From Parafrankia irregularis (GTDB lineage: Bacteria; Actinomycetota; Actinomycetes; Frankiales; Frankiaceae), in NCBI RefSeq assembly GCF_001536285.1, contig NZ_FAOZ01000004.1, positions 248,001-312,000 on the forward strand: a stretch of 64,000 bases of DNA, in the 5' to 3' direction. The notes under the pieces were generated by a model. It made no database searches and was not told the DNA's origin. It worked only from the letters and a program-made list of their open reading frames with translations. A program made the position numbers and the translations under genes. Shown one piece after another: positions 1-64,000 of this stretch (its first letter is position 1; every line of letters begins with the position of its first letter).

Positions 1-16
1 ACGTGGATGTCCACGT
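1..16. repeat. 7-bp inverted repeat at window edge
   Basis: ACGTGGA and TCCACGT flank a 2-base centre. It sits downstream of the convergent end of the diguanylate cyclase gene and could be part of a terminator or an operator for a gene outside the window. The role is unknown. Confidence 0.4.
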
Positions 17-46
17 GCGCCCGCGGAGGTGAAGGCGTCGCCGGGC

Positions 47-104
47 GAGGACGTACCGGCGAGGACGTACCGGCGAGGTCGTACCTGCGGAGGGCGTACC
101 TGAG
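47..104. repeat. imperfect 14-bp tandem repeat
   Basis: The unit GAGGACGTACCGGC occurs twice exactly and then in two degraded copies (GAGGTCGTACCTGC and a GGAGGGCGTACCTGAG-like copy). It lies just past the stop codon of the minus-strand diguanylate cyclase. No gene is seen in the first 124 bases. Confidence 0.6.
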
Positions 105-124
105 GGGATGCGACCGGGACGTAC

Positions 125-1852
125 CTAACCAGGGTGTACCGACCGGGAGCTTCCGTTCTTCTCCTTGCGGCGGCGCTTCGAGTGGTACATCGCGGTGTCA
201 GCCTGGTGCAGGATATGTTCCGCGCTGGTGGGCCGGCCGTCGGCCAGGGCGAGGCCGATGCTGATCTGGATCTGCGCGGTGTGGCCCGAGAGCGCCACCG
301 GTTTGGCCATGGCCGCCTTGATCCGTCGTGCGCACTGCTCGCCGGCGACCCGCGGGCTGGTGTCCGGGTCGGGGCCGGAGTCGGCGAGCAGGACGGCGAA
401 CTCGTCGCCGCCGAGGCGGGCGGCGAGGTCGTCCTGGCGCACGGCGGTGTGCAGCCGGGCCGCCACCGTGCGCAGGAGCTGGTCGCCGGCGTGGTGGCCG
501 TGGGTGTCGTTGACGGCCTTGAAATGGTCGATGTCGCAGAAGAGGACGACCACCGGCCGGCCATGGTCCTGATGGGTGGCGACCGCGTGTTCGAGTTCCC
601 GGGTGAACAGGGCGCGGTTGGCGAGCCCGGTCAGTCCGTCGTGGTCCGCCTGATACTGGAGGCGATGGTGCGCCAGCTTCACGTCGGCGACGAGCCGGCG
701 GTTCTCGGTGACGCTGACGATCTGCCGGAGGCTGACCAGCGCGGCGAGTCCGATCGCCAGGTACAGCGGGAGGTCGCGTAGCGCGCCGTCGCGCACCGCC
801 GTCGCCAGCACGAGGGAGGCGGCGAGGCTGAGCGGCAGGTAGGGCAGATAGGCGTGCAGCCAGGGGCGGATCTCGGGTCGCCGCCGGCGGCGACTGGTCG
901 GCGCTGTGCCACGGCCCCGCAGCGGTGGCTGCGCGGGCGCCCGCTCGGGGGCGATCATGGCGAAGGCGACCAGGAGCGGGCCGGCGGCGGCACCGATCCA
1001 CTGCTGCACGGTTGCCCGCACGTCGACCTCGCCGGGCAGGCTGAGCCGGACCAGCGCCGTCTCGGAGACCGCGGTCGCGATGATGCCGCAGGCGAGCAGG
1101 GCGAGCGCGCGGCCGTTGTGGGGCTGGCGGAACGCGGCCACCAGGATCAGAACGACCAGCATCATCGCCGCGGTGAGGATGAAGGCGACAGCGATGATGA
1201 ACGACGTCCCGGTGACCACCGTGGGGGTGAGGTCCCGCAGCTGGGCGTACCAGGCGATCAGGAGCATGGACAGGACGATCAGGAGACTGTCCAGGGTGAT
1301 GATCGTGTGGGAGTAGCGCGGGGTCCAGCGGGTGGCGTGCTGCGGGGGTGCTCGGGTCGGCCGGCCGTCGGCCACCGGCGCCGCCGGCATGCAGATCAGG
1401 CCGACGGTCGTGAGAACCGGGGCGAGCAGGAACAGGCCTTCGATCGGCGTGAACTGGAGCGTCATCGGATTGCCGGAGGAGTACTGGATCGTCCACTCGA
1501 CGGCGGCGGGAATCGAGGACAGCGGGCCCGCCGCGACGAGCAGCCGCCAGCGCCGGTCCACCCCCCGGGTGCGCACGATTCCGATGATCGCGAGAGACGT
1601 CGTCACCACGCTGCAGGTGAGCACGGTGGCCGCCTGCGCGATCAGACGCGGCTGGCCGGGCAGCGCCAGCTGGCCCGTGGCCGACAGCGCGAGCAACGTC
1701 AGGACCGGCACAAACAGAACATGGAAGGTCCGCTCATTTACCGGCCGGACCTGTGTGGCGACGGCGCTCGCGCCTCCCGCGGCGCCGGCTCTGCGCGAGT
1801 CGTCCATCCGCGGTGTTCGGCCTGATCGTGTCTCGATGCCCCCGTCTTCCAA
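125..1852 (-). CDS. membrane-anchored diguanylate cyclase (GGDEF)
   Basis: Predicted to make cyclic di-GMP from two GTP at the inner face of the membrane. Several hydrophobic helices fill roughly residues 45-395, and a C-terminal GGDEF domain follows. The signature GGDEF is intact near residue 480, and an RQDD sequence five residues before it fits the RxxD inhibitory I-site, so product feedback is likely. The TTG start is chosen because AAGGAGG lies 7 bases upstream. A later in-frame ATG (MDDSRR) is the alternative. The membrane part resembles no named sensor that I recognise, so the input signal is unknown. It is divergent from the EAL protein at 2013, which suggests a synthesis/breakdown pair. 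Confidence 0.9.
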   Translation of the reverse strand: MEDGGIETRSGRTPRMDDSRRAGAAGGASAVATQVRPVNERTFHVLFVPVLTLLALSATGQLALPGQPRLIAQAATVLTCSVVTTSLAIIGIVRTRGVDRRWRLLVAAGPLSSIPAAVEWTIQYSSGNPMTLQFTPIEGLFLLAPVLTTVGLICMPAAPVADGRPTRAPPQHATRWTPRYSHTIITLDSLLIVLSMLLIAWYAQLRDLTPTVVTGTSFIIAVAFILTAAMMLVVLILVAAFRQPHNGRALALLACGIIATAVSETALVRLSLPGEVDVRATVQQWIGAAAGPLLVAFAMIAPERAPAQPPLRGRGTAPTSRRRRRPEIRPWLHAYLPYLPLSLAASLVLATAVRDGALRDLPLYLAIGLAALVSLRQIVSVTENRRLVADVKLAHHRLQYQADHDGLTGLANRALFTRELEHAVATHQDHGRPVVVLFCDIDHFKAVNDTHGHHAGDQLLRTVAARLHTAVRQDDLAARLGGDEFAVLLADSGPDPDTSPRVAGEQCARRIKAAMAKPVALSGHTAQIQISIGLALADGRPTSAEHILHQADTAMYHSKRRRKEKNGSSRSVHPG

Positions 1853-2012
1853 GGGCTTGCCTCCTTCGATACCTGGCCTCCCACGATGCCCGGTCCGGAG
1901 AAAGCGCGCAGGTCTGACGATCGCGCTTCGTGTTCGAATGGCGCCGGTACGGGTTGTCGAAGGGGCGCGGGGTGGCGTGCTCTACCGGGCCGGTGCCGGG
2001 TAGAGGGGGTGT

Positions 2013-5000
2013 GTGGCTTGGCTGTGGACTCACGGCGCGGTTCCTGACAGGGCCGCCGGCGATCGAGCCTTCTTCGTCGGTCCGCCGCTGATCGGGTCGA
2101 TCTTCCTGCTGTTGCTGGCGGTCATGCCCGGCTCCCCGGACTATCTGCAACCCGGCGCCCTGGCGGCGGCCAGCCTCGGGGCGGTCACCGTGGCCGCGAC
2201 GTGCGCCGCGCCGGCGCGGTGGCTCCGGCGGCTGACTCTGGCCTCGTGCGTCGGGATGACCTCCGTGGTGGCGGCCATGCTGGCCATGGCGGGATCCGAC
2301 GAACTGGCCATCACCCTGCTGTTCTGGTTCCCATGGGCGGGTGGCCAGGCCGGGCTCGCGTGGAACCGGCTCGGCGTCGTCATGGCGCAGGCCGTCGTCA
2401 TGACGGCCCTCGTTCTGGGCGTTTTCAGCGTGAACGGGCGTCTCACGGAGTACCCGCTCGCCGCGGTGGGCAGTGTCCTGGGGGTGCTGGCCGCAGGACC
2501 GCTGGCCCATGGGTCCTTCCGGTGGGGGCGCACCCGAACCTTCACCGACTCCCTGACGGCGCTGGCGAGCCGCCCAGGCCTGATCCAGGCGGCTGATCCG
2601 CTCATCGCCGGGAGATCGGCGGCGGGGTGCCAGACCGTGCTGATGGTCGTCGACCTCGACCACTTCAAGGAGATCAACACCGCGTTCGGCTACGAGGCGG
2701 GCGACGACGTCCTGCGGACGTTCGGCCGCTGGCTCCGCCTGGTCAGGCCGCCGCCGCTGCTCACCGCCCGGCTGGGCGGGGACAAGTTCGCACTGCTGCT
2801 GCCCGGTGAGCCGGCTCCGCCCGGGGCGGCCGGAGCCGGCTGGGTGTCGCCCGGGCCGGAGACAGCCGATCCAGCGCTCGCCGACCTCGGTCGGGACGTC
2901 CTGCGGCAACTCGACGGCCGGCTGCGGATCGGCGGTGTGGACGTCGAGGTGGAGGCGACGGCGGGACTCACGTCGGCGCCCGCCTGCGGGAAGCGGGTCA
3001 TCGAGCTGCTGTCGTGCGCGGACGCCGCGCTCGCTGACGCCAGGCGCAGCGGCGAACGGGTCGGGGTGTGGACGACCGGGATGGCCGCGGTGCGGCCCTG
3101 GGAGCTCGCGCTGCACGCCGAGCTGCGTTCCGCGATCGACCAGGGCGAGCTGGAGCTCTACTACCAGCCGATGGCGCAGGCGGCGACCGGGCAGATCGTC
3201 GGGGTCGAGGCGCTGATGCGCTGGCGCCATCCGTCCCGTGGGCTGCTTCCGCCCGGATCGTTCCTGCCGATGGCCGAACGTTCCTCGCTGATCGTCGAGC
3301 TGACCTGGTGGGAGCTCGACGAGGCGTTGCATCAGTGCGCGCGCTGGCGGGCGGAGGGGATACCGGTGGCCGTCTCCGCGAACCTGTCGCCCCGGCTACT
3401 GGTCGTCGACGCGCTCCCGAAGGTGGTCGCCGGGCGGCTGGCTGCCTACGATCTCCCCCCTGACGTGCTCACGCTTGAGATCACCGAGAACGCGCTGGTA
3501 TCCCAGCCGGCCCGGGCCGCCGCGATGCTCAGCGAGCTGCGGGTCTCCGGCGTGAAGCTGTCGATGGACGATTTCGGGACCGGCTACAACTCCATGGAGA
3601 TCCTCAAAGCGCTGACCTTCGACGAGATCAAGATTGACCGAAGCTTCGTCGTGGACGCCCAGGGCAGCCTCCCGGACATGGCGATCGTGCGGTCGGTGGT
3701 CGACCTGGGGCACCGCCTCGGCCTGCGTGTGGTCGGCGAGGGCATCGAGGACGAGTCGAGCGAGCGGATTCTCACCGAGCTCGGCTGTGACGTCCTGCAG
3801 GGCTACGCGGTGTCGGTGCCGTTGCCTGCGCGGGAGCTGACCCCACTGCTCGCCGCCGGCAGTCGTTCGGCTCCGGCCGCGGGGCCTGGGCCGGACAGCC
3901 CAGACCGGCGGGCATGCCCGACTGCGCAGACCTCCCGGAAGGGGCAGACCTCCCGGAACGGGCAGGCCTCCCGGAACGGTCAGGACCCCTGGAACGGGCA
4001 GACCTCCCGGAACGGGCAGGTCTCGCCGAACGGGAAGCCAGCCCGGGCCACCTCGGCAACCAGGACGGATGCCGGTGACGAACACGCGGCGGTCCGAGGC
4101 GTCACACCGAGCCTCCAGGACCGCTGGGCGCTGGGCGGTCTCCCCGCGCCCGTCCCGGCCGATGAGGACTCCCGGCTGGCGGCGCTGCGGCGCTATCACA
4201 TCCTGGACACGCCCGCGGAGCCCGAGTTCGACGAGGTGGTCGTGCTCGCCGCCCAGATCGCGGACTGCGCCAACGCCTATGTCGTGTTCGTCGACGCCGA
4301 CCGGGAGTGGTTCAAATCGAGTCATGGCCGGCAGATCGTCAGCATTCCCGGCCGGTCGGGTGTGGCGGCCCATGCGGTCTGGTCCGGCGAATACCTGGAA
4401 ATCGCCGACGCGGCGCGGGATGTGCGTTTCGCGCACGTGGTCGAATCCGATCCGCCCGCCCCGGTGCGCTTCTTCGCCGCGGCGCCGCTACGGACATCCG
4501 ACGGGCATGTGCTGGGTGCGCTGTGCGTCGCCGACCGGATGCCTCGCCAGCTCGCCCCGGGCCAGCGGCATGCGCTGGGCAACCTCGCCGCCCAGACGAT
4601 GCGGCTGTGCGAGGCACGCCGGGACCGAATGATGAGCGAGCAGGCCGCGAGCGGGCTGGAACGCCTCGACCAGTTCTGGCATCCCGACGACCTGCCCGCC
4701 GCGGCCACCCTGATAGCCGACGTCATCCGTGCCCTCGTCGGCGCGGACGCGGTCGGAGTGATGATGGCGAAGATTCCGGGCGCGACCGTGTTCGAGGCGG
4801 CCGGCTGGTCGGTCGCACCGGGAACCGAGCCGATGACGAAGGTGGGGGCCCGGGCCACGCCCGACGACGAGGCGGCGCTGCGTGCGCTGTCGAAGCTGCG
4901 GGCCCCGCTGTTCGTCCCGGATCCCGCGGGTACCCCGCTTATCCCGAACGAGCGGGTGGATCGGCTGAAGATCGGCTCCGCGATGGTGGTTCCCATGCCG

Positions 5001-5183
5001 GACGAAGGCGGCCTGCTCGGCTTCGTCACCGTCCGGTGGACGCAGCCGATCCGCGCCGTGGAGCCGTCCGTCATGCGGGCGGTGACCATGTTCGCCACCC
5101 CGGCCCGCTGCACCCTCGCGCGGCTGCGGTGGATGGCGTGCCGTCCGGCGCCACAGCGGGACCGCTACGGCAGGGGAGCGTGA
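2013..5183 (+). CDS. GGDEF(degenerate)-EAL-GAF cyclic di-GMP phosphodiesterase
   Basis: A large multidomain signalling protein (1056 aa) with hydrophobic helices at about residues 20-165. The GGDEF domain has the signature changed to GGDKF near residue 254 and no I-site, so cyclase activity is probably lost. The EAL domain from about residue 365 keeps EAL near 399, LEITEN, DDFGTG and IKIDRSF, so cyclic di-GMP hydrolysis is expected. A low-complexity linker (residues about 638-674) follows. One GAF domain starts with the usual ALRRYHILDTP-type motif near 722, and a second GAF-like segment follows. The start is GTG behind GAGGGGG. The degenerate GGDEF may act as a GTP-binding regulatory module. 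GAF domains after the catalytic part are an uncommon order. Confidence 0.88.
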   Translation: MAWLWTHGAVPDRAAGDRAFFVGPPLIGSIFLLLLAVMPGSPDYLQPGALAAASLGAVTVAATCAAPARWLRRLTLASCVGMTSVVAAMLAMAGSDELAITLLFWFPWAGGQAGLAWNRLGVVMAQAVVMTALVLGVFSVNGRLTEYPLAAVGSVLGVLAAGPLAHGSFRWGRTRTFTDSLTALASRPGLIQAADPLIAGRSAAGCQTVLMVVDLDHFKEINTAFGYEAGDDVLRTFGRWLRLVRPPPLLTARLGGDKFALLLPGEPAPPGAAGAGWVSPGPETADPALADLGRDVLRQLDGRLRIGGVDVEVEATAGLTSAPACGKRVIELLSCADAALADARRSGERVGVWTTGMAAVRPWELALHAELRSAIDQGELELYYQPMAQAATGQIVGVEALMRWRHPSRGLLPPGSFLPMAERSSLIVELTWWELDEALHQCARWRAEGIPVAVSANLSPRLLVVDALPKVVAGRLAAYDLPPDVLTLEITENALVSQPARAAAMLSELRVSGVKLSMDDFGTGYNSMEILKALTFDEIKIDRSFVVDAQGSLPDMAIVRSVVDLGHRLGLRVVGEGIEDESSERILTELGCDVLQGYAVSVPLPARELTPLLAAGSRSAPAAGPGPDSPDRRACPTAQTSRKGQTSRNGQASRNGQDPWNGQTSRNGQVSPNGKPARATSATRTDAGDEHAAVRGVTPSLQDRWALGGLPAPVPADEDSRLAALRRYHILDTPAEPEFDEVVVLAAQIADCANAYVVFVDADREWFKSSHGRQIVSIPGRSGVAAHAVWSGEYLEIADAARDVRFAHVVESDPPAPVRFFAAAPLRTSDGHVLGALCVADRMPRQLAPGQRHALGNLAAQTMRLCEARRDRMMSEQAASGLERLDQFWHPDDLPAAATLIADVIRALVGADAVGVMMAKIPGATVFEAAGWSVAPGTEPMTKVGARATPDDEAALRALSKLRAPLFVPDPAGTPLIPNERVDRLKIGSAMVVPMPDEGGLLGFVTVRWTQPIRAVEPSVMRAVTMFATPARCTLARLRWMACRPAPQRDRYGRGA
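3926..4033 (+). repeat. six 18-bp in-frame tandem repeats in the EAL-GAF linker
   Basis: Six copies of an 18-bp unit close to GCAGACCTCCCGGAACGG encode repeated GQTSRN-like hexapeptides between the EAL and GAF domains. The period is a multiple of three, so copy number can change without breaking the frame. Confidence 0.85.
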
Positions 5184-5241
5184 CGCCTGGCCCGAAGTGG
5201 TTTCTGGATTCGCCGTGCGATCGCGTGGGTAGCAGCGTTCG

Positions 5242-6177
5242 GTGACGACCATTCCGCCCGCGGCCGCAGCGGGTCTGCCGGCGGCCGCAACGGGCCCGGT
5301 CGCCTTCGTGCTCGGCGGCGGCGGGATGCTCGGCGCCGCGGAGATCGGCATGCTCCGGGCGCTGCTGGAGGCCGGATGCCGGCCCGATCTGCTCGTCGGG
5401 ACGTCGGTCGGTGCCATCAACGGCGCCGCGGTCGCCGCCGACCCGACGGTCGCCGCGCTCGATCGACTGACCGAGCTGTGGTCGGACCTGGGCAGCTCGG
5501 AAATCTTCGCGGGCGGTCCGGCGAAGCGTCTGGCCACGGTCGTCCAGCATGGCTACCTGCACTCGAACGCCCCGCTGCGGCGGCTGCTGCGCCAGCAGCT
5601 ACCCGCCACGTTCGAGGAGCTGCCGGTGCGCTTCCAATGCGTGGCCGCGAGCATCGAACGGGCGGCGGCGCACTGGTTCGGTGCCGGGCCGCTGGTCGAT
5701 GCCGTACTGGCCTCCTGTGCCGTGCCCGCGCTGCTCCCGCCGGTGCGGATCGATGACGAGCACTACGTCGACGGGGGTCTGATCGACAGCACGCCGGTGG
5801 GCCGGGCGGTGTCGCTCGGCGCGCGCACGGTGTACGTGCTGCACGTCGGCAGGATCGAGCGACCGCTGCGACCAGGCCGTTGGCCGTGGGAGGCTGGGCT
5901 GGTCGCCTTCGAGATCGCCCGGCGCCGCGGCTTCGCCGATGCGATGGCCAACCTGCCGGCGGGGGTGACGGTGCACGTCCTGCCGGTCGGTGACGGGAAC
6001 GGGGCACCGCTGCTCGGACTGCGCTACCGGTCGGCTTCCGGTGTCCGTCGCCGGATCGAGCGGGCCCGGGAGGCCACCGCCGCCTACCTCGAACGGCCCG
6101 CGCCGGTCGGCCGGCCCCAGGCCGCCGCCGAGCCGGCCCGAGGTGAACGCGAAGAGCGCGAGGTGAGCGCGAGGTGA
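5242..6177 (+). CDS. patatin-like phospholipase (RssA/YchK type)
   Basis: Predicted serine lipid acyl hydrolase of 311 aa. The glycine-rich oxyanion loop (GGGGMLG) is near residues 30-36, the nucleophile motif GTSVG near 54-58, and the catalytic Asp sits in DGG near residue 176, giving the Ser-Asp dyad typical of bacterial patatins. The start is GTG, and there is no signal peptide, so the enzyme is probably cytoplasmic or membrane-associated. Its stop overlaps the next gene by GTGA, so it is translationally coupled to an acyltransferase. This suggests removal and re-addition of acyl chains on phospholipids. The natural lipid substrate is not shown by the sequence. Confidence 0.88.
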   Translation: MTTIPPAAAAGLPAAATGPVAFVLGGGGMLGAAEIGMLRALLEAGCRPDLLVGTSVGAINGAAVAADPTVAALDRLTELWSDLGSSEIFAGGPAKRLATVVQHGYLHSNAPLRRLLRQQLPATFEELPVRFQCVAASIERAAAHWFGAGPLVDAVLASCAVPALLPPVRIDDEHYVDGGLIDSTPVGRAVSLGARTVYVLHVGRIERPLRPGRWPWEAGLVAFEIARRRGFADAMANLPAGVTVHVLPVGDGNGAPLLGLRYRSASGVRRRIERAREATAAYLERPAPVGRPQAAAEPARGEREEREVSAR

Positions 6178-7214
6178 GGGTGCCGCCGCGCGCTGTGCGC
6201 CGCCTTCTCATCGACCCCCTGTTCGTTCTGTTCGCCGTCGTGGGAGCAATGCTCGGCGCCGCCGTCGCGGTGCTGGGCCTGGCCAGCGCTCCGCTGGACC
6301 GGCGGCTGCGGCTGAGTCGGGCCGCCGCGCTCGCCGCGGTCTACCTGGTCGCCGAGACGGTCGTGATCATCATCGGATTCGGGTTATGGCTGGTTCGTCC
6401 GCTGCTGCGCGCGCGGTGGGAGCAGGCCAATCTCGCGTTGCTGCGTGCGACGCTGGCGCTTCTCATGGCGGCCGCGGGCCGGCTGACGCGGTTCCGGCTG
6501 GCGGTGCAGGAGCCGCCCGCGGGGTCGTTCGACTGCGCCGGTCGACCCGTGCTGGTCGCCAGCAGGCATGCCGGCGCCGGCGACTCGTTCGCGCTCATCG
6601 ATCTGGTCGCCAACCGTTACCGGCGCACGCCGCGGGTCGTCCTGCTCGCCACGCTCCAGCTCGATCCGGGGATAGACATCCTGCTCGGCCGGCTCGGTGC
6701 CTGTTTCCTGCGGGCCGGGGCCGATGGCGCCGACGCCACCGCGGTGGCCCGGATCAACACCCTGGCGGGCGGGCTGACCGCCGGTGATGCCCTGGTGATC
6801 TTCCCTGAGGGGGCGAACTTCACCGTCCGGCGTCGCCGCCGCGTGATCGCGGGCCTGCGCCGGCGCGGGCAGAACGTGCGGGCGGAGGTGGCGGAGAACC
6901 TCACCCATGTGCTCCCGCCGCGCTCGGCCGGAGTGCTCGCCGCGCTGGACCCGGGCACCGTTGCCGGGACGGTGGTGGTCGCCCACACCGGCCTGGACGG
7001 TCTGGTCAGCCCGGGGCTTCTCTGGCGGGCCCTGCCCCTGGCGACACCCATGACGATGCGCTGGTGGTGGTTCCCGGCCGGCAGGCTGCCGACCGCCCGT
7101 GCGGAACGGACGGACTGGCTCACCCTGCAGTGGGCTGTGGTGGACGCCTGGATCGACGCCCACCGGCCCGCCTGCCCATCCGTCCCGCACCACCCGCAGC
7201 AGTCCCCGGTCTGA
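6174..7214 (+). CDS. 1-acylglycerol-3-phosphate acyltransferase-like protein (PlsC family)
   Basis: Membrane acyltransferase-like protein of 346 aa. Two hydrophobic segments lie in the first 85 residues. The HX4D catalytic motif (HAGAGD) falls near residue 127, and the acceptor-binding block FPEGANFT lies near residue 206. It differs from classical PlsC in having the second motif as EGAN rather than EGTR, so the substrate may differ. It overlaps the patatin gene by four bases. The stop codon lies inside the first unit of a 16-bp tandem repeat. Confidence 0.78.
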   Translation: MRVPPRAVRRLLIDPLFVLFAVVGAMLGAAVAVLGLASAPLDRRLRLSRAAALAAVYLVAETVVIIIGFGLWLVRPLLRARWEQANLALLRATLALLMAAAGRLTRFRLAVQEPPAGSFDCAGRPVLVASRHAGAGDSFALIDLVANRYRRTPRVVLLATLQLDPGIDILLGRLGACFLRAGADGADATAVARINTLAGGLTAGDALVIFPEGANFTVRRRRRVIAGLRRRGQNVRAEVAENLTHVLPPRSAGVLAALDPGTVAGTVVVAHTGLDGLVSPGLLWRALPLATPMTMRWWWFPAGRLPTARAERTDWLTLQWAVVDAWIDAHRPACPSVPHHPQQSPV

Positions 7215-7258
7215 CGCTGCCCTGGTCTGACGCTGCCCTGGCCTGACGTTGCCCCGGC
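7211..7258. repeat. three 16-bp tandem repeats over the acyltransferase stop
   Basis: Unit CTGACGCTGCCCTGGT, three copies, the third diverged. The TGA stop of the acyltransferase is in the first copy. The period is not a multiple of three, consistent with its largely non-coding position. Confidence 0.75.
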
Positions 7259-7336
7259 TGGTGTCCGCCGCGCCGCACAGCGCCAGCAAATCACATTAAT
7301 AGCGGCAAAAGGTGCGCAGTGTAGCTTGGTAATCGA

Positions 7337-7386
7337 CAAGAAGTGAGGATTTTGGTTGTCCAGTCGACCAAAATCCTCACTTCTTG
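7337..7386. repeat. dispersed hairpin element, copy 1
   Basis: Perfect 20-bp arms (CAAGAAGTGAGGATTTTGGT and its complement) around a 10-base loop. It lies in the 336-bp gap between the acyltransferase and the LacI gene, which are convergent. It belongs to the family also seen at 22622, 30425, 39710, 48929 and 49016. It could double as a terminator. Apart from this hairpin, the tandem repeat at 7211 and the half copy at 7511, nothing else is seen in the gap. Confidence 0.9.
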
Positions 7387-7510
7387 CTCTGCGTCAGCGG
7401 AAGCTCCGCTGGCGCGGAAGCTCCGGCAGCGGAGGCCCAAAGCTTGACCTGTGGCCTCGTATCGGTGTCGCTGCTGGGCAGGATCGAGGTTCGAGCTATG
7501 GCTTCGGGCC

Positions 7511-7538
7511 GCTGCTGCTGTCGAGCAAGATCTGACGA
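7511..7538 (+). repeat. half copy of the dispersed hairpin element
   Basis: CTGCTGCTGTCGAGCAAGAT followed by CTGACGAC matches the outer flank and first arm base-pairs of the element. It resembles in particular the complement of the copy ending at 48976, which shares GCAAGATCTGACGA. The second arm is missing. Confidence 0.55.
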
Positions 7539-7550
7539 CTGATCGACTGA

Positions 7551-8672
7551 TCACATAACGGCGGCGGGTGTGTTCGTGCCGATGTGTGACCGCGCCGGAT
7601 AACCGAGTGTCGACGCGCGGGCGACCAGTTCCGGGGTGAACTGCACCTGCTGGTGCTGATGCCGAGGGTTGTTCGCCTCGTCGAGCAGCAGCTCGGCGGC
7701 GGTGGAGCCGAGCAGCCGGCGCGGCTGGCGTACCGAGGTCAGCGGAACCGTCGCCGCGGCGGCGAAGTCGATGTCGTCGTACCCGACGATGGCGCAGTCG
7801 TCGGGCACCGCGATGCCGAGCCGGACGCACATCTGGAGCAGGCCGAGCGCGACGAGGTCGTTCGCGCAGAAGGCGGCGGTGGGCCGGCGCTGCGCCGGCA
7901 GCCCGGCCAGCCGTTCGGCCGCGCCGCGGCCTTCGGCGACGGTGAGCGCGCTGGTGGACAGGTCGATCAGGCGGTCGGGCGGCAGGCCCGCGTTCTCCAG
8001 CGCGCGCAGTGCGCCGGCGCGGCGTTGGCGCACCTGGCTGAGCGTGCCCGGTCCGCCGACGAAGGCGATCCGCTCGTGGCCGTGCTCGATCAGATGGGCC
8101 ACGGCGAGCTCGCCGCCGAGGACGTCGTCCACGAAGACCGAACAGCCGTGGAAGGCCCCGGCGGTGCGGTCCACGAGGACCACCGGGGTGCCCTGCTCCT
8201 GGAGGCGGCTCAGCCGTTCGTCGGCCGCGTTCACCGGAGTGATCAGGATGCCGTGCACGCGGTGCTGCTGCAGATGATCGAGGTGGCGCGCCTCGCGGCC
8301 GGCCTCCTCGCCGCTGTTGCAGAGGAAGACCACCAGGTCGGCCGCCGCGGCGACCTCCTCGATGCCGGTGGCGACGTCGGTGAAGAACGGGTTCGCCGCG
8401 TCGAGCATCACGTAGGCCAGGCTGCGGCTGTGGCCGGCGCGCAGCTGCCGGGCGGACTCGTTGCGGACGAAGCCGAGGTCGGCCATGGCCTGCTCGACCT
8501 TCTGCCGCGTTCGCGGGCTGACCAGCTGCGGCCGGTTCAGGACGTTGGAGACGGTGTCGAGCGAGACCTCCGCGGCCGCCGCGACGTCCTTGACGCCGGG
8601 GGGCCCGCCGGGCGGCCGGGCGCGCCGGGGCCGCCGGGTCAACCGGCGTCGGCTCTTCGTCCGCCACGACAT
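7551..8672 (-). CDS. rhaR: LacI-family regulator of the rhamnose operon
   Basis: N-terminal LacI helix-turn-helix (VKDVAAAAEVSLDTVSNVLN), then a periplasmic-binding-protein-like sensor domain ending in an LGYPARS-like tail. It is divergent from the rhamnose genes and probably represses them until a rhamnose-derived effector binds. The uninterrupted frame begins at ATG 8672, but AAGGAGG abuts that codon directly. GTG at 8667 has proper 5-base spacing and opens a normal-looking N-terminus (MADEEPTPVDPAAP) in another frame. That frame joins the helix-turn-helix if the six-G run at 8598-8603 had five. The true N-terminus is therefore uncertain, by either a sequence error or a real mutation. The symbol is by context only. 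Confidence 0.85.
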   Translation of the reverse strand: MSWRTKSRRRLTRRPRRARPPGGPPGVKDVAAAAEVSLDTVSNVLNRPQLVSPRTRQKVEQAMADLGFVRNESARQLRAGHSRSLAYVMLDAANPFFTDVATGIEEVAAAADLVVFLCNSGEEAGREARHLDHLQQHRVHGILITPVNAADERLSRLQEQGTPVVLVDRTAGAFHGCSVFVDDVLGGELAVAHLIEHGHERIAFVGGPGTLSQVRQRRAGALRALENAGLPPDRLIDLSTSALTVAEGRGAAERLAGLPAQRRPTAAFCANDLVALGLLQMCVRLGIAVPDDCAIVGYDDIDFAAAATVPLTSVRQPRRLLGSTAAELLLDEANNPRHQHQQVQFTPELVARASTLGYPARSHIGTNTPAAVM

Positions 8673-8677
8673 CCTCC

Positions 8678-8691
8678 TTGAAACGTGCAAA
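8678..8691. promoter_or_regulatory. candidate LacI-type operator near the regulator start
   Basis: TTGAAACGTGCAAA shares the left half TGAAACGT with the perfect palindrome at 15654. It overlaps the regulator's 5' leader, so autoregulation is plausible. Confidence 0.45.
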
Positions 8692-8821
8692 ACATACCAG
8701 TCGGTGTGAACCGTCCCAAGTCCATCGCTCCGCCGTCGGGGGTCGGACGATGCCACGGAAGGTAAACGACAGATGGCTATAAGCACCACAAAGCTACCAG
8801 CTAACCGACCTTGTATGACGC

Positions 8822-8851
8822 TTGACACAGATCTAGCACTACAGCTAGCTT
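8822..8851 (+). promoter_or_regulatory. candidate promoter of the rhamnose operon
   Basis: A consensus -35 TTGACA (8822-8827) and a -10-like TAGCTT (8846-8851) are separated by 18 bases, about 40 bases before the transporter ATG. The operator at 8864 lies just downstream, in a position that would block transcription. Confidence 0.55.
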
Positions 8852-8863
8852 GCAGCAACCGCT

Positions 8864-8878
8864 TTGAAACCTTTCACT
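8864..8878. promoter_or_regulatory. candidate LacI-type operator before the rhamnose operon
   Basis: TTGAAACCTTTCAC is a near palindrome of the TGAAA..TTTCA type, matching the site at 15654. It lies between the promoter and the GGGGGAAAG ribosome site of the transporter ATPase gene. Confidence 0.6.
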
Positions 8879-8891
8879 AACCGGGGGAAAG

Positions 8892-10487
8892 ATGCCTCCC
8901 GACTCGACGGGTCCGTTGCTGCACGTCCACAACGTCAGCAAGTCGTTCGGCGCGGTCGCGGCTGTCCGCGACGTGTCCATCCCTGTCTACGCCGGCGAGG
9001 CGCACGCCCTGGTCGGTGAGAACGGGGCCGGCAAGTCGACGATCGTCAAGATGCTCGCGGGCGTGCACCGCCCCGACACCGGTTCGATCGACCTGGCCGG
9101 GCAGCCGCTCGACCTGCGGTCACCGGCTGACGCGAGGGCCGCCGGGATCGCGGTCATCTACCAGGAGCCGACGCTGTTCCCGGACCTCTCGGTCGCCGAG
9201 AACATCGCCATGACCCGTCCGCCGCGCGGCCGGTTCGGGATGATCGACCGCCACCGGGCCGCGCGCACCGCCGCCGACCTGTTCGCCCGCCTCGGCGTCG
9301 AGATCGACCCGGCCCGGCCGGCCCGTGGGCTCTCGATCGCGGACCAGCAGATCGTCGAGATCGCCAAGGCGTTGTCGATGGACACCCGCGTGCTGGTGAT
9401 GGACGAGCCGACCGCCGCGCTGACCAGCGTCGAGGTCGAGCGCCTGTTCGCCGTCGCCCGGTCACTGCTGGAGCAGGGGACGGCCATCGTCTTCATCTCG
9501 CACCGCTTCGAGGAGATCACCGCGCTGTGCGCGCGGGTGACGGTGATGCGCGACGGCCAGCACGTGTCCACCGATCTGATGGCCGACCTCGACGTCGACG
9601 AGATCGTGCGGCGCATGGTCGGCCGCGACCTGTCGGCCCTGCACCCACAGCGGACCGCCGCCCCCGGCGAGGTCATGCTGCAGGTCGAGGGGCTCGGCCG
9701 GGACGGTGTCTTCGAGGACGTGTCGTTCACCGTCCGGTCGGGGGAGATCGTGGCGCTCGCCGGTCTGGTCGGTTCGGGCCGGTCCGAGGTGGTGCAGGCC
9801 GTCTTCGGCGTCGACCGTCGCGATCGCGGCACCGTCCGGGTGGGCGGTCAGCGGCTGCGGCCGAACTCGCCGCGGGCCGCGATGGCCGCCGGGCTCGCGC
9901 TCGTCCCGGAGGACCACCGCCTGCAGGGGCTGGTCATGGACGCCTCCATCCAGCGCAACGTCACCTTGCCGCGGGCCGGCTCGCTCGCCCGGGTGGGCCT
10001 GCTGCTCGGCGGAGCCGAGCGGCGTTCGGCCGAGGAGTGGACCACCCGGCTGCAGACCAAGTACCACCGGCTCAGTGACGCGGTGTCGACGCTCTCCGGT
10101 GGCAACCAGCAGAAGGTCGTGCTCGCCAAGTGGCTCGCGACGATGCCCCGGGTACTGATCATCGACGAGCCCACCCGCGGTATCGACGTCGGGACCAAGG
10201 CCGAGGTCCACCGGCTGATCTCCGGGCTTGCCGCTGACGGTGTGGCCGTTGTCGTGGTCTCCTCCGAACTGCCCGAGGTGCTCAGCCTGGCCGACCGGGT
10301 GCTGGTCATGCGCGAGGGTCGCCTGGTACGGGAGCTCGACCGGGACGAGGCCACCGAGGAGTCGGTGATGTTCGCCGCGGTCGGCCAGGGGCCGCAGCCG
10401 GCGGCCACAGCGGCTTCGGCGGCGACGGCGGCTTCGGCAGCGACGGGGAAATCGGAACCGGCACCGGAGCTGGAGGTTTCGCGGTGA
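8892..10487 (+). CDS. rhaT: sugar ABC transporter ATPase (probable rhamnose importer)
   Basis: Double-domain ATPase (531 aa) of the RbsA/XylG/RhaT class. The first half has an intact Walker A (GENGAGKST, near residue 43) and a Walker B ending in MDEPTAAL. The second half has a degenerate P-loop (GLVGSGRSE) and a strong signature LSGGNQQK, as is normal for this family. The C-terminus is an Ala-rich AASAATAAS tail. It powers uptake through the two permeases that follow and the binding protein at 12753. The next gene overlaps by GTGA. Substrate assignment rests on the catabolic genes downstream. Confidence 0.9.
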   Translation: MPPDSTGPLLHVHNVSKSFGAVAAVRDVSIPVYAGEAHALVGENGAGKSTIVKMLAGVHRPDTGSIDLAGQPLDLRSPADARAAGIAVIYQEPTLFPDLSVAENIAMTRPPRGRFGMIDRHRAARTAADLFARLGVEIDPARPARGLSIADQQIVEIAKALSMDTRVLVMDEPTAALTSVEVERLFAVARSLLEQGTAIVFISHRFEEITALCARVTVMRDGQHVSTDLMADLDVDEIVRRMVGRDLSALHPQRTAAPGEVMLQVEGLGRDGVFEDVSFTVRSGEIVALAGLVGSGRSEVVQAVFGVDRRDRGTVRVGGQRLRPNSPRAAMAAGLALVPEDHRLQGLVMDASIQRNVTLPRAGSLARVGLLLGGAERRSAEEWTTRLQTKYHRLSDAVSTLSGGNQQKVVLAKWLATMPRVLIIDEPTRGIDVGTKAEVHRLISGLAADGVAVVVVSSELPEVLSLADRVLVMREGRLVRELDRDEATEESVMFAAVGQGPQPAATAASAATAASAATGKSEPAPELEVSR

Positions 10488-11517
10488 CCACCATGCAGGA
10501 CATTCATCCGCGGATCGGGCGGACCGCCGCCCGGCGGTCGGCGCTGCGCAGGGTGCTGACCGCCCGGGAGATCAGCATCGTCTTCGCGCTCGCCGTGCTG
10601 GTCGCGGTGACGGCCGGGGTGCGCCCGGCGTTCGTGCACTCCCAGAGCATCCGGGACATCCTGCTCGGCGCGGCGATCGTGGCCGTGCTCGCCGTCGGCC
10701 AGACGGTGGTCATGATCACCCGAAGTGTCGACCTGTCGGTCGGGTCCATCCTGGGCCTGTCCGCCTACGCGGCCGGGACGGTGCTCTCCGACCATCCCGG
10801 GCTGCCGGTCGTGCTCGTGCTCGGGATGGCGGTCGGTGCCTGCTGCGCGTCATCAACGGGCTGCTCGTCCGGTTCGGCAACGTTCCGGCGCTGGTCGTCA
10901 CCCTCGGCACGCTGTACATGTTCCGCGGTGTCGCCTACCTGTGGGCCGACGGCGAGCAGATCTACGCCGACGAGCTCCCCGGCGGGTTCCTGAAGCTGGG
11001 GACGGCGAGCCTGCTCGGTGTGCCGTACCTCGTCGTCATCGCGTTGATCGTGATGGTGGTCGTCGGTGTGGTCCTGCGGAACTACCCGGTCGGCCGGCAG
11101 CTCTACGCGATGGGCTCCTCGCCGCCGGGGGCACGGCTGGCCGGCATCCCGGTCGGCCGGCGGCTGCTCGGCGCCTTCGTCGTCAGCGGCACCCTGGCCG
11201 GGCTCGCCGGAGTCCTGTTCGCCGCCCGGTTCGGCACGATCGACGCCTCCGCCGGCAACGGCTACGAGCTGAACGTGGTGGCCGCGGCGGTCGTCGGCGG
11301 TGTCGCCGTCGCCGGCGGCGTCGGCACCGTCTGGGGCGCCGCGCTGGGCGCGCTCCTGCTGACCACGATCAGCAGCGCGCTCGCCGTCCTCAACATCAAC
11401 CAGTTCTGGCAGCAGGCCATCGTCGGGGCGCTGATCCTGCTCGCCATCGGGATCGACCGGCTGATCGCCCTGCGGGTCGCGGCGGCGCTGAAGAAGGAGG
11501 GCTCGAATGTCCGCTGA
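10484..11517 (+). pseudogene. rhaP: sugar ABC permease, frameshifted in this sequence
   Basis: BPD_transp_2-type permease of the ribose/rhamnose class. The first frame runs from GTG 10484 through the transmembrane region ending in GMAVGA. The second frame resumes at about 10843 with LRVINGLLVRFGN and continues to the stop at 11517. Adding one base in the short C run near 10839-10840 would give one protein of about 344 aa with the family motif (VINGLLV, VTLGTLYMFRG). The rest shows no decay and third positions stay G/C-rich, so a sequencing or assembly error is as likely as a real mutation. It overlaps the ATPase gene before it and the second permease after it. Confidence 0.82.
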
Positions 11518-12642
11518 CGTGTCCGCCGACGTGCCCGTGTCCGCCGGCGCCTCCGGGCCCGGGCGGCCCGGTGCGCCGGAGCGTGCGGAACGTGCGGTGC
11601 GTCCGGGCGGCCCGGTGCGTCCGGTTACCGCGGTGCTCGCCCGGCTCGCCGGCTGGGACGTGGCGGTGATCGCGCTCGCCGCGCTCGTCATCGTGCTCGC
11701 CTCGGTGTTCGTCGACAACTTCGGGTCGTCTCGGAACTTCACCTTCCTGGTCCTCGACCTGCTGCCGATCGCGCTGATCGCACTGCCCATGACCTTCGTC
11801 ATCGCCACCGGGGAGATCGACCTTTCGGTGGCCAGCGTGCTCGGCCTGAGCAGCGCGGTGATGGGCTACCTGTGGAACCAGGGCCTGACCATCGAGACCA
11901 TCATCCCGCTGTGCGTACTGCTGGGCGCGGCGCTCGGGGCGGTGAACGGCCTGTTCGTCACCGCGCTCGGGCTGCCGTCGCTGGCCGTCACCATCGGCAC
12001 GCTCGCCCTCTACCGGGGCCTCGCGTTCGTGGTGCTCGGTGACACCGCGGTCGCGGACTTCCCGTCGAGCTACACCTCATGGGTCACCGGGACCATCGAC
12101 GGCACGTCGATACCCAACGTCGCGATCATCATCGTGGCGCTTGCTGTGGTCTTCGGCGTGCTCCTGCACGCGACCCCGATCGGCCGCTGGACGTTCGCCG
12201 CCGGTGCGGGGGAGCAGGCGGCCCGGTTCGCCGGTGTCCGCATCCCGATGCTGAAGTTCTGGCTGTACGTCGCCACCGGCGCGGTCGCCGGCCTGGCCGG
12301 TGTGCTGTGGACGCTGCGCTACTCCAGCGCACGGGCCGACAACGGCTCGGGGCTGGAGCTGGCGGTCGTCGCCGCGGTCCTGCTCGGGGGGTCTCCATCT
12401 TCGGCGGGCGCGGAACGTTGCCGGGTGTGCTGGGCGGGGTGGTCCTGCTCGCCTCGCTCCAGAACGCACTGCGCCTGTCGGACGTCTCCAACGAGGCCCT
12501 CAACATCGTCGTCGGCGCGTTGCTCGTCGCCTCCGTCCTGCTGCCCAACGTGACCCAGGCCGTCCGCACCGGCACCGACCGGTTCCGGCGCCGGCACAGC
12601 CACCCAACGGGCAGCCCGCCCCTGGCCGCCGCTCCCCGGTAG
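11507..12642 (+). pseudogene. rhaQ: second sugar ABC permease, frameshifted in this sequence
   Basis: Partner permease of the same importer. ATG 11507 lies inside the end of the previous gene, behind AAGGAGGG. Transmembrane segments with the family motif (LPMTFVIATGEIDLSVAS) are intact up to VAAVLLGG. At the six-G run 12386-12391 the frame must change: one extra G gives LGGVSIFGGRGTLPGVLGG, continuing to the stop at 12642 (about 378 aa). As read, the protein would end with an unrelated tail at 12553. As with its neighbour, this is a single homopolymer base with no other decay. Confidence 0.82.
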
Positions 12643-12752
12643 CCCGAGCGGCTCCCCGACAGCCCTGGCGGCCCCCGACGGCCCGAGCGACCCGCAGATC
12701 TTCCGGAGTTCGCAGTCCGCGGCTCCCTCACTGAGAAAAGGGACAACAGCTC

Positions 12753-13898
12753 ATGTCAGAGGAATCCATGTCACCGGAGTCGTCCCGGTTCCGGTCGCGT
12801 CGCCGGACGTCGGCCGGCGGCGTCAGCGGCGTCCGCAGGTCACGGGCGGTGGTCCTGAGCGCGGCGGTGGCCGTGCTGGCCGTCGCGTTAGCTGCCTGTG
12901 GCGGCACGTCGAAGGACGACAGCGAGGCCACCTCAGCCGGTGGCAGCGCCGCGACCGCCAACCCGAACGCCGAGCTGAAGTCGGACGTCCGGATGGCCTT
13001 CCTGCCCAAGCAGCTCAACAACCCGTACTCGGACATCGAGACCGGTGGCGGCAAGGAGGCCCTGGGCGAGCTCAAGGGCGAGTACAAGCTGGTCGGCCCG
13101 AACGACGCCTCCGCGTCGTCGCAGGTCAGCTACATCAACACCCTGATCCAGCAGCAGCAGGACGTCATCGCGATCGCGGCGAACGACCCGAACGCGGTCT
13201 GCCCGTCGCTGAAGCAGGCCCGCGACAGCGGCATCAAGATCGTGGCGTTCGACTCCGACGCCTCGGCCGACTGCCGGGACGTCTTCATCAACCAGGCGAC
13301 CGCCGAGGGCATCGGCCAGACCCTGGTGAAGATGACCAGCGAGCAGATCGGCGGCGAGGGCGAGATCGCGGTGCTCTCCGCCACGCCGAACGCGACGAAC
13401 CAGAACGCCTGGATCGACGTGATGAAGACCGAGCTGGCCAAGCCGGAGAACAGCAAGATCAAGCTCGTGAAGATCGCCTACGGCAACGACGACGACCAGA
13501 CCTCGTTCCAGCAGACCCAGGGCCTGCTGCAGTCGTACCCGAACCTCAAGGCGATCGTGTCGCCGACGACCGTCGGTATCGCCGCCGCGGCGCGTTATGT
13601 GAGCACCTCGTCCTACAAGGACAAGGTCGTGATCACCGGTCTCGGCACGCCGAACCAGATGCGCCAGTACGTCAACGACGGCACGGTCAAGCAGTTCGCG
13701 CTGTGGAACCCGGCTGACATCGGCTACCTCGCCGCGTACGCCGGCGTCGCGCTCGCGTCCGGCCAGATCACCGGCGCCGAAGGTGAAACGTTCCAAGCTG
13801 GTCGGCTCGGCAAGTACACGATCGGCGCAAAGGGCGAGATCGTTCTCGGCCTGCCGACGATCTTCGATTCGACCAACATCGGCGACTTCGACTTCTGA
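12753..13898 (+). CDS. rhaS: sugar-binding lipoprotein of the rhamnose ABC importer
   Basis: Exported lipoprotein of 381 aa. A long charged N-region precedes a hydrophobic stretch ending in the lipobox LAAC near residues 47-50, followed by a Gly/Ser linker and a Periplasmic_binding_4-type two-lobe sugar domain. It is expected to be lipid-anchored outside the membrane and to deliver rhamnose to the permeases encoded upstream. An in-frame ATG five codons later is also possible as start. The family is secure. The sugar is inferred from the downstream mutarotase, isomerase and kinase. Confidence 0.9.
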   Translation: MSEESMSPESSRFRSRRRTSAGGVSGVRRSRAVVLSAAVAVLAVALAACGGTSKDDSEATSAGGSAATANPNAELKSDVRMAFLPKQLNNPYSDIETGGGKEALGELKGEYKLVGPNDASASSQVSYINTLIQQQQDVIAIAANDPNAVCPSLKQARDSGIKIVAFDSDASADCRDVFINQATAEGIGQTLVKMTSEQIGGEGEIAVLSATPNATNQNAWIDVMKTELAKPENSKIKLVKIAYGNDDDQTSFQQTQGLLQSYPNLKAIVSPTTVGIAAAARYVSTSSYKDKVVITGLGTPNQMRQYVNDGTVKQFALWNPADIGYLAAYAGVALASGQITGAEGETFQAGRLGKYTIGAKGEIVLGLPTIFDSTNIGDFDF

Positions 13899-14021
13899 GG
13901 CACGCCGAGCCCCAGGTTCCGCCGGGCCGGTGAGCCTGCCCTGCGCCGGCCCCTGCCCGGCCGCTCGGCCGCCCGCCCTCTCGGCCCGGCGGAACCCGGA
14001 TCGTCCAAGGAGGCTGCGCCA

Positions 14022-14435
14022 GTGCGTCGCTACTGCTTCTGCCTGCAGGTGAAACCAGAACGGACGGCCGAATACACGCGCCGGCACAGCGCCGTCTGGC
14101 CCGAGATGCGCGCGGCACTGAGCGCCGCCGGATGGCACAACTACTCGCTTTTCCTCCGCCCGGACGGCCTGCTCATCGGCTATGTCGAGACGGACGACCT
14201 GGCCCTGGCCCAGGCCCGGATGGCGGCGAGCGAGGTCAACGCCCGCTGGCAGGCCGAGATGGCTGATTTCTTCGTCGAGCTCGGCACGGATATGCCCGAC
14301 GAGGCGATGCAGCTCGTTCCGGAGGTCTTCCACCTCGACTCCACCAACCCCCTGGAAACACCCGACGCTCCCGAAACCCCCGACGCTCCCGACTCGACCG
14401 CCCGACTGATGTCCCTGACGCAAGGAAAGTGCTGA
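14022..14435 (+). CDS. rhaM: L-rhamnose mutarotase
   Basis: Small enzyme (137 aa against about 105 for the family) that interconverts alpha and beta L-rhamnose. The RhaM/YiiL pattern is clear: CFCLQVKPE at the start, a YTRRHSAVWPEM block, then GWHNYSLFL and a DDLALAQARM segment. The C-terminal ~30 residues are an added low-complexity tail (TPDAPETPDAPDST) made of repeats. The start is GTG with AAGGAGG upstream. It lies between the transporter and the isomerase gene. Confidence 0.93.
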   Translation: MRRYCFCLQVKPERTAEYTRRHSAVWPEMRAALSAAGWHNYSLFLRPDGLLIGYVETDDLALAQARMAASEVNARWQAEMADFFVELGTDMPDEAMQLVPEVFHLDSTNPLETPDAPETPDAPDSTARLMSLTQGKC

Positions 14436-14437
14436 CC

Positions 14438-15598
14438 ATGTCGAACCCGGCGAATGTGAAGGCCGCACTGCGGTCGCTGGAGATCGAGACGCCGTCCTGG
14501 GCGTACGGGAACTCCGGGACGAGGTTCAAGGTCTTCGCCCAGGCCGGTGTGCCGCGGACGCCCCAGGAGAAGATCGCCGACGCCGCGCAGGTGCACCGGT
14601 TCACCGGCTCCGCTCCCAGCGTCGCCCTGCACATCCCCTGGGACCGGGTGGACGACTTCACCGAGCTGGCGAAACACGCGCACGACCAGGGGGTTCGGCT
14701 CGGGGCGATCAACTCGAACGTCTTCCAGGACGACGACTACAAGCTCGGCAGCGTCACCAACCCGGATCCCCGGGTTCGGCGCAAGGCGGTGCGGCACCTG
14801 CTCGACTGCGTCGACATCATGGATGCCACCGGCTCCCGGGACCTGAAACTGTGGTTCTCCGACGGCATCAACTACCCCGGCCAGGACGACCTGCGCGACC
14901 GACAGGACCGCCTCGCCGAGGCGCTGCGCGAGGTGTACGACCGGCTTGGCCCGCACCAGCGGATGCTGCTGGAGTACAAGCTGTTCGAACCGGCCTTCTA
15001 TGCGACCGACGTCCCCGACTGGGGAACCTCGTACGCGCACTGTGTGGAGCTCGGCCCGCGCGCCACGGTCTGCATCGACACCGGCCACCACGCGCCGGGC
15101 ACGAACATCGAGTTCATCGTCGCCTTCCTGCTGCGGGCCGGTCGGCTGGGCGCTTTCGACTTCAACTCCCGCTTCTACGCCGACGACGACCTGATGGCGG
15201 GCGCGGCGGACCCGTTCCAGCTCTTCCGCATCATGTACGAGATCGTCCGGGCTGATGCATTGTCGAGCGGCATCGCTTTCATGCTCGACCAGTGCCACAA
15301 CATCGAGGCGAAGGTCCCGGCGGTGATCCGCTCTGTTCTGAACGTCCAGGAAGCGACCGCCAAGGCGCTTCTGGTGGACCGGGACGCGCTGCGCGCCGCC
15401 CAGCTGGAAGGCGACGTTCTGGGCGCGAATGCGGTGCTGATGGACGCCTACAACACCGACGTCCGCCCGCTGCTCGCCGAGCTGCGCACGGAGGACGGCC
15501 TGGACCCCGACCCGGTCGGCGCCTACCGGCGGTCCGGTTACGGCGAGCGCGTCGTCGCCGAGCGGGTGGGCGGCCAGCAGGCCGGCTGGAACGCCTGA
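14438..15598 (+). CDS. rhaI: L-rhamnose isomerase (RhaI type)
   Basis: Converts L-rhamnose to L-rhamnulose. The 386-aa TIM-barrel protein is of the RhaI subtype (Pseudomonas stutzeri/rhizobial-like) rather than E. coli RhaA. Visible metal-site features include KLFEPAFYATDVPDWG, IDTGHHAPGTNIE and FDFNSRFYADDDL, with His and Asp ligands, plus a late DQCHNIE block. ATG 14438 is chosen because AAGGAAAG lies 8-9 bases before it. The alternative GTG 14429 lies inside that site. It follows the mutarotase directly. Confidence 0.95.
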   Translation: MSNPANVKAALRSLEIETPSWAYGNSGTRFKVFAQAGVPRTPQEKIADAAQVHRFTGSAPSVALHIPWDRVDDFTELAKHAHDQGVRLGAINSNVFQDDDYKLGSVTNPDPRVRRKAVRHLLDCVDIMDATGSRDLKLWFSDGINYPGQDDLRDRQDRLAEALREVYDRLGPHQRMLLEYKLFEPAFYATDVPDWGTSYAHCVELGPRATVCIDTGHHAPGTNIEFIVAFLLRAGRLGAFDFNSRFYADDDLMAGAADPFQLFRIMYEIVRADALSSGIAFMLDQCHNIEAKVPAVIRSVLNVQEATAKALLVDRDALRAAQLEGDVLGANAVLMDAYNTDVRPLLAELRTEDGLDPDPVGAYRRSGYGERVVAERVGGQQAGWNA

Positions 15599-15653
15599 CC
15601 TGATCTGATCTGACCCAAGGAAACCGATCGCAGGCGCTTGACCGAAAGCGCTC

Positions 15654-15667
15654 ATGAAACGTTTCAT
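15654..15667. promoter_or_regulatory. perfect palindromic operator ATGAAACGTTTCAT
   Basis: A 14-bp perfect palindrome with the CG centre typical of LacI-family operators. It lies 65 bases before the start of the aldolase/dehydrogenase gene, so the second half of the pathway probably has its own regulated promoter. Related sites occur at 8678 and 8864. Confidence 0.75.
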
Positions 15668-15731
15668 ATTCTGGTGGTGCGGCGGCGGGTCACCCGCCCA
15701 GCCGCCGCCTGGCGGAGGGAACCCGAAGATC

Positions 15732-17774
15732 ATGAGTGAGCACGCCGACGTGGTCGCCGACCTGCTGGAACGGTCGAACCGGCTCGGCTCCGACCCCCGG
15801 AACACCAACTACGCCGGCGGGAACACCTCCGCGAAGGGGGCCGCGACCGACCCGGTCACCGGCGGCCCCGTCGAGCTGATGTGGGTGAAGGGCTCCGGGG
15901 GAGACCTCGGCACCCTCGTCGAGGACGGCCTCGCCGTCCTGCGCCTCGACCGGCTGCGCGCTCTGGTGGACGTCTACCCGGGCGAGGAGCACGAAGACGA
16001 GATGGTCGCCGCGTTCGACTTCTGCCTGCACGGGCGGGGCGGCGCCGCACCGTCGATCGACACCGCCATGCACGGGCTCGTCGAGGCCGCGCACGTCGAC
16101 CACCTGCACCCGGACGCCGGAATCGCGCTGGCCACGGCCGCCGACGGCGAACGCCTCACCCGCGAGTGCTTCGGTGACCGGGTGGTCTGGGTCCCCTGGC
16201 GCCGCCCGGGCTTCCAGCTCGGCCTCGACATCTCGGCGATCGCCAGGGACAACCCGCAGGCGATCGGCGCGATCCTCGGCGGGCACGGCATCACGGCGTG
16301 GGGGCCGACCTCCGAGACCTGTGAGGCGAACTCGCTGGAGATCATCGAGACGGCGACCCGCTTCATCGCCGAGCGAGGCAGGGCGGCGCCGTTCGGCGCG
16401 CCGGTGCCCGCCTTCGCCGCGCTGGCACCGGCCGAGCGCCGCCGCCGCGCCGCCGAGCTCGCCCCGGTGATCCGCGGCCTGGCCAGCACCGACCGCCACC
16501 AGATCGGCCGCTTCACCGACACCGACGTCGTGCTGGACTTCCTCGCCCACGACCGGCACCCGGCCCTGGCGGCCCTCGGCACCTCCTGCCCGGACCACTT
16601 CCTGCGCACCAAGGTCCGCCCGCTGGTGCTCGACACCGCGCCCGACGCCCCGCTCGACGTCGTCATCGCCCGGCTGGGGGAGCTGCACACCGCCTACCGG
16701 GAGGACTACCGCGCCTACTACGAGCGGCACGCCACCGGCGACAGCCCGGCGATGCGCGGTGCCGACCCGGCGATCGTGCTCGTCCCCGGCATCGGCATGT
16801 TCTCCTTCGGCGCCGACGCGCAGACGGCCCGGGTCGCCGGCGAGTTCTACGTCAACGCGATCAACGTGATGCGTGGCGCGGAGGCCATCTCCACCTACGC
16901 GCCCATCGGCGAGGCCGAGAAGTTCCGCATCGAGTACTGGTCGCTGGAGGAGGCGAAGCTGGCCCGGCGACCGAAGCCGCGCCCGCTGGCCACCCGGGTC
17001 GCGTTCGTCACCGGCGGCGGCTCGGGCATCGGCCGGGCTATCGCGCACCGGCTGGCCGCCGAGGGCGCCTGCGTGGTCGTCGCGGACCGTGACGGCAGCG
17101 CCGCCGAGAAGGTCGCCGCCGAGATCGGCACCTCCGACCGGGCGGTGTGGGTGACCGCCGATGTGACCAGCCCCGACCAGATCGACGAGGCCTTCGCCGC
17201 CGGCGCCCTGGCCTTCGGCGGTGTCGACATCGTGGTGAACAACGCCGGCCTGTCGATCTCGAAGCCGCTGCTGGAGACGACCGTCACCGACTGGGACCTG
17301 CAGCACGACGTGATGGCCCGCGGCTCCTTCCTGGTCTCCCAGCGCGCCGCCCGCACCCTGATCGCCCAGGGCACCGGCGGCGACATCGTCTACATCGCCA
17401 GCAAGAACAGCGTGTTCGCCGGGCCGAACAACATCGCCTACAGCTCCGCCAAGGCCGACCAGGCCCACCAGGTGCGGCTGCTGGCCGCCGAGCTGGGCGA
17501 GCACGGCATCCGGGTCAACGGCGTCAACCCGGACGGAGTCGTCCGCGGTTCCGGCATCTTCGCCGGCGGCTGGGGCGCGAAGCGGGCCGCCGTCTACGGG
17601 GTGCCCGAGGAGGAGCTCGGCGCCTTCTACGCCCAGCGCACCCTGCTCAAGCGGGAGGTCCTGCCGGACCACGTCGCGGCGGCCGTCTTCGCCCTCACCG
17701 GCGGCGACCTCGCCCAGACCACCGGCCTGCACATCCCCGTCGACGCCGGCGTCGCCGCGGCGTTCCTCCGATGA
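15732..17774 (+). CDS. rhaEW: bifunctional rhamnulose-1-phosphate aldolase / lactaldehyde dehydrogenase
   Basis: Fusion enzyme of 680 aa. Residues 1 to about 400 are a class II aldolase domain that splits rhamnulose-1-phosphate into DHAP and L-lactaldehyde. Zinc-ligand His pairs are visible in VDHLHPDAGIAL and in ILGGHGITAWG, and Asn-Thr-Ser-Lys elements in GGNTSAKG. Residues from about 420 are a short-chain dehydrogenase with TGGGSGIG, NNAG and the catalytic YSSAK, which oxidises lactaldehyde to lactate. An earlier in-frame ATG at 15654 lies inside the operator, so ATG 15732 behind GGAGG is used. It overlaps the kinase gene by ATGA. The fusion is known from Bacillus and Chloroflexi rhamnose pathways. 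Confidence 0.93.
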   Translation: MSEHADVVADLLERSNRLGSDPRNTNYAGGNTSAKGAATDPVTGGPVELMWVKGSGGDLGTLVEDGLAVLRLDRLRALVDVYPGEEHEDEMVAAFDFCLHGRGGAAPSIDTAMHGLVEAAHVDHLHPDAGIALATAADGERLTRECFGDRVVWVPWRRPGFQLGLDISAIARDNPQAIGAILGGHGITAWGPTSETCEANSLEIIETATRFIAERGRAAPFGAPVPAFAALAPAERRRRAAELAPVIRGLASTDRHQIGRFTDTDVVLDFLAHDRHPALAALGTSCPDHFLRTKVRPLVLDTAPDAPLDVVIARLGELHTAYREDYRAYYERHATGDSPAMRGADPAIVLVPGIGMFSFGADAQTARVAGEFYVNAINVMRGAEAISTYAPIGEAEKFRIEYWSLEEAKLARRPKPRPLATRVAFVTGGGSGIGRAIAHRLAAEGACVVVADRDGSAAEKVAAEIGTSDRAVWVTADVTSPDQIDEAFAAGALAFGGVDIVVNNAGLSISKPLLETTVTDWDLQHDVMARGSFLVSQRAARTLIAQGTGGDIVYIASKNSVFAGPNNIAYSSAKADQAHQVRLLAAELGEHGIRVNGVNPDGVVRGSGIFAGGWGAKRAAVYGVPEEELGAFYAQRTLLKREVLPDHVAAAVFALTGGDLAQTTGLHIPVDAGVAAAFLR

Positions 17775-19309
17775 CACTGGTCGCGGCGGTCGACATCGGC
17801 GCGTCCGGCGGCCGGGTGCTCACCGCCCGGGTGGGTCCCGACCGGCTTGACCTGACCGAGGCACACCGCTTCCCGAACACGCCGCTGGCGCTGCCGGACG
17901 GACTGCACTGGGACCTCGGCCATCTGTACTCGGAGGTGGTCGAGGGCCTGCGTGCGGTGGCGGCGGCGGGTGACGTTCCCCGCTCCGTCGCGATCGACTC
18001 CTGGGCGGTGGACTACGGTCTTCTTGACCCGGCCGGGCGGCTGCTCGGGCTCCCGTACCACTACCGGGACGCCCGGACGAGCCCGGCGGTCATCGCCGCG
18101 GTGCACGCCGCCAGCGACCCCGACGAGCTGTACCGCGCCAACGGGCTGCAGTTCCTGCCTTTCACCACGCTTTACCAGCTCGCCGCCGAGGCCGGTGCGG
18201 GGGTCGGTGCCGGGAAACCCGGCCCCCGCACCTCGGCAGCCCTGGCCGGAGCCGCCCGGCTGCTGCTCGTCCCGGACCTGTTCGGGTACTGGCTGACCGG
18301 TGCCCAGGTCGCCGAGCTGACCAACGCGTCCACCACCGGCCTGCTCGACGTCCGTGACCAGACCTGGTCCGCCGCCCTCGCCCGACTGGCCGGTATCGAA
18401 CCTGGTCTGCTCGCACCACTTGTCACCCCGGGCACGGTCATCGGCGGGCTACGTCCGGGGATCGCCGAGCAGACCGGCCTGCCGACGTCGACCGCCGTCA
18501 CCGCGGTGGGCTCCCACGACACCGCCTCGGCGGTCGTCGGCGTGCCCGCCGAGGGCGAGAACTGGGCGTACATCTCCTGCGGCACCTGGTCACTGGTCGG
18601 CGTCGAGCTCGACGCGCCGGTGCTGACCACCGCGAGCCGCCGCGCCGGGTTCACCAACGAGGCCGGCGTGGACGGCCGCATCCGCTACCTGCACAACGTG
18701 ATGGGCCTGTGGATGCTGCAGGAATGCCTACGCCAGTGGGCCCCCCGCGCGGACCAGAGACCGGCGCTGCTCGCCGACCTGCTCGGCCAGGCCGGCGCGC
18801 TGGCATCCGGCGGGCCGGTCATCGACCCGGACGACCCACAGTTCCTCCCGCCGGGCGACATGCCGGCCCGCGTCGCCGCCGCGGCCAGAGCCAGCGGGCA
18901 GCGGGAGCCGGTGACGCCGGCGGAGACCGTCCGCTGCGTGCTCGACAGCCTCGCCGCCGCGTACGCGCGCACCATCGAAACCGCCGAGACGCTGTCCGGG
19001 CGCCGGGTCGACGTCGTGCACATCGTCGGCGGCGGCTCGCGCAACGCGCTGCTGTGCCAGCTCACCGCCGACGCGCTCGGCCGCCCGGTGCTCGCCGGCC
19101 CGGCCGAGGCCACCGCGATCGGCAACATCCTGGTGCAGGCCCGGGCGCACGGCGCGCTGAGCAGCCCTGGCGGGCGGGGCGGTGACGTCAGCCTGGACGC
19201 GCTGCGCGCCCTGGTGCGCCGGACCACCCGCCCGGCGCGGTACGTCCCGGCGCGGTCTCGCCCGGCGCCGGCCGCTGCCCCCGTGCTGGTCCGGCCGGGA
19301 GGAGACTGA
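17771..19309 (+). CDS. rhaB: rhamnulokinase
   Basis: FGGY-family sugar kinase (512 aa) that phosphorylates L-rhamnulose at O1 with ATP. The N-terminal phosphate loop DIGASGGR at residues 8-15, the catalytic-region block SIDSWAVDYGLLD-like near 75-85, GSHDTASAV, and the C-terminal HIVGGGSRN signature are all present. ATG 17771 is coupled to the aldolase stop by ATGA. A long open stretch upstream in the same frame overlaps the aldolase gene and is a shadow. Confidence 0.94.
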   Translation: MTLVAAVDIGASGGRVLTARVGPDRLDLTEAHRFPNTPLALPDGLHWDLGHLYSEVVEGLRAVAAAGDVPRSVAIDSWAVDYGLLDPAGRLLGLPYHYRDARTSPAVIAAVHAASDPDELYRANGLQFLPFTTLYQLAAEAGAGVGAGKPGPRTSAALAGAARLLLVPDLFGYWLTGAQVAELTNASTTGLLDVRDQTWSAALARLAGIEPGLLAPLVTPGTVIGGLRPGIAEQTGLPTSTAVTAVGSHDTASAVVGVPAEGENWAYISCGTWSLVGVELDAPVLTTASRRAGFTNEAGVDGRIRYLHNVMGLWMLQECLRQWAPRADQRPALLADLLGQAGALASGGPVIDPDDPQFLPPGDMPARVAAAARASGQREPVTPAETVRCVLDSLAAAYARTIETAETLSGRRVDVVHIVGGGSRNALLCQLTADALGRPVLAGPAEATAIGNILVQARAHGALSSPGGRGGDVSLDALRALVRRTTRPARYVPARSRPAPAAAPVLVRPGGD

Positions 19310-19313
19310 GTCC

Positions 19314-20054
19314 ATGCGGGTCGCGTTGCTTGTCACCTGCCTGGTGGACGGCATGTTCCCGGACGTCGGCCAGGCCACCGTCGCCGTGCTGGAACGGCTC
19401 GGCCACCAGGTCGAGGTGCCGCTGGCCCAGACCTGCTGCGGCCAGATGCACATCAACACCGGCTACCGGCGCGACGCGCTGCGCCTGGTCCGCCGCACCG
19501 TGGCGGCGTTCGAGGGCTACGAGGCGGTGGTCGCGCCGAGCGGCTCGTGCGTCGGATCGGTCCGGCACCAGTACGCCGGGCTGGCCGCCGCCCGCGGTGA
19601 CACCGCCCTCGCCGCGGCAGCCACGGACCTGGCCGCCCGGACGTTCGAGCTCTCCGAGTTCCTCGTGAACGTCCTGGGTGTGACGGATGTCGGCGCGCAC
19701 TACCCGCATCGGGTCACCTACCACCCGACGTGCCATTCGCTGCGGATGCTCGGTGTCGGCGAGGCCCCGCTGCGGCTGCTGCGCGCGGTGCGGGGCATCC
19801 AGCTGGAGGAGCTTCCGGCGGCCGAGTCGTGCTGCGGCTTCGGGGGCACGTTCGCGCTGAAGAACCCGGACACGTCCACCGCGATGCTCACCGACAAGAT
19901 CCGCGGCATCCTCGACACCCGAGCCGAGATCATCACCGCCGGCGACTCCTCCTGCCTGATGCACATCGGCGGCGGGCTGTCCCGGCTGCGCGCCGGGGTG
20001 CGGCCGGTGCATCTGGCGGAGATCCTCGCGAGCGAGCCTGCGAAGGTGGCATGA
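19314..20054 (+). CDS. lutA: lactate utilisation Fe-S protein LutA
   Basis: One of three subunits that oxidise L-lactate to pyruvate without a flavin lactate dehydrogenase. The 246-aa protein has two cysteine-rich CCG domains: CCGQMHIN after LAQTC near residue 43, and CCGFGGTFA near residue 175. Both coordinate Fe-S or related clusters in this family. It follows rhamnulokinase by four bases and overlaps lutB by ATGA. Its place in the rhamnose operon fits disposal of the lactate made by the aldolase/dehydrogenase. Confidence 0.92.
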   Translation: MRVALLVTCLVDGMFPDVGQATVAVLERLGHQVEVPLAQTCCGQMHINTGYRRDALRLVRRTVAAFEGYEAVVAPSGSCVGSVRHQYAGLAAARGDTALAAAATDLAARTFELSEFLVNVLGVTDVGAHYPHRVTYHPTCHSLRMLGVGEAPLRLLRAVRGIQLEELPAAESCCGFGGTFALKNPDTSTAMLTDKIRGILDTRAEIITAGDSSCLMHIGGGLSRLRAGVRPVHLAEILASEPAKVA

Positions 20055-21586
20055 AGACCTCGACCTCGACCTCGACCCCGGCTTCGGCCGCGGCCCCGGC
20101 TTCGGCCTCGACGTTTCTCGGCATGCCGACCGCGCCGCGCGGTGTCGGCGCGCTGCGCGGTGACGAGCCGTTCCCGCAGGCCGCGCGCCGGGCGCTCGCC
20201 GACACCCAGCTGCGCCGCAACATCGCCAATGCGACCGGCACGATCCGCCGCAAGCGCGCGGCCGTCGTCGGCGAGCTGGACGACTGGGCCGAGCTGCGGG
20301 CCGCCGGCGCGGCGGTGAAGGACGACGTCCTCGCCCATCTGGACCAGTACCTGTGCCAGCTGGAGGAGCAGGTCACCGCCCGGGGCGGCACGGTGCACTG
20401 GGCTCGCGACGCGAACGAGGCCAATGCGATCGTTACCGGGCTCGTCCGCGCCACCGGCGCGCAGGAGGTCGTGAAGGTCAAGTCGATGGCCACCCAGGAG
20501 ATCGGCCTCAACGAGGCGCTCGCCGAGGCGGGCATCTCGGCGTGGGAGACCGACCTGGCCGAGCTGATAGTCCAGTTGGGCGAGGACCGGCCCAGCCACA
20601 TCCTGGTGCCGGCGATCCACCGCAACCGGGCCGAGATCCGCGAGATCTTCCTGCGCCGGATGGGCGCCGCGGGCGGTGTGCCGGCCAGCCCCGACCTCAC
20701 CGACTCCCCGGCCGAGCTGGCCGAGGCGGCCCGCGGCCACCTGCGCGAACGGTTTCTGCGCACCCGGGTCGCGATCAGCGGTGCCAACTTCGCGGTCGCC
20801 GAGACCGGAACCCTGGCAGTGGTGGAGTCCGAGGGCAACGGCCGGATGTGCCTCACCCTGCCCGAGACACTGATCACCGTGATGGGCGTGGAGAAGATCG
20901 TGCCGACCTGGCGCGACCTGGAGATCTTCCTGCAGCTGCTGCCCCGCTCGTCCACCGGCGAGCGGATGAACCCCTACACCTCCTTCTGGACGGGCATCAC
21001 CCCCGGTGACGGGCCACGCGAGTTCCACCTCGTCCTGCTCGACAACGGGCGGACCGCCACCCTCGCCGACCCGGCCGGGCGGGCGGCGCTGCGGTGTATC
21101 CGCTGCTCGGCCTGCCTGAACGTCTGCCCCGTCTACGAGCGCACCGGCGGGCACGCGTACGGGTCGATCTACCCCGGCCCGATCGGGGCGGTGCTCTCAC
21201 CGCAGCTCACCGGTGTCGCCGACAACTCGTCGCTGCCGTACGCCTCCACGCTGTGCGGTGCCTGCCTCGAGGCCTGCCCGGTCGCCATCGACATCCCGTC
21301 GATGCTGGTCCATCTGCGCGGCCAGACCGTGGAGCAGGCGGGGCATGAGCATCCGGTCGAACGGGGGGTGATGAGGACGGCGGCGTGGGTGATGGCCTCC
21401 CCGCGCCGATGGTCGGTGGCCCTGCGCATGGCCCGGCTGGGCCGGTTCCTCGGTGGGCGGCGCGGCCGCATCACGCTGCTCCCGCCGCCACTCGCCGCCT
21501 GGACCACCAGCCGGGATCTTCCACTCCCACCGGCGGAGACCTTCCGCGAGCGGTGGGCCCGGCGGACCGAGGGCGGTGACCGATGA
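20051..21586 (+). CDS. lutB: lactate utilisation iron-sulfur protein LutB
   Basis: 511-aa protein with an LUD domain (about residues 75-310) and a ferredoxin-like 4Fe-4S pair: CIRCSACLNVCP near residue 349 and CGACLEACPV near residue 405. The central LutB motif VAISGANFAVAETGT is present. The first ~20 residues are a Thr/Ser/Ala-rich repeat. It probably passes electrons from LutC/LutA to the respiratory chain. It is coupled to both neighbours by ATGA overlaps. Confidence 0.93.
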   Translation: MKTSTSTSTPASAAAPASASTFLGMPTAPRGVGALRGDEPFPQAARRALADTQLRRNIANATGTIRRKRAAVVGELDDWAELRAAGAAVKDDVLAHLDQYLCQLEEQVTARGGTVHWARDANEANAIVTGLVRATGAQEVVKVKSMATQEIGLNEALAEAGISAWETDLAELIVQLGEDRPSHILVPAIHRNRAEIREIFLRRMGAAGGVPASPDLTDSPAELAEAARGHLRERFLRTRVAISGANFAVAETGTLAVVESEGNGRMCLTLPETLITVMGVEKIVPTWRDLEIFLQLLPRSSTGERMNPYTSFWTGITPGDGPREFHLVLLDNGRTATLADPAGRAALRCIRCSACLNVCPVYERTGGHAYGSIYPGPIGAVLSPQLTGVADNSSLPYASTLCGACLEACPVAIDIPSMLVHLRGQTVEQAGHEHPVERGVMRTAAWVMASPRRWSVALRMARLGRFLGGRRGRITLLPPPLAAWTTSRDLPLPPAETFRERWARRTEGGDR

Positions 21587-22467
21587 GAATTTGGCGCCGC
21601 CGGAGCGCCGGATCAGGCGCCTTGCCCGCTGGCCCGACCGGCCCTGTCGCTGCGGCCCGCCTGGGCGGTCCGGCCGCTGCGGCCCGCGCGACCGGTCCGA
21701 CCGCCGCGGCCCGTGCCGAGATTCTGGCTCGGGTGCGTACCGCTCTCGGCGACCGGCCGGATCCGGCGCCGGTGTCGCGTGACTACCGGCTGGCCGGCCA
21801 GGGCTCCGCGAGCCTGCCTGCCGGCGCCGCCCCGGGCACCGCGGTCCAGGTGCTGATAGACCGCCTCCTCGACTACCACGCACTGGTACGTCGGCTACCG
21901 GCCGCCACGGCAGCCTCGTCCGCCGGCCCCTCGGGGCTCGCCACGGGCGGTTCCGCGGAACCGCCGAGCGTGGCCGGAGCCGTCGCCGCGGCCCTCGCCG
22001 AACGGGGGGTGCGCCGCCTCGTCCGCCCGGCCGGGCTACCCGCCTCCTGGCTGGCCGAGCTGGCGCAGCTGGCCGAGCTGCCTGAGGGGGTCGAGCTGCT
22101 CGACGACGACCCGCCGCTGTCCGTGCGCGACCTCGACGCCGCCGACGGGGTCATCACCGGCTGCGTGCTGGCGATCGCCGAGACCGGGACGATCGTCCTG
22201 GACGGTGGCCCCGGCCAGGGGCGCCGCGCGCTCACCCTGATCCCGGACTACCACCTGGTCGTGGTCCGTGAGGACCAGATCGTGGCCAGCGTCGCCGACG
22301 CCATCGCCCACCTGGACGGCGCCGGTGCTACCCGCCCGCTCACCTGGATCAGCGGCCCCAGCGCGACCAGCGACATCGAGCTCAACCGGGTCGAAGGCGT
22401 CCACGGCCCCCGCACCCTGGAGGTCATCATCGTCCACGCGGCCGCCGGTCAGGAGTTCGGGGGCTGA
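21583..22467 (+). CDS. lutC: lactate utilisation protein LutC
   Basis: Third LutABC subunit (294 aa), with the LUD domain from about residue 130. Conserved ITGCVLAIAETGTIVLD and LNRVEGVHGPRTLEVI blocks are visible. The first ~50 residues are Ala/Gly/Thr low complexity, longer than usual. A 20-bp SacII-centred palindrome lies inside the coding region and supplies a GGSAEPP-like peptide. This is the last gene of the rhamnose/lactate operon. Confidence 0.92.
   Translation: MRIWRRRSAGSGALPAGPTGPVAAARLGGPAAAARATGPTAAARAEILARVRTALGDRPDPAPVSRDYRLAGQGSASLPAGAAPGTAVQVLIDRLLDYHALVRRLPAATAASSAGPSGLATGGSAEPPSVAGAVAAALAERGVRRLVRPAGLPASWLAELAQLAELPEGVELLDDDPPLSVRDLDAADGVITGCVLAIAETGTIVLDGGPGQGRRALTLIPDYHLVVVREDQIVASVADAIAHLDGAGATRPLTWISGPSATSDIELNRVEGVHGPRTLEVIIVHAAAGQEFGG
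21946..21965. repeat. SacII-centred 20-bp palindrome, copy 1 (inside lutC)
   Basis: GGCGGTTCCGCGGAACCGCC is a perfect palindrome. The core GGTTCCGCGGAACC recurs at 39557, 40649 and 60424, and a 16-bp form at 60042. Confidence 0.9.
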
Positions 22468-22621
22468 CATCCGCTGCGCGTGCGGCGGTGATGGCGAGCC
22501 GCGAGGTACATATAAGTCAACACTGCCAATAGAAATAGACGGGGCCGGGAAGGCACCGTCGCGCCGCGCCGGCAATTCCCCTCAAGAGAGCCAAAAGGGG
22601 CGCAGGTCTGTTTAGCAATCC

Positions 22622-22673
22622 GCAAGAGTGGAGGATTTTGGCTGCCAGAACGACCAAAATCCTCCACTCTTGC
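22622..22673. repeat. dispersed hairpin element, copy 2
   Basis: Perfect 20-bp arms (GCAAGAGTGGAGGATTTTGG and its complement) with a 12-base loop, between convergent lutC and the P450 gene. Read on the minus strand, its flanks (GCTGCTACCGAGCAAG before, GCGGATTGCTAAACAG after) match those of the copies at 30425 and 39710. It may also act as terminator for both operons. Confidence 0.9.
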
Positions 22674-22755
22674 TCGGTAGCAGCCAAAATCCGAAGCTCG
22701 GGATTCTGCTGCCTGCCCCTGCCTCCTGCGGGCGGATCACCTTCGCGGCGGTCGG

Positions 22756-23952
22756 TCATGCCTTGCCGCAGGTCACCTTCGCGCCGCGCAGTTCATAGCT
22801 CATCAGCCCGTCGCACCAGGTCATCTCGGGGGTCTGCACCAGGCGCAGGTCGGGCAGGCGGAACAGCCGGTCGAGGAACACCCGGGTCTCGGCCATCGCG
22901 ACCTGGGCTCCGGGGCAGCGGTGGCTGCCGTCACCGAAGCTCATGAAGGTGCCGACCGTCCGCATGCGCTTCGCCCGGTCCGGGTCGAGGGCGTACGGGC
23001 ATTCGCCGACGGTCTCCGGGTCGACGTTCGCGGCCCGGATGTCGACGGCGAGCACCTCGTCGCGGCGGGCGGAGCCGGGTCCCAGCTCGACGTCCTCGGT
23101 GGCGCGCCGGTGCAGCATGGCGGCGACCGGCTCCAGTCGGAGGATCTCCTCCAGGATCGTGGTCTGCTCGGCCTCGTCACCGGCGGTGAACCGGGCGCGC
23201 AGCTCGGCGTGGTCGAACAGGTGCCAGGCCGCCATGACGATGAACTCCCGCGTGGTCACCATGCCGGCGACCGCGTAGGTCATGCATTCGATGAGGATCT
23301 GCTTGTCCGGGTAGCCCTCGTCGAGCAGGTGCGAGATGACGTCGTCCTGCCGCTCCGCCCGCCGCGCCTTGACCGCCGGGCGCACGTCGTTGCGGAAGAA
23401 CCGCAGCGCGTGCACGGCGGTCACCGCCTGCGCGGGGACCCGGACGGCGGGATGCATGCCCCGCAGCCGGGTGCCGAGCAGCGTCGCCTGGATGCGCTTC
23501 GCCATCGCCCGCTGGTCGCTGTTCGTCAGTCCGACGATCTCCGCGGCGACCGCGACGGCGAGTTCGTAGCTGAGCTCGTCGAGGTTCCCGCCCCCGGCCG
23601 CCTGGAGCTTGCCCAGTAGCTCGTCGGACGTCTTCTCCATGACCAGGCGGTGGCGGGTGTTGATGGCCTTGGGGGTGAAGTAGCGCGCGATCGCGGTGCG
23701 GCGGCGCTTGTGGATCTCGCCGTCGAGGAAGAAGACCGAGGCGAACTCGCCCGCGGCCTTCATCTGGTCGGAGCCGGCTCCGGCCTGCAGCATGCTGCCG
23801 CTGCGCAGGATCTCGCGGCCGAAGGCGAATTTGCCGACGACCCGCGCCCCGGGATCGGCATGCACCCGCTGTGCTGCCAGCACCGCCGACTTGCGGTCGT
23901 CGCGCGCCGGGTCGATCGGGCACGCGGAGGGCACGGGCACGGTACTGGTCAC
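22756..23952 (-). CDS. cytochrome P450
   Basis: Soluble bacterial P450 of 398 aa. The I-helix oxygen-activation motif AGMVTT, the K-helix ExxR (EILR), and the heme-binding loop FGDGSHRCPG with the Cys ligand near residue 345 are intact. The start is GTG with GGAG six bases upstream. No ferredoxin or reductase gene is next to it, so electrons must come from partners elsewhere. The substrate is unknown. The neighbours (lactate utilisation downstream of a hairpin, and a divergent GntR/ABC operon) give no clue. Confidence 0.93.
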   Translation of the reverse strand: MTSTVPVPSACPIDPARDDRKSAVLAAQRVHADPGARVVGKFAFGREILRSGSMLQAGAGSDQMKAAGEFASVFFLDGEIHKRRRTAIARYFTPKAINTRHRLVMEKTSDELLGKLQAAGGGNLDELSYELAVAVAAEIVGLTNSDQRAMAKRIQATLLGTRLRGMHPAVRVPAQAVTAVHALRFFRNDVRPAVKARRAERQDDVISHLLDEGYPDKQILIECMTYAVAGMVTTREFIVMAAWHLFDHAELRARFTAGDEAEQTTILEEILRLEPVAAMLHRRATEDVELGPGSARRDEVLAVDIRAANVDPETVGECPYALDPDRAKRMRTVGTFMSFGDGSHRCPGAQVAMAETRVFLDRLFRLPDLRLVQTPEMTWCDGLMSYELRGAKVTCGKA

Positions 23953-24134
23953 AACCCACTCCAGTTGCTGATGCGTTGAGCATTTGGTGGATGTCGGACA
24001 TCGACAGGGTCAGCGTAGCCCATTTAGTGCAATGGGTCTTGCCTCAATTGCCGGCGGCGCCGCGGTCTGGACCGGGCCTCACTTCGTCGGTACATTAGTT
24101 GAGTAACGAACCGATGGTCCTGACGGAGTGGGGG

Positions 24135-24518
24135 GTGGCAGTGCTCGATGGTGGGACCCCGTTGTTCACCCAGATCGCGGAACGACTGGCCGACGAGATC
24201 GCCGAGGGCTCGCTCGCGGAGGGCGAGCGGGTGCCGTCCAGCAACGAGATGGCGGCCTTCTACCGGATCAACCCGGCCACCGCGGCGAAAGGGCTCAATG
24301 TGCTGATCGACGACGGGCTGCTGGAGAAACGCCGCGGTATCGGCATGTTCGTGGTGGCCGGGGCGCGGGAGCGGCTGCTGGCCGACCGCCGCAGGGATTT
24401 CGCGGAGCGCTTCGTGCGGCCGCTCGTCGCCGAGGCCCAGCGCCTCGGCATCGATGGGGAGTCATTGGTTGAGCTGGTCCGCGAGGCCAGCGGAGTCCAG
24501 GGAGGTGTTTCGCTGTGA
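24135..24518 (+). CDS. GntR-family regulator, YtrA type
   Basis: Short GntR regulator (127 aa) with a winged helix at about residues 10-75 (PLFTQIAERLADEI, VPSSNEMAAFYRINPATAAKGLN) and a brief C-terminal tail, the YtrA pattern. It is the first gene of an ABC operon and probably represses it. The start is chosen as GTG 24135 because GGAG lies six bases before it. In-frame TTG 24099, ATG 24114 and GTG 24141 are alternatives. The gene overlaps the ATPase gene by GTGA. Confidence 0.88.
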   Translation: MAVLDGGTPLFTQIAERLADEIAEGSLAEGERVPSSNEMAAFYRINPATAAKGLNVLIDDGLLEKRRGIGMFVVAGARERLLADRRRDFAERFVRPLVAEAQRLGIDGESLVELVREASGVQGGVSL

Positions 24519-25450
24519 CGGCCGCCATCTCGGTCCGCGGGCTGACTCGCCATTACCGCGGCCACCGTGCCCTCGACGACGTCACGATCGACATCGACGG
24601 TCCGTCCATCACGGGCCTGCTGGGGCGTAACGGTGCCGGCAAGACGACCCTGCTGCGCATGATCGCGGCCCAGGAGCTGCCGTCGCGGGGCCGGGTTCTG
24701 GTGTTCGGCGTGAACCCGCTCGAAAACGACGCGATACTGCGCCGCCTGGTCCTCATCCGCGAGGACCAGACCTTTCCGGATTTCAAGGTGCGGCACGCGC
24801 TGAAAGCGGCGTCCTGGTTCTACCCGAACTGGGATGGTGACCTGGCCGCGGCGATGGCAGGCGAGTTCGACCTGCCGCCGGACCGCGCGGTCAAGAAGCT
24901 CTCCCGCGGGATGCGCTCGGCACTGAGCATCGTGATCGGCCTGGCGGCCAGGGCCGAGATCACCCTGTTCGACGAGCCATATGCCGGGCTCGACGCCGTC
25001 GCCCGCCAGCTGTTCTACGACCGGCTGCTCGCCGAGTACGCCGAGCATCCTCGGACGATCCTGCTGTCCACCCACCTGGTGGACGAGGCCGCCGCCCTGC
25101 TGGAGCGGGTGGTGATGGTCGACCGCGGCCGGGTGGTCCTCGACGCGCCCGCGGATGACCTGCGGGGTGCGTACACGTCCGTGAGCGGCCCGGCTGCCGC
25201 GGTGGCGCAGCTGCTGGCCGACCGGCCCGACCGGCCTGGCCAGGACCGGCGCCGGGTCGCGGCCCACGAGTCGGTGGTGCTCGCCGGCCCGCTCGACAGC
25301 GCCGACCTGCAGCGCGCCCGCGACCTGCACCTGCGGCTGGAACCCCTGTCGCTGCAGCAGGTCCTGGTCCATGCCGCGGGTCGATCCGACAGCGAGCGAT
25401 CCGACAGCGAGCGATCCGACAGCGAGCGATCCGAGAGGGCGAGCGCGTGA
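24515..25450 (+). CDS. ABC transporter ATPase of the YtrA-type operon
   Basis: Single-domain ATPase (311 aa) with Walker A GRNGAGKTT near residue 38, a signature variant LSRGMRSALS, and Walker B ITLFDEPYAGLD. It pairs with the six-helix protein encoded next. Such GntR-ABC sets commonly respond to cell-wall-active compounds, but no substrate is shown here. The C-terminus carries RSDSE pentapeptide repeats from a 15-bp DNA repeat. Confidence 0.9.
   Translation: MTAAISVRGLTRHYRGHRALDDVTIDIDGPSITGLLGRNGAGKTTLLRMIAAQELPSRGRVLVFGVNPLENDAILRRLVLIREDQTFPDFKVRHALKAASWFYPNWDGDLAAAMAGEFDLPPDRAVKKLSRGMRSALSIVIGLAARAEITLFDEPYAGLDAVARQLFYDRLLAEYAEHPRTILLSTHLVDEAAALLERVVMVDRGRVVLDAPADDLRGAYTSVSGPAAAVAQLLADRPDRPGQDRRRVAAHESVVLAGPLDSADLQRARDLHLRLEPLSLQQVLVHAAGRSDSERSDSERSDSERSERASA
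25383..25440 (+). repeat. 15-bp in-frame tandem repeat at the ATPase C-terminus
   Basis: Unit GATCCGACAGCGAGC, three exact copies and a partial fourth, encoding RSDSE. The period is a multiple of three. Confidence 0.9.
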
Positions 25451-26136
25451 CCAGCTGGAGCACCATCGTCAACGTCGGGCGTTACCACCTCACCCAGCAG
25501 CCGTTCTACCTGACCCTGCCCTGGGCCCTGACGGTGTTCAGCCTGTTCATCAACCTGATCATCTCGACGGTGACTCCCACCAGCATCCACACCGGTGGGC
25601 TGGCCACCCTGTACATCTGGATGTTCGTCGGCGGCCTGCTGGCGACGCACCGGTCGCTGCCGTTCGGGCTCGCCCTCGGTCTCAGCCGGCGCTCCTACTA
25701 CCTCGGGACCGCCGGCCTCGCCGTTGCCCTCTCGGCGGCCGACGCCGTCGCCCTCACCGCGCTGTACGCCCTGGAGGGGGCCAGCGGCGGCTGGTGGGTC
25801 GACCTGCACTTCTTCCGGATCTCCTACCTTCTCGACGGGCCGTGGTACCTCACCTGGCTGACCTCCTTCGTCGGCCTGGGGCTGCTGTTCGTCTACGGCA
25901 TGTGGTTCGGCATCGTCTACCGCCGCTGGAACGTGACGGGCCTGGCCGCTTTCATCGCAAGTCAGGGGGCGCTGCTTCTCGTCGGCGTGCTGCTCGCGGC
26001 CTGGGCGGACGCATGGGCGGCGATCGGTCGTTTCTTCACCGATCTCAGCTCCGGGGGGCTGACCGGCGTCCTCGCCGTCGCGACGGTGGCACTCTTCGTC
26101 GGCGGATTCACCACGATGCGCCGGGTCACGGTCTGA
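25447..26136 (+). CDS. ABC transporter membrane protein
   Basis: Integral membrane protein (229 aa) with about six hydrophobic helices (for example near residues 25-45, 60-75, 88-110, 145-165, 172-195, 205-222). It has no catalytic motifs and is best read as the permease for the preceding ATPase. It overlaps that gene by GTGA. No close family name could be assigned from sequence alone. Confidence 0.8.
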   Translation: MTSWSTIVNVGRYHLTQQPFYLTLPWALTVFSLFINLIISTVTPTSIHTGGLATLYIWMFVGGLLATHRSLPFGLALGLSRRSYYLGTAGLAVALSAADAVALTALYALEGASGGWWVDLHFFRISYLLDGPWYLTWLTSFVGLGLLFVYGMWFGIVYRRWNVTGLAAFIASQGALLLVGVLLAAWADAWAAIGRFFTDLSSGGLTGVLAVATVALFVGGFTTMRRVTV

Positions 26137-26168
26137 GTGGCTGATCGTCTGACCGGCTGACCAGGTGC

Positions 26169-26588
26169 TCAGGCGGCGACGGCGCCGACCTGGCGCAGGA
26201 TGGTCAGCCGGTCGGGCAGCACCGAATAGTTGACGATCTGGTTGTCGCGGAAGGTGATGAGGCTGATGCTGTCGGCCTCGATGCGCCGGCCGGTTCCGGG
26301 CACGCCCCACAGCTCGCCCTCGTGGGTGCCCTCGATCCGCCAGAACACCACAACCCGGTCGCCCTCGGCGAGGAGGTCGGTCACCGTGGCCCGTACGTCC
26401 GGAACCGACGTGCGCAGTCCGTCGACGTGCTCCTGGAAACCCTTGCGGCCGTTGGACCAGCTGGCCTGCGGCCGGGAACCATCGGTTCCGTCCTCGGCGA
26501 CGAACGTCTCCAGCAGCTCCGTCCTGCCTTCGGTGACGACCTCCTCGTAGAGGCGGCGGGCGATCTCCTTGCGGATCTCGATGCTCAT
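26169..26588 (-). CDS. SnoaL/NTF2-like protein
   Basis: 139-aa protein with the SnoaL-like pattern: N-terminal helix (EIARRLYEEVV), a central GFQEHVDGLRTSVPDVRATV block and FWRIEGTHEGELWGVPGTGRRIE strands. This cone-shaped alpha+beta barrel fold binds small hydrophobic ligands, and some members are isomerases, cyclases or hydratases. It lies 11 bases downstream of an SDR gene, so it probably acts in the same pathway. The reaction is unknown. Confidence 0.82.
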   Translation of the reverse strand: MSIEIRKEIARRLYEEVVTEGRTELLETFVAEDGTDGSRPQASWSNGRKGFQEHVDGLRTSVPDVRATVTDLLAEGDRVVVFWRIEGTHEGELWGVPGTGRRIEADSISLITFRDNQIVNYSVLPDRLTILRQVGAVAA

Positions 26589-26599
26589 GTCGATCCTTT

Positions 26600-27376
26600 C
26601 TACTGGGGTGGCTCGCCGGGATAGGTGGGCGGCAGCAGGATCCCGTTCGAGGCGGTGAGCCCGCCGTCGACGGGCAGCGTGACCCCGGTGATGTACGAAG
26701 CCGCCGGCGACGCCAGGAACCAGACGGCCTCCGCCTGCTCGCGTGGCTGGGCCCAGCGGCCCATCGGGATACGCCGGGTCAGCGCCGCGGAGAGAACCGG
26801 GTCCGCGCGCTGGCCGGCGGTGCGGGGCGTCAGGGTGAGCCCGGGCGCGACCGCGTTGACCCGGATGCCCTGGAAGGCGTAGTCCAGCGCGGCCGAACGC
26901 ACCAGGTTGTTCGCCGCGGCCTTCGTGGTGTTGTAGGCCCAGGTGTAGGGGTCGCCACGAAGACCGGCGCCGGACGACGTCACGACGATCGATCCGCCGC
27001 CGGCGGCTCGAAGGGCCGGTGCGGCCGAACGGATTCCCAGCGTCAGGCCGCGGACGTTCACCGCGTAGATCGCGTCGAGCTTTTCGATGGCACCCTCGGC
27101 CTCGATCGGCGGGGCGCCCCCGAGCCCGGCGTTGAGGACGGCGGTGTCCAGGCGGCCGAAACGTTCCACCGCCAGCGCCACCATCGCGTCGTTGGTCTCC
27201 GGGTCCGCCACGTCGCCCACCAGAGTGACGACCTCGGAGTGGCCGGCGAACTCGTCGAGCCCCTCCTTGGACACGTCGACGGCGACGACGCCGAACCCGC
27301 GCTCTGCGAACAGCTCGACGCAGGCTCTGCCGATGCCGGCCGCGCCGCCGGTGACGACGACTGATCCGCTGGGCAT
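26600..27376 (-). CDS. short-chain dehydrogenase/reductase
   Basis: NAD(P)-dependent SDR (258 aa). TGGAAGIG near residue 8, LNAG, Ser of SSGAG, and YNTTK give a complete catalytic set. The cofactor strand ends VVAVDV, an Asp that favours NAD(H). ATG 27376 has GAGGAG upstream. A long same-frame extension over the carboxylase gene is a shadow. It lies between a carboxyltransferase gene upstream and the SnoaL-like gene downstream on the same strand, suggesting an acyl-CoA or alcohol-oxidation pathway. Confidence 0.9.
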   Translation of the reverse strand: MPSGSVVVTGGAAGIGRACVELFAERGFGVVAVDVSKEGLDEFAGHSEVVTLVGDVADPETNDAMVALAVERFGRLDTAVLNAGLGGAPPIEAEGAIEKLDAIYAVNVRGLTLGIRSAAPALRAAGGGSIVVTSSGAGLRGDPYTWAYNTTKAAANNLVRSAALDYAFQGIRVNAVAPGLTLTPRTAGQRADPVLSAALTRRIPMGRWAQPREQAEAVWFLASPAASYITGVTLPVDGGLTASNGILLPPTYPGEPPQ

Positions 27377-27534
27377 CCCGCTCCTCGTTTTCGCAACACC
27401 CGGGTAGCGATTCAGTAATAAAACCGCTCGACTGACCACGGACGTCATTTCCGCCGGCAGTTGACGTCGGCGGATGTCGGCAATGTTCACCGACTCTACA
27501 ATGGCGACAGCCGGTGTTATCCGGCGTTTCGTTC

Positions 27535-28995
27535 CTACAGCGGGATGTTGCCGTGATGGCCGCGCCGGGCGGGTGCGTCCGCCAGTGCCTCGGCGACTCG
27601 GCGGCGGGTTTCGGCCGGTTCGATGACGGCGTCGATGACCCCGAGGGCGAGCCCGCGGTCCACCCCGCCGGCCGTGCGGGTGTGCTCCTCGACGAGTCGG
27701 GCGAGCACGGCCGGCCGCTCCTGTTCGGACGCCGCGGCCAGGGTGCGCCGGTGCAGGATGCCGACCGCGGCCTCGGCGCCCATCACGGCGACCTCGGCCT
27801 GCGGCCAGGCGAGAACGGCGGTAGCCCCCAGCGAGCGGGAGTTCATCGCGATGTACGCCCCGCCGAACGACTTGCGGGTGACCAGGGTGACCCGGGGCAC
27901 CGTGGCCTCCGCGAACGCGTACAACAGTTTGGCGCCGCGCCGGACCACCCCGTCCCACTCCTGGCGCACACCGGGCAGATAGCCGGGAACGTCGACCAGC
28001 ACAACGAGCGGGATCCCGAACGAGTCGCACATCCGGACGAACCGCGAGATCTTCTCGGCGCTGAGCGAGTCCAGGCAGCCGCCCTTGCGGATCGGATTGT
28101 TCGCGATGACTCCCACGGGCTGGCCGTAGAGGCGACCGAGGCCGATCACCGCGTTCGGTGCCCAGCGCGGCTGGAGCTCCTCGAACGGGTACGGATCATC
28201 GTCGAGGATCCGCAGGATCAGCGGCCGGACGTCGTAGGCCCGGCGGGGCCGCTGCGGGAGCAGCGTGCCCGGGTCGGGCCGCCGGCGCTCGTCGGCGTCG
28301 AGTTCCGCCGTGCGCCCGGGATCGATGACGAACGGGCCGGACCCGGCCAGCAGGTTGGTGATCCGCCGTGCCCGCTGGTAGGCGTCGCTCTCGGAGGACG
28401 CCTGCACGTGTACGACACCGGACCGGCGTCCGTGCGCATCGGCGCCGCCGAGGCCTTCGGAGTCGATCTGCTCGCCTGTGACGCTGCGGACGACATCGGG
28501 GCCGGTCACGAAGACCCGGCCGGCCGGCGCCATGACGACGACGTCGGTCAGCGCCGGCCCGTACGCCGCGCCACCCGCGGCCGGCCCCAGCACCACCGAG
28601 ATCTGCGGGATCCGGCCGGAAGCGTGGATCATGGCGGCGAAGATGCGGCCGATGCCGTCGAGGGCCTGCACCCCTTCGGTGAGGCTCGCCCCACCGGAGT
28701 GCCACAGGCCGATGACGGGGCGGCGCAGGCGCACCGCCTCCTCGATGGCGGTGACGATCCGGGCGGCCCCGTCGGCTCCGATCGCCCCGCCCCTCCGGGT
28801 TCCGTCAGTGCAGAAGGCGACGGCGGCCTCGCCGTCGATCCGGCCGCGACCAGCCAGCACACCGCTGGCGGCCCCGCCGGGAAACGGGATGAAGGAACCC
28901 GCGTCGAACAACTGGATGAGCCTGTTGTGGGGAGTGCGGGCATCCTGCTCCGGGATGACTACCTGAACCCGGTCGCCGCTTGCCACCTCGGTCAT
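27535..28995 (-). CDS. acyl-CoA carboxylase carboxyltransferase subunit
   Basis: 486-aa carboxyltransferase of the propionyl/methylcrotonyl-CoA carboxylase beta family. Both crotonase-like halves are present. The acyl-CoA oxyanion region GGGASLTEGVQAL-like (HSGGASLTEG) and GPAAGGAAYGPAL are in the first half, and VDVPGYLPGVRQEW with KSFGGAYIAMNS in the second. No biotin carboxylase or biotin carrier gene is beside it, so it must share those encoded elsewhere or use an unusual partner. It is somewhat shorter than PccB (about 530 aa). Confidence 0.9.
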   Translation of the reverse strand: MTEVASGDRVQVVIPEQDARTPHNRLIQLFDAGSFIPFPGGAASGVLAGRGRIDGEAAVAFCTDGTRRGGAIGADGAARIVTAIEEAVRLRRPVIGLWHSGGASLTEGVQALDGIGRIFAAMIHASGRIPQISVVLGPAAGGAAYGPALTDVVVMAPAGRVFVTGPDVVRSVTGEQIDSEGLGGADAHGRRSGVVHVQASSESDAYQRARRITNLLAGSGPFVIDPGRTAELDADERRRPDPGTLLPQRPRRAYDVRPLILRILDDDPYPFEELQPRWAPNAVIGLGRLYGQPVGVIANNPIRKGGCLDSLSAEKISRFVRMCDSFGIPLVVLVDVPGYLPGVRQEWDGVVRRGAKLLYAFAEATVPRVTLVTRKSFGGAYIAMNSRSLGATAVLAWPQAEVAVMGAEAAVGILHRRTLAAASEQERPAVLARLVEEHTRTAGGVDRGLALGVIDAVIEPAETRRRVAEALADAPARRGHHGNIPL

Positions 28996-29065
28996 GTCAT
29001 TCCTTTCCCAGCGTGAACTGGTCCGAATGATGACCGGTCGTCCTTCTAAATCTCTATAGTCGCGC

Positions 29066-30205
29066 TCAAGCCGGCCCGGAGCAGGTGCCGCCCCGGTTCA
29101 GCAGGACCGCCACGGTGCTGCCGCGGCTGTTCGTGACGACCACATCGGCCCGGTCGTCGCTGTCGCCGAGCAGGTCGGCGGTCTTCACCGCGGACGGACC
29201 GGGGCCGACGGGGTAGACCTTCGGCGGCCCGAACACCCCGTGTCCGTTGTTCAGCAGCACCGACACGGTCTCGTCTCCCTGGTTCGCGACGACCAGGTCG
29301 TCCGCGTCGTCGGCGGTGAGGTCGCTGATCTCCACCCCGGTCGCGCCCGGACCGGAGAAGTACGCCACCGGCGGACGGAAGGTCCCGTCACCGTTGCCCA
29401 GCAGCACCGACACGGTGGCGTCCCCGGAGTTCGCGACGGCCACGTCGTTGATGTCGTCGCCGTTCATCAGCCCCACCGTCACCGAGGCCGGACCGGGCCC
29501 GGTGACATAGGCCTGCGGGCCGAGCAGGATGCCGTGGTTGCTCAGAAACACCGACACGGTTCCGTTGCCGGCGTTCGAGACGGCAACGTCGCCGACGCCG
29601 TCCCCGTTGAAATCGCCCACTCCCAGCGACGCGGGGCTCGGGCCACTGAGGTACGGGACGGCGGGCTGGAAGGTTCCGTCACCGTTGCCCAGCAGCACCG
29701 ACACCGTGCCGTCGAAGCTGTTCGCGACCGAAAGATCGACGATTCCGTCGCCGCTGATGTCCTCGGCCCGCAGGCCACCCGGCCCACTGCCGGCGAAATA
29801 GGGAATTGGGAGCCGGAAGGTACCGTTGCCGTTGTTCAGGTACACCAGCACCGTGTCGTCGTATCGGTTCGTGACGGCGATATCCCGGAAATCGTCCCCG
29901 TCCAGGTAGTTCGACCGCACCCCGGCCGGCCCGGAGCCGGTGAGATAGATCTGTGGCGGTCCGAGCGTTCCGTCGCCGTTGCCGAACAGTATCGAAAGGG
30001 TGTTGTTCCCGGTGTTCACGACGGCCACGTCGACGATGCCGTCGCCGGAGAGCTCCTCGGTCGCCGCCGCCACCGGGCCGGGCCCGGTGAGATATTCGGC
30101 CGGCAACGGCCCGGGCGCCGCCGGCGCTGCCGGAGACAGGGCCACGAGTATGAACGAGGCCAGAAGAACCATCACGGTCAGGCGCCGGTACAGGCCTCGT
30201 GCCAC
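29066..30205 (-). CDS. secreted FG-GAP/VCBS seven-repeat beta-propeller
   Basis: An N-terminal signal peptide (RGLYRR charge, hydrophobic core MVLLASFILVAL, then an AAPAAPG processing region) is followed by seven repeats of about 48 residues. Each repeat carries a GDGIVDVAV-like Ca-binding loop and a GNGDGTF turn, the number expected for a closed beta-propeller. There is no membrane anchor or enzymatic domain, so an extracellular binding role is likely. The start is uncertain: GTG 30205 gives a normal signal peptide, but no clear ribosome site is seen there or at the ATG ten codons later. Confidence 0.82.
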   Translation of the reverse strand: MARGLYRRLTVMVLLASFILVALSPAAPAAPGPLPAEYLTGPGPVAAATEELSGDGIVDVAVVNTGNNTLSILFGNGDGTLGPPQIYLTGSGPAGVRSNYLDGDDFRDIAVTNRYDDTVLVYLNNGNGTFRLPIPYFAGSGPGGLRAEDISGDGIVDLSVANSFDGTVSVLLGNGDGTFQPAVPYLSGPSPASLGVGDFNGDGVGDVAVSNAGNGTVSVFLSNHGILLGPQAYVTGPGPASVTVGLMNGDDINDVAVANSGDATVSVLLGNGDGTFRPPVAYFSGPGATGVEISDLTADDADDLVVANQGDETVSVLLNNGHGVFGPPKVYPVGPGPSAVKTADLLGDSDDRADVVVTNSRGSTVAVLLNRGGTCSGPA

Positions 30206-30424
30206 GGGCCTGATGGTGGCCTGGCGAGTCCCGGTGGCCCGGTAGCGACACACGAGACGTGTCGACCCGGTCGGGCTGTCGACCCGGTCGGGCTGCCGAC
30301 CCGGTCCGACTGCCGGCCGGCGGGTGCTCCGGCCGGCCGGCGGCTCGGGTTGGATGCTCACCGTGGTCTGGAGCCCGTCGCGGAATCCCGACCTCCGGCC
30401 TGCTACTGCCGCTGCTGCTTCCGA

Positions 30425-30476
30425 GCAGGAAGTGAGGATTTCGGCTGCGAGGACAACCAAAATCCTCACTTCCTGC
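30425..30476 (+). repeat. dispersed hairpin element, copy 3
   Basis: Arms GCAGGAAGTGAGGATTTCGG and a complement with one mismatch (19/20), with a 12-base loop. The outer flanks GCTGCTGCTTCCGAGCAGG and GCGGATCGTCAGGCGACT match the copy at 39710. It lies between the FG-GAP gene start and the DUF1540 gene end, both on the minus strand. Confidence 0.9.
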
Positions 30477-30511
30477 GGATCGTCAGGCGACTGCTGTGCG
30501 CTCGCTGGGTG

Positions 30512-30799
30512 TCACTTCTGGTAGGTGAGGCAGTCCACGCCGTTCAGGTTGAAACCGACGCTGATTCCGTCGGCCTGACAGACGAAGTTCTTGTTGTGCC
30601 GACAGTCGGTGACCTTACAGGCGCCTACGCGGCCTTTGTCGGACGGGTTGCCGCCTTTCGAGGGAGCGACGAAGAAGGTGTCGCAGTGCGCCACCAGAGC
30701 ACCTGAGTCCCCGACGGTGATCGCGGGGGCGTGGCAGGCCTGCTTGCCGTTGTACGCGCACGCGTCGACGGCACACTTCGTGATGACGGGAAGGTCCAT
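30512..30799 (-). CDS. Cys-rich DUF1540 protein, possibly iron-regulated
   Basis: 95-aa cytoplasmic protein with two DUF1540-like modules, each with four cysteines: CAVDACAYN..ACHA..HCDTF near residues 9-40, and ACKVTDCRHN..VCQA..DCLTY near 60-92. The cysteines suggest metal binding, but the function of the family is not established. AAGGAGAGG precedes the ATG at good spacing. A DtxR/IdeR-type box lies about 120 bases upstream at 30918, so control by iron is likely. The gene stands alone. Confidence 0.85.
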   Translation of the reverse strand: MDLPVITKCAVDACAYNGKQACHAPAITVGDSGALVAHCDTFFVAPSKGGNPSDKGRVGACKVTDCRHNKNFVCQADGISVGFNLNGVDCLTYQK

Positions 30800-30917
30800 G
30801 ATTGGCTGCCTCTCCTTGTGGAAATACCTCGAGAGGAAATCCTCTCGGGCACTTCCTAGAGTCGGCCCGAGGTCTCGTCAAGACGGGAGGAGAGTGTCGC
30901 AGAATAGCGCCGGCACG

Positions 30918-30936
30918 TGAGGTTGGCCTAACCTAA
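30918..30936. promoter_or_regulatory. candidate DtxR/IdeR iron box
   Basis: TGAGGTTGGCCTAACCTAA matches 17 of 19 positions of the IdeR consensus TTAGGTTAGSCTAACCTAA. It lies upstream of the DUF1540 gene and just past the end of the HTH gene on the same strand, so the DUF1540 gene is the likely target. Confidence 0.75.
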
Positions 30937-30952
30937 AAATCTCGCGGAGAAA

Positions 30953-32374
30953 CTAGGATGGGGACGGAATGGTGAGATAGCCGAGGATCTCGGCGCCATG
31001 CGCCGCGAGGTCCTGCTCGGTCAGCCCGCCGCGGTCATGCGCGTCCCGGGGCAGCGCCGGAACCTCGGCGGCGTCCACCAGCAGGACGTAGATGCGTGTC
31101 GTGATCCCGGTGTAGCCGCCGTAGCCGAGGTTGTAGGGCTGGACCGTGAAGCAGTTCTCGGTGGTCAGCTCCAGCACCTGGCCTGGGTAGAACAGGCCGT
31201 TTCCGGGGTTGTGGGCCGCGGTGGAGTCCGTTGTCGCCGGGTCCGCCCAGGAGGCCCCCATCAGCATCTGCCCAGCCGCGGGCCGGCCACTGATCTTTCC
31301 GCCCACCGCGGCGGAGGGGCTCCACGACGCGAAGTACTGGTAGGCCCCAGCTGTGACCCGCAGCCCGGTGGCCGCACTGCTCGGGCCGTCGACGACTGCC
31401 GCTTCCGTCGGCAGTTCCAGCCGGTAGCAGCCGCTGCCGGCCGACGGCCCGCCGGCCGGCGCCGGGCCCGCGTTCGCCGGCGGGCCCGGCCCGCCCACCG
31501 GCGCGGCCGCACCGGGCAGGGCAACACCGGGCACAGCGACGCCGGGCTGAGCAGCACCGAGCCGAGCCCCGTTCGGCGCGACCGGCCCAGCCGACTGGGC
31601 CGACAGCGCCGACAGCGCCGACAGCGCCGACTGGGCCGACTGGGCCGACTGGGCCGACTGGGCCGACGGTGCCGGCGCGGCGGGGGTGTCGCCGTCGGCC
31701 AGGATGAAGATCATCGCAGCGACGGCCGCCACGGCGGCGATCAGCGCCGAGCCGGTCAATGCCTGGGCGGCTCGGCGCGAGAGCCCGCCCGCCACCGGCG
31801 GCGCTGGCGCCGCGGGCGGCACCGGCGGTGCCAGGACTTCGTCAGGCGCCGTGGTTTCGGCGGGCGCCGCGGAATCGGCAGTCGCCGCGGGCTCGGTAGG
31901 CGCAGGGGCTTCGGCGACTGCCGGGGGCTCGGCGGCAGCCGCGGGCGACGGCGCCGCCGACGGCGCTGCCGGCGGAGTCGGGGGCGGCGCCGGGGGTGCC
32001 TTCCTGGCGACCCTCGGGTGCAGCCGGTGCCAGATGTCCAGCCAGGCTTCACTGTGCTCGGGGTCGTAGGCCGCCACGATCAGCGTGAGGGTTTTGAGCG
32101 TCAGCCGACGACGCCCGTTGCGCAGGTCGTTCACCGTCGTCTTCGACACCCCGACGCGCCGCTCGACCGCACGATCGTCGGACGTCCCCAGCAGACGCAC
32201 CACCGCGGCCCGAAGGTCCTCGTCGTTCGAGATCTCCGTTGGTTCCGCGCCCGGTGTCCCGGGATCTCCCTCCGACGGTGGCAGTGTCGTCGTCCCTTCG
32301 TGCGCCGTGCGTCGATCGCCTGGTGTCACAGCGATTGTCCCAGGTCCGCCCGGCGGCAGGACAGGACGGGACAC
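30953..32374 (-). CDS. membrane protein with N-terminal helix-turn-helix and extracytoplasmic C-terminal domain
   Basis: 473-aa protein of unknown function. An XRE-like helix-turn-helix lies at about residues 50-95 (DRAVERRVGVSKTTVNDLRNGRR). A Pro/Ala/Glu-rich linker follows, then one transmembrane helix (ALIAAVAAVAAMIFILA, near residue 220). Next comes an AQS repeat stretch, and the C-terminal domain of about 150 residues (YRLELPTEAAVVDG onward) is rich in Gly and aromatic residues. The layout suggests a one-component membrane sensor or a septal/cell-wall protein of the RodZ-like plan. The GTG start is uncertain, and a GTG about 15 codons later is possible. Confidence 0.75.
   Translation of the reverse strand: MSRPVLPPGGPGTIAVTPGDRRTAHEGTTTLPPSEGDPGTPGAEPTEISNDEDLRAAVVRLLGTSDDRAVERRVGVSKTTVNDLRNGRRRLTLKTLTLIVAAYDPEHSEAWLDIWHRLHPRVARKAPPAPPPTPPAAPSAAPSPAAAAEPPAVAEAPAPTEPAATADSAAPAETTAPDEVLAPPVPPAAPAPPVAGGLSRRAAQALTGSALIAAVAAVAAMIFILADGDTPAAPAPSAQSAQSAQSAQSALSALSALSAQSAGPVAPNGARLGAAQPGVAVPGVALPGAAAPVGGPGPPANAGPAPAGGPSAGSGCYRLELPTEAAVVDGPSSAATGLRVTAGAYQYFASWSPSAAVGGKISGRPAAGQMLMGASWADPATTDSTAAHNPGNGLFYPGQVLELTTENCFTVQPYNLGYGGYTGITTRIYVLLVDAAEVPALPRDAHDRGGLTEQDLAAHGAEILGYLTIPSPS
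31591..31668 (-). repeat. 9-bp in-frame tandem repeat
   Basis: About nine copies of a 9-bp unit (CCGACTGGG or CCGACAGCG on the plus strand) encode SAQ/SAL tripeptides just outside the membrane helix of the HTH protein. Confidence 0.85.
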
Positions 32375-32473
32375 ACAGGACGACAGCCACCACCGAATCC
32401 GGCCGGGATCAACCTCTTACGTGGGTAACCTCGTCACGCGAACGGGGGGCGCCCAGTAACCGGGCACCGGGGC

Positions 32474-33427
32474 TCAGCGCCGGTGCCCGGCGGCTGGTGG
32501 CCGGGTGCCGGCGACGTCGAGCAGCGCCGGGGCGAGTTCGCGCCATTCGCGGTCCGGCAGCGCGGTCGGGTCGGCGGTGAGGACCTGGATGGCCACGTGG
32601 TCGGCCCCCGCCTCCAGATGCTGGCGGACACGGCCACGGATCACCTCGGCATCGCCATGGGCGACGATCGCGTCAACCAGTCGGCGACTCGGTCCGCCGA
32701 CGAGGTCGTCGTCACCGAAGCCCATCCGCCGGACGTTCGCCAACTGGTGAGGTGCCATGGTGACGTAGGCGGTGACGTGCGCCGTGGCGATCTGGCGGGC
32801 TCGGTCGGCATCGGTGTCCAGAACGACGGCCTGCTCGACTCCGAGGAACGCGTCAGGGCCCATGATCGCGCGCGCCTGCCGGGTGTGCTCCACAGGTACG
32901 AAGTACGGGTGGGCCCCCCAGGTCCGTTCGGCTGCCAGCGACAGCATCTTCGGCCCGAGCGCTGCCAGTACCCGGCGCACGGCCGGCTGCGCGGACGGGC
33001 TGTGGGCAGGCACGGCGTCCATGGCCGCCAGGTAGTCGCTCATGGTCGAAACCGCTTTGGCCACCGCCGGCACGGGGTAGCCGTCGAGCTTGTGAATGGT
33101 GTCGTCAACCCGGTGCCCGCCCAGGCCGAGAAGGTAACGCCCTGGGAACGCCTCCCCGAGAGTGCGGGCCGCGGCCGCCTGTGTGATCGGGTCACGGAAG
33201 GCGATGTTGGCGATGCCGGACGCGACGGTGACCTGCCGCGTGGCCGACAGCAGCAGCCAGGCCTGGCCCACTGTGTCGCGACCGAAGCCCTCGCCGTACC
33301 AGATGGCTCCGTAGCCCAGCTCCTCGATCTCCGCCGCGGCCTCCCGCACCCGGCTGGCGGGCTGGCCGTCGAAGGCGAACGTCCAGACGCCGACGTTGCC
33401 CAACATGCGTTCTGGGTCCTTCACCAT
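32474..33427 (-). CDS. LLM-class, probably F420-dependent oxidoreductase
   Basis: Luciferase-like monooxygenase-fold protein (317 aa). The barrel start GVWTFAFDGQPAS, the GYGAIWYGEGFGRD block and the GRYLLGLGGHRVDD loop are typical of actinobacterial F420-linked LLM oxidoreductases. The substrate is unknown. Two TetR-type operators and a divergent TetR gene lie upstream, so it is probably induced by its own substrate. The start is ATG 33427. ATG 33406 (MLGNVGVW), with GAAGGA before it, is nearly as likely, since GAGGAG sits only one base before 33427. Confidence 0.87.
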   Translation of the reverse strand: MVKDPERMLGNVGVWTFAFDGQPASRVREAAAEIEELGYGAIWYGEGFGRDTVGQAWLLLSATRQVTVASGIANIAFRDPITQAAAARTLGEAFPGRYLLGLGGHRVDDTIHKLDGYPVPAVAKAVSTMSDYLAAMDAVPAHSPSAQPAVRRVLAALGPKMLSLAAERTWGAHPYFVPVEHTRQARAIMGPDAFLGVEQAVVLDTDADRARQIATAHVTAYVTMAPHQLANVRRMGFGDDDLVGGPSRRLVDAIVAHGDAEVIRGRVRQHLEAGADHVAIQVLTADPTALPDREWRELAPALLDVAGTRPPAAGHRR

Positions 33428-33465
33428 GCTCCTCTGCTGCCGCTCGTCTGCACCGGTCCTGGTTC

Positions 33466-33513
33466 CGGACAGGCTGTCCGATTCCGTTCGCCAAAATACG
33501 GACATGCTGTCCG
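33466..33513. promoter_or_regulatory. twin TetR-type operators between LLM oxidoreductase and TetR genes
   Basis: CGGACAGGCTGTCCG (33466-33480) is a perfect palindrome around one base. CGGACATGCTGTCCG (33499-33513) has the same 6-bp arms around three bases. Their centres are 33 bp apart, about three helical turns, so two dimers could bind the same face. Confidence 0.8.
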
Positions 33514-33567
33514 CTTGTCCATGTACGAGGATGAGGACGAAGGTGAAGGCCAGGTGAGGAGGCGGCG

Positions 33568-34155
33568 GTGGAAGGACGAGCTCCGGTGCGGAGCCCCCGG
33601 CGAACCGACGCCCGGCGTAACCGGGAGCGCCTGCTCGCCGTCGCGCGCGAGACGTTCGACGAGGCCGGCCCGGACGCGTCCCTTGTCGAGATCGCACGGC
33701 GGGCCGGGGTCGGGCAGGGAACCCTCTACCGGCACTTCCCGACCCGGGCGGCGCTCCTGAGCGCTGTCCTCGCCGACCGGATCGAGACCCTGTGCCGACA
33801 GGCCGCGGAGCTGTCGGCCACCCGGTCGGCGGACGACGCCCTGGCGGCCTGGCTGCATCTGTTTCTCGCCCACGCACGGGTCAACCATGGCCTGGCCGGC
33901 ACGTTCATGATCGAGGAATCCGAGGCGGTCACCGTCGACTGCCACCAGGTGATCATGGCTGCCGCGGCAGATCTCCTCGGCCGTGCCCAGCGGGAGGGCG
34001 CGGCCCGCACCGACCTGCGCCCGGACGACCTCGTCCAGCTCGTCGTCGGCGTCGCGCTGGCAACCTCCCGCGGCGACGACGCCGACGACGACCAAGCCGT
34101 TCGGCTGCTCAGGCTGACCCTCGACGCGGTCCGAGTCTCCGGCGGGGACGCCTGA
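33568..34155 (+). CDS. TetR-family regulator
   Basis: 195-aa regulator with an N-terminal helix-turn-helix (LAVARETFDEAG, LVEIARRAGVGQGTLYRHFPTR) and a C-terminal ligand domain of the type seen in actinobacterial SCO4850-like regulators. The start is GTG with GAGGAGG upstream. It is divergent from the LLM oxidoreductase, and the two inverted repeats between them are the likely binding sites. The ligand is unknown. Confidence 0.9.
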   Translation: MEGRAPVRSPRRTDARRNRERLLAVARETFDEAGPDASLVEIARRAGVGQGTLYRHFPTRAALLSAVLADRIETLCRQAAELSATRSADDALAAWLHLFLAHARVNHGLAGTFMIEESEAVTVDCHQVIMAAAADLLGRAQREGAARTDLRPDDLVQLVVGVALATSRGDDADDDQAVRLLRLTLDAVRVSGGDA

Positions 34156-34177
34156 CGGCCGAAGCCTGACGGCGGGT

Positions 34178-36592
34178 TCAGCCGCGCCCGGGCCACGTCC
34201 AGTCGCGGATCTCGGGCAGGTCCTCGAAGTGCTCGGTGACGTAGGCGTGGTGCCGTTCGATCGACAGCTCGCAGTGGTCGACGAGCCGGTCGGTGCCCGG
34301 GTGGGTGGTGCGGGCGAACTCCACGGCGAGGCGGGCCAGGTGGAACCGGCTGACGCCGTTGCGCACGACCATGTCGAACGGCGTCGTGGTGGTGCCTTCC
34401 TCCATGAAGCCGCGCACGTGGAAACGGCTCGGGTTTGGCCGGCCGTGCAGCAGCTGGTGGACGGCCCGGCTGTATCCGTGGAACCCGACCACGACATCCG
34501 TCTCATTCGTGAACAGGGCACGGAACATCGGATTCGAGAACCCGTGCGGGTGCAGGTCGGACCGCAGCAGGGCCATCAGGTCGACCACGTTCACCACCCG
34601 TACCGACAGGCTGGGAACGAACTGGTGGAGCAGGTCGGCCGCGGCGAGGATCTCCATGGTGGGGACGTCGCCGATGCCGACGAGCACGATGTCCGGGTCC
34701 CGCCCGTGCCGGGCCTCGGTACCGGCCCACTCCCAGACCGAGGCGCCGCGGGCGCAGTGCTCGGCCGCCTCGTCCGCGGTCAGGTACTGCAGGTGCGGCT
34801 GCTTGTCGGCGACCATCAGGTTGACGTGGTTGCGGCTGCGCAGGCAGTGGTCCGCGACGGAGAGCAGCGTGTTGGAGTCCACCGGCAGCCAGATCCGCGC
34901 GACACCCGGGGACAGCGGCACGACCGTGTCGATGAGCCCCGGGCCCTGGTGCGAGAAGCCGTTGTGGTCGTTGCGCCAGCAGGTGCTGGTCAGCAGCACG
35001 TTCAGGCTCGGCACGGGCACGCGCCAGTCGAGCTTCGACGCCTCCTGCAGCCATTTCGTGTGCTGGACGACCATGGAGGCCGAGACCATCGCGAACGCCT
35101 CGTAGGTGGCGAACAGGCCGTGGCGCCCGGTGAGGGTGTAGCCCTCCAGCCAGCCTTCGCACAGATGCTCGGAGAGCACCTCCATCACCCGGCCGTCGGG
35201 GGAGACCCGGTCGTCGGTCGGCTCGATCGGGGCGACCAGGCAGCGGTCGGAGACGTCGAGGACCGCGCCGAGACGGTTGCTGCTGAGCTCGTCCGGGCTG
35301 AAGACCCGGAATGTGGTCGGATTGTCCTGGTAGACGTCGCGCAGCAGCTCACCCAGCGGCCGGGTGGTCTCGTGCAGGAGCGTGCCGCGGCGCGCCGGGT
35401 CGATCTGGAGGGCGTAGGAACGCCACTCGCGCAGGCGCAGCGGCTCGGTCCGGCGGCCGCCGTTGGCGTAGCTCGCCGCGCCCATGCGCCTGTCGCCGTC
35501 CGGCGCCAGCGCGGCCAGGTCCGCGATGAGCCGCCCGCCGGCGTCGAAGAGGCGCTCCGGCTCGTAGGAACGCAGCCAGGCCTCGAGCTGCGCCAGATGT
35601 GCCGGGTTGTCCCGGACTCCGGCGAGGGGCACCTGATGGGCCCGGAAGGTCCCCTCGACCTGAACGCCGTCGACCTCGCGCGGACCCGTCCAGCCCTTGG
35701 GTGTACGCAGGATGATCATCGGCCAGTGGGGCGCGTCGGTCACCGTCGCCCCCGGCCGCCGTGCCGCGACCTGGAACTCGCGGATCTGCCCGTAGGCGGT
35801 GCGCAGCGCCGCCGCGAAGTCGCGGTGGACCTGCTCGACGTCCGACCCCTCGACCCAGTGGACGTCGTAGCCGTGCCCGGTGAACAGGTTCGTCACCTGC
35901 TCGCGGCTGTGCCGGGCCAGCACCGTCGGATTGGCGATCTTGTACTGGTTGAGGTTCAGGATCGGCAGGACTGCGCCGTCGCGGCGCGGGTTCAGGAAGC
36001 TGATGCCCTTCCAGCTGCCCTCCAGCGGGCCGGTCTCGGCCTCGCCGTCGCCCACCACGGCCGCGACCAGCAGATCCGGGTTGTCGAACGCCGCGCCGAA
36101 GGCGTGGACCAGGGCGTAGCCGAGCTCGCCGCCCTCATGGATCGACCCCGGGGTCGGGACGCTGACATGACTCGGGATGCCGCCAGGTGTCGAGAACTGC
36201 CGCACGAGTCTGGTCAGCCCGGCGACGTCCCGCGAGACCGCCGGGTAGATCTCGGAGTAGGTGCCCTCCAGGTAGGTGTTGGCGACCAGCGCCGGGCCGC
36301 CGTGCCCCGGGCCGGTGACGTAGAGGACGTCCTGGCCGGTCAGCCGCACCAGGCGGTTCAGATGCGCGTAGATGAGGTTCAGCGCGGGTGAGGTGCCCCA
36401 GTGGCCCAGCAGCCGCGGCTTGATGTCCTCACGCCGCAGGGGCTGGCGCAGCAGGGGGTTCGCGAGCAGGTAGATCTGGGCGGCCGTCAGATAGTTCGCG
36501 GCCTTCCAGTAGTCCACGAGGCGCGTGAGCGCCTCGTGGTCCAGCTCCGGGACGGTGGTGGTGTTATCGGTCGACTGTGCCGTCGCAGTCAT
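34178..36592 (-). CDS. xfp: phosphoketolase (xylulose-5-P / fructose-6-P)
   Basis: 804-aa thiamine-diphosphate enzyme that splits xylulose-5-phosphate or fructose-6-phosphate to acetyl phosphate and an aldose phosphate. The GHWGTSP motif near residue 63, GPGHGGPALVAN near 95, the ThDP pocket GDGEAETGPLEGSW near 181 and DGVQVEGTFRAHQVP near 313 are all present at normal spacing and length. No acetate kinase or phosphotransacetylase gene lies nearby. It ends convergent with the TetR gene, 22 bases away. Confidence 0.96.
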   Translation of the reverse strand: MTATAQSTDNTTTVPELDHEALTRLVDYWKAANYLTAAQIYLLANPLLRQPLRREDIKPRLLGHWGTSPALNLIYAHLNRLVRLTGQDVLYVTGPGHGGPALVANTYLEGTYSEIYPAVSRDVAGLTRLVRQFSTPGGIPSHVSVPTPGSIHEGGELGYALVHAFGAAFDNPDLLVAAVVGDGEAETGPLEGSWKGISFLNPRRDGAVLPILNLNQYKIANPTVLARHSREQVTNLFTGHGYDVHWVEGSDVEQVHRDFAAALRTAYGQIREFQVAARRPGATVTDAPHWPMIILRTPKGWTGPREVDGVQVEGTFRAHQVPLAGVRDNPAHLAQLEAWLRSYEPERLFDAGGRLIADLAALAPDGDRRMGAASYANGGRRTEPLRLREWRSYALQIDPARRGTLLHETTRPLGELLRDVYQDNPTTFRVFSPDELSSNRLGAVLDVSDRCLVAPIEPTDDRVSPDGRVMEVLSEHLCEGWLEGYTLTGRHGLFATYEAFAMVSASMVVQHTKWLQEASKLDWRVPVPSLNVLLTSTCWRNDHNGFSHQGPGLIDTVVPLSPGVARIWLPVDSNTLLSVADHCLRSRNHVNLMVADKQPHLQYLTADEAAEHCARGASVWEWAGTEARHGRDPDIVLVGIGDVPTMEILAAADLLHQFVPSLSVRVVNVVDLMALLRSDLHPHGFSNPMFRALFTNETDVVVGFHGYSRAVHQLLHGRPNPSRFHVRGFMEEGTTTTPFDMVVRNGVSRFHLARLAVEFARTTHPGTDRLVDHCELSIERHHAYVTEHFEDLPEIRDWTWPGRG

Positions 36593-36635
36593 GCGCCGTG
36601 GATATCACGTCCACTGTCAGCTCACGGTGAGGCCG

Positions 36636-37394
36636 TCAGCTCACGGTGAGGCCGTTGTCGACGGTGTAGACGGCGCCGGTGATCGAACGCGCCTCGTCGG
36701 AGGCGAGGAACGCGAACAGGGCGGCGATCTCCTCGGGCTCGGCCAGCCCGCGCATGCCGGCCATCCGCCCGACGAGGTCGGGGTCCATGTCGCTCGGGAA
36801 GGTGCCCGAGGTGGCGATGTTGGTGTTCGTGCCCGCGGGCGCGATCGCGTTGACCCGCAGCCTCGTCTTGAGGAACTCGACGGCGAGCGACCGGGTGAGC
36901 GCGATCAGCCCGCCCTTGCTCATGCTGTAGGCCGCCGAGTAGGGAACGCCCTGCAGGCCGGAGTTCGACGCGATGTTGATGATGGTGCCGTCGGTTTCCA
37001 GCAGGTGGGGGATCGCGGCCTGGGCGAGGAAGAAGCAGCCGTCGAGGTTCACGCCCATGACCCGCCGGTACTGCTCGACCGGCATCTTCGTCGTGTGCTC
37101 GGCCAGGTAGATCCCCGCGACGTTGCCGAGCACGTCGAGCCGCCCGAACTCGGCGACGGCCGCGGCGACCGCCTCGGCGCAGGCGGCCGGGTCGCTGACG
37201 TCGGCCTGGCGCACCGACAACCGTCCGGTCGTCAGCGCCAACGCCTGCGTCTTCGTCTCGGCGAGCCGGCCCTCGTCGATGTCGATGCCGAGCACCGACG
37301 CTCCCTGCCCAGCGAGCCGTAACGCGATCGCACGGCCCATGCCGGACCCTGCGCCGGTGATGAGCGCCGCCTTGCCCTCAAACGAAGCAGTCAT
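36636..37394 (-). CDS. short-chain dehydrogenase/reductase
   Basis: 252-aa SDR with TGAGSGMG near residue 14, NVAG in place of NNAG, a Ser in SNSGLQG and catalytic YSMSK. The second strand ends LGIDID, suggesting NAD(H). The start is ATG 37394 with GGAGGA seven bases upstream. It follows a cupin gene by about 25 bases on the same strand and lies before phosphoketolase, so the cupin and SDR probably form a small operon. The substrate is not evident. Confidence 0.9.
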   Translation of the reverse strand: MTASFEGKAALITGAGSGMGRAIALRLAGQGASVLGIDIDEGRLAETKTQALALTTGRLSVRQADVSDPAACAEAVAAAVAEFGRLDVLGNVAGIYLAEHTTKMPVEQYRRVMGVNLDGCFFLAQAAIPHLLETDGTIINIASNSGLQGVPYSAAYSMSKGGLIALTRSLAVEFLKTRLRVNAIAPAGTNTNIATSGTFPSDMDPDLVGRMAGMRGLAEPEEIAALFAFLASDEARSITGAVYTVDNGLTVS

Positions 37395-37420
37395 GATTGG
37401 TGAATCCTCCGAACTCTGTG

Positions 37421-37819
37421 TCAGGATTTCCGCTGGTCGGTGAAGACGCCGGGCTGCCCGGAATGGATCTCGATCCACTCGGCGCCCTCGTCGCCGGCCC
37501 GCCAGGCGTAAAGAAGATCGGGCGTGAAGAATCCCATTCCCGCACCGACCCTGCGCCGGCCGAATATCAGCTCGCCGCGCAGGACGTAGTTCAGCTGGTG
37601 CGTGCCGTGCCGGTGCGGCTTGACCTTCTCGCCGGGAGCGGCTGTCTCATGGAAAACAGACAGCTCCGGGGACTGCAGGATCGTCCTGGTGACAAGGTCG
37701 CGTCCGAAGAGGTCGAGGTACTCCTGTGCCTCTTCGGAATCACCGAAGAGCTCGGCGTTCGTGTGCCCCGGAAGCTGGTTGACATCGAAGAAGAACTGCC
37801 GGGCGGGCTCATCGGCCAT
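37421..37819 (-). CDS. cupin-domain protein
   Basis: 132-aa protein with a single cupin barrel. Metal-ligand residues are visible in KPHRHGTHQLNYVLRGE (His cluster), followed by the second motif near FTPDLLYAW, where the usual His appears to be missing. The start is ATG 37819 with AAGGAG upstream; the longer open frame to 37870 lacks that support. It could be a small dioxygenase, isomerase or binding protein partnered with the SDR downstream. Confidence 0.82.
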   Translation of the reverse strand: MADEPARQFFFDVNQLPGHTNAELFGDSEEAQEYLDLFGRDLVTRTILQSPELSVFHETAAPGEKVKPHRHGTHQLNYVLRGELIFGRRRVGAGMGFFTPDLLYAWRAGDEGAEWIEIHSGQPGVFTDQRKS

Positions 37820-38210
37820 CAGTCGGCTCCTTCCACGCGCCGTCGGCGCTCTGAACAATTCACGTCTCAACCGGCCGTCCGGTCAACTCGTGACTTTCGG
37901 AGCGCAAGCGGCTATGCGGCGGCCGGATGGTCCTGGCGGAACACGAAGAGGCATTCGCCGAGGTTGGGCCGTCCGCCGGCGTGGCGGTGCCGGGCGGGCG
38001 GAGCCCGCCCGACGGCGACCCGTCCGGTTCAGCGGAACCGCGCCGGGCTCGGCTACCGCCGGGCCGGGCGCTGACAATCCCGCCCGCGCGGTCTGCGCCG
38101 TGGTCCGTGGTCGTTCGGGAGCCCGGCGGACGATACTGTCCGAAGCCCCCATTTCGACATGCCGCGGCCGGAACTCCCATGCAGGCCGGCGGTTCGGACG
38201 GAGATGTGCC
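37820..38210. other. 391-bp region without a convincing gene
   Basis: It separates the divergent cupin and TM2 genes and must hold both promoters. A near copy of the SacII-centred palindrome, CGGTTCAGCGGAACCG with one changed base, lies at about 38025-38040. Small open frames here have poor composition and no ribosome site. Confidence 0.5.
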
Positions 38211-38708
38211 ATGACCACGCCAGGACAGCCGCCGTATCCGGACCCGGGCAGGCAGGGACACGGTTTCGGTGAGACGGGGCCACAGGAGCCGGGCTTCGGC
38301 CCGCCACCCGGCGGATTCCCACCCGGCGCGCCACCCGGTGGATTTCCACCCGGCCCACCGCCTGGGTACGGTCCGCCGCCGGGCTATGGGCCGCCGCCGG
38401 CCTACGGGCCCCCGCCGGGCTACGGTCCCCCACCGGGCTACGGAGGCGGGTGGTTCGACCCCACAGCCCCCTACGGACGCCACCCGGTGACTGGTGAGCC
38501 CCTCTCGGACAAGCAGAAGCTCGTCGCCGGGCTGCTCCAGTTCTTCCTCGGTGGGGTCGGTGCGGGGCGGTGGTACATGGGAAGCAACGGCATCGCGATC
38601 GCCCAGCTGCTCACCTGCGGCGGGCTCGGAATCTGGGCACTGATCGACGGCATCATCATCCTCACCAGCGATGTCCGGGACCAGTACGGCCGCCCGCTGC
38701 GTGACTGA
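38211..38708 (+). CDS. TM2-domain membrane protein with Pro/Gly-rich N-terminus
   Basis: 165-aa protein. Residues 1 to about 85 are Pro-Gly-Tyr rich repeats (PPGGFPPG, GYGPPPGYG). A TM2 domain follows with two helices (LVAGLLQFFLGGVGAGRWYMG and IAQLLTCGGLGIWALIDGIIIL) joined by the typical short loop. It ends overlapping the next gene by eight bases. TM2 proteins have no settled bacterial role. The pairing with a DUF2752 gene is common in actinobacteria. Confidence 0.88.
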   Translation: MTTPGQPPYPDPGRQGHGFGETGPQEPGFGPPPGGFPPGAPPGGFPPGPPPGYGPPPGYGPPPAYGPPPGYGPPPGYGGGWFDPTAPYGRHPVTGEPLSDKQKLVAGLLQFFLGGVGAGRWYMGSNGIAIAQLLTCGGLGIWALIDGIIILTSDVRDQYGRPLRD

Positions 38709-39132
38709 CGCGGGCACCACCGACGGGCCCGCGGGGCGCCGCCGGCGGCGTCTCCTTCTCACCGGCGCGGCCGGGTGCCTGGTGGCGGGCGCGGTCTACC
38801 TGGCAGCCGTCGACCCGCACGACCCGGCCGCCGCGATGCCGACGTGTCCGACGAAGGCGCTGACCGGCCTGGACTGCCCGGCCTGCGGCGGCCTCCGGCT
38901 CGCCCACGATCTGCTCCACGGCATGCCGGCGGCCGCCGCGCACGACAACCTGTTCCTGCTGGTGTGCGCACCGCTGCTGGCCGCGCTCGTGGTCCGGCAG
39001 GCCCGTGCCTACGAGCGCGGCGTGCGCGCGCCCCTCCCGCGCCCGCTTGCGCACGGCATCGCGGGTGCCGCGCTGGCGTGGACGGTCGTCCGCAACCTGC
39101 CGGGCTGGCCGCTCACGCCGACCACCGGCTGA
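38701..39132 (+). CDS. DUF2752 membrane protein
   Basis: 143-aa protein with about three hydrophobic helices and the DUF2752 motif CPTKALTGLDCPACGGLR near residues 53-70, a CPxCG element followed by HDLLHG. The start is GTG inside the end of the TM2 gene. It is probably co-expressed with TM2. No function is established for the family. Confidence 0.87.
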   Translation: MTDAGTTDGPAGRRRRRLLLTGAAGCLVAGAVYLAAVDPHDPAAAMPTCPTKALTGLDCPACGGLRLAHDLLHGMPAAAAHDNLFLLVCAPLLAALVVRQARAYERGVRAPLPRPLAHGIAGAALAWTVVRNLPGWPLTPTTG

Positions 39133-39696
39133 CAGCCGGGCGGTTCCGCGCAAGCGCCCCACGTTCGGCCAGCGCCGGCTGCCGGCCAGGGGAGCACTCG
39201 GCCGGCTGCACCGAGCTCGGTGCCACCGAGTTCAGCGGGATGGTGCGGAACATCGGCGGCTCCTGCTCCGGCGTCAGGGCGGTCGGGCCGTGGATCCAGT
39301 CGGTGAAGCTGTAGTCGTAGGTGTCGCGGGACCGCAGGATGACGTTGCGCTGCAGCCGCGGGACGCCGTCGACGTGCCACAGCGCACTGTCGGCGAGGGT
39401 GGGCCGGTCACGACGGTCTGGCCCGGCCCACCCTCGCCGGCTCCCGGCAGCTCCCAGCGCCGCGAGGCATCGGACGTCGCCAGGACGAGCACGCCGGCAG
39501 CAGTGACGGACGAGGCGGCGGCGAACGAGGCGGCGACGGACGAGCTTGCGGCGGGTGGCGGTTCCGCGGAACCGCCGCGTCGTTCGACCACGTCGTCGCA
39601 CAGCGCGGCGAGGAAGTAGGCGGACAGCTCGCCGAACGAGGCGCTGAGCCGCAGGTCCACGGCGTGCACACACACCTCACGGGACCGCAGCCACGG
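39113..39696 (-). pseudogene. truncated, frameshifted remnant of a mycothiol-dependent isomerase-type gene
   Basis: Minus-strand coding remnant. The first part, PWLRSREVCVHAVDLRLSASFG and on to TVVTGP, resembles the DinB-like/MDMPI C-terminal half (the REV..HAVDL pattern). One base added in a C run near 39430 joins it to TLADSALWHVDGVPRLQ and a well-conserved-looking tail (DTYDYSFTDWIHGPTALTPE) with almost pure G/C third positions. No N-terminal half exists: the reading frame runs straight into hairpin element copy 4. A SacII-centred palindrome lies inside. The family of the tail is not recognised. Confidence 0.6.
39557..39576. repeat. SacII-centred 20-bp palindrome, copy 2 (in the remnant gene)
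   Basis: Identical 20 bases to the lutC copy: GGCGGTTCCGCGGAACCGCC. Here it adds a GGSAEPP-like peptide to the remnant gene, as in lutC. Confidence 0.9.
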
Positions 39697-39709
39697 CAGC
39701 TGCTTCCGA

Positions 39710-39761
39710 GCAAGAGATGGTGATTTCGGCTGCGAGGACAACCGAAATCCTCCCATCTTGC
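39710..39761 (+). repeat. dispersed hairpin element, copy 4
   Basis: Arms GCAAGAGATGGTGATTTCGG and CCGAAATCCTCCCATCTTGC pair imperfectly, best at the inner end. The flanks GCAGCTGCTTCCGAG and GCGGATTGTCAAACGACT agree with copies 2 and 3. It lies at the broken 5' end of the isomerase remnant. Confidence 0.85.
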
Positions 39762-39893
39762 GGATTGTCAAACGACTTCGCGCCCCGGTTGTACCTATTG
39801 GCGTGAATTGCTGGTGCCGTGTGGTGATGTGGGATCCCGGCGGGCCCGGTCAAGATCGGTAACGCTGTCCGATCTTTCTGTGTGAAAGTTTAC

Positions 39894-39920
39894 TTGACAT
39901 CCTGTAAAGCTCTGTACGAG
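39894..39920 (+). promoter_or_regulatory. tentative promoter of the FMN reductase gene
   Basis: A consensus TTGACA at 39894-39899 is followed by TACGAG at 39915-39920, but the spacer is only 15 bases and the -10 is poor. The surrounding 39762-40025 region is otherwise without a gene and relatively A/T-rich. Confidence 0.3.
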
Positions 39921-40025
39921 TGTGGGGTTCGCCTCGCGAGGTGAGGGCTGTCGGCGGGAATGGGCGACCTTCCCGATTCGGTTGAGCCTTCAACGGAACA
40001 GCCTCGCCCAGAGTGGAGATCCCCC

Positions 40026-40607
40026 ATGTCCAGGCCCCTCCTGCAGATCATCATCGCGAGCACCCGCCCGACCCGAGCCGGTGCGGCGGTGGGGGCGTGG
40101 ATCGCCGACGCCGCACGGGCGCAGGGTGGCTTCGACGTCGAGGTCGTCGACCTCGTCGACGTCGATCTGCCGATCTTCAACGAGCCGAACCACCCGATGA
40201 CCGGGAACTACGTACACGAGCACACGAAGCGGTGGAGCGCCACGATCTCCCGCGCGCAGGCGTTCGTGATCGTGACCCCGGAGTACAACCACAGCTTCCC
40301 CGGCTCGCTGAAGAACGCGCTGGACTACCTCAGCCGCGAATGGCGCTACAAGGCCGTCGGCCTGGTCTCCTACGGTGGGGTTTCGGCGGGCCTGCGCGCG
40401 GTCACGCAGCTCAAGCCGGTCCTCGCCGCGCTGCGCATGGTGCCGGTGACCGACGCCGTCTCGGTGCCGTTCCTCGGCCAGCGCCTGGACGAGTCCGGCG
40501 CCTTCCGCAGCGACGAGCTGATCGACGCATCCGCCAAGAGGATGCTCGACGAGCTGGTGACGGTGGGCACCGCGCTCATCCCGTTGCAGTCGCCCGCGGG
40601 CGACTGA
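40026..40607 (+). CDS. NADPH-dependent FMN reductase family protein
   Basis: 193-aa flavodoxin-fold protein. The phosphate-binding loop IIASTRPTRAG near residues 8-18 and the TPEYNHSFPGSLKNALDYL signature near 80-98 identify the FMN_red family (NADPH:FMN or quinone reductase). ATG 40026 has GTGGAG upstream; the longer open frame from 39960 is less likely. It is a single gene with its own leader. It may detoxify quinones or supply reduced flavin, but no partner is adjacent. Confidence 0.92.
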   Translation: MSRPLLQIIIASTRPTRAGAAVGAWIADAARAQGGFDVEVVDLVDVDLPIFNEPNHPMTGNYVHEHTKRWSATISRAQAFVIVTPEYNHSFPGSLKNALDYLSREWRYKAVGLVSYGGVSAGLRAVTQLKPVLAALRMVPVTDAVSVPFLGQRLDESGAFRSDELIDASAKRMLDELVTVGTALIPLQSPAGD

Positions 40608-40648
40608 CCGCCCGGCTGTACGCCGTCTGACGGCAGCACGTCATCCGA

Positions 40649-40674
40649 GCCGGCGGTTCCGCGGAACCGCCGGC
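40649..40674. repeat. SacII-centred palindrome, copy 3 (26 bp)
   Basis: The core GGCGGTTCCGCGGAACCGCC is extended to a perfect 26-bp palindrome by GCC/GGC. It lies in the 219-bp gap after the FMN reductase gene and may act as a terminator there. Confidence 0.9.
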
Positions 40675-40826
40675 GCCTGCCCGCGCCTGTTTCTGCGCTG
40701 CCACTGCCCCTGCGCCAGACAAATGTCGGGACGGCGACCGGCCCGTAGTGATTTGTGGCCAGCTGTATAGGCTGATCCAACTATGGCGGGGCAGCGGGAA
40801 ACACTGCACGACATCGGATACTCACG

Positions 40827-43226
40827 GTGATCTTCGATCGCGGGTGGGTGGAACGAGCGCTGCCCGCCTATCGGGTGGGCGAGCAGCTGGGCTCGGGGTC
40901 GTTCGGTGCGGTGCTGGCCGGTGAACACCGGTGGCTGGACCGTCGAGTCGCGATCAAAGTGATGGCCGGCGACGGGACGGCGGGCGCCGCGAGCGGGTTC
41001 GCCGAGGAGGCGAAGGCCCTCGAGAAGCTGAAACACCCGCATGTGCTTCATGTGCACGACTATGTCGAGGCCGAGGGCCTCTGTCTGGTGGTGATGGAGC
41101 TGATGGCCGGCGGCACGCTGGCTGATCGGCTGCTCGGTATGACCCCGGAACAGGCGTGCGGGGTCGGGCTGGCTGTCGCGGCGGCGCTGGAGCATGCGCA
41201 CAGCCACAAGATGCTGCACCGCGACATCAAGCCCGAGAACATTCTTTTCGGCGCCGACGGCACGCCCGTCGTCGGCGATTTCGGCCTGGTGAAGATGTTC
41301 GAGGGCTCCGCGGCGACCGCGAGCGGATCGGGCACTCCGCTGTACATGGCGCCGGAGCAGATCCAGGGCGGCCGGCTCGGGCCGGGCGTCGACCTGTACG
41401 CGCTCGGAGTGGTGCTCTACCAGTTGCTGGTCGGGACGCCGCCGTTCGGCCGCGACCGGCAGTCGGTGCCAGCGGTGATGTTCCAGCACCTGACGCAGCC
41501 TCCGCCCCCGATGACCGGTGTGGCGGCCCCGTTGGCCGACGTCGTGCTGCGTGCCCTGGCGAAGTCACCCGCCGACCGCCACCGGGACGCACCAGCCTTC
41601 GCCCTCGACCTCGCGCGGGCCGCGACCAAGGTGTTCGGGCCAGGCTGGGCCGCCCGGACGGGGCTGTCGTTACACCTGTTGGACACCGTCCGGCGGTTCG
41701 CCCTCCATCCCCGCGATCCCTTCGATTCCGGCGATTCCAGGCCCGGCACGGTCACGGACGGGGGTGCCGGCGGCCGAGGCGGGGCGGAGCGGCCCAGCTG
41801 GGACTTCTTCGTTTCGTACGCCAGGGCCGATCGTGCCTGGGCGGAATGGATAGCCGGGCAGCTGGTCGCCGCCGGCCATCGGGTGCTGCTGCAGGCCTGG
41901 GACGAAACGCCGGTCCCGTACTGGAGCACCGGCATGTTCGAGGGCACCGTGTACGCCGCCCACACGTTGGCGCTCCTCTCCCCGGCCTATCTGGAAACGG
42001 TGCTCGGGCGGCCTGAATGGAACGCCGCCTCGGGTTCCGACGGGGCTCGGTTCGCCCGCACTCTGATACCGGTACGCATCGCGGACTGCCCCTGGCCCGA
42101 CCTGCCTGCCGGCGGTCTGAACGTCGATCTCACCGGGACGTCCGCCGACGAGACGCGGCGCATCCTGCTCGACCAGCTCGACGCGGCTCGCAGCGGGTCC
42201 GCGAGCGGTCCGGCCCGCACCGAGATCGACGTCGCTCCCACGCCCGTCGGCGCACCGGCGATCAACTCGCTGATACCGCCCCAGCGGCATCCCGCGGGCG
42301 GCGTCCCGAGCGTTCCACCGGTGACCGTGACCACGCCGGTCACCGAGCCCACGCCTGCGTCTGAGCCTGCGTCTGAGCCCGAGGTCGCGCCCGCGTCTGA
42401 GCCCGAGGTCGCGCATGCGCCCGCGTCTGAGCCCGCGCCCGACGCCGCGGCCGACCTGGACACGCCGGGCCCGGTGTCCCGGCGCGAGCGGCAGCGTGCG
42501 CGCAGGCGCAGGTCGCGGCGCCGAACGGCACGGCTGGCCACGATCTGCGGTGTCGTCCTGGCCGTTCTGGCGGTGTCGGTCGGGGCGGTCATGTCCGGGA
42601 ACCTGTTCGGTGGCACTCGCGGGGACTCGAGCGATGCGACGGGCTCCCAGGGCTCGGGCGGCACGGTGAAACTGACCCCGGTGCCTTCGCCGCCCACCAC
42701 CGTCGTCACGCCCACCATGAGCCCCACGCCAACCGCGGTGACCTCGGCGGTCGGCTCGACGGCTCCGGTCGCTCCGACGACCTCGCCCGCCAGCCGGCCG
42801 ACGGACCTGGTCACCACCACCAGGCCTCCTACCGTGACGAGGACGACGGCTCCTCCCGTCAACTCGGCCCAGGCCGCCCCGGCGGGCCCAGGCAGCGGCG
42901 ACAGGTACCAGGAGGGCTCACAGGTGAGTGTCTCCGGCTGCACGGGCTGGCTGAATTTCGAGGGCGTGCTGTATGGAAAGCTCTCCGCCGGCGCCGGGTC
43001 ATGTGTCGCCGACGTCATCGTGAACGGTGAGGCGAACACCAGCTCCTCCACCAAGCGGCTCGAGGCGTCGAACTACGCCACCGCGAACTCCAAGCCGGGC
43101 AGTTTTCTCGTAATCGGCTACTACAGCTACTCGGAGCGGATCTGCGTCTGGAACGCGGCGGATCCGGGTGGGAAACGGTGCTCGCCCACGTTCGTGGACA
43201 CCCAGGGCAAGGTCTCGCGGCGGTGA
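40827..43226 (+). CDS. Ser/Thr protein kinase-TIR fusion with membrane helix and outer domain
   Basis: 799-aa four-part protein. Residues 13-270 are an active-looking Hanks kinase: glycine loop GSGSFG at 22-27, K44, HRD at 131-133, DFG near 151, APEQ. Residues about 325-450 are a TIR_2 domain (WDFFVSYARADRAW) with a candidate catalytic Glu near 397 in GRPEWNAA. A Pro/Glu/Ala/Ser repeat linker, a transmembrane helix near 569-592, a Thr/Pro stalk and a C-terminal outer domain (about 695-799) with two or more cysteines follow. The start is GTG. Kinase and TIR face the cytoplasm, so an outside signal could gate phosphorylation and NAD(+) cleavage or TIR assembly. A role in defence or stress is inference. 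Confidence 0.9.
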   Translation: MIFDRGWVERALPAYRVGEQLGSGSFGAVLAGEHRWLDRRVAIKVMAGDGTAGAASGFAEEAKALEKLKHPHVLHVHDYVEAEGLCLVVMELMAGGTLADRLLGMTPEQACGVGLAVAAALEHAHSHKMLHRDIKPENILFGADGTPVVGDFGLVKMFEGSAATASGSGTPLYMAPEQIQGGRLGPGVDLYALGVVLYQLLVGTPPFGRDRQSVPAVMFQHLTQPPPPMTGVAAPLADVVLRALAKSPADRHRDAPAFALDLARAATKVFGPGWAARTGLSLHLLDTVRRFALHPRDPFDSGDSRPGTVTDGGAGGRGGAERPSWDFFVSYARADRAWAEWIAGQLVAAGHRVLLQAWDETPVPYWSTGMFEGTVYAAHTLALLSPAYLETVLGRPEWNAASGSDGARFARTLIPVRIADCPWPDLPAGGLNVDLTGTSADETRRILLDQLDAARSGSASGPARTEIDVAPTPVGAPAINSLIPPQRHPAGGVPSVPPVTVTTPVTEPTPASEPASEPEVAPASEPEVAHAPASEPAPDAAADLDTPGPVSRRERQRARRRRSRRRTARLATICGVVLAVLAVSVGAVMSGNLFGGTRGDSSDATGSQGSGGTVKLTPVPSPPTTVVTPTMSPTPTAVTSAVGSTAPVAPTTSPASRPTDLVTTTRPPTVTRTTAPPVNSAQAAPAGPGSGDRYQEGSQVSVSGCTGWLNFEGVLYGKLSAGAGSCVADVIVNGEANTSSSTKRLEASNYATANSKPGSFLVIGYYSYSERICVWNAADPGGKRCSPTFVDTQGKVSRR

Positions 43227-43255
43227 CCGTCGTGCCTCGCACCATGGCATACGCA

Positions 43256-43291
43256 GGCGGGCCGGCCTGAGGGAGCTCAGGCCGGCCCGCC
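43256..43291. terminator. bidirectional hairpin terminator
   Basis: Two perfect 16-bp arms (GGCGGGCCGGCCTGAG and its complement) around a 4-base GGAG loop, between the convergent kinase-TIR and PhoX-like genes. There is no U-tract, as is common in high-GC actinobacteria. Confidence 0.8.
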
Positions 43292-43334
43292 GTCAGCAGG
43301 TGCTGTCAGTGCTCAGAGAGCGCCGATCGGATGA

Positions 43335-44765
43335 TCAGCGGTGGTCGCCGCGGGGGTCGTGGTAGTCGCGGTCGTCGCAGCCGTCCCAGGGCCCGGTGAT
43401 GGCGAGCACGTAGCCGGGGCTCTGGATGTTGGCGAAGAGGATCTTCTTGTCGGCGCTGAAGTTCGGGCCGGTGAACTCGCTCTCGTTGAGCTCGTTGCGC
43501 GCCAGCGCGTAGGCCGTGCCCTTCTTGGTGACACCGATCAGGTGGCTGACGCCCTCGCCGTCCTCGGCCAGGATGAGGCCGCCGTAAGGCGACACGGTGA
43601 TGTTGTCCGGGCCGTCGAAGTCGACGTCCTGGGTCGGGTCCAGGTTCAGGCCGAAGATCACCTTGAGGGTGATGGTCTCGTTGTTCGGGTTGTAGAACCA
43701 GACCTGGCCGTCGTGCTCCTTGGGGCTGCCGTCGCTCACCCGGGCGTAGCTGCAGACGAAGTACACGCCGCCGTCACCCCACCAGGTGCCCTCCAGCTTG
43801 CGGCTGTTGGTGACCTGGTCGGTGGTGAACTGCTTGCGGATGGAGACCGTGGCCGCGCTGCGGTCGGGGACGTCCACCCAGCTGACCTTGTACCTGGTGC
43901 CGACCGTGGTCGCCTCGGAGAGGTCGACGATGTGCTGCGACCCGTTGCTGGCGCTCAGCGCCTGCAGGGAGCCGGCGGTGTCGCCGCCCGCGCTCAGCGC
44001 GAGCGCACGCAGCGCGCCCTTGCCGGCGCGGAACCTCTTCGGTGGCGTCCAGCGGTAGAACAGGCCGTGCGGGCTGCTGGCGTCCTCGGTGAGGAAGATC
44101 TCGGCGGTCTTCGGGTCGACGGAGACGGCCTCGTGGGCGAAGCGGCCGAGGAACTTCAGCGGCACCGGGTTCTTGTTCGCGGCCTGGTCCACCGGGTCGA
44201 CCTCGAAGACGTGCCCGTGGTCGTACTTGTAGGTGGCGTTGGCCTTCTGCTCGGTCTCCTCGCAGGTCAGCCAGGTGCCCCACGGGGTGTAGCCGCCGGC
44301 GCAGTTGGTGAGGGTCCCGGCCAGGCTGACGTACTCGCGGACCCGGTTGCCCAACCGGTCGACCACGATGTTGGTGGTCCCGCCGGGGGCTCCCGGGTCG
44401 TAGGTGTAGTCCGCGATACGCGGCACCGGGTTGGCAGCGGCGCCGCTGAGCTCGTGGTTGTTGACCAGCACCGAGCCGCCGTTGCGGGTGGGGAAGGAGG
44501 CGGTGCCGTCCGGGGCGCCCGGGGTCGGCTCGCCCGACTCGAGCGTCGTCACGCCGGTCTGGGCGATGATCTTGTAGGAGAAGCCCTTGGGCAGCGCGAG
44601 CAGGCCCGCCGGGTCGGCGATGACGGCGCCGTAGCCGGTCGCGGAGCGGGACGTGGCCTGCGCGGCGGTGCCGGCGAGAACGTCCATGCTGCCGGCGGCG
44701 ACCAGGCCGAGGCCGCCCACCGCGCCGGTGCGCATCAGGTTACGGCGGGAAATGGAAGAAGTCAC
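43335..44765 (-). CDS. PhoX/DUF839-family secreted protein, Tat substrate
   Basis: 476-aa protein with a twin-arginine signal (SRRNLMRTG, then a hydrophobic GGLGLVAAG segment) and an AQA-like cleavage site. The mature part matches the DUF839/PhoX beta-propeller family: PKGFSYKIIAQTG, VLVNNHELSG, GGYTPWGTWLTCEET, GRFAHEAVSVDP and a late PDNITVSPYGGLILAEDGE. PhoX enzymes are calcium/iron phosphatases, but many DUF839 members are uncharacterised. The start is GTG 44765 because GGAGG lies seven bases before it; earlier in-frame ATGs would put residues in front of the Tat motif. Confidence 0.9.
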   Translation of the reverse strand: MTSSISRRNLMRTGAVGGLGLVAAGSMDVLAGTAAQATSRSATGYGAVIADPAGLLALPKGFSYKIIAQTGVTTLESGEPTPGAPDGTASFPTRNGGSVLVNNHELSGAAANPVPRIADYTYDPGAPGGTTNIVVDRLGNRVREYVSLAGTLTNCAGGYTPWGTWLTCEETEQKANATYKYDHGHVFEVDPVDQAANKNPVPLKFLGRFAHEAVSVDPKTAEIFLTEDASSPHGLFYRWTPPKRFRAGKGALRALALSAGGDTAGSLQALSASNGSQHIVDLSEATTVGTRYKVSWVDVPDRSAATVSIRKQFTTDQVTNSRKLEGTWWGDGGVYFVCSYARVSDGSPKEHDGQVWFYNPNNETITLKVIFGLNLDPTQDVDFDGPDNITVSPYGGLILAEDGEGVSHLIGVTKKGTAYALARNELNESEFTGPNFSADKKILFANIQSPGYVLAITGPWDGCDDRDYHDPRGDHR

Positions 44766-45032
44766 CGGCGTGCCTCCAAAGATCATTATTAACTGGGACG
44801 CCATGGACATTGTCGGGTCGACCTGACACCTCGTTTGTCGGTATGTGGCCGGACGGCCAACAGCTGGGAAACGATTGCTGCGTGCGTGCAGGTTGGGCCC
44901 CCGGGCACCGGCTGGGCCGCGTCTGTTGGGCGCAGAAATTCCCGGGCCGGGGAAAGCCGTGCACGTCGGGTTCCCGCAATGAATACCGAGCGTTGCCGAT
45001 TCCGGTGTCGAATCCACAGAAAAGGCTTCCGC

Positions 45033-45051
45033 TTATGTTTGGTAAACCTAA
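45033..45051. promoter_or_regulatory. weak DtxR/IdeR-like box
   Basis: TTATGTTTGGTAAACCTAA agrees with the IdeR consensus at 15 of 19 positions. It lies just past the TetR stop and about 270 bases before the PhoX-like start. It is weaker than the site at 30918. Confidence 0.35.
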
Positions 45052-45053
45052 GT

Positions 45054-45635
45054 TTAGTTTGAGGCTCGCTGTGCGAGTGGCAGGAAGATCGTATCGACGA
45101 TCTCGGTGAGGACGTCCTCGGGCACCGGCGCGAGAGTCATCAGGGCCTCGTGGCGCAGGAGGTCGAACGGAAGCGACTTCACCCGGTCGGGCAGGGGAGT
45201 GGGGCCGATCTCCCCCCGCTGGGCGGCGCGGGCGAACAGGGCGTCGAGCCCGTCCTTGCGGTCCCCTTTCAGGACGCGGCGCAGGTCCGCGGGGCTGGTG
45301 CCGGTCTCCCGGTAGTAGTCGGCCAGGTGGACGCTCACCAGGGTGACGAGCTGGATCCGGGTGTCGTTGAACTGCCGCATGAGCGTGAGGATGTCGCCGC
45401 GCAGGCTGCCGGTGTCGGGGATGGTGATCTCGTCCCGTTCGAGGGCGCGGATGATCGTGGCGCGGACGAGTTCGTGCCGGTCGGACCAGCGGCGATAGAG
45501 GACGGGGCGGCTGGTTCCGGCGCGCTGGACGACGGCATCCATCGTGAAGTTGGCATAGCCGTGCTCGGTCAGCTCCGCCCAGGCCGCGTCGAGCAGTGCT
45601 GCCTCCAGCGCGGCCCCGCGGCGACGCTCCGTCAT
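45054..45635 (-). CDS. TetR-family regulator of the adjacent efflux gene
   Basis: 193-aa TetR regulator with helix-turn-helix LDAAWAELTEHG and MDAVVQRAGTSRPVLYRRWSDR near residues 15-60, and a TetR_C-type ligand domain. It is divergent from an MFS efflux gene with an imperfect palindrome between them. This is the usual arrangement for drug-responsive repression. The ligand is unknown. Confidence 0.9.
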   Translation of the reverse strand: MTERRRGAALEAALLDAAWAELTEHGYANFTMDAVVQRAGTSRPVLYRRWSDRHELVRATIIRALERDEITIPDTGSLRGDILTLMRQFNDTRIQLVTLVSVHLADYYRETGTSPADLRRVLKGDRKDGLDALFARAAQRGEIGPTPLPDRVKSLPFDLLRHEALMTLAPVPEDVLTEIVDTIFLPLAQRASN

Positions 45636-45670
45636 CTTCCCTTCGGCCCCTGTTCTACCCGTTCCGCCTT

Positions 45671-45688
45671 AGACACGCTTGCGTATCT
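45671..45688. promoter_or_regulatory. candidate TetR operator
   Basis: AGACACGCTTGCGTATCT is an 18-bp palindrome with one mismatched pair, centred between the divergent TetR and MFS genes. A TATCTTA heptamer at its right edge recurs 47 bases downstream. Confidence 0.6.
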
Positions 45689-45750
45689 TATGGAGGGCGC
45701 CTACGATCGCCTCCGGCAAGAAACGACGATGTATCTTAGGTGGTCGTTCA

Positions 45751-47241
45751 TTGAGTACCTCCGACGGGACCGCAACCGCTTCGCAGCAGGGCCCAGTCGC
45801 CTCCGACCGTATCGACCCGGCGGTGTGGCGCATGGCGATCACCGTCATCGTGGGTGCGCTGGCCGTCATCCTCGACACCACGATCGTCAGCGTCGCCATC
45901 AATGATCTCACCCGCGAGCTGGACACCTCGCTCTCCACCATCCAGTGGGTGAGCACCGGCTATCTGCTGGCCATGTTCGTCACCATCCCCGTCGCCGGAT
46001 GGGCACAGTCGGTACTTGGCGGCAAACGGCTGTGGATCGCCGCCCTCGGCATCTTCCTGCTCGGTTCGGTCCTGTGTGCGGCCGCGTGGGATGTGCACAG
46101 CCTCATCGTGTTCCGCGTCGTCCAGGGCATCGGTGGCGGGATCATCATGCCACTCATGATCACTTTGATCATGCAGGCGGCGCGGGGCGGCAACATCGGC
46201 AAGGTCATGGCGACGATCTCGCTGCCGGCCGCCCTCGGGCCCATCCTCGGGCCGGTCCTGGGCGGCGTCATCCTGCATGTCGGCGACTGGCGCTGGATGT
46301 TCTTCGTCAACATCCCCTTCTGCGTCGTCGGTGCCTGGCTCGCCGCCCGCAACCTGCCCGACGACCGGCCGCGGGGCGGCACCCGAGCCCGCCTCGACGT
46401 CCTCGGCCTGCTGCTGATCTCGCCGGGCGTCGCCGCCGTCATCTTCGGTCTCTCCCGGGTCGAGGGCAGCGCGGGTTTCGCGAGTGTGGAGGTCCTGCTG
46501 CCGCTGCTCGTCGGCCTCGCCCTGATCGCGGCATTCGTGGGCTGGGCCCTGGCGCGCTCCACGGCCGCGCTGGTCGACCTGCGCCTGCTCCGCCACCGCC
46601 CGCTGGCGTCATCCGCCGCCGTCGGCTTCGTCCTCGGTGGGGCCCTCTACGGCTCCATGCTGCTGCTGCCGCTGTTCTGGCAGCAGGCTCGCGGTGAGGA
46701 CGCCCTCGGGGCAGGGTTGCTGCTGATCCCGCAGGGAGTGGGCACCCTGTTCTCCCGGAACCTCGCGGGCAGGTACACCGACCGGTACGGGCCCCGCTGG
46801 GTCGCGCTGACCGGATTCGCCCTCGCCTGCGTGGCCACCCTGCCGTTCGCGTTCGTCACGGCCGGCACGGGCGACGTGCCGCTGCTGGCCGCGCTCTTCG
46901 TGCGCGGGCTCGGCCTCGGCGCCGCCACCATCCCACTGGCCGGTGCCGCCTACATCGGCCTCGGCCATGCGGAGATCCCGCACGCCAGCGTCATCACCCG
47001 AGTCGGCCAGCAGATCGGCGGCTCCCTGGGTACCGCGGTTCTTGCCGTGGTCCTCCAGCACACGGCCGGGGGAGCTCACACCCCCGAGGCCGTCGCCGAC
47101 GCCTTCGGTGAGGCCTTCTGGTGGTCGATCGCCTTCACCGCCGTCGCCGTCCCGCTCTGCCTGCTGCTGCCCGGCCGCCCCACCGCGCCGTTCGTTCCCG
47201 AGTCGGCCGACGTCGACGCGGAAGTCGCCGCACCGGCGTAG
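45751..47241 (+). CDS. MFS drug-efflux transporter, DHA2 (EmrB/QacA) type
   Basis: Integral membrane proton antiporter of 496 aa with about 14 helices. Motif D1 LDTTIVSVAINDL is near residues 40-52, the QWVSTGYLLA helix follows, and the motif C-like PAALGPILGPVLGG is near 170. TTG 45751 with AGGTGG upstream gives a normal cytoplasmic N-terminus. A TTG at 45679 would lie in the operator region. It exports toxic compounds of unknown identity, probably under the divergent TetR repressor. Confidence 0.9.
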   Translation: MSTSDGTATASQQGPVASDRIDPAVWRMAITVIVGALAVILDTTIVSVAINDLTRELDTSLSTIQWVSTGYLLAMFVTIPVAGWAQSVLGGKRLWIAALGIFLLGSVLCAAAWDVHSLIVFRVVQGIGGGIIMPLMITLIMQAARGGNIGKVMATISLPAALGPILGPVLGGVILHVGDWRWMFFVNIPFCVVGAWLAARNLPDDRPRGGTRARLDVLGLLLISPGVAAVIFGLSRVEGSAGFASVEVLLPLLVGLALIAAFVGWALARSTAALVDLRLLRHRPLASSAAVGFVLGGALYGSMLLLPLFWQQARGEDALGAGLLLIPQGVGTLFSRNLAGRYTDRYGPRWVALTGFALACVATLPFAFVTAGTGDVPLLAALFVRGLGLGAATIPLAGAAYIGLGHAEIPHASVITRVGQQIGGSLGTAVLAVVLQHTAGGAHTPEAVADAFGEAFWWSIAFTAVAVPLCLLLPGRPTAPFVPESADVDAEVAAPA

Positions 47242-47250
47242 AGGAAGCCG

Positions 47251-47287
47251 CTGTGCCGGCACAGGGAAAGTCCCTGCGCCGGCACAG
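47251..47287. terminator. hairpin terminator between convergent genes
   Basis: 17-bp arms (CTGTGCCGGCACAGGGA / TCCCTGCGCCGGCACAG) with one mismatch and an AAG loop, located between the MFS gene and the convergent methyltransferase gene. Confidence 0.8.
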
Positions 47288-47326
47288 GGGGAAGCCGTTG
47301 CGTCGGCGTAGGGCAGACGAGCGCTT

Positions 47327-48160
47327 TCAGGGCTTGCGGGCCACGCCTGCGAACAGCCAGTCGGTGCGCGGGCTGTCGTCGTCTCCCGGGTTCCACTGCC
47401 ACGGCCGCACAATTCCGGGTTCGACCAGGTCGAGGCCGGAGAAGAAACCCTCAATGGCGGCACGCGGCCGGAAGATTATTGGCGATGTCGCGTTCTCGTA
47501 GGCTGCCTCCGTCCGGGCCACGCCCTCGGCCGGAGGCCCGTCCGTCGTCAGGTGCGAAAGCGTCAGGAAGGATCCGGCGGGAACCGCGCTCATGAACTCG
47601 GCGAGCAGCTCACGGGGCCGCTCGCCGTCCTGGATGAAGTGGAACAGGGCCACCGAGAGAACGGCGACGGGCCGGGAGAAATCGATGAGGGCGCCCGCGT
47701 CCGGATGGTCGAGGATCGACCGGGGCTCGCGTGCGTCCGCGGTGATAATTGTTGTCGTCTTGTTCGTCGCGAGCAGCGCGCGACCGTGTGCCAGGACGAT
47801 CGGGTCGTTGTCCACATAGACGACCCGGGCATCCGGGTTCACCTGCTGGGCGATCTCGTGCACGTTCCCCTGCGTCGGCAGGCCGGTCCCGATGTCGAGG
47901 AACTGGTCTATACCGGCGTTCGCGAGCCAGCGGGTCGCCCGCTGCAGGAAACGGCGGTTCTCCCAGACGATGTCGAACGTCATCGTCTTGCCCAGGGCGG
48001 TGTCGACCGCGGCGGCGGCCGTCCGGTCGACCTCGAAGTTGTCCTTGCCCCCGAGGAAGAAGTCGTACATGCGGGCCGGGGTCGGCCGGTCCGTCCGAAG
48101 ATCGGCGCCGGGGTCACCGCCGTCGCTCTCGGACACCGCTGATTTGAAGTTCCAGCCCAT
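47327..48160 (-). CDS. SAM-dependent methyltransferase, PF04672 (DUF574) family
   Basis: 277-aa class I methyltransferase. The family hallmark TPARMYDFFLGGKDNFEVDR is near residue 28, the SAM-binding LDIGTGLPTQGNVHE near 88, and VVYVDNDPIVLAHGRALL near 110. Actinobacteria carry many paralogues, mostly of unknown substrate and often near regulators. It stands alone between the MFS terminator and mftR. Confidence 0.92.
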   Translation of the reverse strand: MGWNFKSAVSESDGGDPGADLRTDRPTPARMYDFFLGGKDNFEVDRTAAAAVDTALGKTMTFDIVWENRRFLQRATRWLANAGIDQFLDIGTGLPTQGNVHEIAQQVNPDARVVYVDNDPIVLAHGRALLATNKTTTIITADAREPRSILDHPDAGALIDFSRPVAVLSVALFHFIQDGERPRELLAEFMSAVPAGSFLTLSHLTTDGPPAEGVARTEAAYENATSPIIFRPRAAIEGFFSGLDLVEPGIVRPWQWNPGDDDSPRTDWLFAGVARKP

Positions 48161-48264
48161 CAGCCCGCCTCGCCAGCTGTCTCGTCGAATCCGGCGACCT
48201 CGACGACGCCGGCGAATGTGCTTTGCGGAGCGTATCGCCCTGGATGTCCGCTCGACCCACCCGA

Positions 48265-48909
48265 CTACCCGAGGTAGGTCCGCAGCGCGCCCAGTGCCTC
48301 GTCGAGGATCTCCTCAATCGTGCGCTGCTCGTCGTCCAGCCACTGCTCATAGGCGGAGACCGCGATTGCCAGGGCCACATGGCCGACGGTGCGCGGCAAC
48401 AGGTCCTCAGGTGTCAGCCCGTGGCGTTCGGCGGCATAGGAGGCGATGACCCGACGCCACTGCCGGTACTTCAGCGCCGAATGGGCCATCAGCGTCGGAG
48501 TTCTCAGCAGCAGGGTCATCCGTTGCCTGTGCTGGGCCACAGCCGCCGCGTCGACATGGTTGAACGCGAGCACCGCCCGATGCACCGCCTCGTGGACGGG
48601 AATGTCCGTCGGCATGGCGGCGAGGGTCTTCTGCAGCCCGACCAGGCTCTCGTCGAACTGCCCCCACGGGATGTCGTTCTTGGAAGGGTAGTACCGCAGC
48701 AGCGTTCGGCGCCCGACCCCGGCCGCCGCGGCGATCGCGTCCAGGGTGGTGGCGTCGAATCCGTGCTCGGTGAACACCGCGAAGGCGGCCCGCTCGATCG
48801 AGGCGTGATCAGTGACGGGCGGGCGCCCTTTCGGCCGGCGGGCCGGGCTGTCCAGCGCGCCTGGACTGTCCGGTGTGCCTGGACTGTCCGGGGTGTCTGG
48901 GGTGCTCAC
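48265..48909 (-). CDS. mftR: mycofactocin system TetR regulator
   Basis: 214-aa TetR regulator whose core matches MftR: RRPKGRPPVTDHASIERAAFAVF, then DATTLDAIAAAAGVGRRTLLRYYPSKNDIPWGQFD. The KNDIPWG block is characteristic. It is expected to control the mft genes, probably through an acyl-CoA or related ligand as reported for mycobacterial MftR. It lies downstream of mftF on the same strand rather than ahead of mftA. The N-terminus has PDSPGTPDSP repeats from an 18-bp DNA unit. GTG 48909 is used, but no good ribosome site is visible and a hairpin element begins about 20 bases upstream. Confidence 0.88.
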   Translation of the reverse strand: MSTPDTPDSPGTPDSPGALDSPARRPKGRPPVTDHASIERAAFAVFTEHGFDATTLDAIAAAAGVGRRTLLRYYPSKNDIPWGQFDESLVGLQKTLAAMPTDIPVHEAVHRAVLAFNHVDAAAVAQHRQRMTLLLRTPTLMAHSALKYRQWRRVIASYAAERHGLTPEDLLPRTVGHVALAIAVSAYEQWLDDEQRTIEEILDEALGALRTYLG

Positions 48910-48928
48910 CGAAGCGGGCCACTCGAGG

Positions 48929-48976
48929 AGTTGAAAATTTCGGTCGTTCCCGCGACCAAAATCGTCAGATCTTGCC
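48929..48976 (-). repeat. dispersed hairpin element, copy 5 (degenerate)
   Basis: The inner stem (TTTCGGTCG..CGACCAAAA) is kept and the outer arms have diverged. The flank read on the minus strand, GTTGCTACTTGGCAAGATC, resembles the GCTGCTNCCGAGCAAG flank of other copies. It lies directly upstream of mftR. Confidence 0.75.
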
Positions 48977-49015
48977 AAGTAGCAACTTCAGCCGCGCCAG
49001 CGGCTCGAAGCCGAG

Positions 49016-49070
49016 ACTCGAGGAGCTGAGGATTTCGGTTGTTCCCGCGACCACAGTCCGCAGGTCCTGC
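49016..49070 (-). repeat. dispersed hairpin element, copy 6 (degenerate)
   Basis: It shares with copy 5 a nearly identical ATTTCGGTTGTTCCCGCGACCA core (21 of 22 bases), so the two look like a local duplication. The flank complement CGCTGCCACCGAGCAGGACC matches the family. Copies 5 and 6 account for much of the 366-bp gap between mftF and mftR; no gene is seen in the rest. Confidence 0.75.
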
Positions 49071-49275
49071 TCGGTGGCAGCGGTCACGCTCGCGAGGATC
49101 GAGCGCGGCGATGGCGCTCCCGTCAGCGCGGCGCGCCCGTGGGGTGCCAGCGGGCATGGCGGAGCCCTGCTGAGTGCCCAGGAACAGGGCGAGGTCCGCG
49201 CGCATGACCCGATTCTTCCCTACCCGAGGACCGCGATCGTGCGCGCGACCCGGGCGGATGGGTGAGGCCAGGCCT

Positions 49276-50757
49276 TCAGCGGGTGCCAGGCTGGCCGGGC
49301 TTTGCTGGTCGGCCTGGTCGGGCTGGTCGGCCTGGTCGGGCTGGGAGCAGCGGTCGAAGGGTCCGGCCGCGCAGTGCGCCGGCCCACAGCCCGGTGCCGT
49401 AGGCGAGATCGTCGAGGCGGCGGGCGAGCAGGAACCTGGCCGGATCAAGGCCTGGGGCGCACCGGCGGTAGTCGACCAGCCCGTCGACGACCGCGGCGGC
49501 CAGCACGGCGCGGCGCAGGCGGCGGGAGACCAGGCAGCCGGCCAGGCTCAACGGCCACCAGTGGCGCAGCAGCAGGCCGCTGGTCTGGTTTGCGTTCGCG
49601 GCCAGTCCGTGGCGGGCGACACCAGGCGAGATCCCCGCGCGGGCGAGGCGCACGGACTGGGCGGTGAGGATGGCCGCCGCGGTGGGCAGCGACCATCGTC
49701 GCTGGGCGAGCAGGGTGACGGCGACGCCCGCGCTCCACGGCGCGAAGACCGCCGGTGCCACCGCGTCGTCGTGCCGGCTGGCGAGGACGGTCGCTCCGGT
49801 GCCGTAGAACGCCTTGCGCCCCAGCCAGGCGGTGAGGCCGGAACGATGATCGTGCCGGGCGGTGACGGCGGGCTCGTGCCGCACCTGCCAGCCGGCGGCG
49901 GCCAGCCGCCAGACCAGGTCGACGTCCTCGGCGACCCGCTGGCCGTCGGTGAAGGTGAATCCGGGGCGGAGCGCGGCGACCCGGGCCATCAGGCACGCCG
50001 CGGGCACCCAGCCGACCGCGGAGCGCGGATGCACCAGCGCAGCCACGGGGCCCATGTCGAGTGACGAGCGGGCATCCTCGTAACGCCCGATCCAGTTCGT
50101 GCCGCCCGGCTCGGCCAGCCCGAGGATGCGGGGTGCCACGGCGGCGACCCGGGGCTGGTGGAAGTGGCGGGCCAGCAGGGCGAGCGCAGCCGGCTCGACG
50201 ACGACGTCCGAGTCGACGAAGACGACCAGCGGTGTGGTCACCTGCGCGAGCCCGGTGTTGCGGGCCGTTGCCGGGCCGCGGTTGACGGGCAGGGCGACGA
50301 GCTTGGCGCCATGCCGGTCGGCCACCCGGGCGATGGCCGACGGGTCACGCGAGCGGTCGTCGACGACGATCACCTCGAGCTGGCCGGCGAGGCCGGACAG
50401 CAGCCGGTCGAGCGTCCCGGGCCGGTCGCGGACCGGGACGACCACCGTGACCGCGGACAGCTCGGCCGCTGGCAGCTCGCCGAGCACCGGGTTCGCCACG
50501 CCGCTGGCGAGCAGCCGGTCGGCGAGCTGCGCGGACGTCGCGTCGACCACCCGCAGCCGGCGCCCGTCCAGGTAGCGCGCCGCGCGTTCGTTGAGCCGAA
50601 GCAGCCGCATCGGCGCACCGCCGACGAGCACCCGCCCGCCCTCGGAGACCCGGACGCGCTCCCCGAGCTCGACGACGAGCCCCAGGCTGACACCGGGATC
50701 CAGGCCGACACCGGGATCCAGGTCGACACCGGTGCCGGTGCCGGGCCCGGTGTTCAT
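49276..50757 (-). CDS. mftF: mycofactocin glycosyltransferase
   Basis: GT2-family enzyme (493 aa) that adds beta-1,4-linked glucose units to mycofactocin. The N-terminal PqqD-like region (about 20-100: RLLRLNERAARYLDGRRL) is followed by the catalytic GT-A domain with VVDDRSRD, VFVDSDVVV (DxD-type) and the acceptor motif FTDGQRVAEDVDLVWRL. The C-terminal hydrophobic part ends in ARPGRPARPG repeats from tandem DNA units at 49300-49350. It is the last gene of the operon, overlapping the SDR stop by ATGA. Confidence 0.94.
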   Translation of the reverse strand: MNTGPGTGTGVDLDPGVGLDPGVSLGLVVELGERVRVSEGGRVLVGGAPMRLLRLNERAARYLDGRRLRVVDATSAQLADRLLASGVANPVLGELPAAELSAVTVVVPVRDRPGTLDRLLSGLAGQLEVIVVDDRSRDPSAIARVADRHGAKLVALPVNRGPATARNTGLAQVTTPLVVFVDSDVVVEPAALALLARHFHQPRVAAVAPRILGLAEPGGTNWIGRYEDARSSLDMGPVAALVHPRSAVGWVPAACLMARVAALRPGFTFTDGQRVAEDVDLVWRLAAAGWQVRHEPAVTARHDHRSGLTAWLGRKAFYGTGATVLASRHDDAVAPAVFAPWSAGVAVTLLAQRRWSLPTAAAILTAQSVRLARAGISPGVARHGLAANANQTSGLLLRHWWPLSLAGCLVSRRLRRAVLAAAVVDGLVDYRRCAPGLDPARFLLARRLDDLAYGTGLWAGALRGRTLRPLLPARPGRPARPGRPAKPGQPGTR

Positions 50758-51617
50758 CCTCGGAAACCGCCTTCGGCGCTGACGACGGAGCCGGTCAGCA
50801 CCCCGCCGGCGACCGAGCAGCAGAAGGCGATGGTCTCGGCGATCTCGCCGGGGTCGATCAGCCGTCCGGTGAGCTGCCCGGAGGCGAAGGACTCGACGTC
50901 GTCCAGGTCGTACAGCGCCGCGGTGGCGGCCAGCATCGAGGTGCGGGTCGAACCGGGTGAGACCGCCACCGCCGTGACGCCCGTACCGACGAGGTCGGCG
51001 GCGAGGCCGCGGACGAGGCCGATGACGGCGTGCTTGGCCATGCTGTAACCGGCCAGGTGGAACAGTCCGCGGGTGCCGGCCGCGGAGGCGACGGCGGTGA
51101 AACGGCAACCGCCCGGGTCCGGCCCGGCCAGCATGTGCGGCACGCAGGCGGCGGCGGTGTTCCACACCCCCAGGACGTCGACATCCCACAGGGTCTGCAC
51201 GTGCGCGGCCGGGGTCTCCCACAGCGGCTGGCCGCCGACCATCACGGCGGCGGCGGCGACCGCCGCGTCGAGCCGGCCGAAACGCTCGACGGCGGTGGCC
51301 GCCGCCGCGTCGAGGGCGGCGCGATCACGCACGTCGGCGAGCACGGTGTGGATCTGGTCGGGGTGTTCGGCGCGCACTGCCGCCAGCTGCTCGCGGCTCG
51401 CCAGCGGGTAGTCGACCCCGGGCAGGTCCGTGGCGGTGTCGCCGGCGCCGCTGTCGACCGCGACGATCCGGTAGCCGCGCCGGCACAGGGCCCGGACGGT
51501 CGCGGCGCCGATTCCGCGGCCGGCGCCGGTGACCAGCGCGACCCGCCCGGTGCCGGGCGGTCCGGTGTCGGGCGGTCCGGAGTCGACCTGCCCGGTGTCG
51601 GGCCGGGCGCCGCTCAC
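50754..51617 (-). CDS. mycofactocin-cluster short-chain dehydrogenase
   Basis: 287-aa SDR between mftE and mftF, overlapping both by four bases. TGAGRGIG near residue 30, a Ser in VASAAG and catalytic YSMAK are present. The inserted ALYDLDDVESFASGQLTGRLIDP region near the C-terminus and the tight linkage fit the mycofactocin-associated SDR subfamily, whose members hold a non-exchangeable nicotinamide that mycofactocin re-oxidises. The first ~22 residues are a GPPDTG repeat tail. The alcohol substrate is unknown. Confidence 0.9.
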   Translation of the reverse strand: MSGARPDTGQVDSGPPDTGPPGTGRVALVTGAGRGIGAATVRALCRRGYRIVAVDSGAGDTATDLPGVDYPLASREQLAAVRAEHPDQIHTVLADVRDRAALDAAAATAVERFGRLDAAVAAAAVMVGGQPLWETPAAHVQTLWDVDVLGVWNTAAACVPHMLAGPDPGGCRFTAVASAAGTRGLFHLAGYSMAKHAVIGLVRGLAADLVGTGVTAVAVSPGSTRTSMLAATAALYDLDDVESFASGQLTGRLIDPGEIAETIAFCCSVAGGVLTGSVVSAEGGFRG

Positions 51618-52492
51618 GGCTGACGCTCCGCGGTCAGCCGAGGACGCAGCCGGCCGTGCTGGTCCGGTTCGCCGTGATCGATGAGGGCGGATACGTTCTC
51701 GATGATTGCCCGCAGCAGTTCCTCGCCGGCCCGGGCGCTGGCCGCGGTCGGGTCACCGAGCACGCCGGACGGCGCGACGGCCGCCACCCCGCCGGCGACG
51801 ATGGCGGGCATCAGCTCGGTGAGCGGGGCGGTGTTGCCGGCCTGGGCCACGCACATCCGCACCTGTTCCGGCGCCAGGTGCAGCATGAGGGACGTCTCGG
51901 TGAACCCGGCATGTGAATCGGTCGCCGCGTCGCGGCCGGCGTCGTCGTGCCCGGGGCTGTTGTGCCCGGCGCTGTCGTGCCCGGCGTTACCGCGGCTGGC
52001 ACTGTCGCGACCGGCACCGCTGGCGAGCCAGGCCACGTCGTGGCCCTCGTGGCGCAGCTGGGCGACGGCCTCGGCGAGTCCGCGCAGGTTGCCGCCGTGC
52101 GCGTTGACGAACACGATCCGTCCGCTCCAGTCCCGCATCGAGCGGGCCAGCTCGACCAGCAGCAGCCGCAGCGCCTGCGTGCCGATGGACATCGTGCCCG
52201 GAAACCCCTGGTGCTCCCCGCTGGCCGTGTAGATGACGGGCGGGGCGACCAGCACCGGCACGGCGGCGTCGTGCTGGCCAAGGCGCTGGTGCTGGCCAAG
52301 GCGCTGGTGCTGGCGCAGGTGCTCGGCCGCGCCTTCGGCCACCGCCACCGCGATCGTGGTGTCGGTGGTCAACGGCAGGTGCGGCCCGTGCTGTTCGCAG
52401 GAACCCACCGGGACCAGCACCAGCGGCGCCGGCGGCACGGCGGGCCATGCCCGCGCCGCCAGCGTCACCGACGCTCCCGATGGCACCGTCAC
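51614..52492 (-). CDS. mftE: mycofactocin precursor peptide peptidase
   Basis: Creatininase-family metallopeptidase that releases the modified Val-Tyr dipeptide from MftA. Family motifs include VGSCEQHGPHLPLTTDT near residue 25, the ligand-rich FVNAHGGNLRGL near 125 and GFTETSLML. At 292 aa it is longer than usual (about 240). Two repeat inserts explain this: RLGQHQ units (18-bp repeats at 52271-52324) and AGHDS-like units (15-bp repeats at about 51943-52018). GTG 52492 overlaps the mftD stop by GTGA. Confidence 0.94.
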   Translation of the reverse strand: MTVPSGASVTLAARAWPAVPPAPLVLVPVGSCEQHGPHLPLTTDTTIAVAVAEGAAEHLRQHQRLGQHQRLGQHDAAVPVLVAPPVIYTASGEHQGFPGTMSIGTQALRLLLVELARSMRDWSGRIVFVNAHGGNLRGLAEAVAQLRHEGHDVAWLASGAGRDSASRGNAGHDSAGHNSPGHDDAGRDAATDSHAGFTETSLMLHLAPEQVRMCVAQAGNTAPLTELMPAIVAGGVAAVAPSGVLGDPTAASARAGEELLRAIIENVSALIDHGEPDQHGRLRPRLTAERQP

Positions 52493-53772
52493 TGCGCCGG
52501 CACCGACACCGACACCGGCTCTGGCGCGGGCACCGACTCCGCCGTGGGCACCGACTCCGCCGCGGGCACCGACTCCGGCGACGGCGTCGGCGCGGGTACG
52601 ACGACGCCGAGCGTGCGGGAGAAGCCGCTGGGGATCAGGACGTCGTCCGGGGTCAGGTCGTGGATGGACGTGTGGCCGAGCGCGAGCAGCGCCGAGTCGA
52701 TCCCGTTGCGCAGCACGTCCAGGACGTTCTCCACGCCGGCCTGCCCGTTCGCGGCCAGGGCCCACAGGTAGGCACGGCCGATCATGACGGCCCGCGCGCC
52801 GAGCGCCAGGGCCTTCACGACGTCCCCGCCGCGGCGGATGCCGCTGTCCATCACCACTTCGATGTCCCCGCCGACGGCTTCGACGACCGAGCGCAGGGCA
52901 CGGATCGGGGCCGGGGTGCTGTCGAGGTTGTTGCCGCCGTGGTTGGAGACGGAGATCGCGCTGACGCCGGCGTCGCGGGCACGCAGGGCGTCGTCCACCC
53001 GGCTGACGCCCTTGAGCATGAACGGCCCGTCCCACTGCTGGCGCAGCCAGGCGATGTCGTCCCAGCTCGGCGGGGGTGTCTGCATCCATTCGCCGTAGGC
53101 GCCGAAGAAGGTGGGCACCGGCTGGCCGGGTTCGGCCAGGTTCGGCACGGACAGGTCGGGGAGTTTGCCGGTACGCAGGTAGCTCGCCAGCCAGGCCGGG
53201 CGGGACAGGCCCTGCGGCGCCATCTTCACCATGGTCTTCAGGTCGAGCCGTTCAGGGATCCAGGGGCTGCCCCAGTCGCGGCTGTGCGAGAACGACCAGT
53301 CGAGGGTCACGATGAGGCCGACCGCGCCGCCCTCGCGGGCGCGTTCGAGCCGGCGGACCATCGACTCCCGGGTGCCCATCCAGTAGATCTGGAAGAACGT
53401 GCGCGGGTTGGCGGCGACGACCTCCGCGAGCGGCTTGCTGGCGAACGAGCTGAGGCCCATCGCGGTGCCGCGGGCCGCGGCGGCCCGGGCGACGGCGACC
53501 TCCCCGTCGGGGTGGACGGCCTGGACACCGGTCGGGGAGATGATGACCGGCAGCGAGATCTCCTGGCCGAGGACGGTCGTCGCCAGCTCACGCTTTTCCT
53601 TCAGCCCGGCCACGTGCGGGGCGAAACCGAGCTCGTCGAACGCGCCGGTGTTGTCGCGGTAGGTCACACCGGCTTCCGAACCGGCCAGCAGTGCGCTGTA
53701 CACCGATTTCGGGAGCCGGCGCTGCGCGCGCCGCTGCGCTTCGGCGACTGATTCGAACCAAGTGTTACCCAT
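52489..53772 (-). CDS. mftD: mycofactocin system FMN dehydrogenase (heme/flavin oxidase family)
   Basis: 427-aa FMN enzyme of the lactate/glycolate oxidase family that converts the cyclised Val-Tyr intermediate to premycofactocin. Key features are PVIISPTGVQAVHPDGEVAVARAAA, the catalytic SNHGGNNLD block (His) and the phosphate-binding DSGIRRGGDVVKALALGA. The last ~40 residues are an added tail of ESVPTAESVPAPE repeats coded by 18-bp DNA units at 52533-52586. ATG 53772 is chosen behind AAGGTGGAG. Confidence 0.94.
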   Translation of the reverse strand: MGNTWFESVAEAQRRAQRRLPKSVYSALLAGSEAGVTYRDNTGAFDELGFAPHVAGLKEKRELATTVLGQEISLPVIISPTGVQAVHPDGEVAVARAAAARGTAMGLSSFASKPLAEVVAANPRTFFQIYWMGTRESMVRRLERAREGGAVGLIVTLDWSFSHSRDWGSPWIPERLDLKTMVKMAPQGLSRPAWLASYLRTGKLPDLSVPNLAEPGQPVPTFFGAYGEWMQTPPPSWDDIAWLRQQWDGPFMLKGVSRVDDALRARDAGVSAISVSNHGGNNLDSTPAPIRALRSVVEAVGGDIEVVMDSGIRRGGDVVKALALGARAVMIGRAYLWALAANGQAGVENVLDVLRNGIDSALLALGHTSIHDLTPDDVLIPSGFSRTLGVVVPAPTPSPESVPAAESVPTAESVPAPEPVSVSVPAQ

Positions 53773-53810
53773 GCTCCACCTTCTTGCCGCTTCAATATTT
53801 CGCCGGTGCT

Positions 53811-55070
53811 TCAGCGCGCCGGGGTGAATCCCGCCAGCGGGTTCTCGGCGCACGCGGAGACCGGCGGGGCCGCCGGAGCTGCCAGGGTGGCCGCGTCCGG
53901 CCGGGTGCCGAGCTGGAGCAGCACCGGCTCGCGCCGTCCGGCGGGTTCCCGCCGGTGCGAATGGTCGAGGCTCAGCGCCGGGACGGTCCGCTGCGGGTCG
54001 GCCAGCGCGGCCTGCCCGTAGCCCTGGACGCATTCGGGGTCCGGCCCGTCCAGGGGCAGGCCGGTGAAGAACTTCGCCGCCATGCAGCCGCCGCGGCACA
54101 CGTCGTAGTGCTGGCACGCCGAACACGCCCCGCCGCCCTGCGGTTCGCGTAGCCGGCCGAACAGCTCACTGGTTCGCCACACCTGGGCGAAACCACCATC
54201 GGTGACGATGTTCCCAGCACGGAACGTCTCGTGGATCGTGAACGGGCAGGCGTAGACGTCGCCGACCGGGTCGATGAGGCAGACCACTCGCCCCGCCCCG
54301 CACAGGTTCAGCCCGGGCAGTTTCTCGCCGAAGCCGGCGAGGTGGAAGAAGGAGTCGCCGGTGAGCACCTTCTCGCCGGCCCGCACCAGCCATTCGTAGA
54401 GGTCACGCTGCTGGTCGTGGGTGGGATGGAGCTCGTCCCACACGTCCGCGCCGCGCCCCGACGGGCGCAGCCGGGTGAGCCGCAGGGTCGCGCCGTGGTC
54501 GTCCGCGATGCGCTTGAACTCGTCGAGCTGGTTCACGTTGTGCCGGGTGACGACAACCGAGATCTTCGCGTCCCGGAAACCGGCGGTGGTCAGGTTGTCC
54601 AGCGCCCGCAGCGCCATCGCGAACGAGCCCTCGCCGCGGACCTGGTCGTTCACCGCCGCGGTGGCGCCGTCGAGGGAGACCTGGACATCCACGTAGTCGG
54701 TCGAGGCCAGGTAGCGGGCCCGAGCGGCGTCGATCCGCACGCCGTTGGTGGAGAACTTCACCCCGACCTGGTGGTTGACGGCGTATTCGAGCAGATGCCA
54801 GAAGTCGGGGCGCACGGTCGGCTCGCCGCCGCCGACGTTGACGTAGAAGACCTGCATCGCCTGCAGCTCGTCGATGATCGACTCGCACTGCTCGGTGCTG
54901 AGCTCCCGCGGGTCACGCCGGCCGGACGCCGACAGGCAGTGCACGCACGACAGGTTGCAGGCGTACGTCAGCTCCCAGGTCAGGCAGATCGGTGCGGCCA
55001 GGCCACGTTCGAACCGCGCCACCAGCGGCATCGCCCGCTCGGTGTCGGCGGGCTCGGTCAGGATGGTCAA
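53811..55070 (-). CDS. mftC: mycofactocin radical SAM maturase
   Basis: 419-aa radical SAM/SPASM enzyme that decarboxylates the C-terminal Tyr of MftA and then cyclises the Val-Tyr pair. The 4Fe-4S motif is at C38, C42 and C45 (CNLSCVHC). The GGEP SAM motif is near residue 80. The SPASM cluster cysteines lie in the C-terminal third (LCGAGRVVCLIDPVGDVYACPF; CSACQHYDVCRGGC). The start is TTG, overlapping mftB by TTGA. The final ~50 residues are beyond the usual end. Confidence 0.96.
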   Translation of the reverse strand: MTILTEPADTERAMPLVARFERGLAAPICLTWELTYACNLSCVHCLSASGRRDPRELSTEQCESIIDELQAMQVFYVNVGGGEPTVRPDFWHLLEYAVNHQVGVKFSTNGVRIDAARARYLASTDYVDVQVSLDGATAAVNDQVRGEGSFAMALRALDNLTTAGFRDAKISVVVTRHNVNQLDEFKRIADDHGATLRLTRLRPSGRGADVWDELHPTHDQQRDLYEWLVRAGEKVLTGDSFFHLAGFGEKLPGLNLCGAGRVVCLIDPVGDVYACPFTIHETFRAGNIVTDGGFAQVWRTSELFGRLREPQGGGACSACQHYDVCRGGCMAAKFFTGLPLDGPDPECVQGYGQAALADPQRTVPALSLDHSHRREPAGRREPVLLQLGTRPDAATLAAPAAPPVSACAENPLAGFTPAR

Positions 55071-55411
55071 CTGGCTTCTCCCTCTGGCTCACGTGGCTCA
55101 CGGGGACGGATCACGTCGGCGTTGGCCAGCCCGCGCAGCGCGGCCGCGAACGACGGCCACTGCTCGGCGGGGACACCGGCTCGGCGCAGGGCGGTGCGGG
55201 CGTCGGGCGCGTCGCCCAGGCCTCGCACCACCTCGACCAGCTCCCTGCGCTTCAGGAAGATCAGACGGCGGTTGCCGAAGTGGTACGCGAGCGCCCCGAA
55301 CGACTCGGGGCGCAGCGCGACGGACCGGGACAGCTCCCAGGCCGCGTCGAGGGTCTGGTCCTCGAGGGTGCGGTCCTTGAGGGTGCGGTCTTTGAGGGTG
55401 TCAGTAGACAC
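55067..55411 (-). CDS. mftB: mycofactocin precursor-binding chaperone
   Basis: 114-aa PqqD-like RiPP recognition element that presents MftA to MftC. The core DAAWELSRSVALRPESFGALAYHFGNRRL and FLKRRELVEVV is typical of MftB. The first ~20 residues consist of TLKDR repeats made by 15-bp DNA units. The GTG start lies inside the end of mftA (11-base overlap), so the two genes are translationally coupled. Confidence 0.95.
   Translation of the reverse strand: MSTDTLKDRTLKDRTLEDQTLDAAWELSRSVALRPESFGALAYHFGNRRLIFLKRRELVEVVRGLGDAPDARTALRRAGVPAEQWPSFAAALRGLANADVIRPREPREPEGEAS
55349..55400 (-). repeat. 15-bp in-frame tandem repeat at the mftB 5' end
   Basis: About 3.5 copies of GAGGGTGCGGTCCTT (plus-strand reading) encode TLKDR/TLEDQ pentapeptides ahead of the conserved MftB core. 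Confidence 0.88.
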
Positions 55412-55565
55412 CGCACATCCCGTCGATCGAGACCTCCTCGATCAGGGTGTCCTCGACCAGCGGTGCCTCGGTGCCGTGGTGGATCTGCGCGGCGGGGCCG
55501 GTGGGGGCGGCGGGGCCGGTGGTGCCGACCTGCTCCGCCTCGACCTGGGTGCTGGGCCTGCGCAT
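55401..55565 (-). CDS. mftA: mycofactocin precursor peptide
   Basis: 54-aa RiPP precursor. The C-terminus IEEVSIDGMCGVY is the family's invariant end; the final Val-Tyr becomes the cofactor core. The leader is Ala/Pro/Gly/Thr rich (TTGPAAPTGPAAQ). ATG 55565 is used because GAGGAGG lies five bases upstream. The longer frame from GTG 55583 would contain the ribosome site. It is the first gene of the operon. Confidence 0.97.
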   Translation of the reverse strand: MRRPSTQVEAEQVGTTGPAAPTGPAAQIHHGTEAPLVEDTLIEEVSIDGMCGVY

Positions 55566-55578
55566 GTTGCCTCCTCGT

Positions 55579-55604
55579 GTCACGTACCGGTGGTCACGTA
55601 CCGG
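55579..55604. repeat. direct repeat in the mft/molybdenum-hydroxylase divergent region
   Basis: GTCACGTACCGG occurs twice, 14 bases apart, just upstream of the mftA ribosome site. It could be a regulator site (MftR or other). The rest of 55605-55780 must hold the two divergent promoters, and an A/T-rich TTAATGG..CTAAAATAAAG stretch at about 55638-55665 is the best promoter candidate. Confidence 0.5.
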
Positions 55605-55780
55605 CCGGCAGCCGGCGCGCTCGGTGGTGTGCGGTCACATTAATGGCACCTGTGGCTAAAATAAAGCCCCATGAGGCCACCGCCCGGGTTGTTACCGCCG
55701 TTACCCGTCCTGTCCGCCCTGCCTGCCCTGCTGGCGCTGCTCGCCGACAGGGCCGCGCCCCCGAGCCGTCGGGAGAGCCG

Positions 55781-58168
55781 ATGAGTGGCTCCCAGCAGGC
55801 GACAGAATCCGACCGCTACGCCGGCAGGCGGGTGAAACGGGTCGAGGACGCACGGCTTCTCACCGGGCGAGGCACCTTCGTCGACGACGTGGTGCGCCCC
55901 GGCATGCTGCACGTCAACTTCGTCCGCAGCCCGGTCGCACGGGCCCGGATCACCGGCATCGACATCTCCGAGGCACTCGCCCTCGACGGCGTGCACGCGG
56001 TCCTCACCGCCGCCGACATCAACCCCCACGTCCACGAGCAGTGGTTCAGCCTGGAAGGGCGCCACGCGCCGGACACCCCCCGCCCGCCGCTGGCCGAGGG
56101 CGAGGTGCGCCACGTCGGTGACCCGGTGGCGATGATCATCGCGCAGGACCGCTACATCGCCGAGGACGCCGCCGAGCTGGTGATCGTCGACTACGACCAG
56201 CTGCCGCCGGTGGTCGACTACGCCACCGCGTTCGATTCGTCCGAGCTGGTCCACGAGGCGTACCCCGGAAACCTCGTCGGGCAGATCGGTGGCCGGCCGA
56301 TGGCCGACCTCGCGCCCACCTTCGACAGTGCCCCGCACGTGGTGAGCGAGACGTACCACCAGCAGGCCTACTGCGCGATGCCGATGGAGACCCGCGGCAT
56401 CGTCACCGAATGGTCGCCGTCCGACGGGACGATGACGATCTGGACGGCGACGCAGTCCCCGCACGAGGTGCGCGGATTCTGCGCCCGCCTGCTCGCGATC
56501 CCCGAGCACTCGGTGCGGGTCGTCATGCGCGACACCGGCGGCGGCTTCGGGCAGAAGGTGCTGCCGCTGCGCGAGGACATGTGCATGATGATCGCGGCGA
56601 CGAAGGTGCCCGCCCCGCTGAAGTGGATCGAGGACAGGCAGGAGCACCTGCTCGCCGCCGGCCAGGCCCGCCACGAGCACGGCGAGGCGCGGATGGCCTT
56701 CGACGACGACGGCCGCATCCTCGCCGCCACCATCGACCACGTGCAGGACGCCGGCGCGTACCCGTCACCGAACCCGGTGGGCAGCGGTATCGCGGTCGGG
56801 CTGATCTTCCCCGGGCCGTACCGCATACCCGAGGGGACGTTCAACTCCCGGTTCGCCTTCTCCAACACCAGCGGGCGGGTCGCCTACCGCGGCCCGTGGC
56901 AGTTCGAGTCGGTGGCCCGCGAGTGCCTCCTCGACGTCGCCGCCCGCCAGATCGGCATCGACCCCGTCGAGCTGCGCCGCAAGAACATGCTGCGCCGCGA
57001 CGAGCTGCCGACGGCGAACTGCAACGGCATGCCCTACAGCGACATCACGCCGCTGGAGACGTTCGAGCAGGCCCTGGAGATCCTCGACTACGACGCGTTC
57101 CGCCGCGAGCAGGAGCAGGCCCGGGCCGCCGGGCGCTACATCGGCGTCGGCACCTGCACCTACGTGGAGCCGACCGCGGGCGCGAGCGCGCTGTACGGCA
57201 CCGAGGGCGCGACGATCCGGGTCGAACCGTCCGGCAAGGTCAACGTGTACGTGGCCGGCGGCTCGTGCGGCAACAGCCTGGAGACCACGGTCATCCAGCT
57301 CACCGCCGACGCCCTCGGCGTCGACATCGCGGACGTCAGCAGCATCCAGGGCGACACGGCCGTGACCCCGTTCGGTGGCGGCACGGGTGGAAGCCGCTCG
57401 GGCCCGATGACCGCCGGCGCGGTCAACCAGACCGCCACCGAGCTGCGCGGACGGATCCTGGCCCTGGCCGCCCACCTGCTCGGCGGCGTCCCGGTCGACG
57501 AGGTCGAGTTCACCCGCGGCGTCGCCTCGGTGAAGGGCAGCCCCGAGAAGCAGGTGACGCTGGCGGAGATCGCCGAGACCGCCTACTTCAAGTCCGGCTC
57601 GCTGCCCGCGGAGCTGTCCGTGGGCCTGGAGGTCAGTGGACGGTTCCGGGCCCAGCACCTCATGCTGTGGGCCAACGCGACGCACGTGTGCACCTGCGAG
57701 GTCGACATCGTCACCGGCGAGGTGAAGCTGCTGCGCTACATCGTCAGTGAGGACTGCGGGCCTATGATCAACCCGAACGTCGTGGAGGGCCAGATCTTCG
57801 GCGGCACCGTCCAGGGCATCGGTGGCGCGCTCTACGAGGAGCTCGCCTACGACGATGCCGGCAACCCCGTCACCACCACGTTCATGGACTACCTGCTGCC
57901 GACCGCGGCGGAGGTGCCCACGATCGAGCTCGGGCACGTCGAGACACCCAGCATCGGCCCCGGCGGCTACAAGGGTGTCGGTGAGGGTGGCGCCATCGGC
58001 GCCCCACCCGCGGTGATCAACGCGGTCGCCGACGCGCTCGCGCCGTTCGGCGTGCGCATCTCCCGGCTGCCGCTGACCCCGTCGACCATCATCGACCTGC
58101 TTGAGGAAGCGGCCCAGCGCGGCGCGGCCGGCGCGGCCGGTGCGGCGCGGACGGCGGTGGCGGGATGA
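55781..58168 (+). CDS. molybdenum hydroxylase large subunit (CoxL/xanthine dehydrogenase family)
   Basis: 795-aa molybdopterin-cytosine-dinucleotide subunit. The family blocks KRVEDARLLTGRGTFVDD at the start, GGGFGQK near residue 253 and the catalytic Glu in GVGEGGAIGAPPA near residue 734 are intact. The active-site loop reads AYRGPWQ near 368-374. It lacks the AYXCSFR cysteine of true aerobic CO dehydrogenase and is not the AYRGAGR of form II, so an organic substrate is more likely than CO. ATG 55781 has GGGAGAG upstream. It overlaps the FAD subunit gene. Confidence 0.92.
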   Translation: MSGSQQATESDRYAGRRVKRVEDARLLTGRGTFVDDVVRPGMLHVNFVRSPVARARITGIDISEALALDGVHAVLTAADINPHVHEQWFSLEGRHAPDTPRPPLAEGEVRHVGDPVAMIIAQDRYIAEDAAELVIVDYDQLPPVVDYATAFDSSELVHEAYPGNLVGQIGGRPMADLAPTFDSAPHVVSETYHQQAYCAMPMETRGIVTEWSPSDGTMTIWTATQSPHEVRGFCARLLAIPEHSVRVVMRDTGGGFGQKVLPLREDMCMMIAATKVPAPLKWIEDRQEHLLAAGQARHEHGEARMAFDDDGRILAATIDHVQDAGAYPSPNPVGSGIAVGLIFPGPYRIPEGTFNSRFAFSNTSGRVAYRGPWQFESVARECLLDVAARQIGIDPVELRRKNMLRRDELPTANCNGMPYSDITPLETFEQALEILDYDAFRREQEQARAAGRYIGVGTCTYVEPTAGASALYGTEGATIRVEPSGKVNVYVAGGSCGNSLETTVIQLTADALGVDIADVSSIQGDTAVTPFGGGTGGSRSGPMTAGAVNQTATELRGRILALAAHLLGGVPVDEVEFTRGVASVKGSPEKQVTLAEIAETAYFKSGSLPAELSVGLEVSGRFRAQHLMLWANATHVCTCEVDIVTGEVKLLRYIVSEDCGPMINPNVVEGQIFGGTVQGIGGALYEELAYDDAGNPVTTTFMDYLLPTAAEVPTIELGHVETPSIGPGGYKGVGEGGAIGAPPAVINAVADALAPFGVRISRLPLTPSTIIDLLEEAAQRGAAGAAGAARTAVAG

Positions 58169-59037
58169 AGCCGGCGACGTTCGAATACCACGCTCCGACC
58201 AGCGCCGAGGAAGCCGTCGGCCTGCTCGCCGACCTGGACGACGCGAAGGCCCTCGCCGGCGGCCAGAGCCTGGTGCCGATGCTGGCCCTGCGGCTGGCGG
58301 TCTTCGAGAACCTCGTCGACCTGCGCCGCGTCGACGAGCTGCGCGGTATCGAGACGCGCGACGGGTCGGTGTGGATCGGTGCCGGCACCACCCAGGCGAC
58401 CATCGGGCGCTCCGAGTCGATCGGCCTCAACGTGCCGCTGCTCGCCCGGGCCACCCCGCTGATCGGCCACCTCCAGATCCGCAGCCGTGGGACCATCGGA
58501 GGCTCCATCGCCCATGCCGACGCCTCCGCCGAATACCCGGCGGTCGCGCTCGCCCTGGACGTCGAGCTCGACGCACTGTCACCCCGCGGGCGCCGCACCA
58601 TCCCCGCGGCCGAGTTCTTCACCGGCACGTGGAGCACCGAGCTGGAGGACGACGAACTGCTCACCGGCATCACCTTCCCGGTCTGGCAGGGCCGTGCCGG
58701 GTTCGCTGTCGAGGAGTTCGCCCGTCGTCACGGCGACTTCGCGATGGCCGGTGCCTGCGTCGCCGTCGGTGTCGGCTCGGACGGGCGGATCGACCGGTGC
58801 GCCATCTCCCTGTTCGGCCTGGGCCCGTGCGCCCGCCGGGCGACGGAGGTGGAGACCGAGCTGCTCGGCACGTCACCCGCCGACAGCGACGCCGACGAGA
58901 TCGGGCGGACCGCCATGGCCGGCCTCGACTCGGTTCCCACCGACCTGCACGGGTCGGCCAGCTATCGCAAGCGCGTGGGCGCGGCCATGGTGGCCCGGGC
59001 CTGGCAGCGGGCCTTACAGGAGGCGGTCGGTGACTGA
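58165..59037 (+). CDS. molybdenum hydroxylase FAD subunit (CoxM type)
   Basis: 290-aa FAD-binding medium subunit. The two flavin motifs AGGQSLVPML near residue 32 and TIGGSIAHADASAE near 110 are present, followed by a CO_deh_flav_C domain. It transfers electrons from the 2Fe-2S subunit to an acceptor. It overlaps the large-subunit gene by ATGA and the small-subunit gene by eight bases. Confidence 0.94.
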   Translation: MKPATFEYHAPTSAEEAVGLLADLDDAKALAGGQSLVPMLALRLAVFENLVDLRRVDELRGIETRDGSVWIGAGTTQATIGRSESIGLNVPLLARATPLIGHLQIRSRGTIGGSIAHADASAEYPAVALALDVELDALSPRGRRTIPAAEFFTGTWSTELEDDELLTGITFPVWQGRAGFAVEEFARRHGDFAMAGACVAVGVGSDGRIDRCAISLFGLGPCARRATEVETELLGTSPADSDADEIGRTAMAGLDSVPTDLHGSASYRKRVGAAMVARAWQRALQEAVGD

Positions 59038-59533
59038 CGTCGACATCCAGGTACGGGTCAACGGGATCGCGCGGCGGGCCAGTGTGCCGCCGCGGCTCAT
59101 CCTCGCCGACTTCCTGCGGGTCAACTGCGGGCTCACCGGCACGCATCTGGGCTGCGAGCACGGTGTCTGCGGCGCATGTTCGGTGCTCCTCGACGGTGAG
59201 GCCGTCCGCGCCTGCCTGATCTTCGCCGTGCAGGCCGACGGCGCCGAGATCACGACCGTGGAGGGGCTGGCGGAGCCCGACGGCGAGCTGTCCGTCGTCC
59301 AGGCCGCCTTCCGTGATCACCACGGCCTGCAGTGCGGGTTCTGCACACCGGGGTTCGTCGTCTCGGTGACGGCCTTCCTCGAGGAGAACCCGAAGCCCAC
59401 CGACGACGAGATCCGGGACGCGCTGTCCGGGAACCTCTGCCGCTGCACCGGGTACCAGGGAATCATCAACGCCGTCCGGGCCGCGGCGGAAGCCCTGGCC
59501 GAAGGCGCCGGCTCTGCGAAGGAATCCGAATGA
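59030..59533 (+). CDS. molybdenum hydroxylase 2Fe-2S subunit (CoxS type)
   Basis: 167-aa small subunit with two 2Fe-2S domains: a plant-ferredoxin-like site CEHGVCGAC with a distal Cys (RACL), and a helical site CGFCTPG..CRCTGYQ. It carries electrons from molybdenum to FAD. The start is GTG inside the end of the FAD-subunit gene. Complete cysteine sets suggest a working enzyme. Confidence 0.95.
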   Translation: MTDVDIQVRVNGIARRASVPPRLILADFLRVNCGLTGTHLGCEHGVCGACSVLLDGEAVRACLIFAVQADGAEITTVEGLAEPDGELSVVQAAFRDHHGLQCGFCTPGFVVSVTAFLEENPKPTDDEIRDALSGNLCRCTGYQGIINAVRAAAEALAEGAGSAKESE

Positions 59534-60387
59534 AACTGGAGAACACACTCAGTATTCCCGTGCCGGCGGATGAGGCCTGGCGGGTGCTGCTGGACGTCGA
59601 ACGCATCACGCCGTGCGTCCCAGGCGCGGTGCTCACGTCCAAGGACGGCGACAGCTACCAGGGCAAGATCAAGGTCAAGGTGGGCCCGGTCGGCCTGACC
59701 TACAACGGCACGATCAAGTTCGTCACCCAGGACGAGGCCGCCAAGGTCGCGGTGCTCGAAGCCAGCGGCCGGGAGCTGCGCGGGAACGGAACCGCCAAGG
59801 CGCTGGTCACCTGCCGGCTGGTGGACTCCGGTGACTCGTCCACCAACGTCGAGGTCGAGACCGACCTGGACATCACCGGAAAGCCCGCGCAGTTCGGCCG
59901 CGGGGTGCTCGCCGAGGTCGCCGGAACCCTGGTCGGAAAGTTCGCGACGAACCTCGCCAACGAGCTGACCGCGACTCCCACCGAGACACCGGCCACGCCG
60001 GCCGAAACACCTGCCGTGCCAGCCGCGCCGGCCGCGGCGAACGGTTCCGCGGAACCGGCCGCGGCGCCACCCGCCGTGCCGCTGGCGGCAACCGAGGCAC
60101 CGGCCGCCGGCGCACCTGCGGCACCGGCAGCACCTGCGGCATCCGCGGCACCGGAGGCGCCGATGGCCGAGCCTCTCGACCTGCTGGCCACGGCGAGCGC
60201 GGGACTGCTCACCAAGTTCACGCCGCTGCTCATCCGTCTCGCCCCGCTCGCGCGCTACCTCCCGCTCGCGCGTTCCGCGGCGGCGCCGGCCGGGGCGTTG
60301 CTGCTGGTCGTCGCCGTGGCGCGGCGCAAGCCACGCCCCATCGTGGTCAACGTGGTCCTTCCGCCCGGCCCGGGCACCAGGCGCTGA
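59530..60387 (+). CDS. CoxG-like SRPBCC protein with C-terminal membrane segment
   Basis: 285-aa protein. Residues 1-150 are a CoxG/SRPBCC fold (LSIPVPADEAWRVLLDVERITPCVPGA). A long Ala/Pro/Thr/Glu linker (about 150-220) contains a SacII-centred palindrome and an NGSAEPA-type peptide. A hydrophobic C-terminal segment (APAGALLLVVAVA, near 255-270) follows. CoxG anchors CO dehydrogenase to the membrane in Oligotropha, so the same may hold here for the hydroxylase. It overlaps the small-subunit gene by ATGA. Confidence 0.9.
   Translation: MKLENTLSIPVPADEAWRVLLDVERITPCVPGAVLTSKDGDSYQGKIKVKVGPVGLTYNGTIKFVTQDEAAKVAVLEASGRELRGNGTAKALVTCRLVDSGDSSTNVEVETDLDITGKPAQFGRGVLAEVAGTLVGKFATNLANELTATPTETPATPAETPAVPAAPAAANGSAEPAAAPPAVPLAATEAPAAGAPAAPAAPAASAAPEAPMAEPLDLLATASAGLLTKFTPLLIRLAPLARYLPLARSAAAPAGALLLVVAVARRKPRPIVVNVVLPPGPGTRR
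60042..60057. repeat. SacII-centred palindrome, copy 4 (16 bp, in the CoxG-like gene)
   Basis: CGGTTCCGCGGAACCG inside the linker-coding part of the CoxG-like gene. Confidence 0.85.
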
Positions 60388-60423
60388 CCGCGGGCACGCA
60401 GCCAGGACAGCCCCCGGATGCTC

Positions 60424-60455
60424 TCGGCGGCCGGTTCCGCGGAACCGGCCGCCGA
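60424..60455. terminator. SacII-centred palindrome, copy 5 (32 bp), probable terminator
   Basis: A perfect 32-bp palindrome built on the core CCGGTTCCGCGGAACCGG, between the convergent CoxG-like and SnoaL-like genes. Its position fits a bidirectional terminator, and its core is the repeated palindrome family. Confidence 0.75.
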
Positions 60456-60491
60456 CCGGCTCCAGCCATCCGGGCTACTGGTGCAGCTGGG

Positions 60492-60938
60492 CTACTGGCG
60501 CAGCTGGGCTGCCCCGGGCGCGGCCTCGAACCAGACGTTCTCCTCGACCAGGCGCCGGCTCTTCCAGCCCTCGTCGGTGCGCACCATCTCGTGGTTGTAG
60601 AAGCCGCCGCAGTAGGACAGACCGGTCGTCCCCGGCAGGCGCATGGGGTTGAAGAACATCGCCAGCACCTTCGCGGTGTCGCCGGCGAGCTCGATCTCGA
60701 TGTTGGTGATGTAGTGCTGCGTCATCGGGATCATGCCGATGCCGTTCGTCAGCCAGACCTCCATCTCGTCGCGTGAGCCGAAGCTGGTGTCCGACGAGCT
60801 GGCTGCCCGGTAATCAATGAATGCGTCCTCGGTGAAAACCGTCCGCCACAGATCCCAGTCCCTGGTGTCGACGCCCCGCGCGTACCGGGCCAGCACCTCG
60901 TGAATCTCGATCTTGTCGGCCAGCTCCTGTAAGCCCAT
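60492..60938 (-). CDS. SnoaL/NTF2-like protein
   Basis: 148-aa protein of the SnoaL_4 type: IHEVLARYARGVDTRDWDLWRTVFTEDAFIDY is a clear match to the N-terminal helix pair and the catalytic-pocket Asp region, then QHYITNIEIEL and a YCGGFYNHEMVRTDEGWKS strand pair. ATG 60938 follows GAGGAAGG. Members act as dehydratases, isomerases or small subunits of ring-hydroxylating systems. The reaction here is unknown. Confidence 0.88.
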   Translation of the reverse strand: MGLQELADKIEIHEVLARYARGVDTRDWDLWRTVFTEDAFIDYRAASSSDTSFGSRDEMEVWLTNGIGMIPMTQHYITNIEIELAGDTAKVLAMFFNPMRLPGTTGLSYCGGFYNHEMVRTDEGWKSRRLVEENVWFEAAPGAAQLRQ

Positions 60939-61132
60939 GCGGTTCCTTCCTCGAAAATCTTCGTTCACGGGTGGCGCCTGGCGTGGTCGATGAGTAACAT
61001 ACGCTCGCACAGCGCGCCGCCGATCGTGCGTACGAATGCAGACCGGATGCGGGCATGCGTGTAATACCGGCGCGCGGAAGCCGGTATTAACGGCGGAACG
61101 TCAGTTGTCTTACCACGGCCGGATGTGCGCAA

Positions 61133-61480
61133 TCAACCTGCAATCCGCAGCTCCCAGCGGTTGGCAGCCGGGTCGGCGCAGAACAGCACGGTCAGGCCGT
61201 CTCGGCCGGTGGTCCGGTAGCTGATGCCGGCGGCGCGTAGCCGTGACTCGACCTCGGTATCGATCTCCACGGCGGTGTGTGCCCTGGCTGCGGGCCGATG
61301 GTCCGGGTCGGTACTGAGATGGATCTGGCTGGCATCGTCCGCCTCGTACCAGCGGGCGACTCCGACCAGGTCGGCGGGCACGTCGATCCGGCGGTAACCG
61401 AGGATGTCGACGAGGAACGCGCCTTCGGCATCCTCAAGACCGGGCGGAACGCCGAGGTTGGCGTGGTGGAATCGTGGCAT
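61133..61480 (-). CDS. glyoxalase/VOC-family protein
   Basis: 115-aa single VOC module: FHHANLGVPPGLEDAEGAFLVDILGYRRI at the start, HLSTDPDHRP in the middle and ANRWELRIAG at the end. A His (HHANL) and a Glu near the C-terminus (WELR) are possible metal ligands. Single-module proteins dimerise to make the site. Substrate unknown. About 195 bases separate it from the SnoaL-like gene on the same strand. Confidence 0.85.
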   Translation of the reverse strand: MPRFHHANLGVPPGLEDAEGAFLVDILGYRRIDVPADLVGVARWYEADDASQIHLSTDPDHRPAARAHTAVEIDTEVESRLRAAGISYRTTGRDGLTVLFCADPAANRWELRIAG

Positions 61481-61683
61481 GCCCCAACGCTGGCATCAGA
61501 TGCGGCCGAGTTCCAGTGGCTGGCGTCGGACGTTACGGTCGGCGTACAGTTCCCACCCGGTAGGACGGGCCCGCACTGACGGCCTGAATCCGGGAGGAAT
61601 CCGAGTGGCGGAACCACTTAGTCCTGCCCGGTCGAAATGTCAATGACCGGAATTCGGAGAATAGGCAAGGCGGAGGAGCTGGG

Positions 61684-62481
61684 ATGGCGGACGATCTGGG
61701 AGCGGCTGGTCTGCGTTTCGAGCGGGAGGGCGTCATCGGCTGGTGCATCATCGACCGGCCGGCGGCCCGTAACGCGCTCACCCCGGCCATGTACTACGGC
61801 ATCAAGCGGGCCGTCCGCCTGGTCAACACGGATCCCGAGCTGTCCGCGCTGATCATCACCGGCACCGGTGACGTGTTCGCGCCGGGAGGTGACCTCGGAG
61901 GCAGGTCCGAGCCCGGAGACTCCTACCCCACCGACCTCAGGAGCGAGGACATCCTGCCGTTCCTCACGGTCCGTGACAGTCGGGCGCCCGTCGTCTCCGC
62001 GGTCAACGGCATCTGCCAGGCCGGTGGCCTGCTGATCGCGATGATGTCCGACATCGCGGTCGCCAGTGACCGCGCCGTCTTCCGGGTGCCCGAACTGCTG
62101 CGCGGTATCCCCGACGCCACCTACGCCGCCGTGCTGCCCGCGCACGTCGGGCTTGCCATGGCCCGCGATCTGCTGCTGTCCGCCCGCCGCTTCGACGCGG
62201 CCGAGGCACAGCGCCTGGGCGTCATCAGCCGGGTCGTCCCGCACGACCAGTTGCGTGAGGCCGCGCTGCAGGCCGCGGGTGAGATCCTGCAGACCGCTCC
62301 GGAGGCCCGGATGCACGTCAAGCGCATGCTCAACGAGCGCTACGGTCTCATCGACTACCAGACGATGACCTGGTCGCTGGAGAACTCGCCGGAACCGCGC
62401 GAGGGAATGCGCGCCTTCATGGAGAAGCGCGCGCCCGCCTGGATTCCCGCGGAGTTCGCGAACGGCGGCGGCCGGCGATGA
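61684..62481 (+). CDS. enoyl-CoA hydratase/isomerase (crotonase) family
   Basis: 265-aa crotonase. The oxyanion-hole regions ITGTGDVFAPGGDLGG and VNGICQAGGLLIAMMSDIAVAS are present, and FRVPELLRGIPD holds one acidic residue near the catalytic position. The first catalytic Glu of hydratases is replaced in AGGLLIAMM, so the reaction may be isomerisation, hydrolysis or another crotonase activity. The ATG has GGAGGAG at good spacing. The stop codon lies in the first unit of a 20-bp duplication. Confidence 0.9.
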   Translation: MADDLGAAGLRFEREGVIGWCIIDRPAARNALTPAMYYGIKRAVRLVNTDPELSALIITGTGDVFAPGGDLGGRSEPGDSYPTDLRSEDILPFLTVRDSRAPVVSAVNGICQAGGLLIAMMSDIAVASDRAVFRVPELLRGIPDATYAAVLPAHVGLAMARDLLLSARRFDAAEAQRLGVISRVVPHDQLREAALQAAGEILQTAPEARMHVKRMLNERYGLIDYQTMTWSLENSPEPREGMRAFMEKRAPAWIPAEFANGGGRR

Positions 62482-62511
62482 CGCCACCTGTCCGGCGATG
62501 ACGCCAACTGT
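62472..62511. repeat. 20-bp tandem duplication over the crotonase stop codon
   Basis: CCGGCGATGACGCCACCTGT is repeated once with one base changed. The first unit holds the TGA stop. The near identity suggests a recent event. Confidence 0.9.
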
Positions 62512-62531
62512 CTGAGCCGCGGAGGCCTGTG

Positions 62532-63347
62532 ATGGAGACCGGACTGGGCGGGCGCACGGTGGTCGTCACCGGAGGGAACGCCAACATCGGGCGGGCGGTG
62601 GCGCTGGCCTTCGCCGCTGAGAGCTGCAACGTCGTCATTGTGGGCCGGGACGAGAAACAGGGCCGCCAGGTCTGCGAGGACCTGGCCAGCCAGGGGGCCC
62701 GGGGCGTGCTGTGGCAGGCCGCGGACGTCACGGACCGCGCCCAGGTCGCGGCGATGGCCGCTGCCGTGCACGCCCGGTTCGGCCCGGTGGACGTCCTCGT
62801 GAACAACGTCGGCGGCAACGTCGGCATGGACGCGTTCGCCGACTCCGACCCGGACACCTGGGAACGCGACATCGCGCTCAACCTCACCAGCACGCTGAAC
62901 TGCACCCATGCTCTCCTGCCCCGGATGATCGAACAAGGCCGTGGGCGGATCATCAACATCGGCTCGACATCCGGAATAGTCGGCGACCCGCTGCTCGCCG
63001 TCTATTCGGCGATGAAGGGCGCGGTACACACCTTCACAAAGGTGTTGGCCAAGGAGGTCGGGCGGCACGGCATCACCGTGAACGCCGTCGCGCCCTACGG
63101 CACGGTTCCGCAGGACTTCCAGAAGGAGGTCAGCGCCGGCAGCCGCTGGCATCCACAGGGCGTCTTCGCGCGACTGGCCGCGACCCGGGCCGAGGAGTTC
63201 CACTCGATCGGCCGCCGGACCGTGCTGACCCGCCAGACCGCCTACCCCGCCGAGATCGCCGCCGCCGCCGTCTACCTCGCCTCCGACGGCGCAGCCTTCG
63301 TGACCGGCCAGGTGCTCTGCGTGGACGGCGGAACGCAGATCGCCTGA
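62532..63347 (+). CDS. short-chain dehydrogenase/reductase
   Basis: 271-aa SDR with TGGNANIG near residue 13, NNVGG, a Ser in IGSTSG and catalytic YSAMK. The second strand ends IVGRD, an Arg that would favour NADP(H). ATG 62532 has GGAGG six bases upstream; the adjacent GTG 62529 is too close. A long VPQDFQKEVSAGSRWHPQG loop is family-variable. It follows the crotonase on the same strand, suggesting a beta-oxidation-like or aromatic-acid pathway. Confidence 0.9.
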   Translation: METGLGGRTVVVTGGNANIGRAVALAFAAESCNVVIVGRDEKQGRQVCEDLASQGARGVLWQAADVTDRAQVAAMAAAVHARFGPVDVLVNNVGGNVGMDAFADSDPDTWERDIALNLTSTLNCTHALLPRMIEQGRGRIINIGSTSGIVGDPLLAVYSAMKGAVHTFTKVLAKEVGRHGITVNAVAPYGTVPQDFQKEVSAGSRWHPQGVFARLAATRAEEFHSIGRRTVLTRQTAYPAEIAAAAVYLASDGAAFVTGQVLCVDGGTQIA

Positions 63348-63372
63348 CGTCTCAGCGACAGTAGGGAAATCA

Positions 63373-64000
63373 GTGCAGGAATCAGGGTCATTACCGCCGT
63401 TGTGCCCGGTCGAACTGGCCGTCGATGTGCCCGCACCGGATGGAGCGTGGCAGATCGCGGTAAGCATCCATCTGCCGGCGGGGGAGGTTGCTTCGGCAGG
63501 CCCGCGGCCCGTTCTCGTCGCGCTTCCCGGCGGCGGATACAACCGGCGCTACTTCGACCTGCCAGCCGCCGGATTCAGCCAGGCGGAACACCACTGTCGG
63601 CAGGGCACCGTCGTCGTCGCGATCGACCATCTCGGGGTCGGTGACAGTACCGTTCCACCGCCGGCGGTCACCACCCTGGCGACTCTTGCCGCCGCGAACC
63701 ACACCGTCGTCACCGACCTGCTGGCACGGCTGCGGGGCGGCACGGTCGCGCCGGGCGTCCCGCCGCTGGAGGTCTCCGCCGTGATCGGTGCCGGCCAGTC
63801 GCTCGGCGGCCACGTGCTCGCCGCGATGCAGGCCGACCACCGCACCTTCGACGGCGTGGCGATGCTCGGCAGCAGCATGTCCGCCACCACCATGCCCGTC
63901 CGCCCGGGCACCCCCGAAGTCGAGATCCCGGCGGGAACGCCCGACGCGGACGCGGCCCTGCTCGCGCTGGCGAACACCGACTGGCCCTGGGTCTTCCACT
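63373..64000 (+). CDS. alpha/beta hydrolase, truncated by the window end
   Basis: At least 209 residues from GTG 63373, with no stop before the end. LVALPGGGYNRRYFD is a typical oxyanion/HG-type strand, VVAIDHLGVGDS follows, and the nucleophile elbow is GAGQSLGGH (GxSxG, Ser about residue 143). No signal peptide. The ribosome site is weak (AGTAGGGA). It is probably co-transcribed with the SDR 25 bases upstream. A CoA-thioester or ester substrate would fit the neighbours but is not shown. Confidence 0.82.
   Translation, partial: MQESGSLPPLCPVELAVDVPAPDGAWQIAVSIHLPAGEVASAGPRPVLVALPGGGYNRRYFDLPAAGFSQAEHHCRQGTVVVAIDHLGVGDSTVPPPAVTTLATLAAANHTVVTDLLARLRGGTVAPGVPPLEVSAVIGAGQSLGGHVLAAMQADHRTFDGVAMLGSSMSATTMPVRPGTPEVEIPAGTPDADAALLALANTDWPWVFH

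What the first reader, a model, noticed from the sequence alone, without database searches (positions are those of the whole stretch)
40827..43226. Kinase-TIR-transmembrane-outer-domain fusion
A complete Hanks kinase and a TIR domain with a candidate catalytic Glu lie on the cytoplasmic side of one membrane helix. An uncharacterised Cys-containing domain of about 100 residues lies outside. TIR domains in bacteria often cleave NAD(+) or make signalling nucleotides in defence. A membrane receptor that links an outer signal, phosphorylation and TIR activity in one chain is unusual and could be a stand-alone defence or stress sensor.
Basis: partly seen in the sequence, partly recalled or inferred. 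Interest (0 to 1): 0.8.

Follow-up and report, generated by a model that had tools for sequence, protein, structure and literature searches.

The report
Frankia receptor kinase carrying TIR domain
A soil bacterium of the Frankia group encodes a membrane receptor that joins an outer sensor, a protein kinase and an immune-type TIR domain in one chain; the TIR is an optional add-on that most related receptors lack, so it looks more like a plug-in module than a proven defence enzyme.

Summary
Window 40827-43226 encodes 799 aa: complete Hanks kinase (Pfam 8e-47), TIR_2 (2e-23; Glu397 in the canonical column), one membrane helix, and a 111-aa outer domain with four invariant Cys, predicted as an Ig-like beta sandwich (pLDDT 84.8). 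The genome (Parafrankia-type) has 32 TIR_2 and 78 kinase matches. The protein belongs to a large Frankiaceae receptor-kinase expansion with interchangeable ends. Its TIR is patchy: present in 3 of 11 Frankiaceae genomes with this outer domain (absent in 7, one unreadable), and missing from a syntenic same-genus relative. Two more kinase+TIR chains exist in the genome: a paralogue whose Glu is Gly, and a TIR-kinase-TM-TAXI binding protein. None of 8 kinase-fused Frankia TIRs (three gene lineages) keeps both Glu and BB-loop Gly; 18 of 26 other TIR domains of the genome do. The window's TIR is constrained (dN/dS 0.26) but lacks that Gly and the WxxxE aromatic. Ten neighbouring genes match no defence model. 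Best reading: a receptor kinase in which the TIR is an assembly/docking module; NADase activity is possible but unsupported. New variant of a known kind.

The parts
40827..43226 (+). whole gene, GTG start, 799 aa: kinase - TIR - linker - TM - stalk - outer domain
40869..41579 (+). Hanks-type Ser/Thr kinase domain, residues 15-251; K44, HRD 131-133, DFG 151-153, APE 175-177 present
   Evidence: Pfam PF00069 8.1e-47; motifs
41799..42191 (+). TIR domain, residues 325-455
   Evidence: Pfam PF13676 327-444, 2e-23; dN/dS 0.26
41901..41924 (+). BB-loop region DETPVPYW (359-366), in which the Gly found in 25 of 26 other TIR domains of this genome is Val
42015..42017 (+). codon of Glu397, canonical TIR Glu position; position -4 (WxxxE aromatic) is Leu393
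42192..42533 (+). Pro/Ala/Glu-rich then Arg-rich cytoplasmic linker, weakly constrained
42534..42590 (+). single membrane helix, about residues 570-588, N-in/C-out by charge
   Evidence: hydropathy and charge only
42591..42890 (+). Ser/Thr/Pro-rich extracytoplasmic stalk
42891..43223 (+). outer domain, residues 689-799; four invariant Cys (705, 726, 773, 785); predicted Ig-like beta sandwich

Best explanation
It is a receptor-type Hanks kinase of an expanded Frankiaceae family with interchangeable ends. The four-Cys Ig-like outer domain senses something at the cell surface (inferred) and passes this through one helix by clustering (inferred); the intact kinase is the constant output (its conservation is shown, its activity is not). 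The TIR inserted in the juxtamembrane linker most likely acts as an assembly or docking module: it brings receptor copies together or binds some of the cell's roughly 30 other TIR domains, so that kinase and TIR partners meet at the membrane (inferred). A residual NAD-hydrolysing activity through Glu397 is possible, not established.
For: The kinase is well constrained in every fusion pair compared (dN/dS 0.13 and 0.31 for the window's gene against EUN1f and P. colletiae, 0.14 A', 0.16 B). The same kinase family (33 of 35 Frankiaceae genomes at E<=1e-50) carries other C-terminal parts: WD40-like and beta-lactamase-like (read by eye), TAXI/NMT1_3 binding protein (Pfam), so a constant kinase with swapped ends is usual. 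The TIR is optional: of 11 genomes with outer domain A, 3 have it, 7 do not, 1 is cut off by its contig end; P. colletiae (TIR) and EI5c (no TIR) are sisters, 100/99, and a clade of the TIR-bearing orthologues is rejected, p-AU 0.0024. EI5c keeps the order FMN reductase - kinase - TetR - MFS. The canonical signature is eroded: 0 of 8 kinase-fused TIRs keep both Glu and BB-loop Gly, against 18 of 26 other TIR domains of the genome. The best solved sequence matches of the TIR profile are TLR6, TLR1 and TLR2 TIRs. In the genus the receptor TIR occurs in the three genomes with most TIR_2 matches (32, 30, 32) and not in the three others (21, 17, 11).
Against: Glu397 is kept in all three orthologous fusions and the TIR is constrained (0.26 against EUN1f, 0.48 against P. 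colletiae), as expected also of an enzyme. Enzymatic TIRs are also among the profile's PDB matches, further down (Cat1 1.8e-9, AbTIR 1.9e-8). No TIR partner, phosphorylation site or ligand is shown. In the A' and B fusions TIR dN/dS (0.59, 0.56) is no lower than the A' linker (0.56), closer to decay than to a docking role. The 8 fused TIRs are only three gene lineages, so 0 of 8 is not 8 independent events. The TIR-count trend rests on six genomes.
Confidence: 0.45

Rival explanations
1. Receptor-triggered TIR effector: ligand binding or phosphorylation clusters the TIRs, Glu397 becomes active and NAD+ is cleaved, killing or arresting the cell (defence or conflict).
For: Glu397 in the canonical column and kept in 3 of 3 orthologous fusions; TIR constrained; genome rich in TIR domains (32 matches); TIRs are described as NAD+-cleaving effectors in such systems (passages of PMC8195603).
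Against: BB-loop Gly to Val, WxxxE aromatic to Leu; AbTir needs that Trp for NADase activity, though TcpC does not (passages of PMC11374754); paralogue lost the Glu; syntenic relative lacks the TIR; no PADLOC match in 10 neighbours. A survey notes that the frequency of the Glu does not necessarily follow reported activity (passages of PMC7075850).
Confidence: 0.28
2. The TIR regulates the kinase inside the chain: it sits next to the kinase and, by self-association or by being phosphorylated, sets the kinase threshold.
For: TIR lies between kinase and membrane helix in the A and A' fusions at the same juxtamembrane place; receptors without it persist, so it may modulate rather than carry output.
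Against: In type B the TIR lies on the other side of the kinase. The kinase+TIR model is too poor to show a contact (pLDDT 59.9, pTM 0.54).
Confidence: 0.15
3. The TIR is a decaying passenger, inserted by recombination with one of the genome's many TIR genes and being lost.
For: Patchy presence, absence in EI5c; Glu lost in A', loop Gly lost in A and B; relaxed TIR in A' and B.
Against: The window's own TIR has dN/dS 0.26, under its linker segments (0.51 and 1.07), no frame damage, and is found in three genomes with 55 percent identity between window and P. colletiae TIRs.
Confidence: 0.1

Closest known systems
Actinobacterial receptor Ser/Thr kinases (PknB-type, one helix, outer sensor; general picture recalled)
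   Same: N-terminal cytoplasmic kinase, linker, one helix, extracytoplasmic C-terminal domain
   Different: PknB_PASTA model scores 204 bits against a cut-off of 450 and matches only the kinase; TIR in the linker; four-Cys Ig-like outer domain
Kinase-TIR paralogue A' in the same genome (G000 C1; G020 C311)
   Same: kinase-TIR-TM-outer with a homologous four-Cys domain (hhalign 94.6 percent, E 6.5e-8); its TIR groups with the window's (99/95)
   Different: Glu replaced by Gly in both copies; TIR dN/dS 0.59
TIR-kinase-TM-TAXI fusions (type B; G000 C34, G020 C304, G004 C362)
   Same: same kinase family, TIR and outer sensor in one chain
   Different: TIR first; sensor is an NMT1_3/TAXI-type binding protein; separate TIR clade
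Actinobacterial TIRs often found with TPR ('group 6' of PMC7075850; passages and one short section seen)
   Same: the closest TIR relatives are mostly in Frankiaceae (32 of 35 Frankiaceae against 13 of 358 other genomes at E<=1e-20, 11 candidates scored per genome)
   Different: in the window's genome 29 of 32 TIR_2 matches are not kinase-fused, and 25 of 26 of those examined keep the BB-loop Gly; membership of group 6 by its residue pattern was not tested
Toll-like receptor / MyD88 / IRAK chain (analogy, recalled)
   Same: outer domain, one helix, TIR and a kinase in one pathway; TLR TIRs are the best PDB sequence matches
   Different: here one polypeptide, bacterial, kinase at the N terminus; no evidence of common descent of the architecture
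Kinases and TIRs in NTP-dependent conflict systems (PMC7159879: section 14 and passages seen)
   Same: both domain types are components of such systems, kinases in those of actinobacteria
   Different: there the systems centre on NTPases and most kinases are described as disrupted; here one chain with an intact kinase and no such match in the 10 neighbours tested

Membership tests
TIR domain (Pfam TIR_2) | score above curated cut-off | tested here: met
   83.6 against 28 bits
Hanks-type protein kinase | curated score and catalytic Lys, HRD, DFG | tested here: met
   160.3 against 31.7 bits; motifs
Enzymatic TIR (NADase/cyclase) | catalytic Glu in the alpha-C region | tested here: met
   E397
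Enzymatic TIR (NADase/cyclase) | WxxxE aromatic at -4 (needed in AbTir, not in TcpC, so not universal) | tested here: not met
   Leu393; passage of PMC11374754
Enzymatic TIR (NADase/cyclase) | NAD-binding pocket geometry | tested here: inconclusive
   TIR part of the model has block pLDDT 27-64
Enzymatic TIR (NADase/cyclase) | NAD+ turnover | not testable with these tools
   needs assay
PknB/PASTA receptor kinase | NCBIfam equivalog cut-off | tested here: not met
   204.4 against 450 bits
MADS defence kinase MAD6 | NCBIfam equivalog cut-off | tested here: not met
   119.8 against 460 bits
PD-T4-6 defence kinase | match beyond a generic kinase domain | tested here: inconclusive
   210.6 bits over residues 14-267, positions 10-274 of a 292-position model that is little more than a kinase; no cut-off given
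Thoeris and other listed TIR defence systems | partner defence gene beside the TIR gene | tested here: not met
   0 PADLOC matches at E<=0.001 in the 10 neighbouring genes tested, 34178-48160
Ig-like beta sandwich (outer domain) | clear structural match to the fold | tested here: inconclusive
   all-beta model pLDDT 84.8; no Foldseek match at E<=0.001; best VIA Z 7.1, rmsd 3.3 over 89 residues, Big_2-CBM56, below the Z 8 guide

The most novel reading that the evidence does not exclude
A bacterial one-chain counterpart of a Toll pathway: an Ig-like surface sensor whose TIR recruits the strain's many other TIR proteins to the membrane so that the attached kinase phosphorylates and switches them, making this receptor a hub of the Frankia TIR repertoire.
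Probability: 0.15. Interest if true: 0.85.

Novelty: new variant of a known kind. Interest (0 to 1): 0.5.

Why it matters
Receptor kinases and TIR proteins are usually treated as separate systems in bacteria (my general knowledge). Here one gene family shows TIR domains at two different places on receptor kinases, with a syntenic relative that lacks the TIR as a natural control. This makes it testable whether a bacterial TIR can work as a non-enzymatic assembly module, as in animal Toll pathways, and what the large TIR repertoire of Frankia listens to.

Tried and rejected
Chance or wrong frame: rejected (E-values, open frame, homologues, dN/dS). Member of a defence island: no PADLOC match in the 10 neighbours tested; they are phosphoketolase, SDR, cupin-like, TM2, DUF2752, FMN reductase, PhoX, TetR, MFS and methyltransferase genes; 7 of the 10 were found in EUN1f in the same order, whose contig ends before the other three. 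Phage or plasmid gene: the 10 phage hits listed of 53 match only the kinase; plasmid TIR hits are all below 60 percent identity (15 records); the viral contig scan with the TIR found no relative. Solved structure by sequence: none for the single TIR at E<=0.1, 57 sequences with a profile. Kinase+TIR structure: poor, not used for the pocket. Wider spread of the outer domain: 13 of 393 class genomes, all Frankiaceae, with only the 11 best candidates scored per genome; a weak plasmid hit in Streptantibioticus (26 percent, E 0.3) lies in a kinase frame of the same layout with the four Cys, so the domain may reach further than the profile. VIA-align listed no row above Z 7.1; absence of a family there proves nothing. 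Literature: nine answered searches showed no report of a bacterial receptor kinase carrying a TIR. Two listings were cut (15 of 135, 15 of 26); only listings and the passages or sections named were seen; subscription papers are mostly not held. Two passages bear on priority: PMC7075850 speaks of plant TIR groups as adapters and protein kinases in one place and as paired with an NTPase in another, and PMC10907252 lists both TIR and Pkinase among domains of Thiohalocapsa DGR loci, in one chain or not I did not see.

Rows dropped before counts: one search left out duplicate TIR rows and one fragment; one search left out the same, and TIR domains of other genomes were printed apart; one search used 16 of 17 planned rows (L165 did not match the script's start pattern); the kinase tree (quick method) holds some fragments and copies of the same gene under two locus ids.

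Full report
WHAT IS THERE. The frame 40827-43226 (+) is open for 799 aa. Pfam finds a complete protein kinase (15-251, 8.1e-47) and a TIR_2 domain (327-444, 2e-23, 83.6 bits against a cut-off of 28), and nothing above a cut-off in the outer part. Nine relatives have a start codon at the same residue: ATG in 4, GTG in 4, TTG in 1.

HOST. The nearest records are Parafrankia sp. EUN1f (90 percent identity) and P. colletiae (49 percent). The window lies in a 9.54 Mb genome of 82 contigs, whose name is not given. That genome has 32 TIR_2 matches and 78 Pkinase matches.

A RECEPTOR FAMILY WITH INTERCHANGEABLE ENDS. The kinase belongs to a subfamily found at E<=1e-50 in 33 of 35 Frankiaceae genomes, 300 matches in all (table, summed), 21 in the window's genome. 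I fetched part of these: 119 kinase rows entered the tree, some of them fragments or copies. The kinase is followed by different ends: the four-Cys domain, WD40-like or beta-lactamase-like parts (read by eye), or a TAXI/NMT1_3 binding protein (Pfam).

THE OUTER DOMAIN. A profile of seven relatives hits 11 of 35 Frankiaceae genomes, once each, and the same 11 of 393 genomes of the class. A second version, outer B, is homologous (hhalign probability 94.6, E 6.5e-8). In 13 aligned sequences the four Cys and two Trp are invariant. With outer B included the count is 13 of 393, all Frankiaceae. AlphaFold2 gives an all-beta sandwich (pLDDT 84.8, pTM 0.79; the five models range from 84.8 down to 62.5). 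No Foldseek match reaches 0.001; the best VIA Z is 7.1, rmsd 3.3 over 89 residues, to a Big_2-CBM56 structure, with cytokine-receptor domains among the rows near 6. I call it Ig-like by arrangement; the ligand is unknown.

THE TIR IS AN OPTIONAL INSERT. Of the 11 genomes with outer domain A, three carry the TIR: the window's, EUN1f and P. colletiae; seven do not; in one (G006) the frame is cut off by the contig end before the TIR would be reached. Frankia sp. EI5c, same genus by handle G021, has FMN reductase - kinase - TetR - MFS in the window's order, without TIR and without PhoX between kinase and TetR. On a tree of kinase plus outer domain (16 rows) P. colletiae and EI5c are sisters (100/99), and a clade of the TIR-bearing orthologues is rejected (p-AU 0.0024). 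On the kinase tree of 119 rows the TIR label needs 4 changes, at least 3 forced by well supported branches.

OTHER KINASE-TIR CHAINS. Intersecting TIR and kinase frames of the window's genome gives three fusions: the window's gene; a paralogue A' (C1, kinase-TIR-TM-outer B); and type B (C34, TIR-kinase-TM-TAXI). EUN1f (G020) has counterparts of all three, and genome G004 has a type B. In 40 TIR sequences those of A and A' group together (99/95), though their kinases lie in separate clades with TIR-less members; type B TIRs form another clade (99/98; bootstrap not settled). A and A' fusions were seen only in this genus, so moving of the TIR between paralogous receptor genes is a plausible cause; ancestral gain with repeated loss is not excluded. 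A TIR profile of the five A/A' fusions finds those five at 228-235 bits and then drops to 180 in 393 genomes, so no further member of that TIR clade was seen; only the 11 best candidates per genome were scored. Outside Frankiaceae one Ktedonobacteraceae protein among the loci held has kinase-TPR-TIR. Because not all family kinases were fetched, the number of fusions is a lower bound.

STATE OF THE TIR. The Glu is E in all three orthologous fusions, Gly in both A' copies and E in the three type B copies. At the BB-loop Gly position the fused TIRs read V, V, V (A), G, G (A'), E, D, S (B). Both features are kept in 0 of 8 fused TIRs and in 18 of 26 other TIR domains of the genome (26 of its 29 non-fused matches entered the alignment, at over 40 bits); the Gly alone in 25 of 26. 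The 8 represent three gene lineages, so no probability is given. Position -4 from the Glu is Leu in the window and EUN1f, Phe in P. colletiae, and aromatic in 17 of 26 others. In AbTir that Trp is needed for NADase activity and for the cyclic product, in TcpC it is not needed (passages of PMC11374754). A survey found the Glu in over 70 percent of TIRs and noted that its frequency does not necessarily follow reported activity (passages of PMC7075850). The best PDB sequence matches of the TIR profile are TLR6, TLR1 and TLR2 (3.1e-15 to 6.7e-14); a TIR-STING fusion follows at 5.9e-12, bacterial TIR proteins from 6.8e-11, Cat1 at 1.8e-9 and AbTIR at 1.9e-8.

SELECTION. Window against EUN1f: dN/dS 0.13 kinase, 0.26 TIR, 0.28 outer, 0.46 TM, 0.51-1.07 linkers and stalk; against P. 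colletiae 0.31 kinase, 0.48 TIR, 0.39 outer. A' pair: 0.14 kinase, 0.59 TIR, 0.56 linker, 0.12 outer. B pair: 0.16 kinase, 0.56 TIR, 0.17 binding protein. Counts are small (6-8 synonymous changes per TIR in the close pairs). The window's TIR is the best kept of the three; the TIR is nevertheless less constrained than the kinase in every pair.

CONTEXT. The ten neighbours tested are metabolic, transport, regulatory or uncharacterised genes and match no PADLOC model. In P. colletiae a second TIR protein (two hydrophobic C-terminal stretches, by eye), keeping Glu, Gly and an aromatic, starts about 1.9 kb downstream. Within the genus the three genomes with the receptor TIR have 32, 30 and 32 TIR_2 matches, the three without 21, 17 and 11. 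This fits a docking-partner model but is six genomes only.

MECHANISM. Shown: domain order, intact motifs, conservation, optional TIR. Inferred: sensing by the outer domain, clustering, kinase activation, TIR docking. I prefer docking/assembly (0.45) to an active NADase effector (0.28), intramolecular kinase control (0.15) and decay (0.10).

NOVELTY. Nine answered searches showed no bacterial receptor kinase carrying a TIR (two of the listings were cut). Kinases and TIRs are known as components of conflict systems (PMC7159879, section 14 and passages). I rate this a new variant of a known kind.

Noticed in passing
L218:1333-4179 (G000 C34), L214:719-3658, L155:165-2849: TIR-kinase-TM-TAXI/NMT1_3 binding-protein fusions: a receptor kinase with a transporter-type solute-binding sensor and an N-terminal TIR.
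   Followed up: partly
L032:9117-14160 (Ktedonobacteraceae MAG): Three neighbouring TIR frames on one strand: TIR alone, kinase-TPR-TIR, and TIR-TPR; the kinase-TPR-TIR keeps Glu, BB-loop Gly and Trp, unlike the Frankia fusions.
   Followed up: partly
L002:5898-6827 (P. colletiae): TIR protein with two hydrophobic C-terminal stretches (by eye) downstream of the kinase-TIR gene, with Glu, BB-loop Gly and aromatic kept; a transposase-like frame lies upstream at 696-1547 (by eye).
   Followed up: partly
L007:10001-11590 (Frankia sp. AgKG'84/4): Same kinase family fused to a beta-lactamase-like domain (by eye).
   Followed up: no
L079:1057-3333 (Streptantibioticus pSCAT): Kinase frame with a distant four-Cys outer domain (26 percent identity, E 0.3), no feature listed there in the record; the sensor may reach beyond Frankiaceae.
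   Followed up: partly
window 43335-45017: PhoX-type phosphatase gene between the receptor gene and the TetR/MFS pair in the window, and next to the receptor gene in EUN1f; not between receptor and TetR in EI5c.
   Followed up: no
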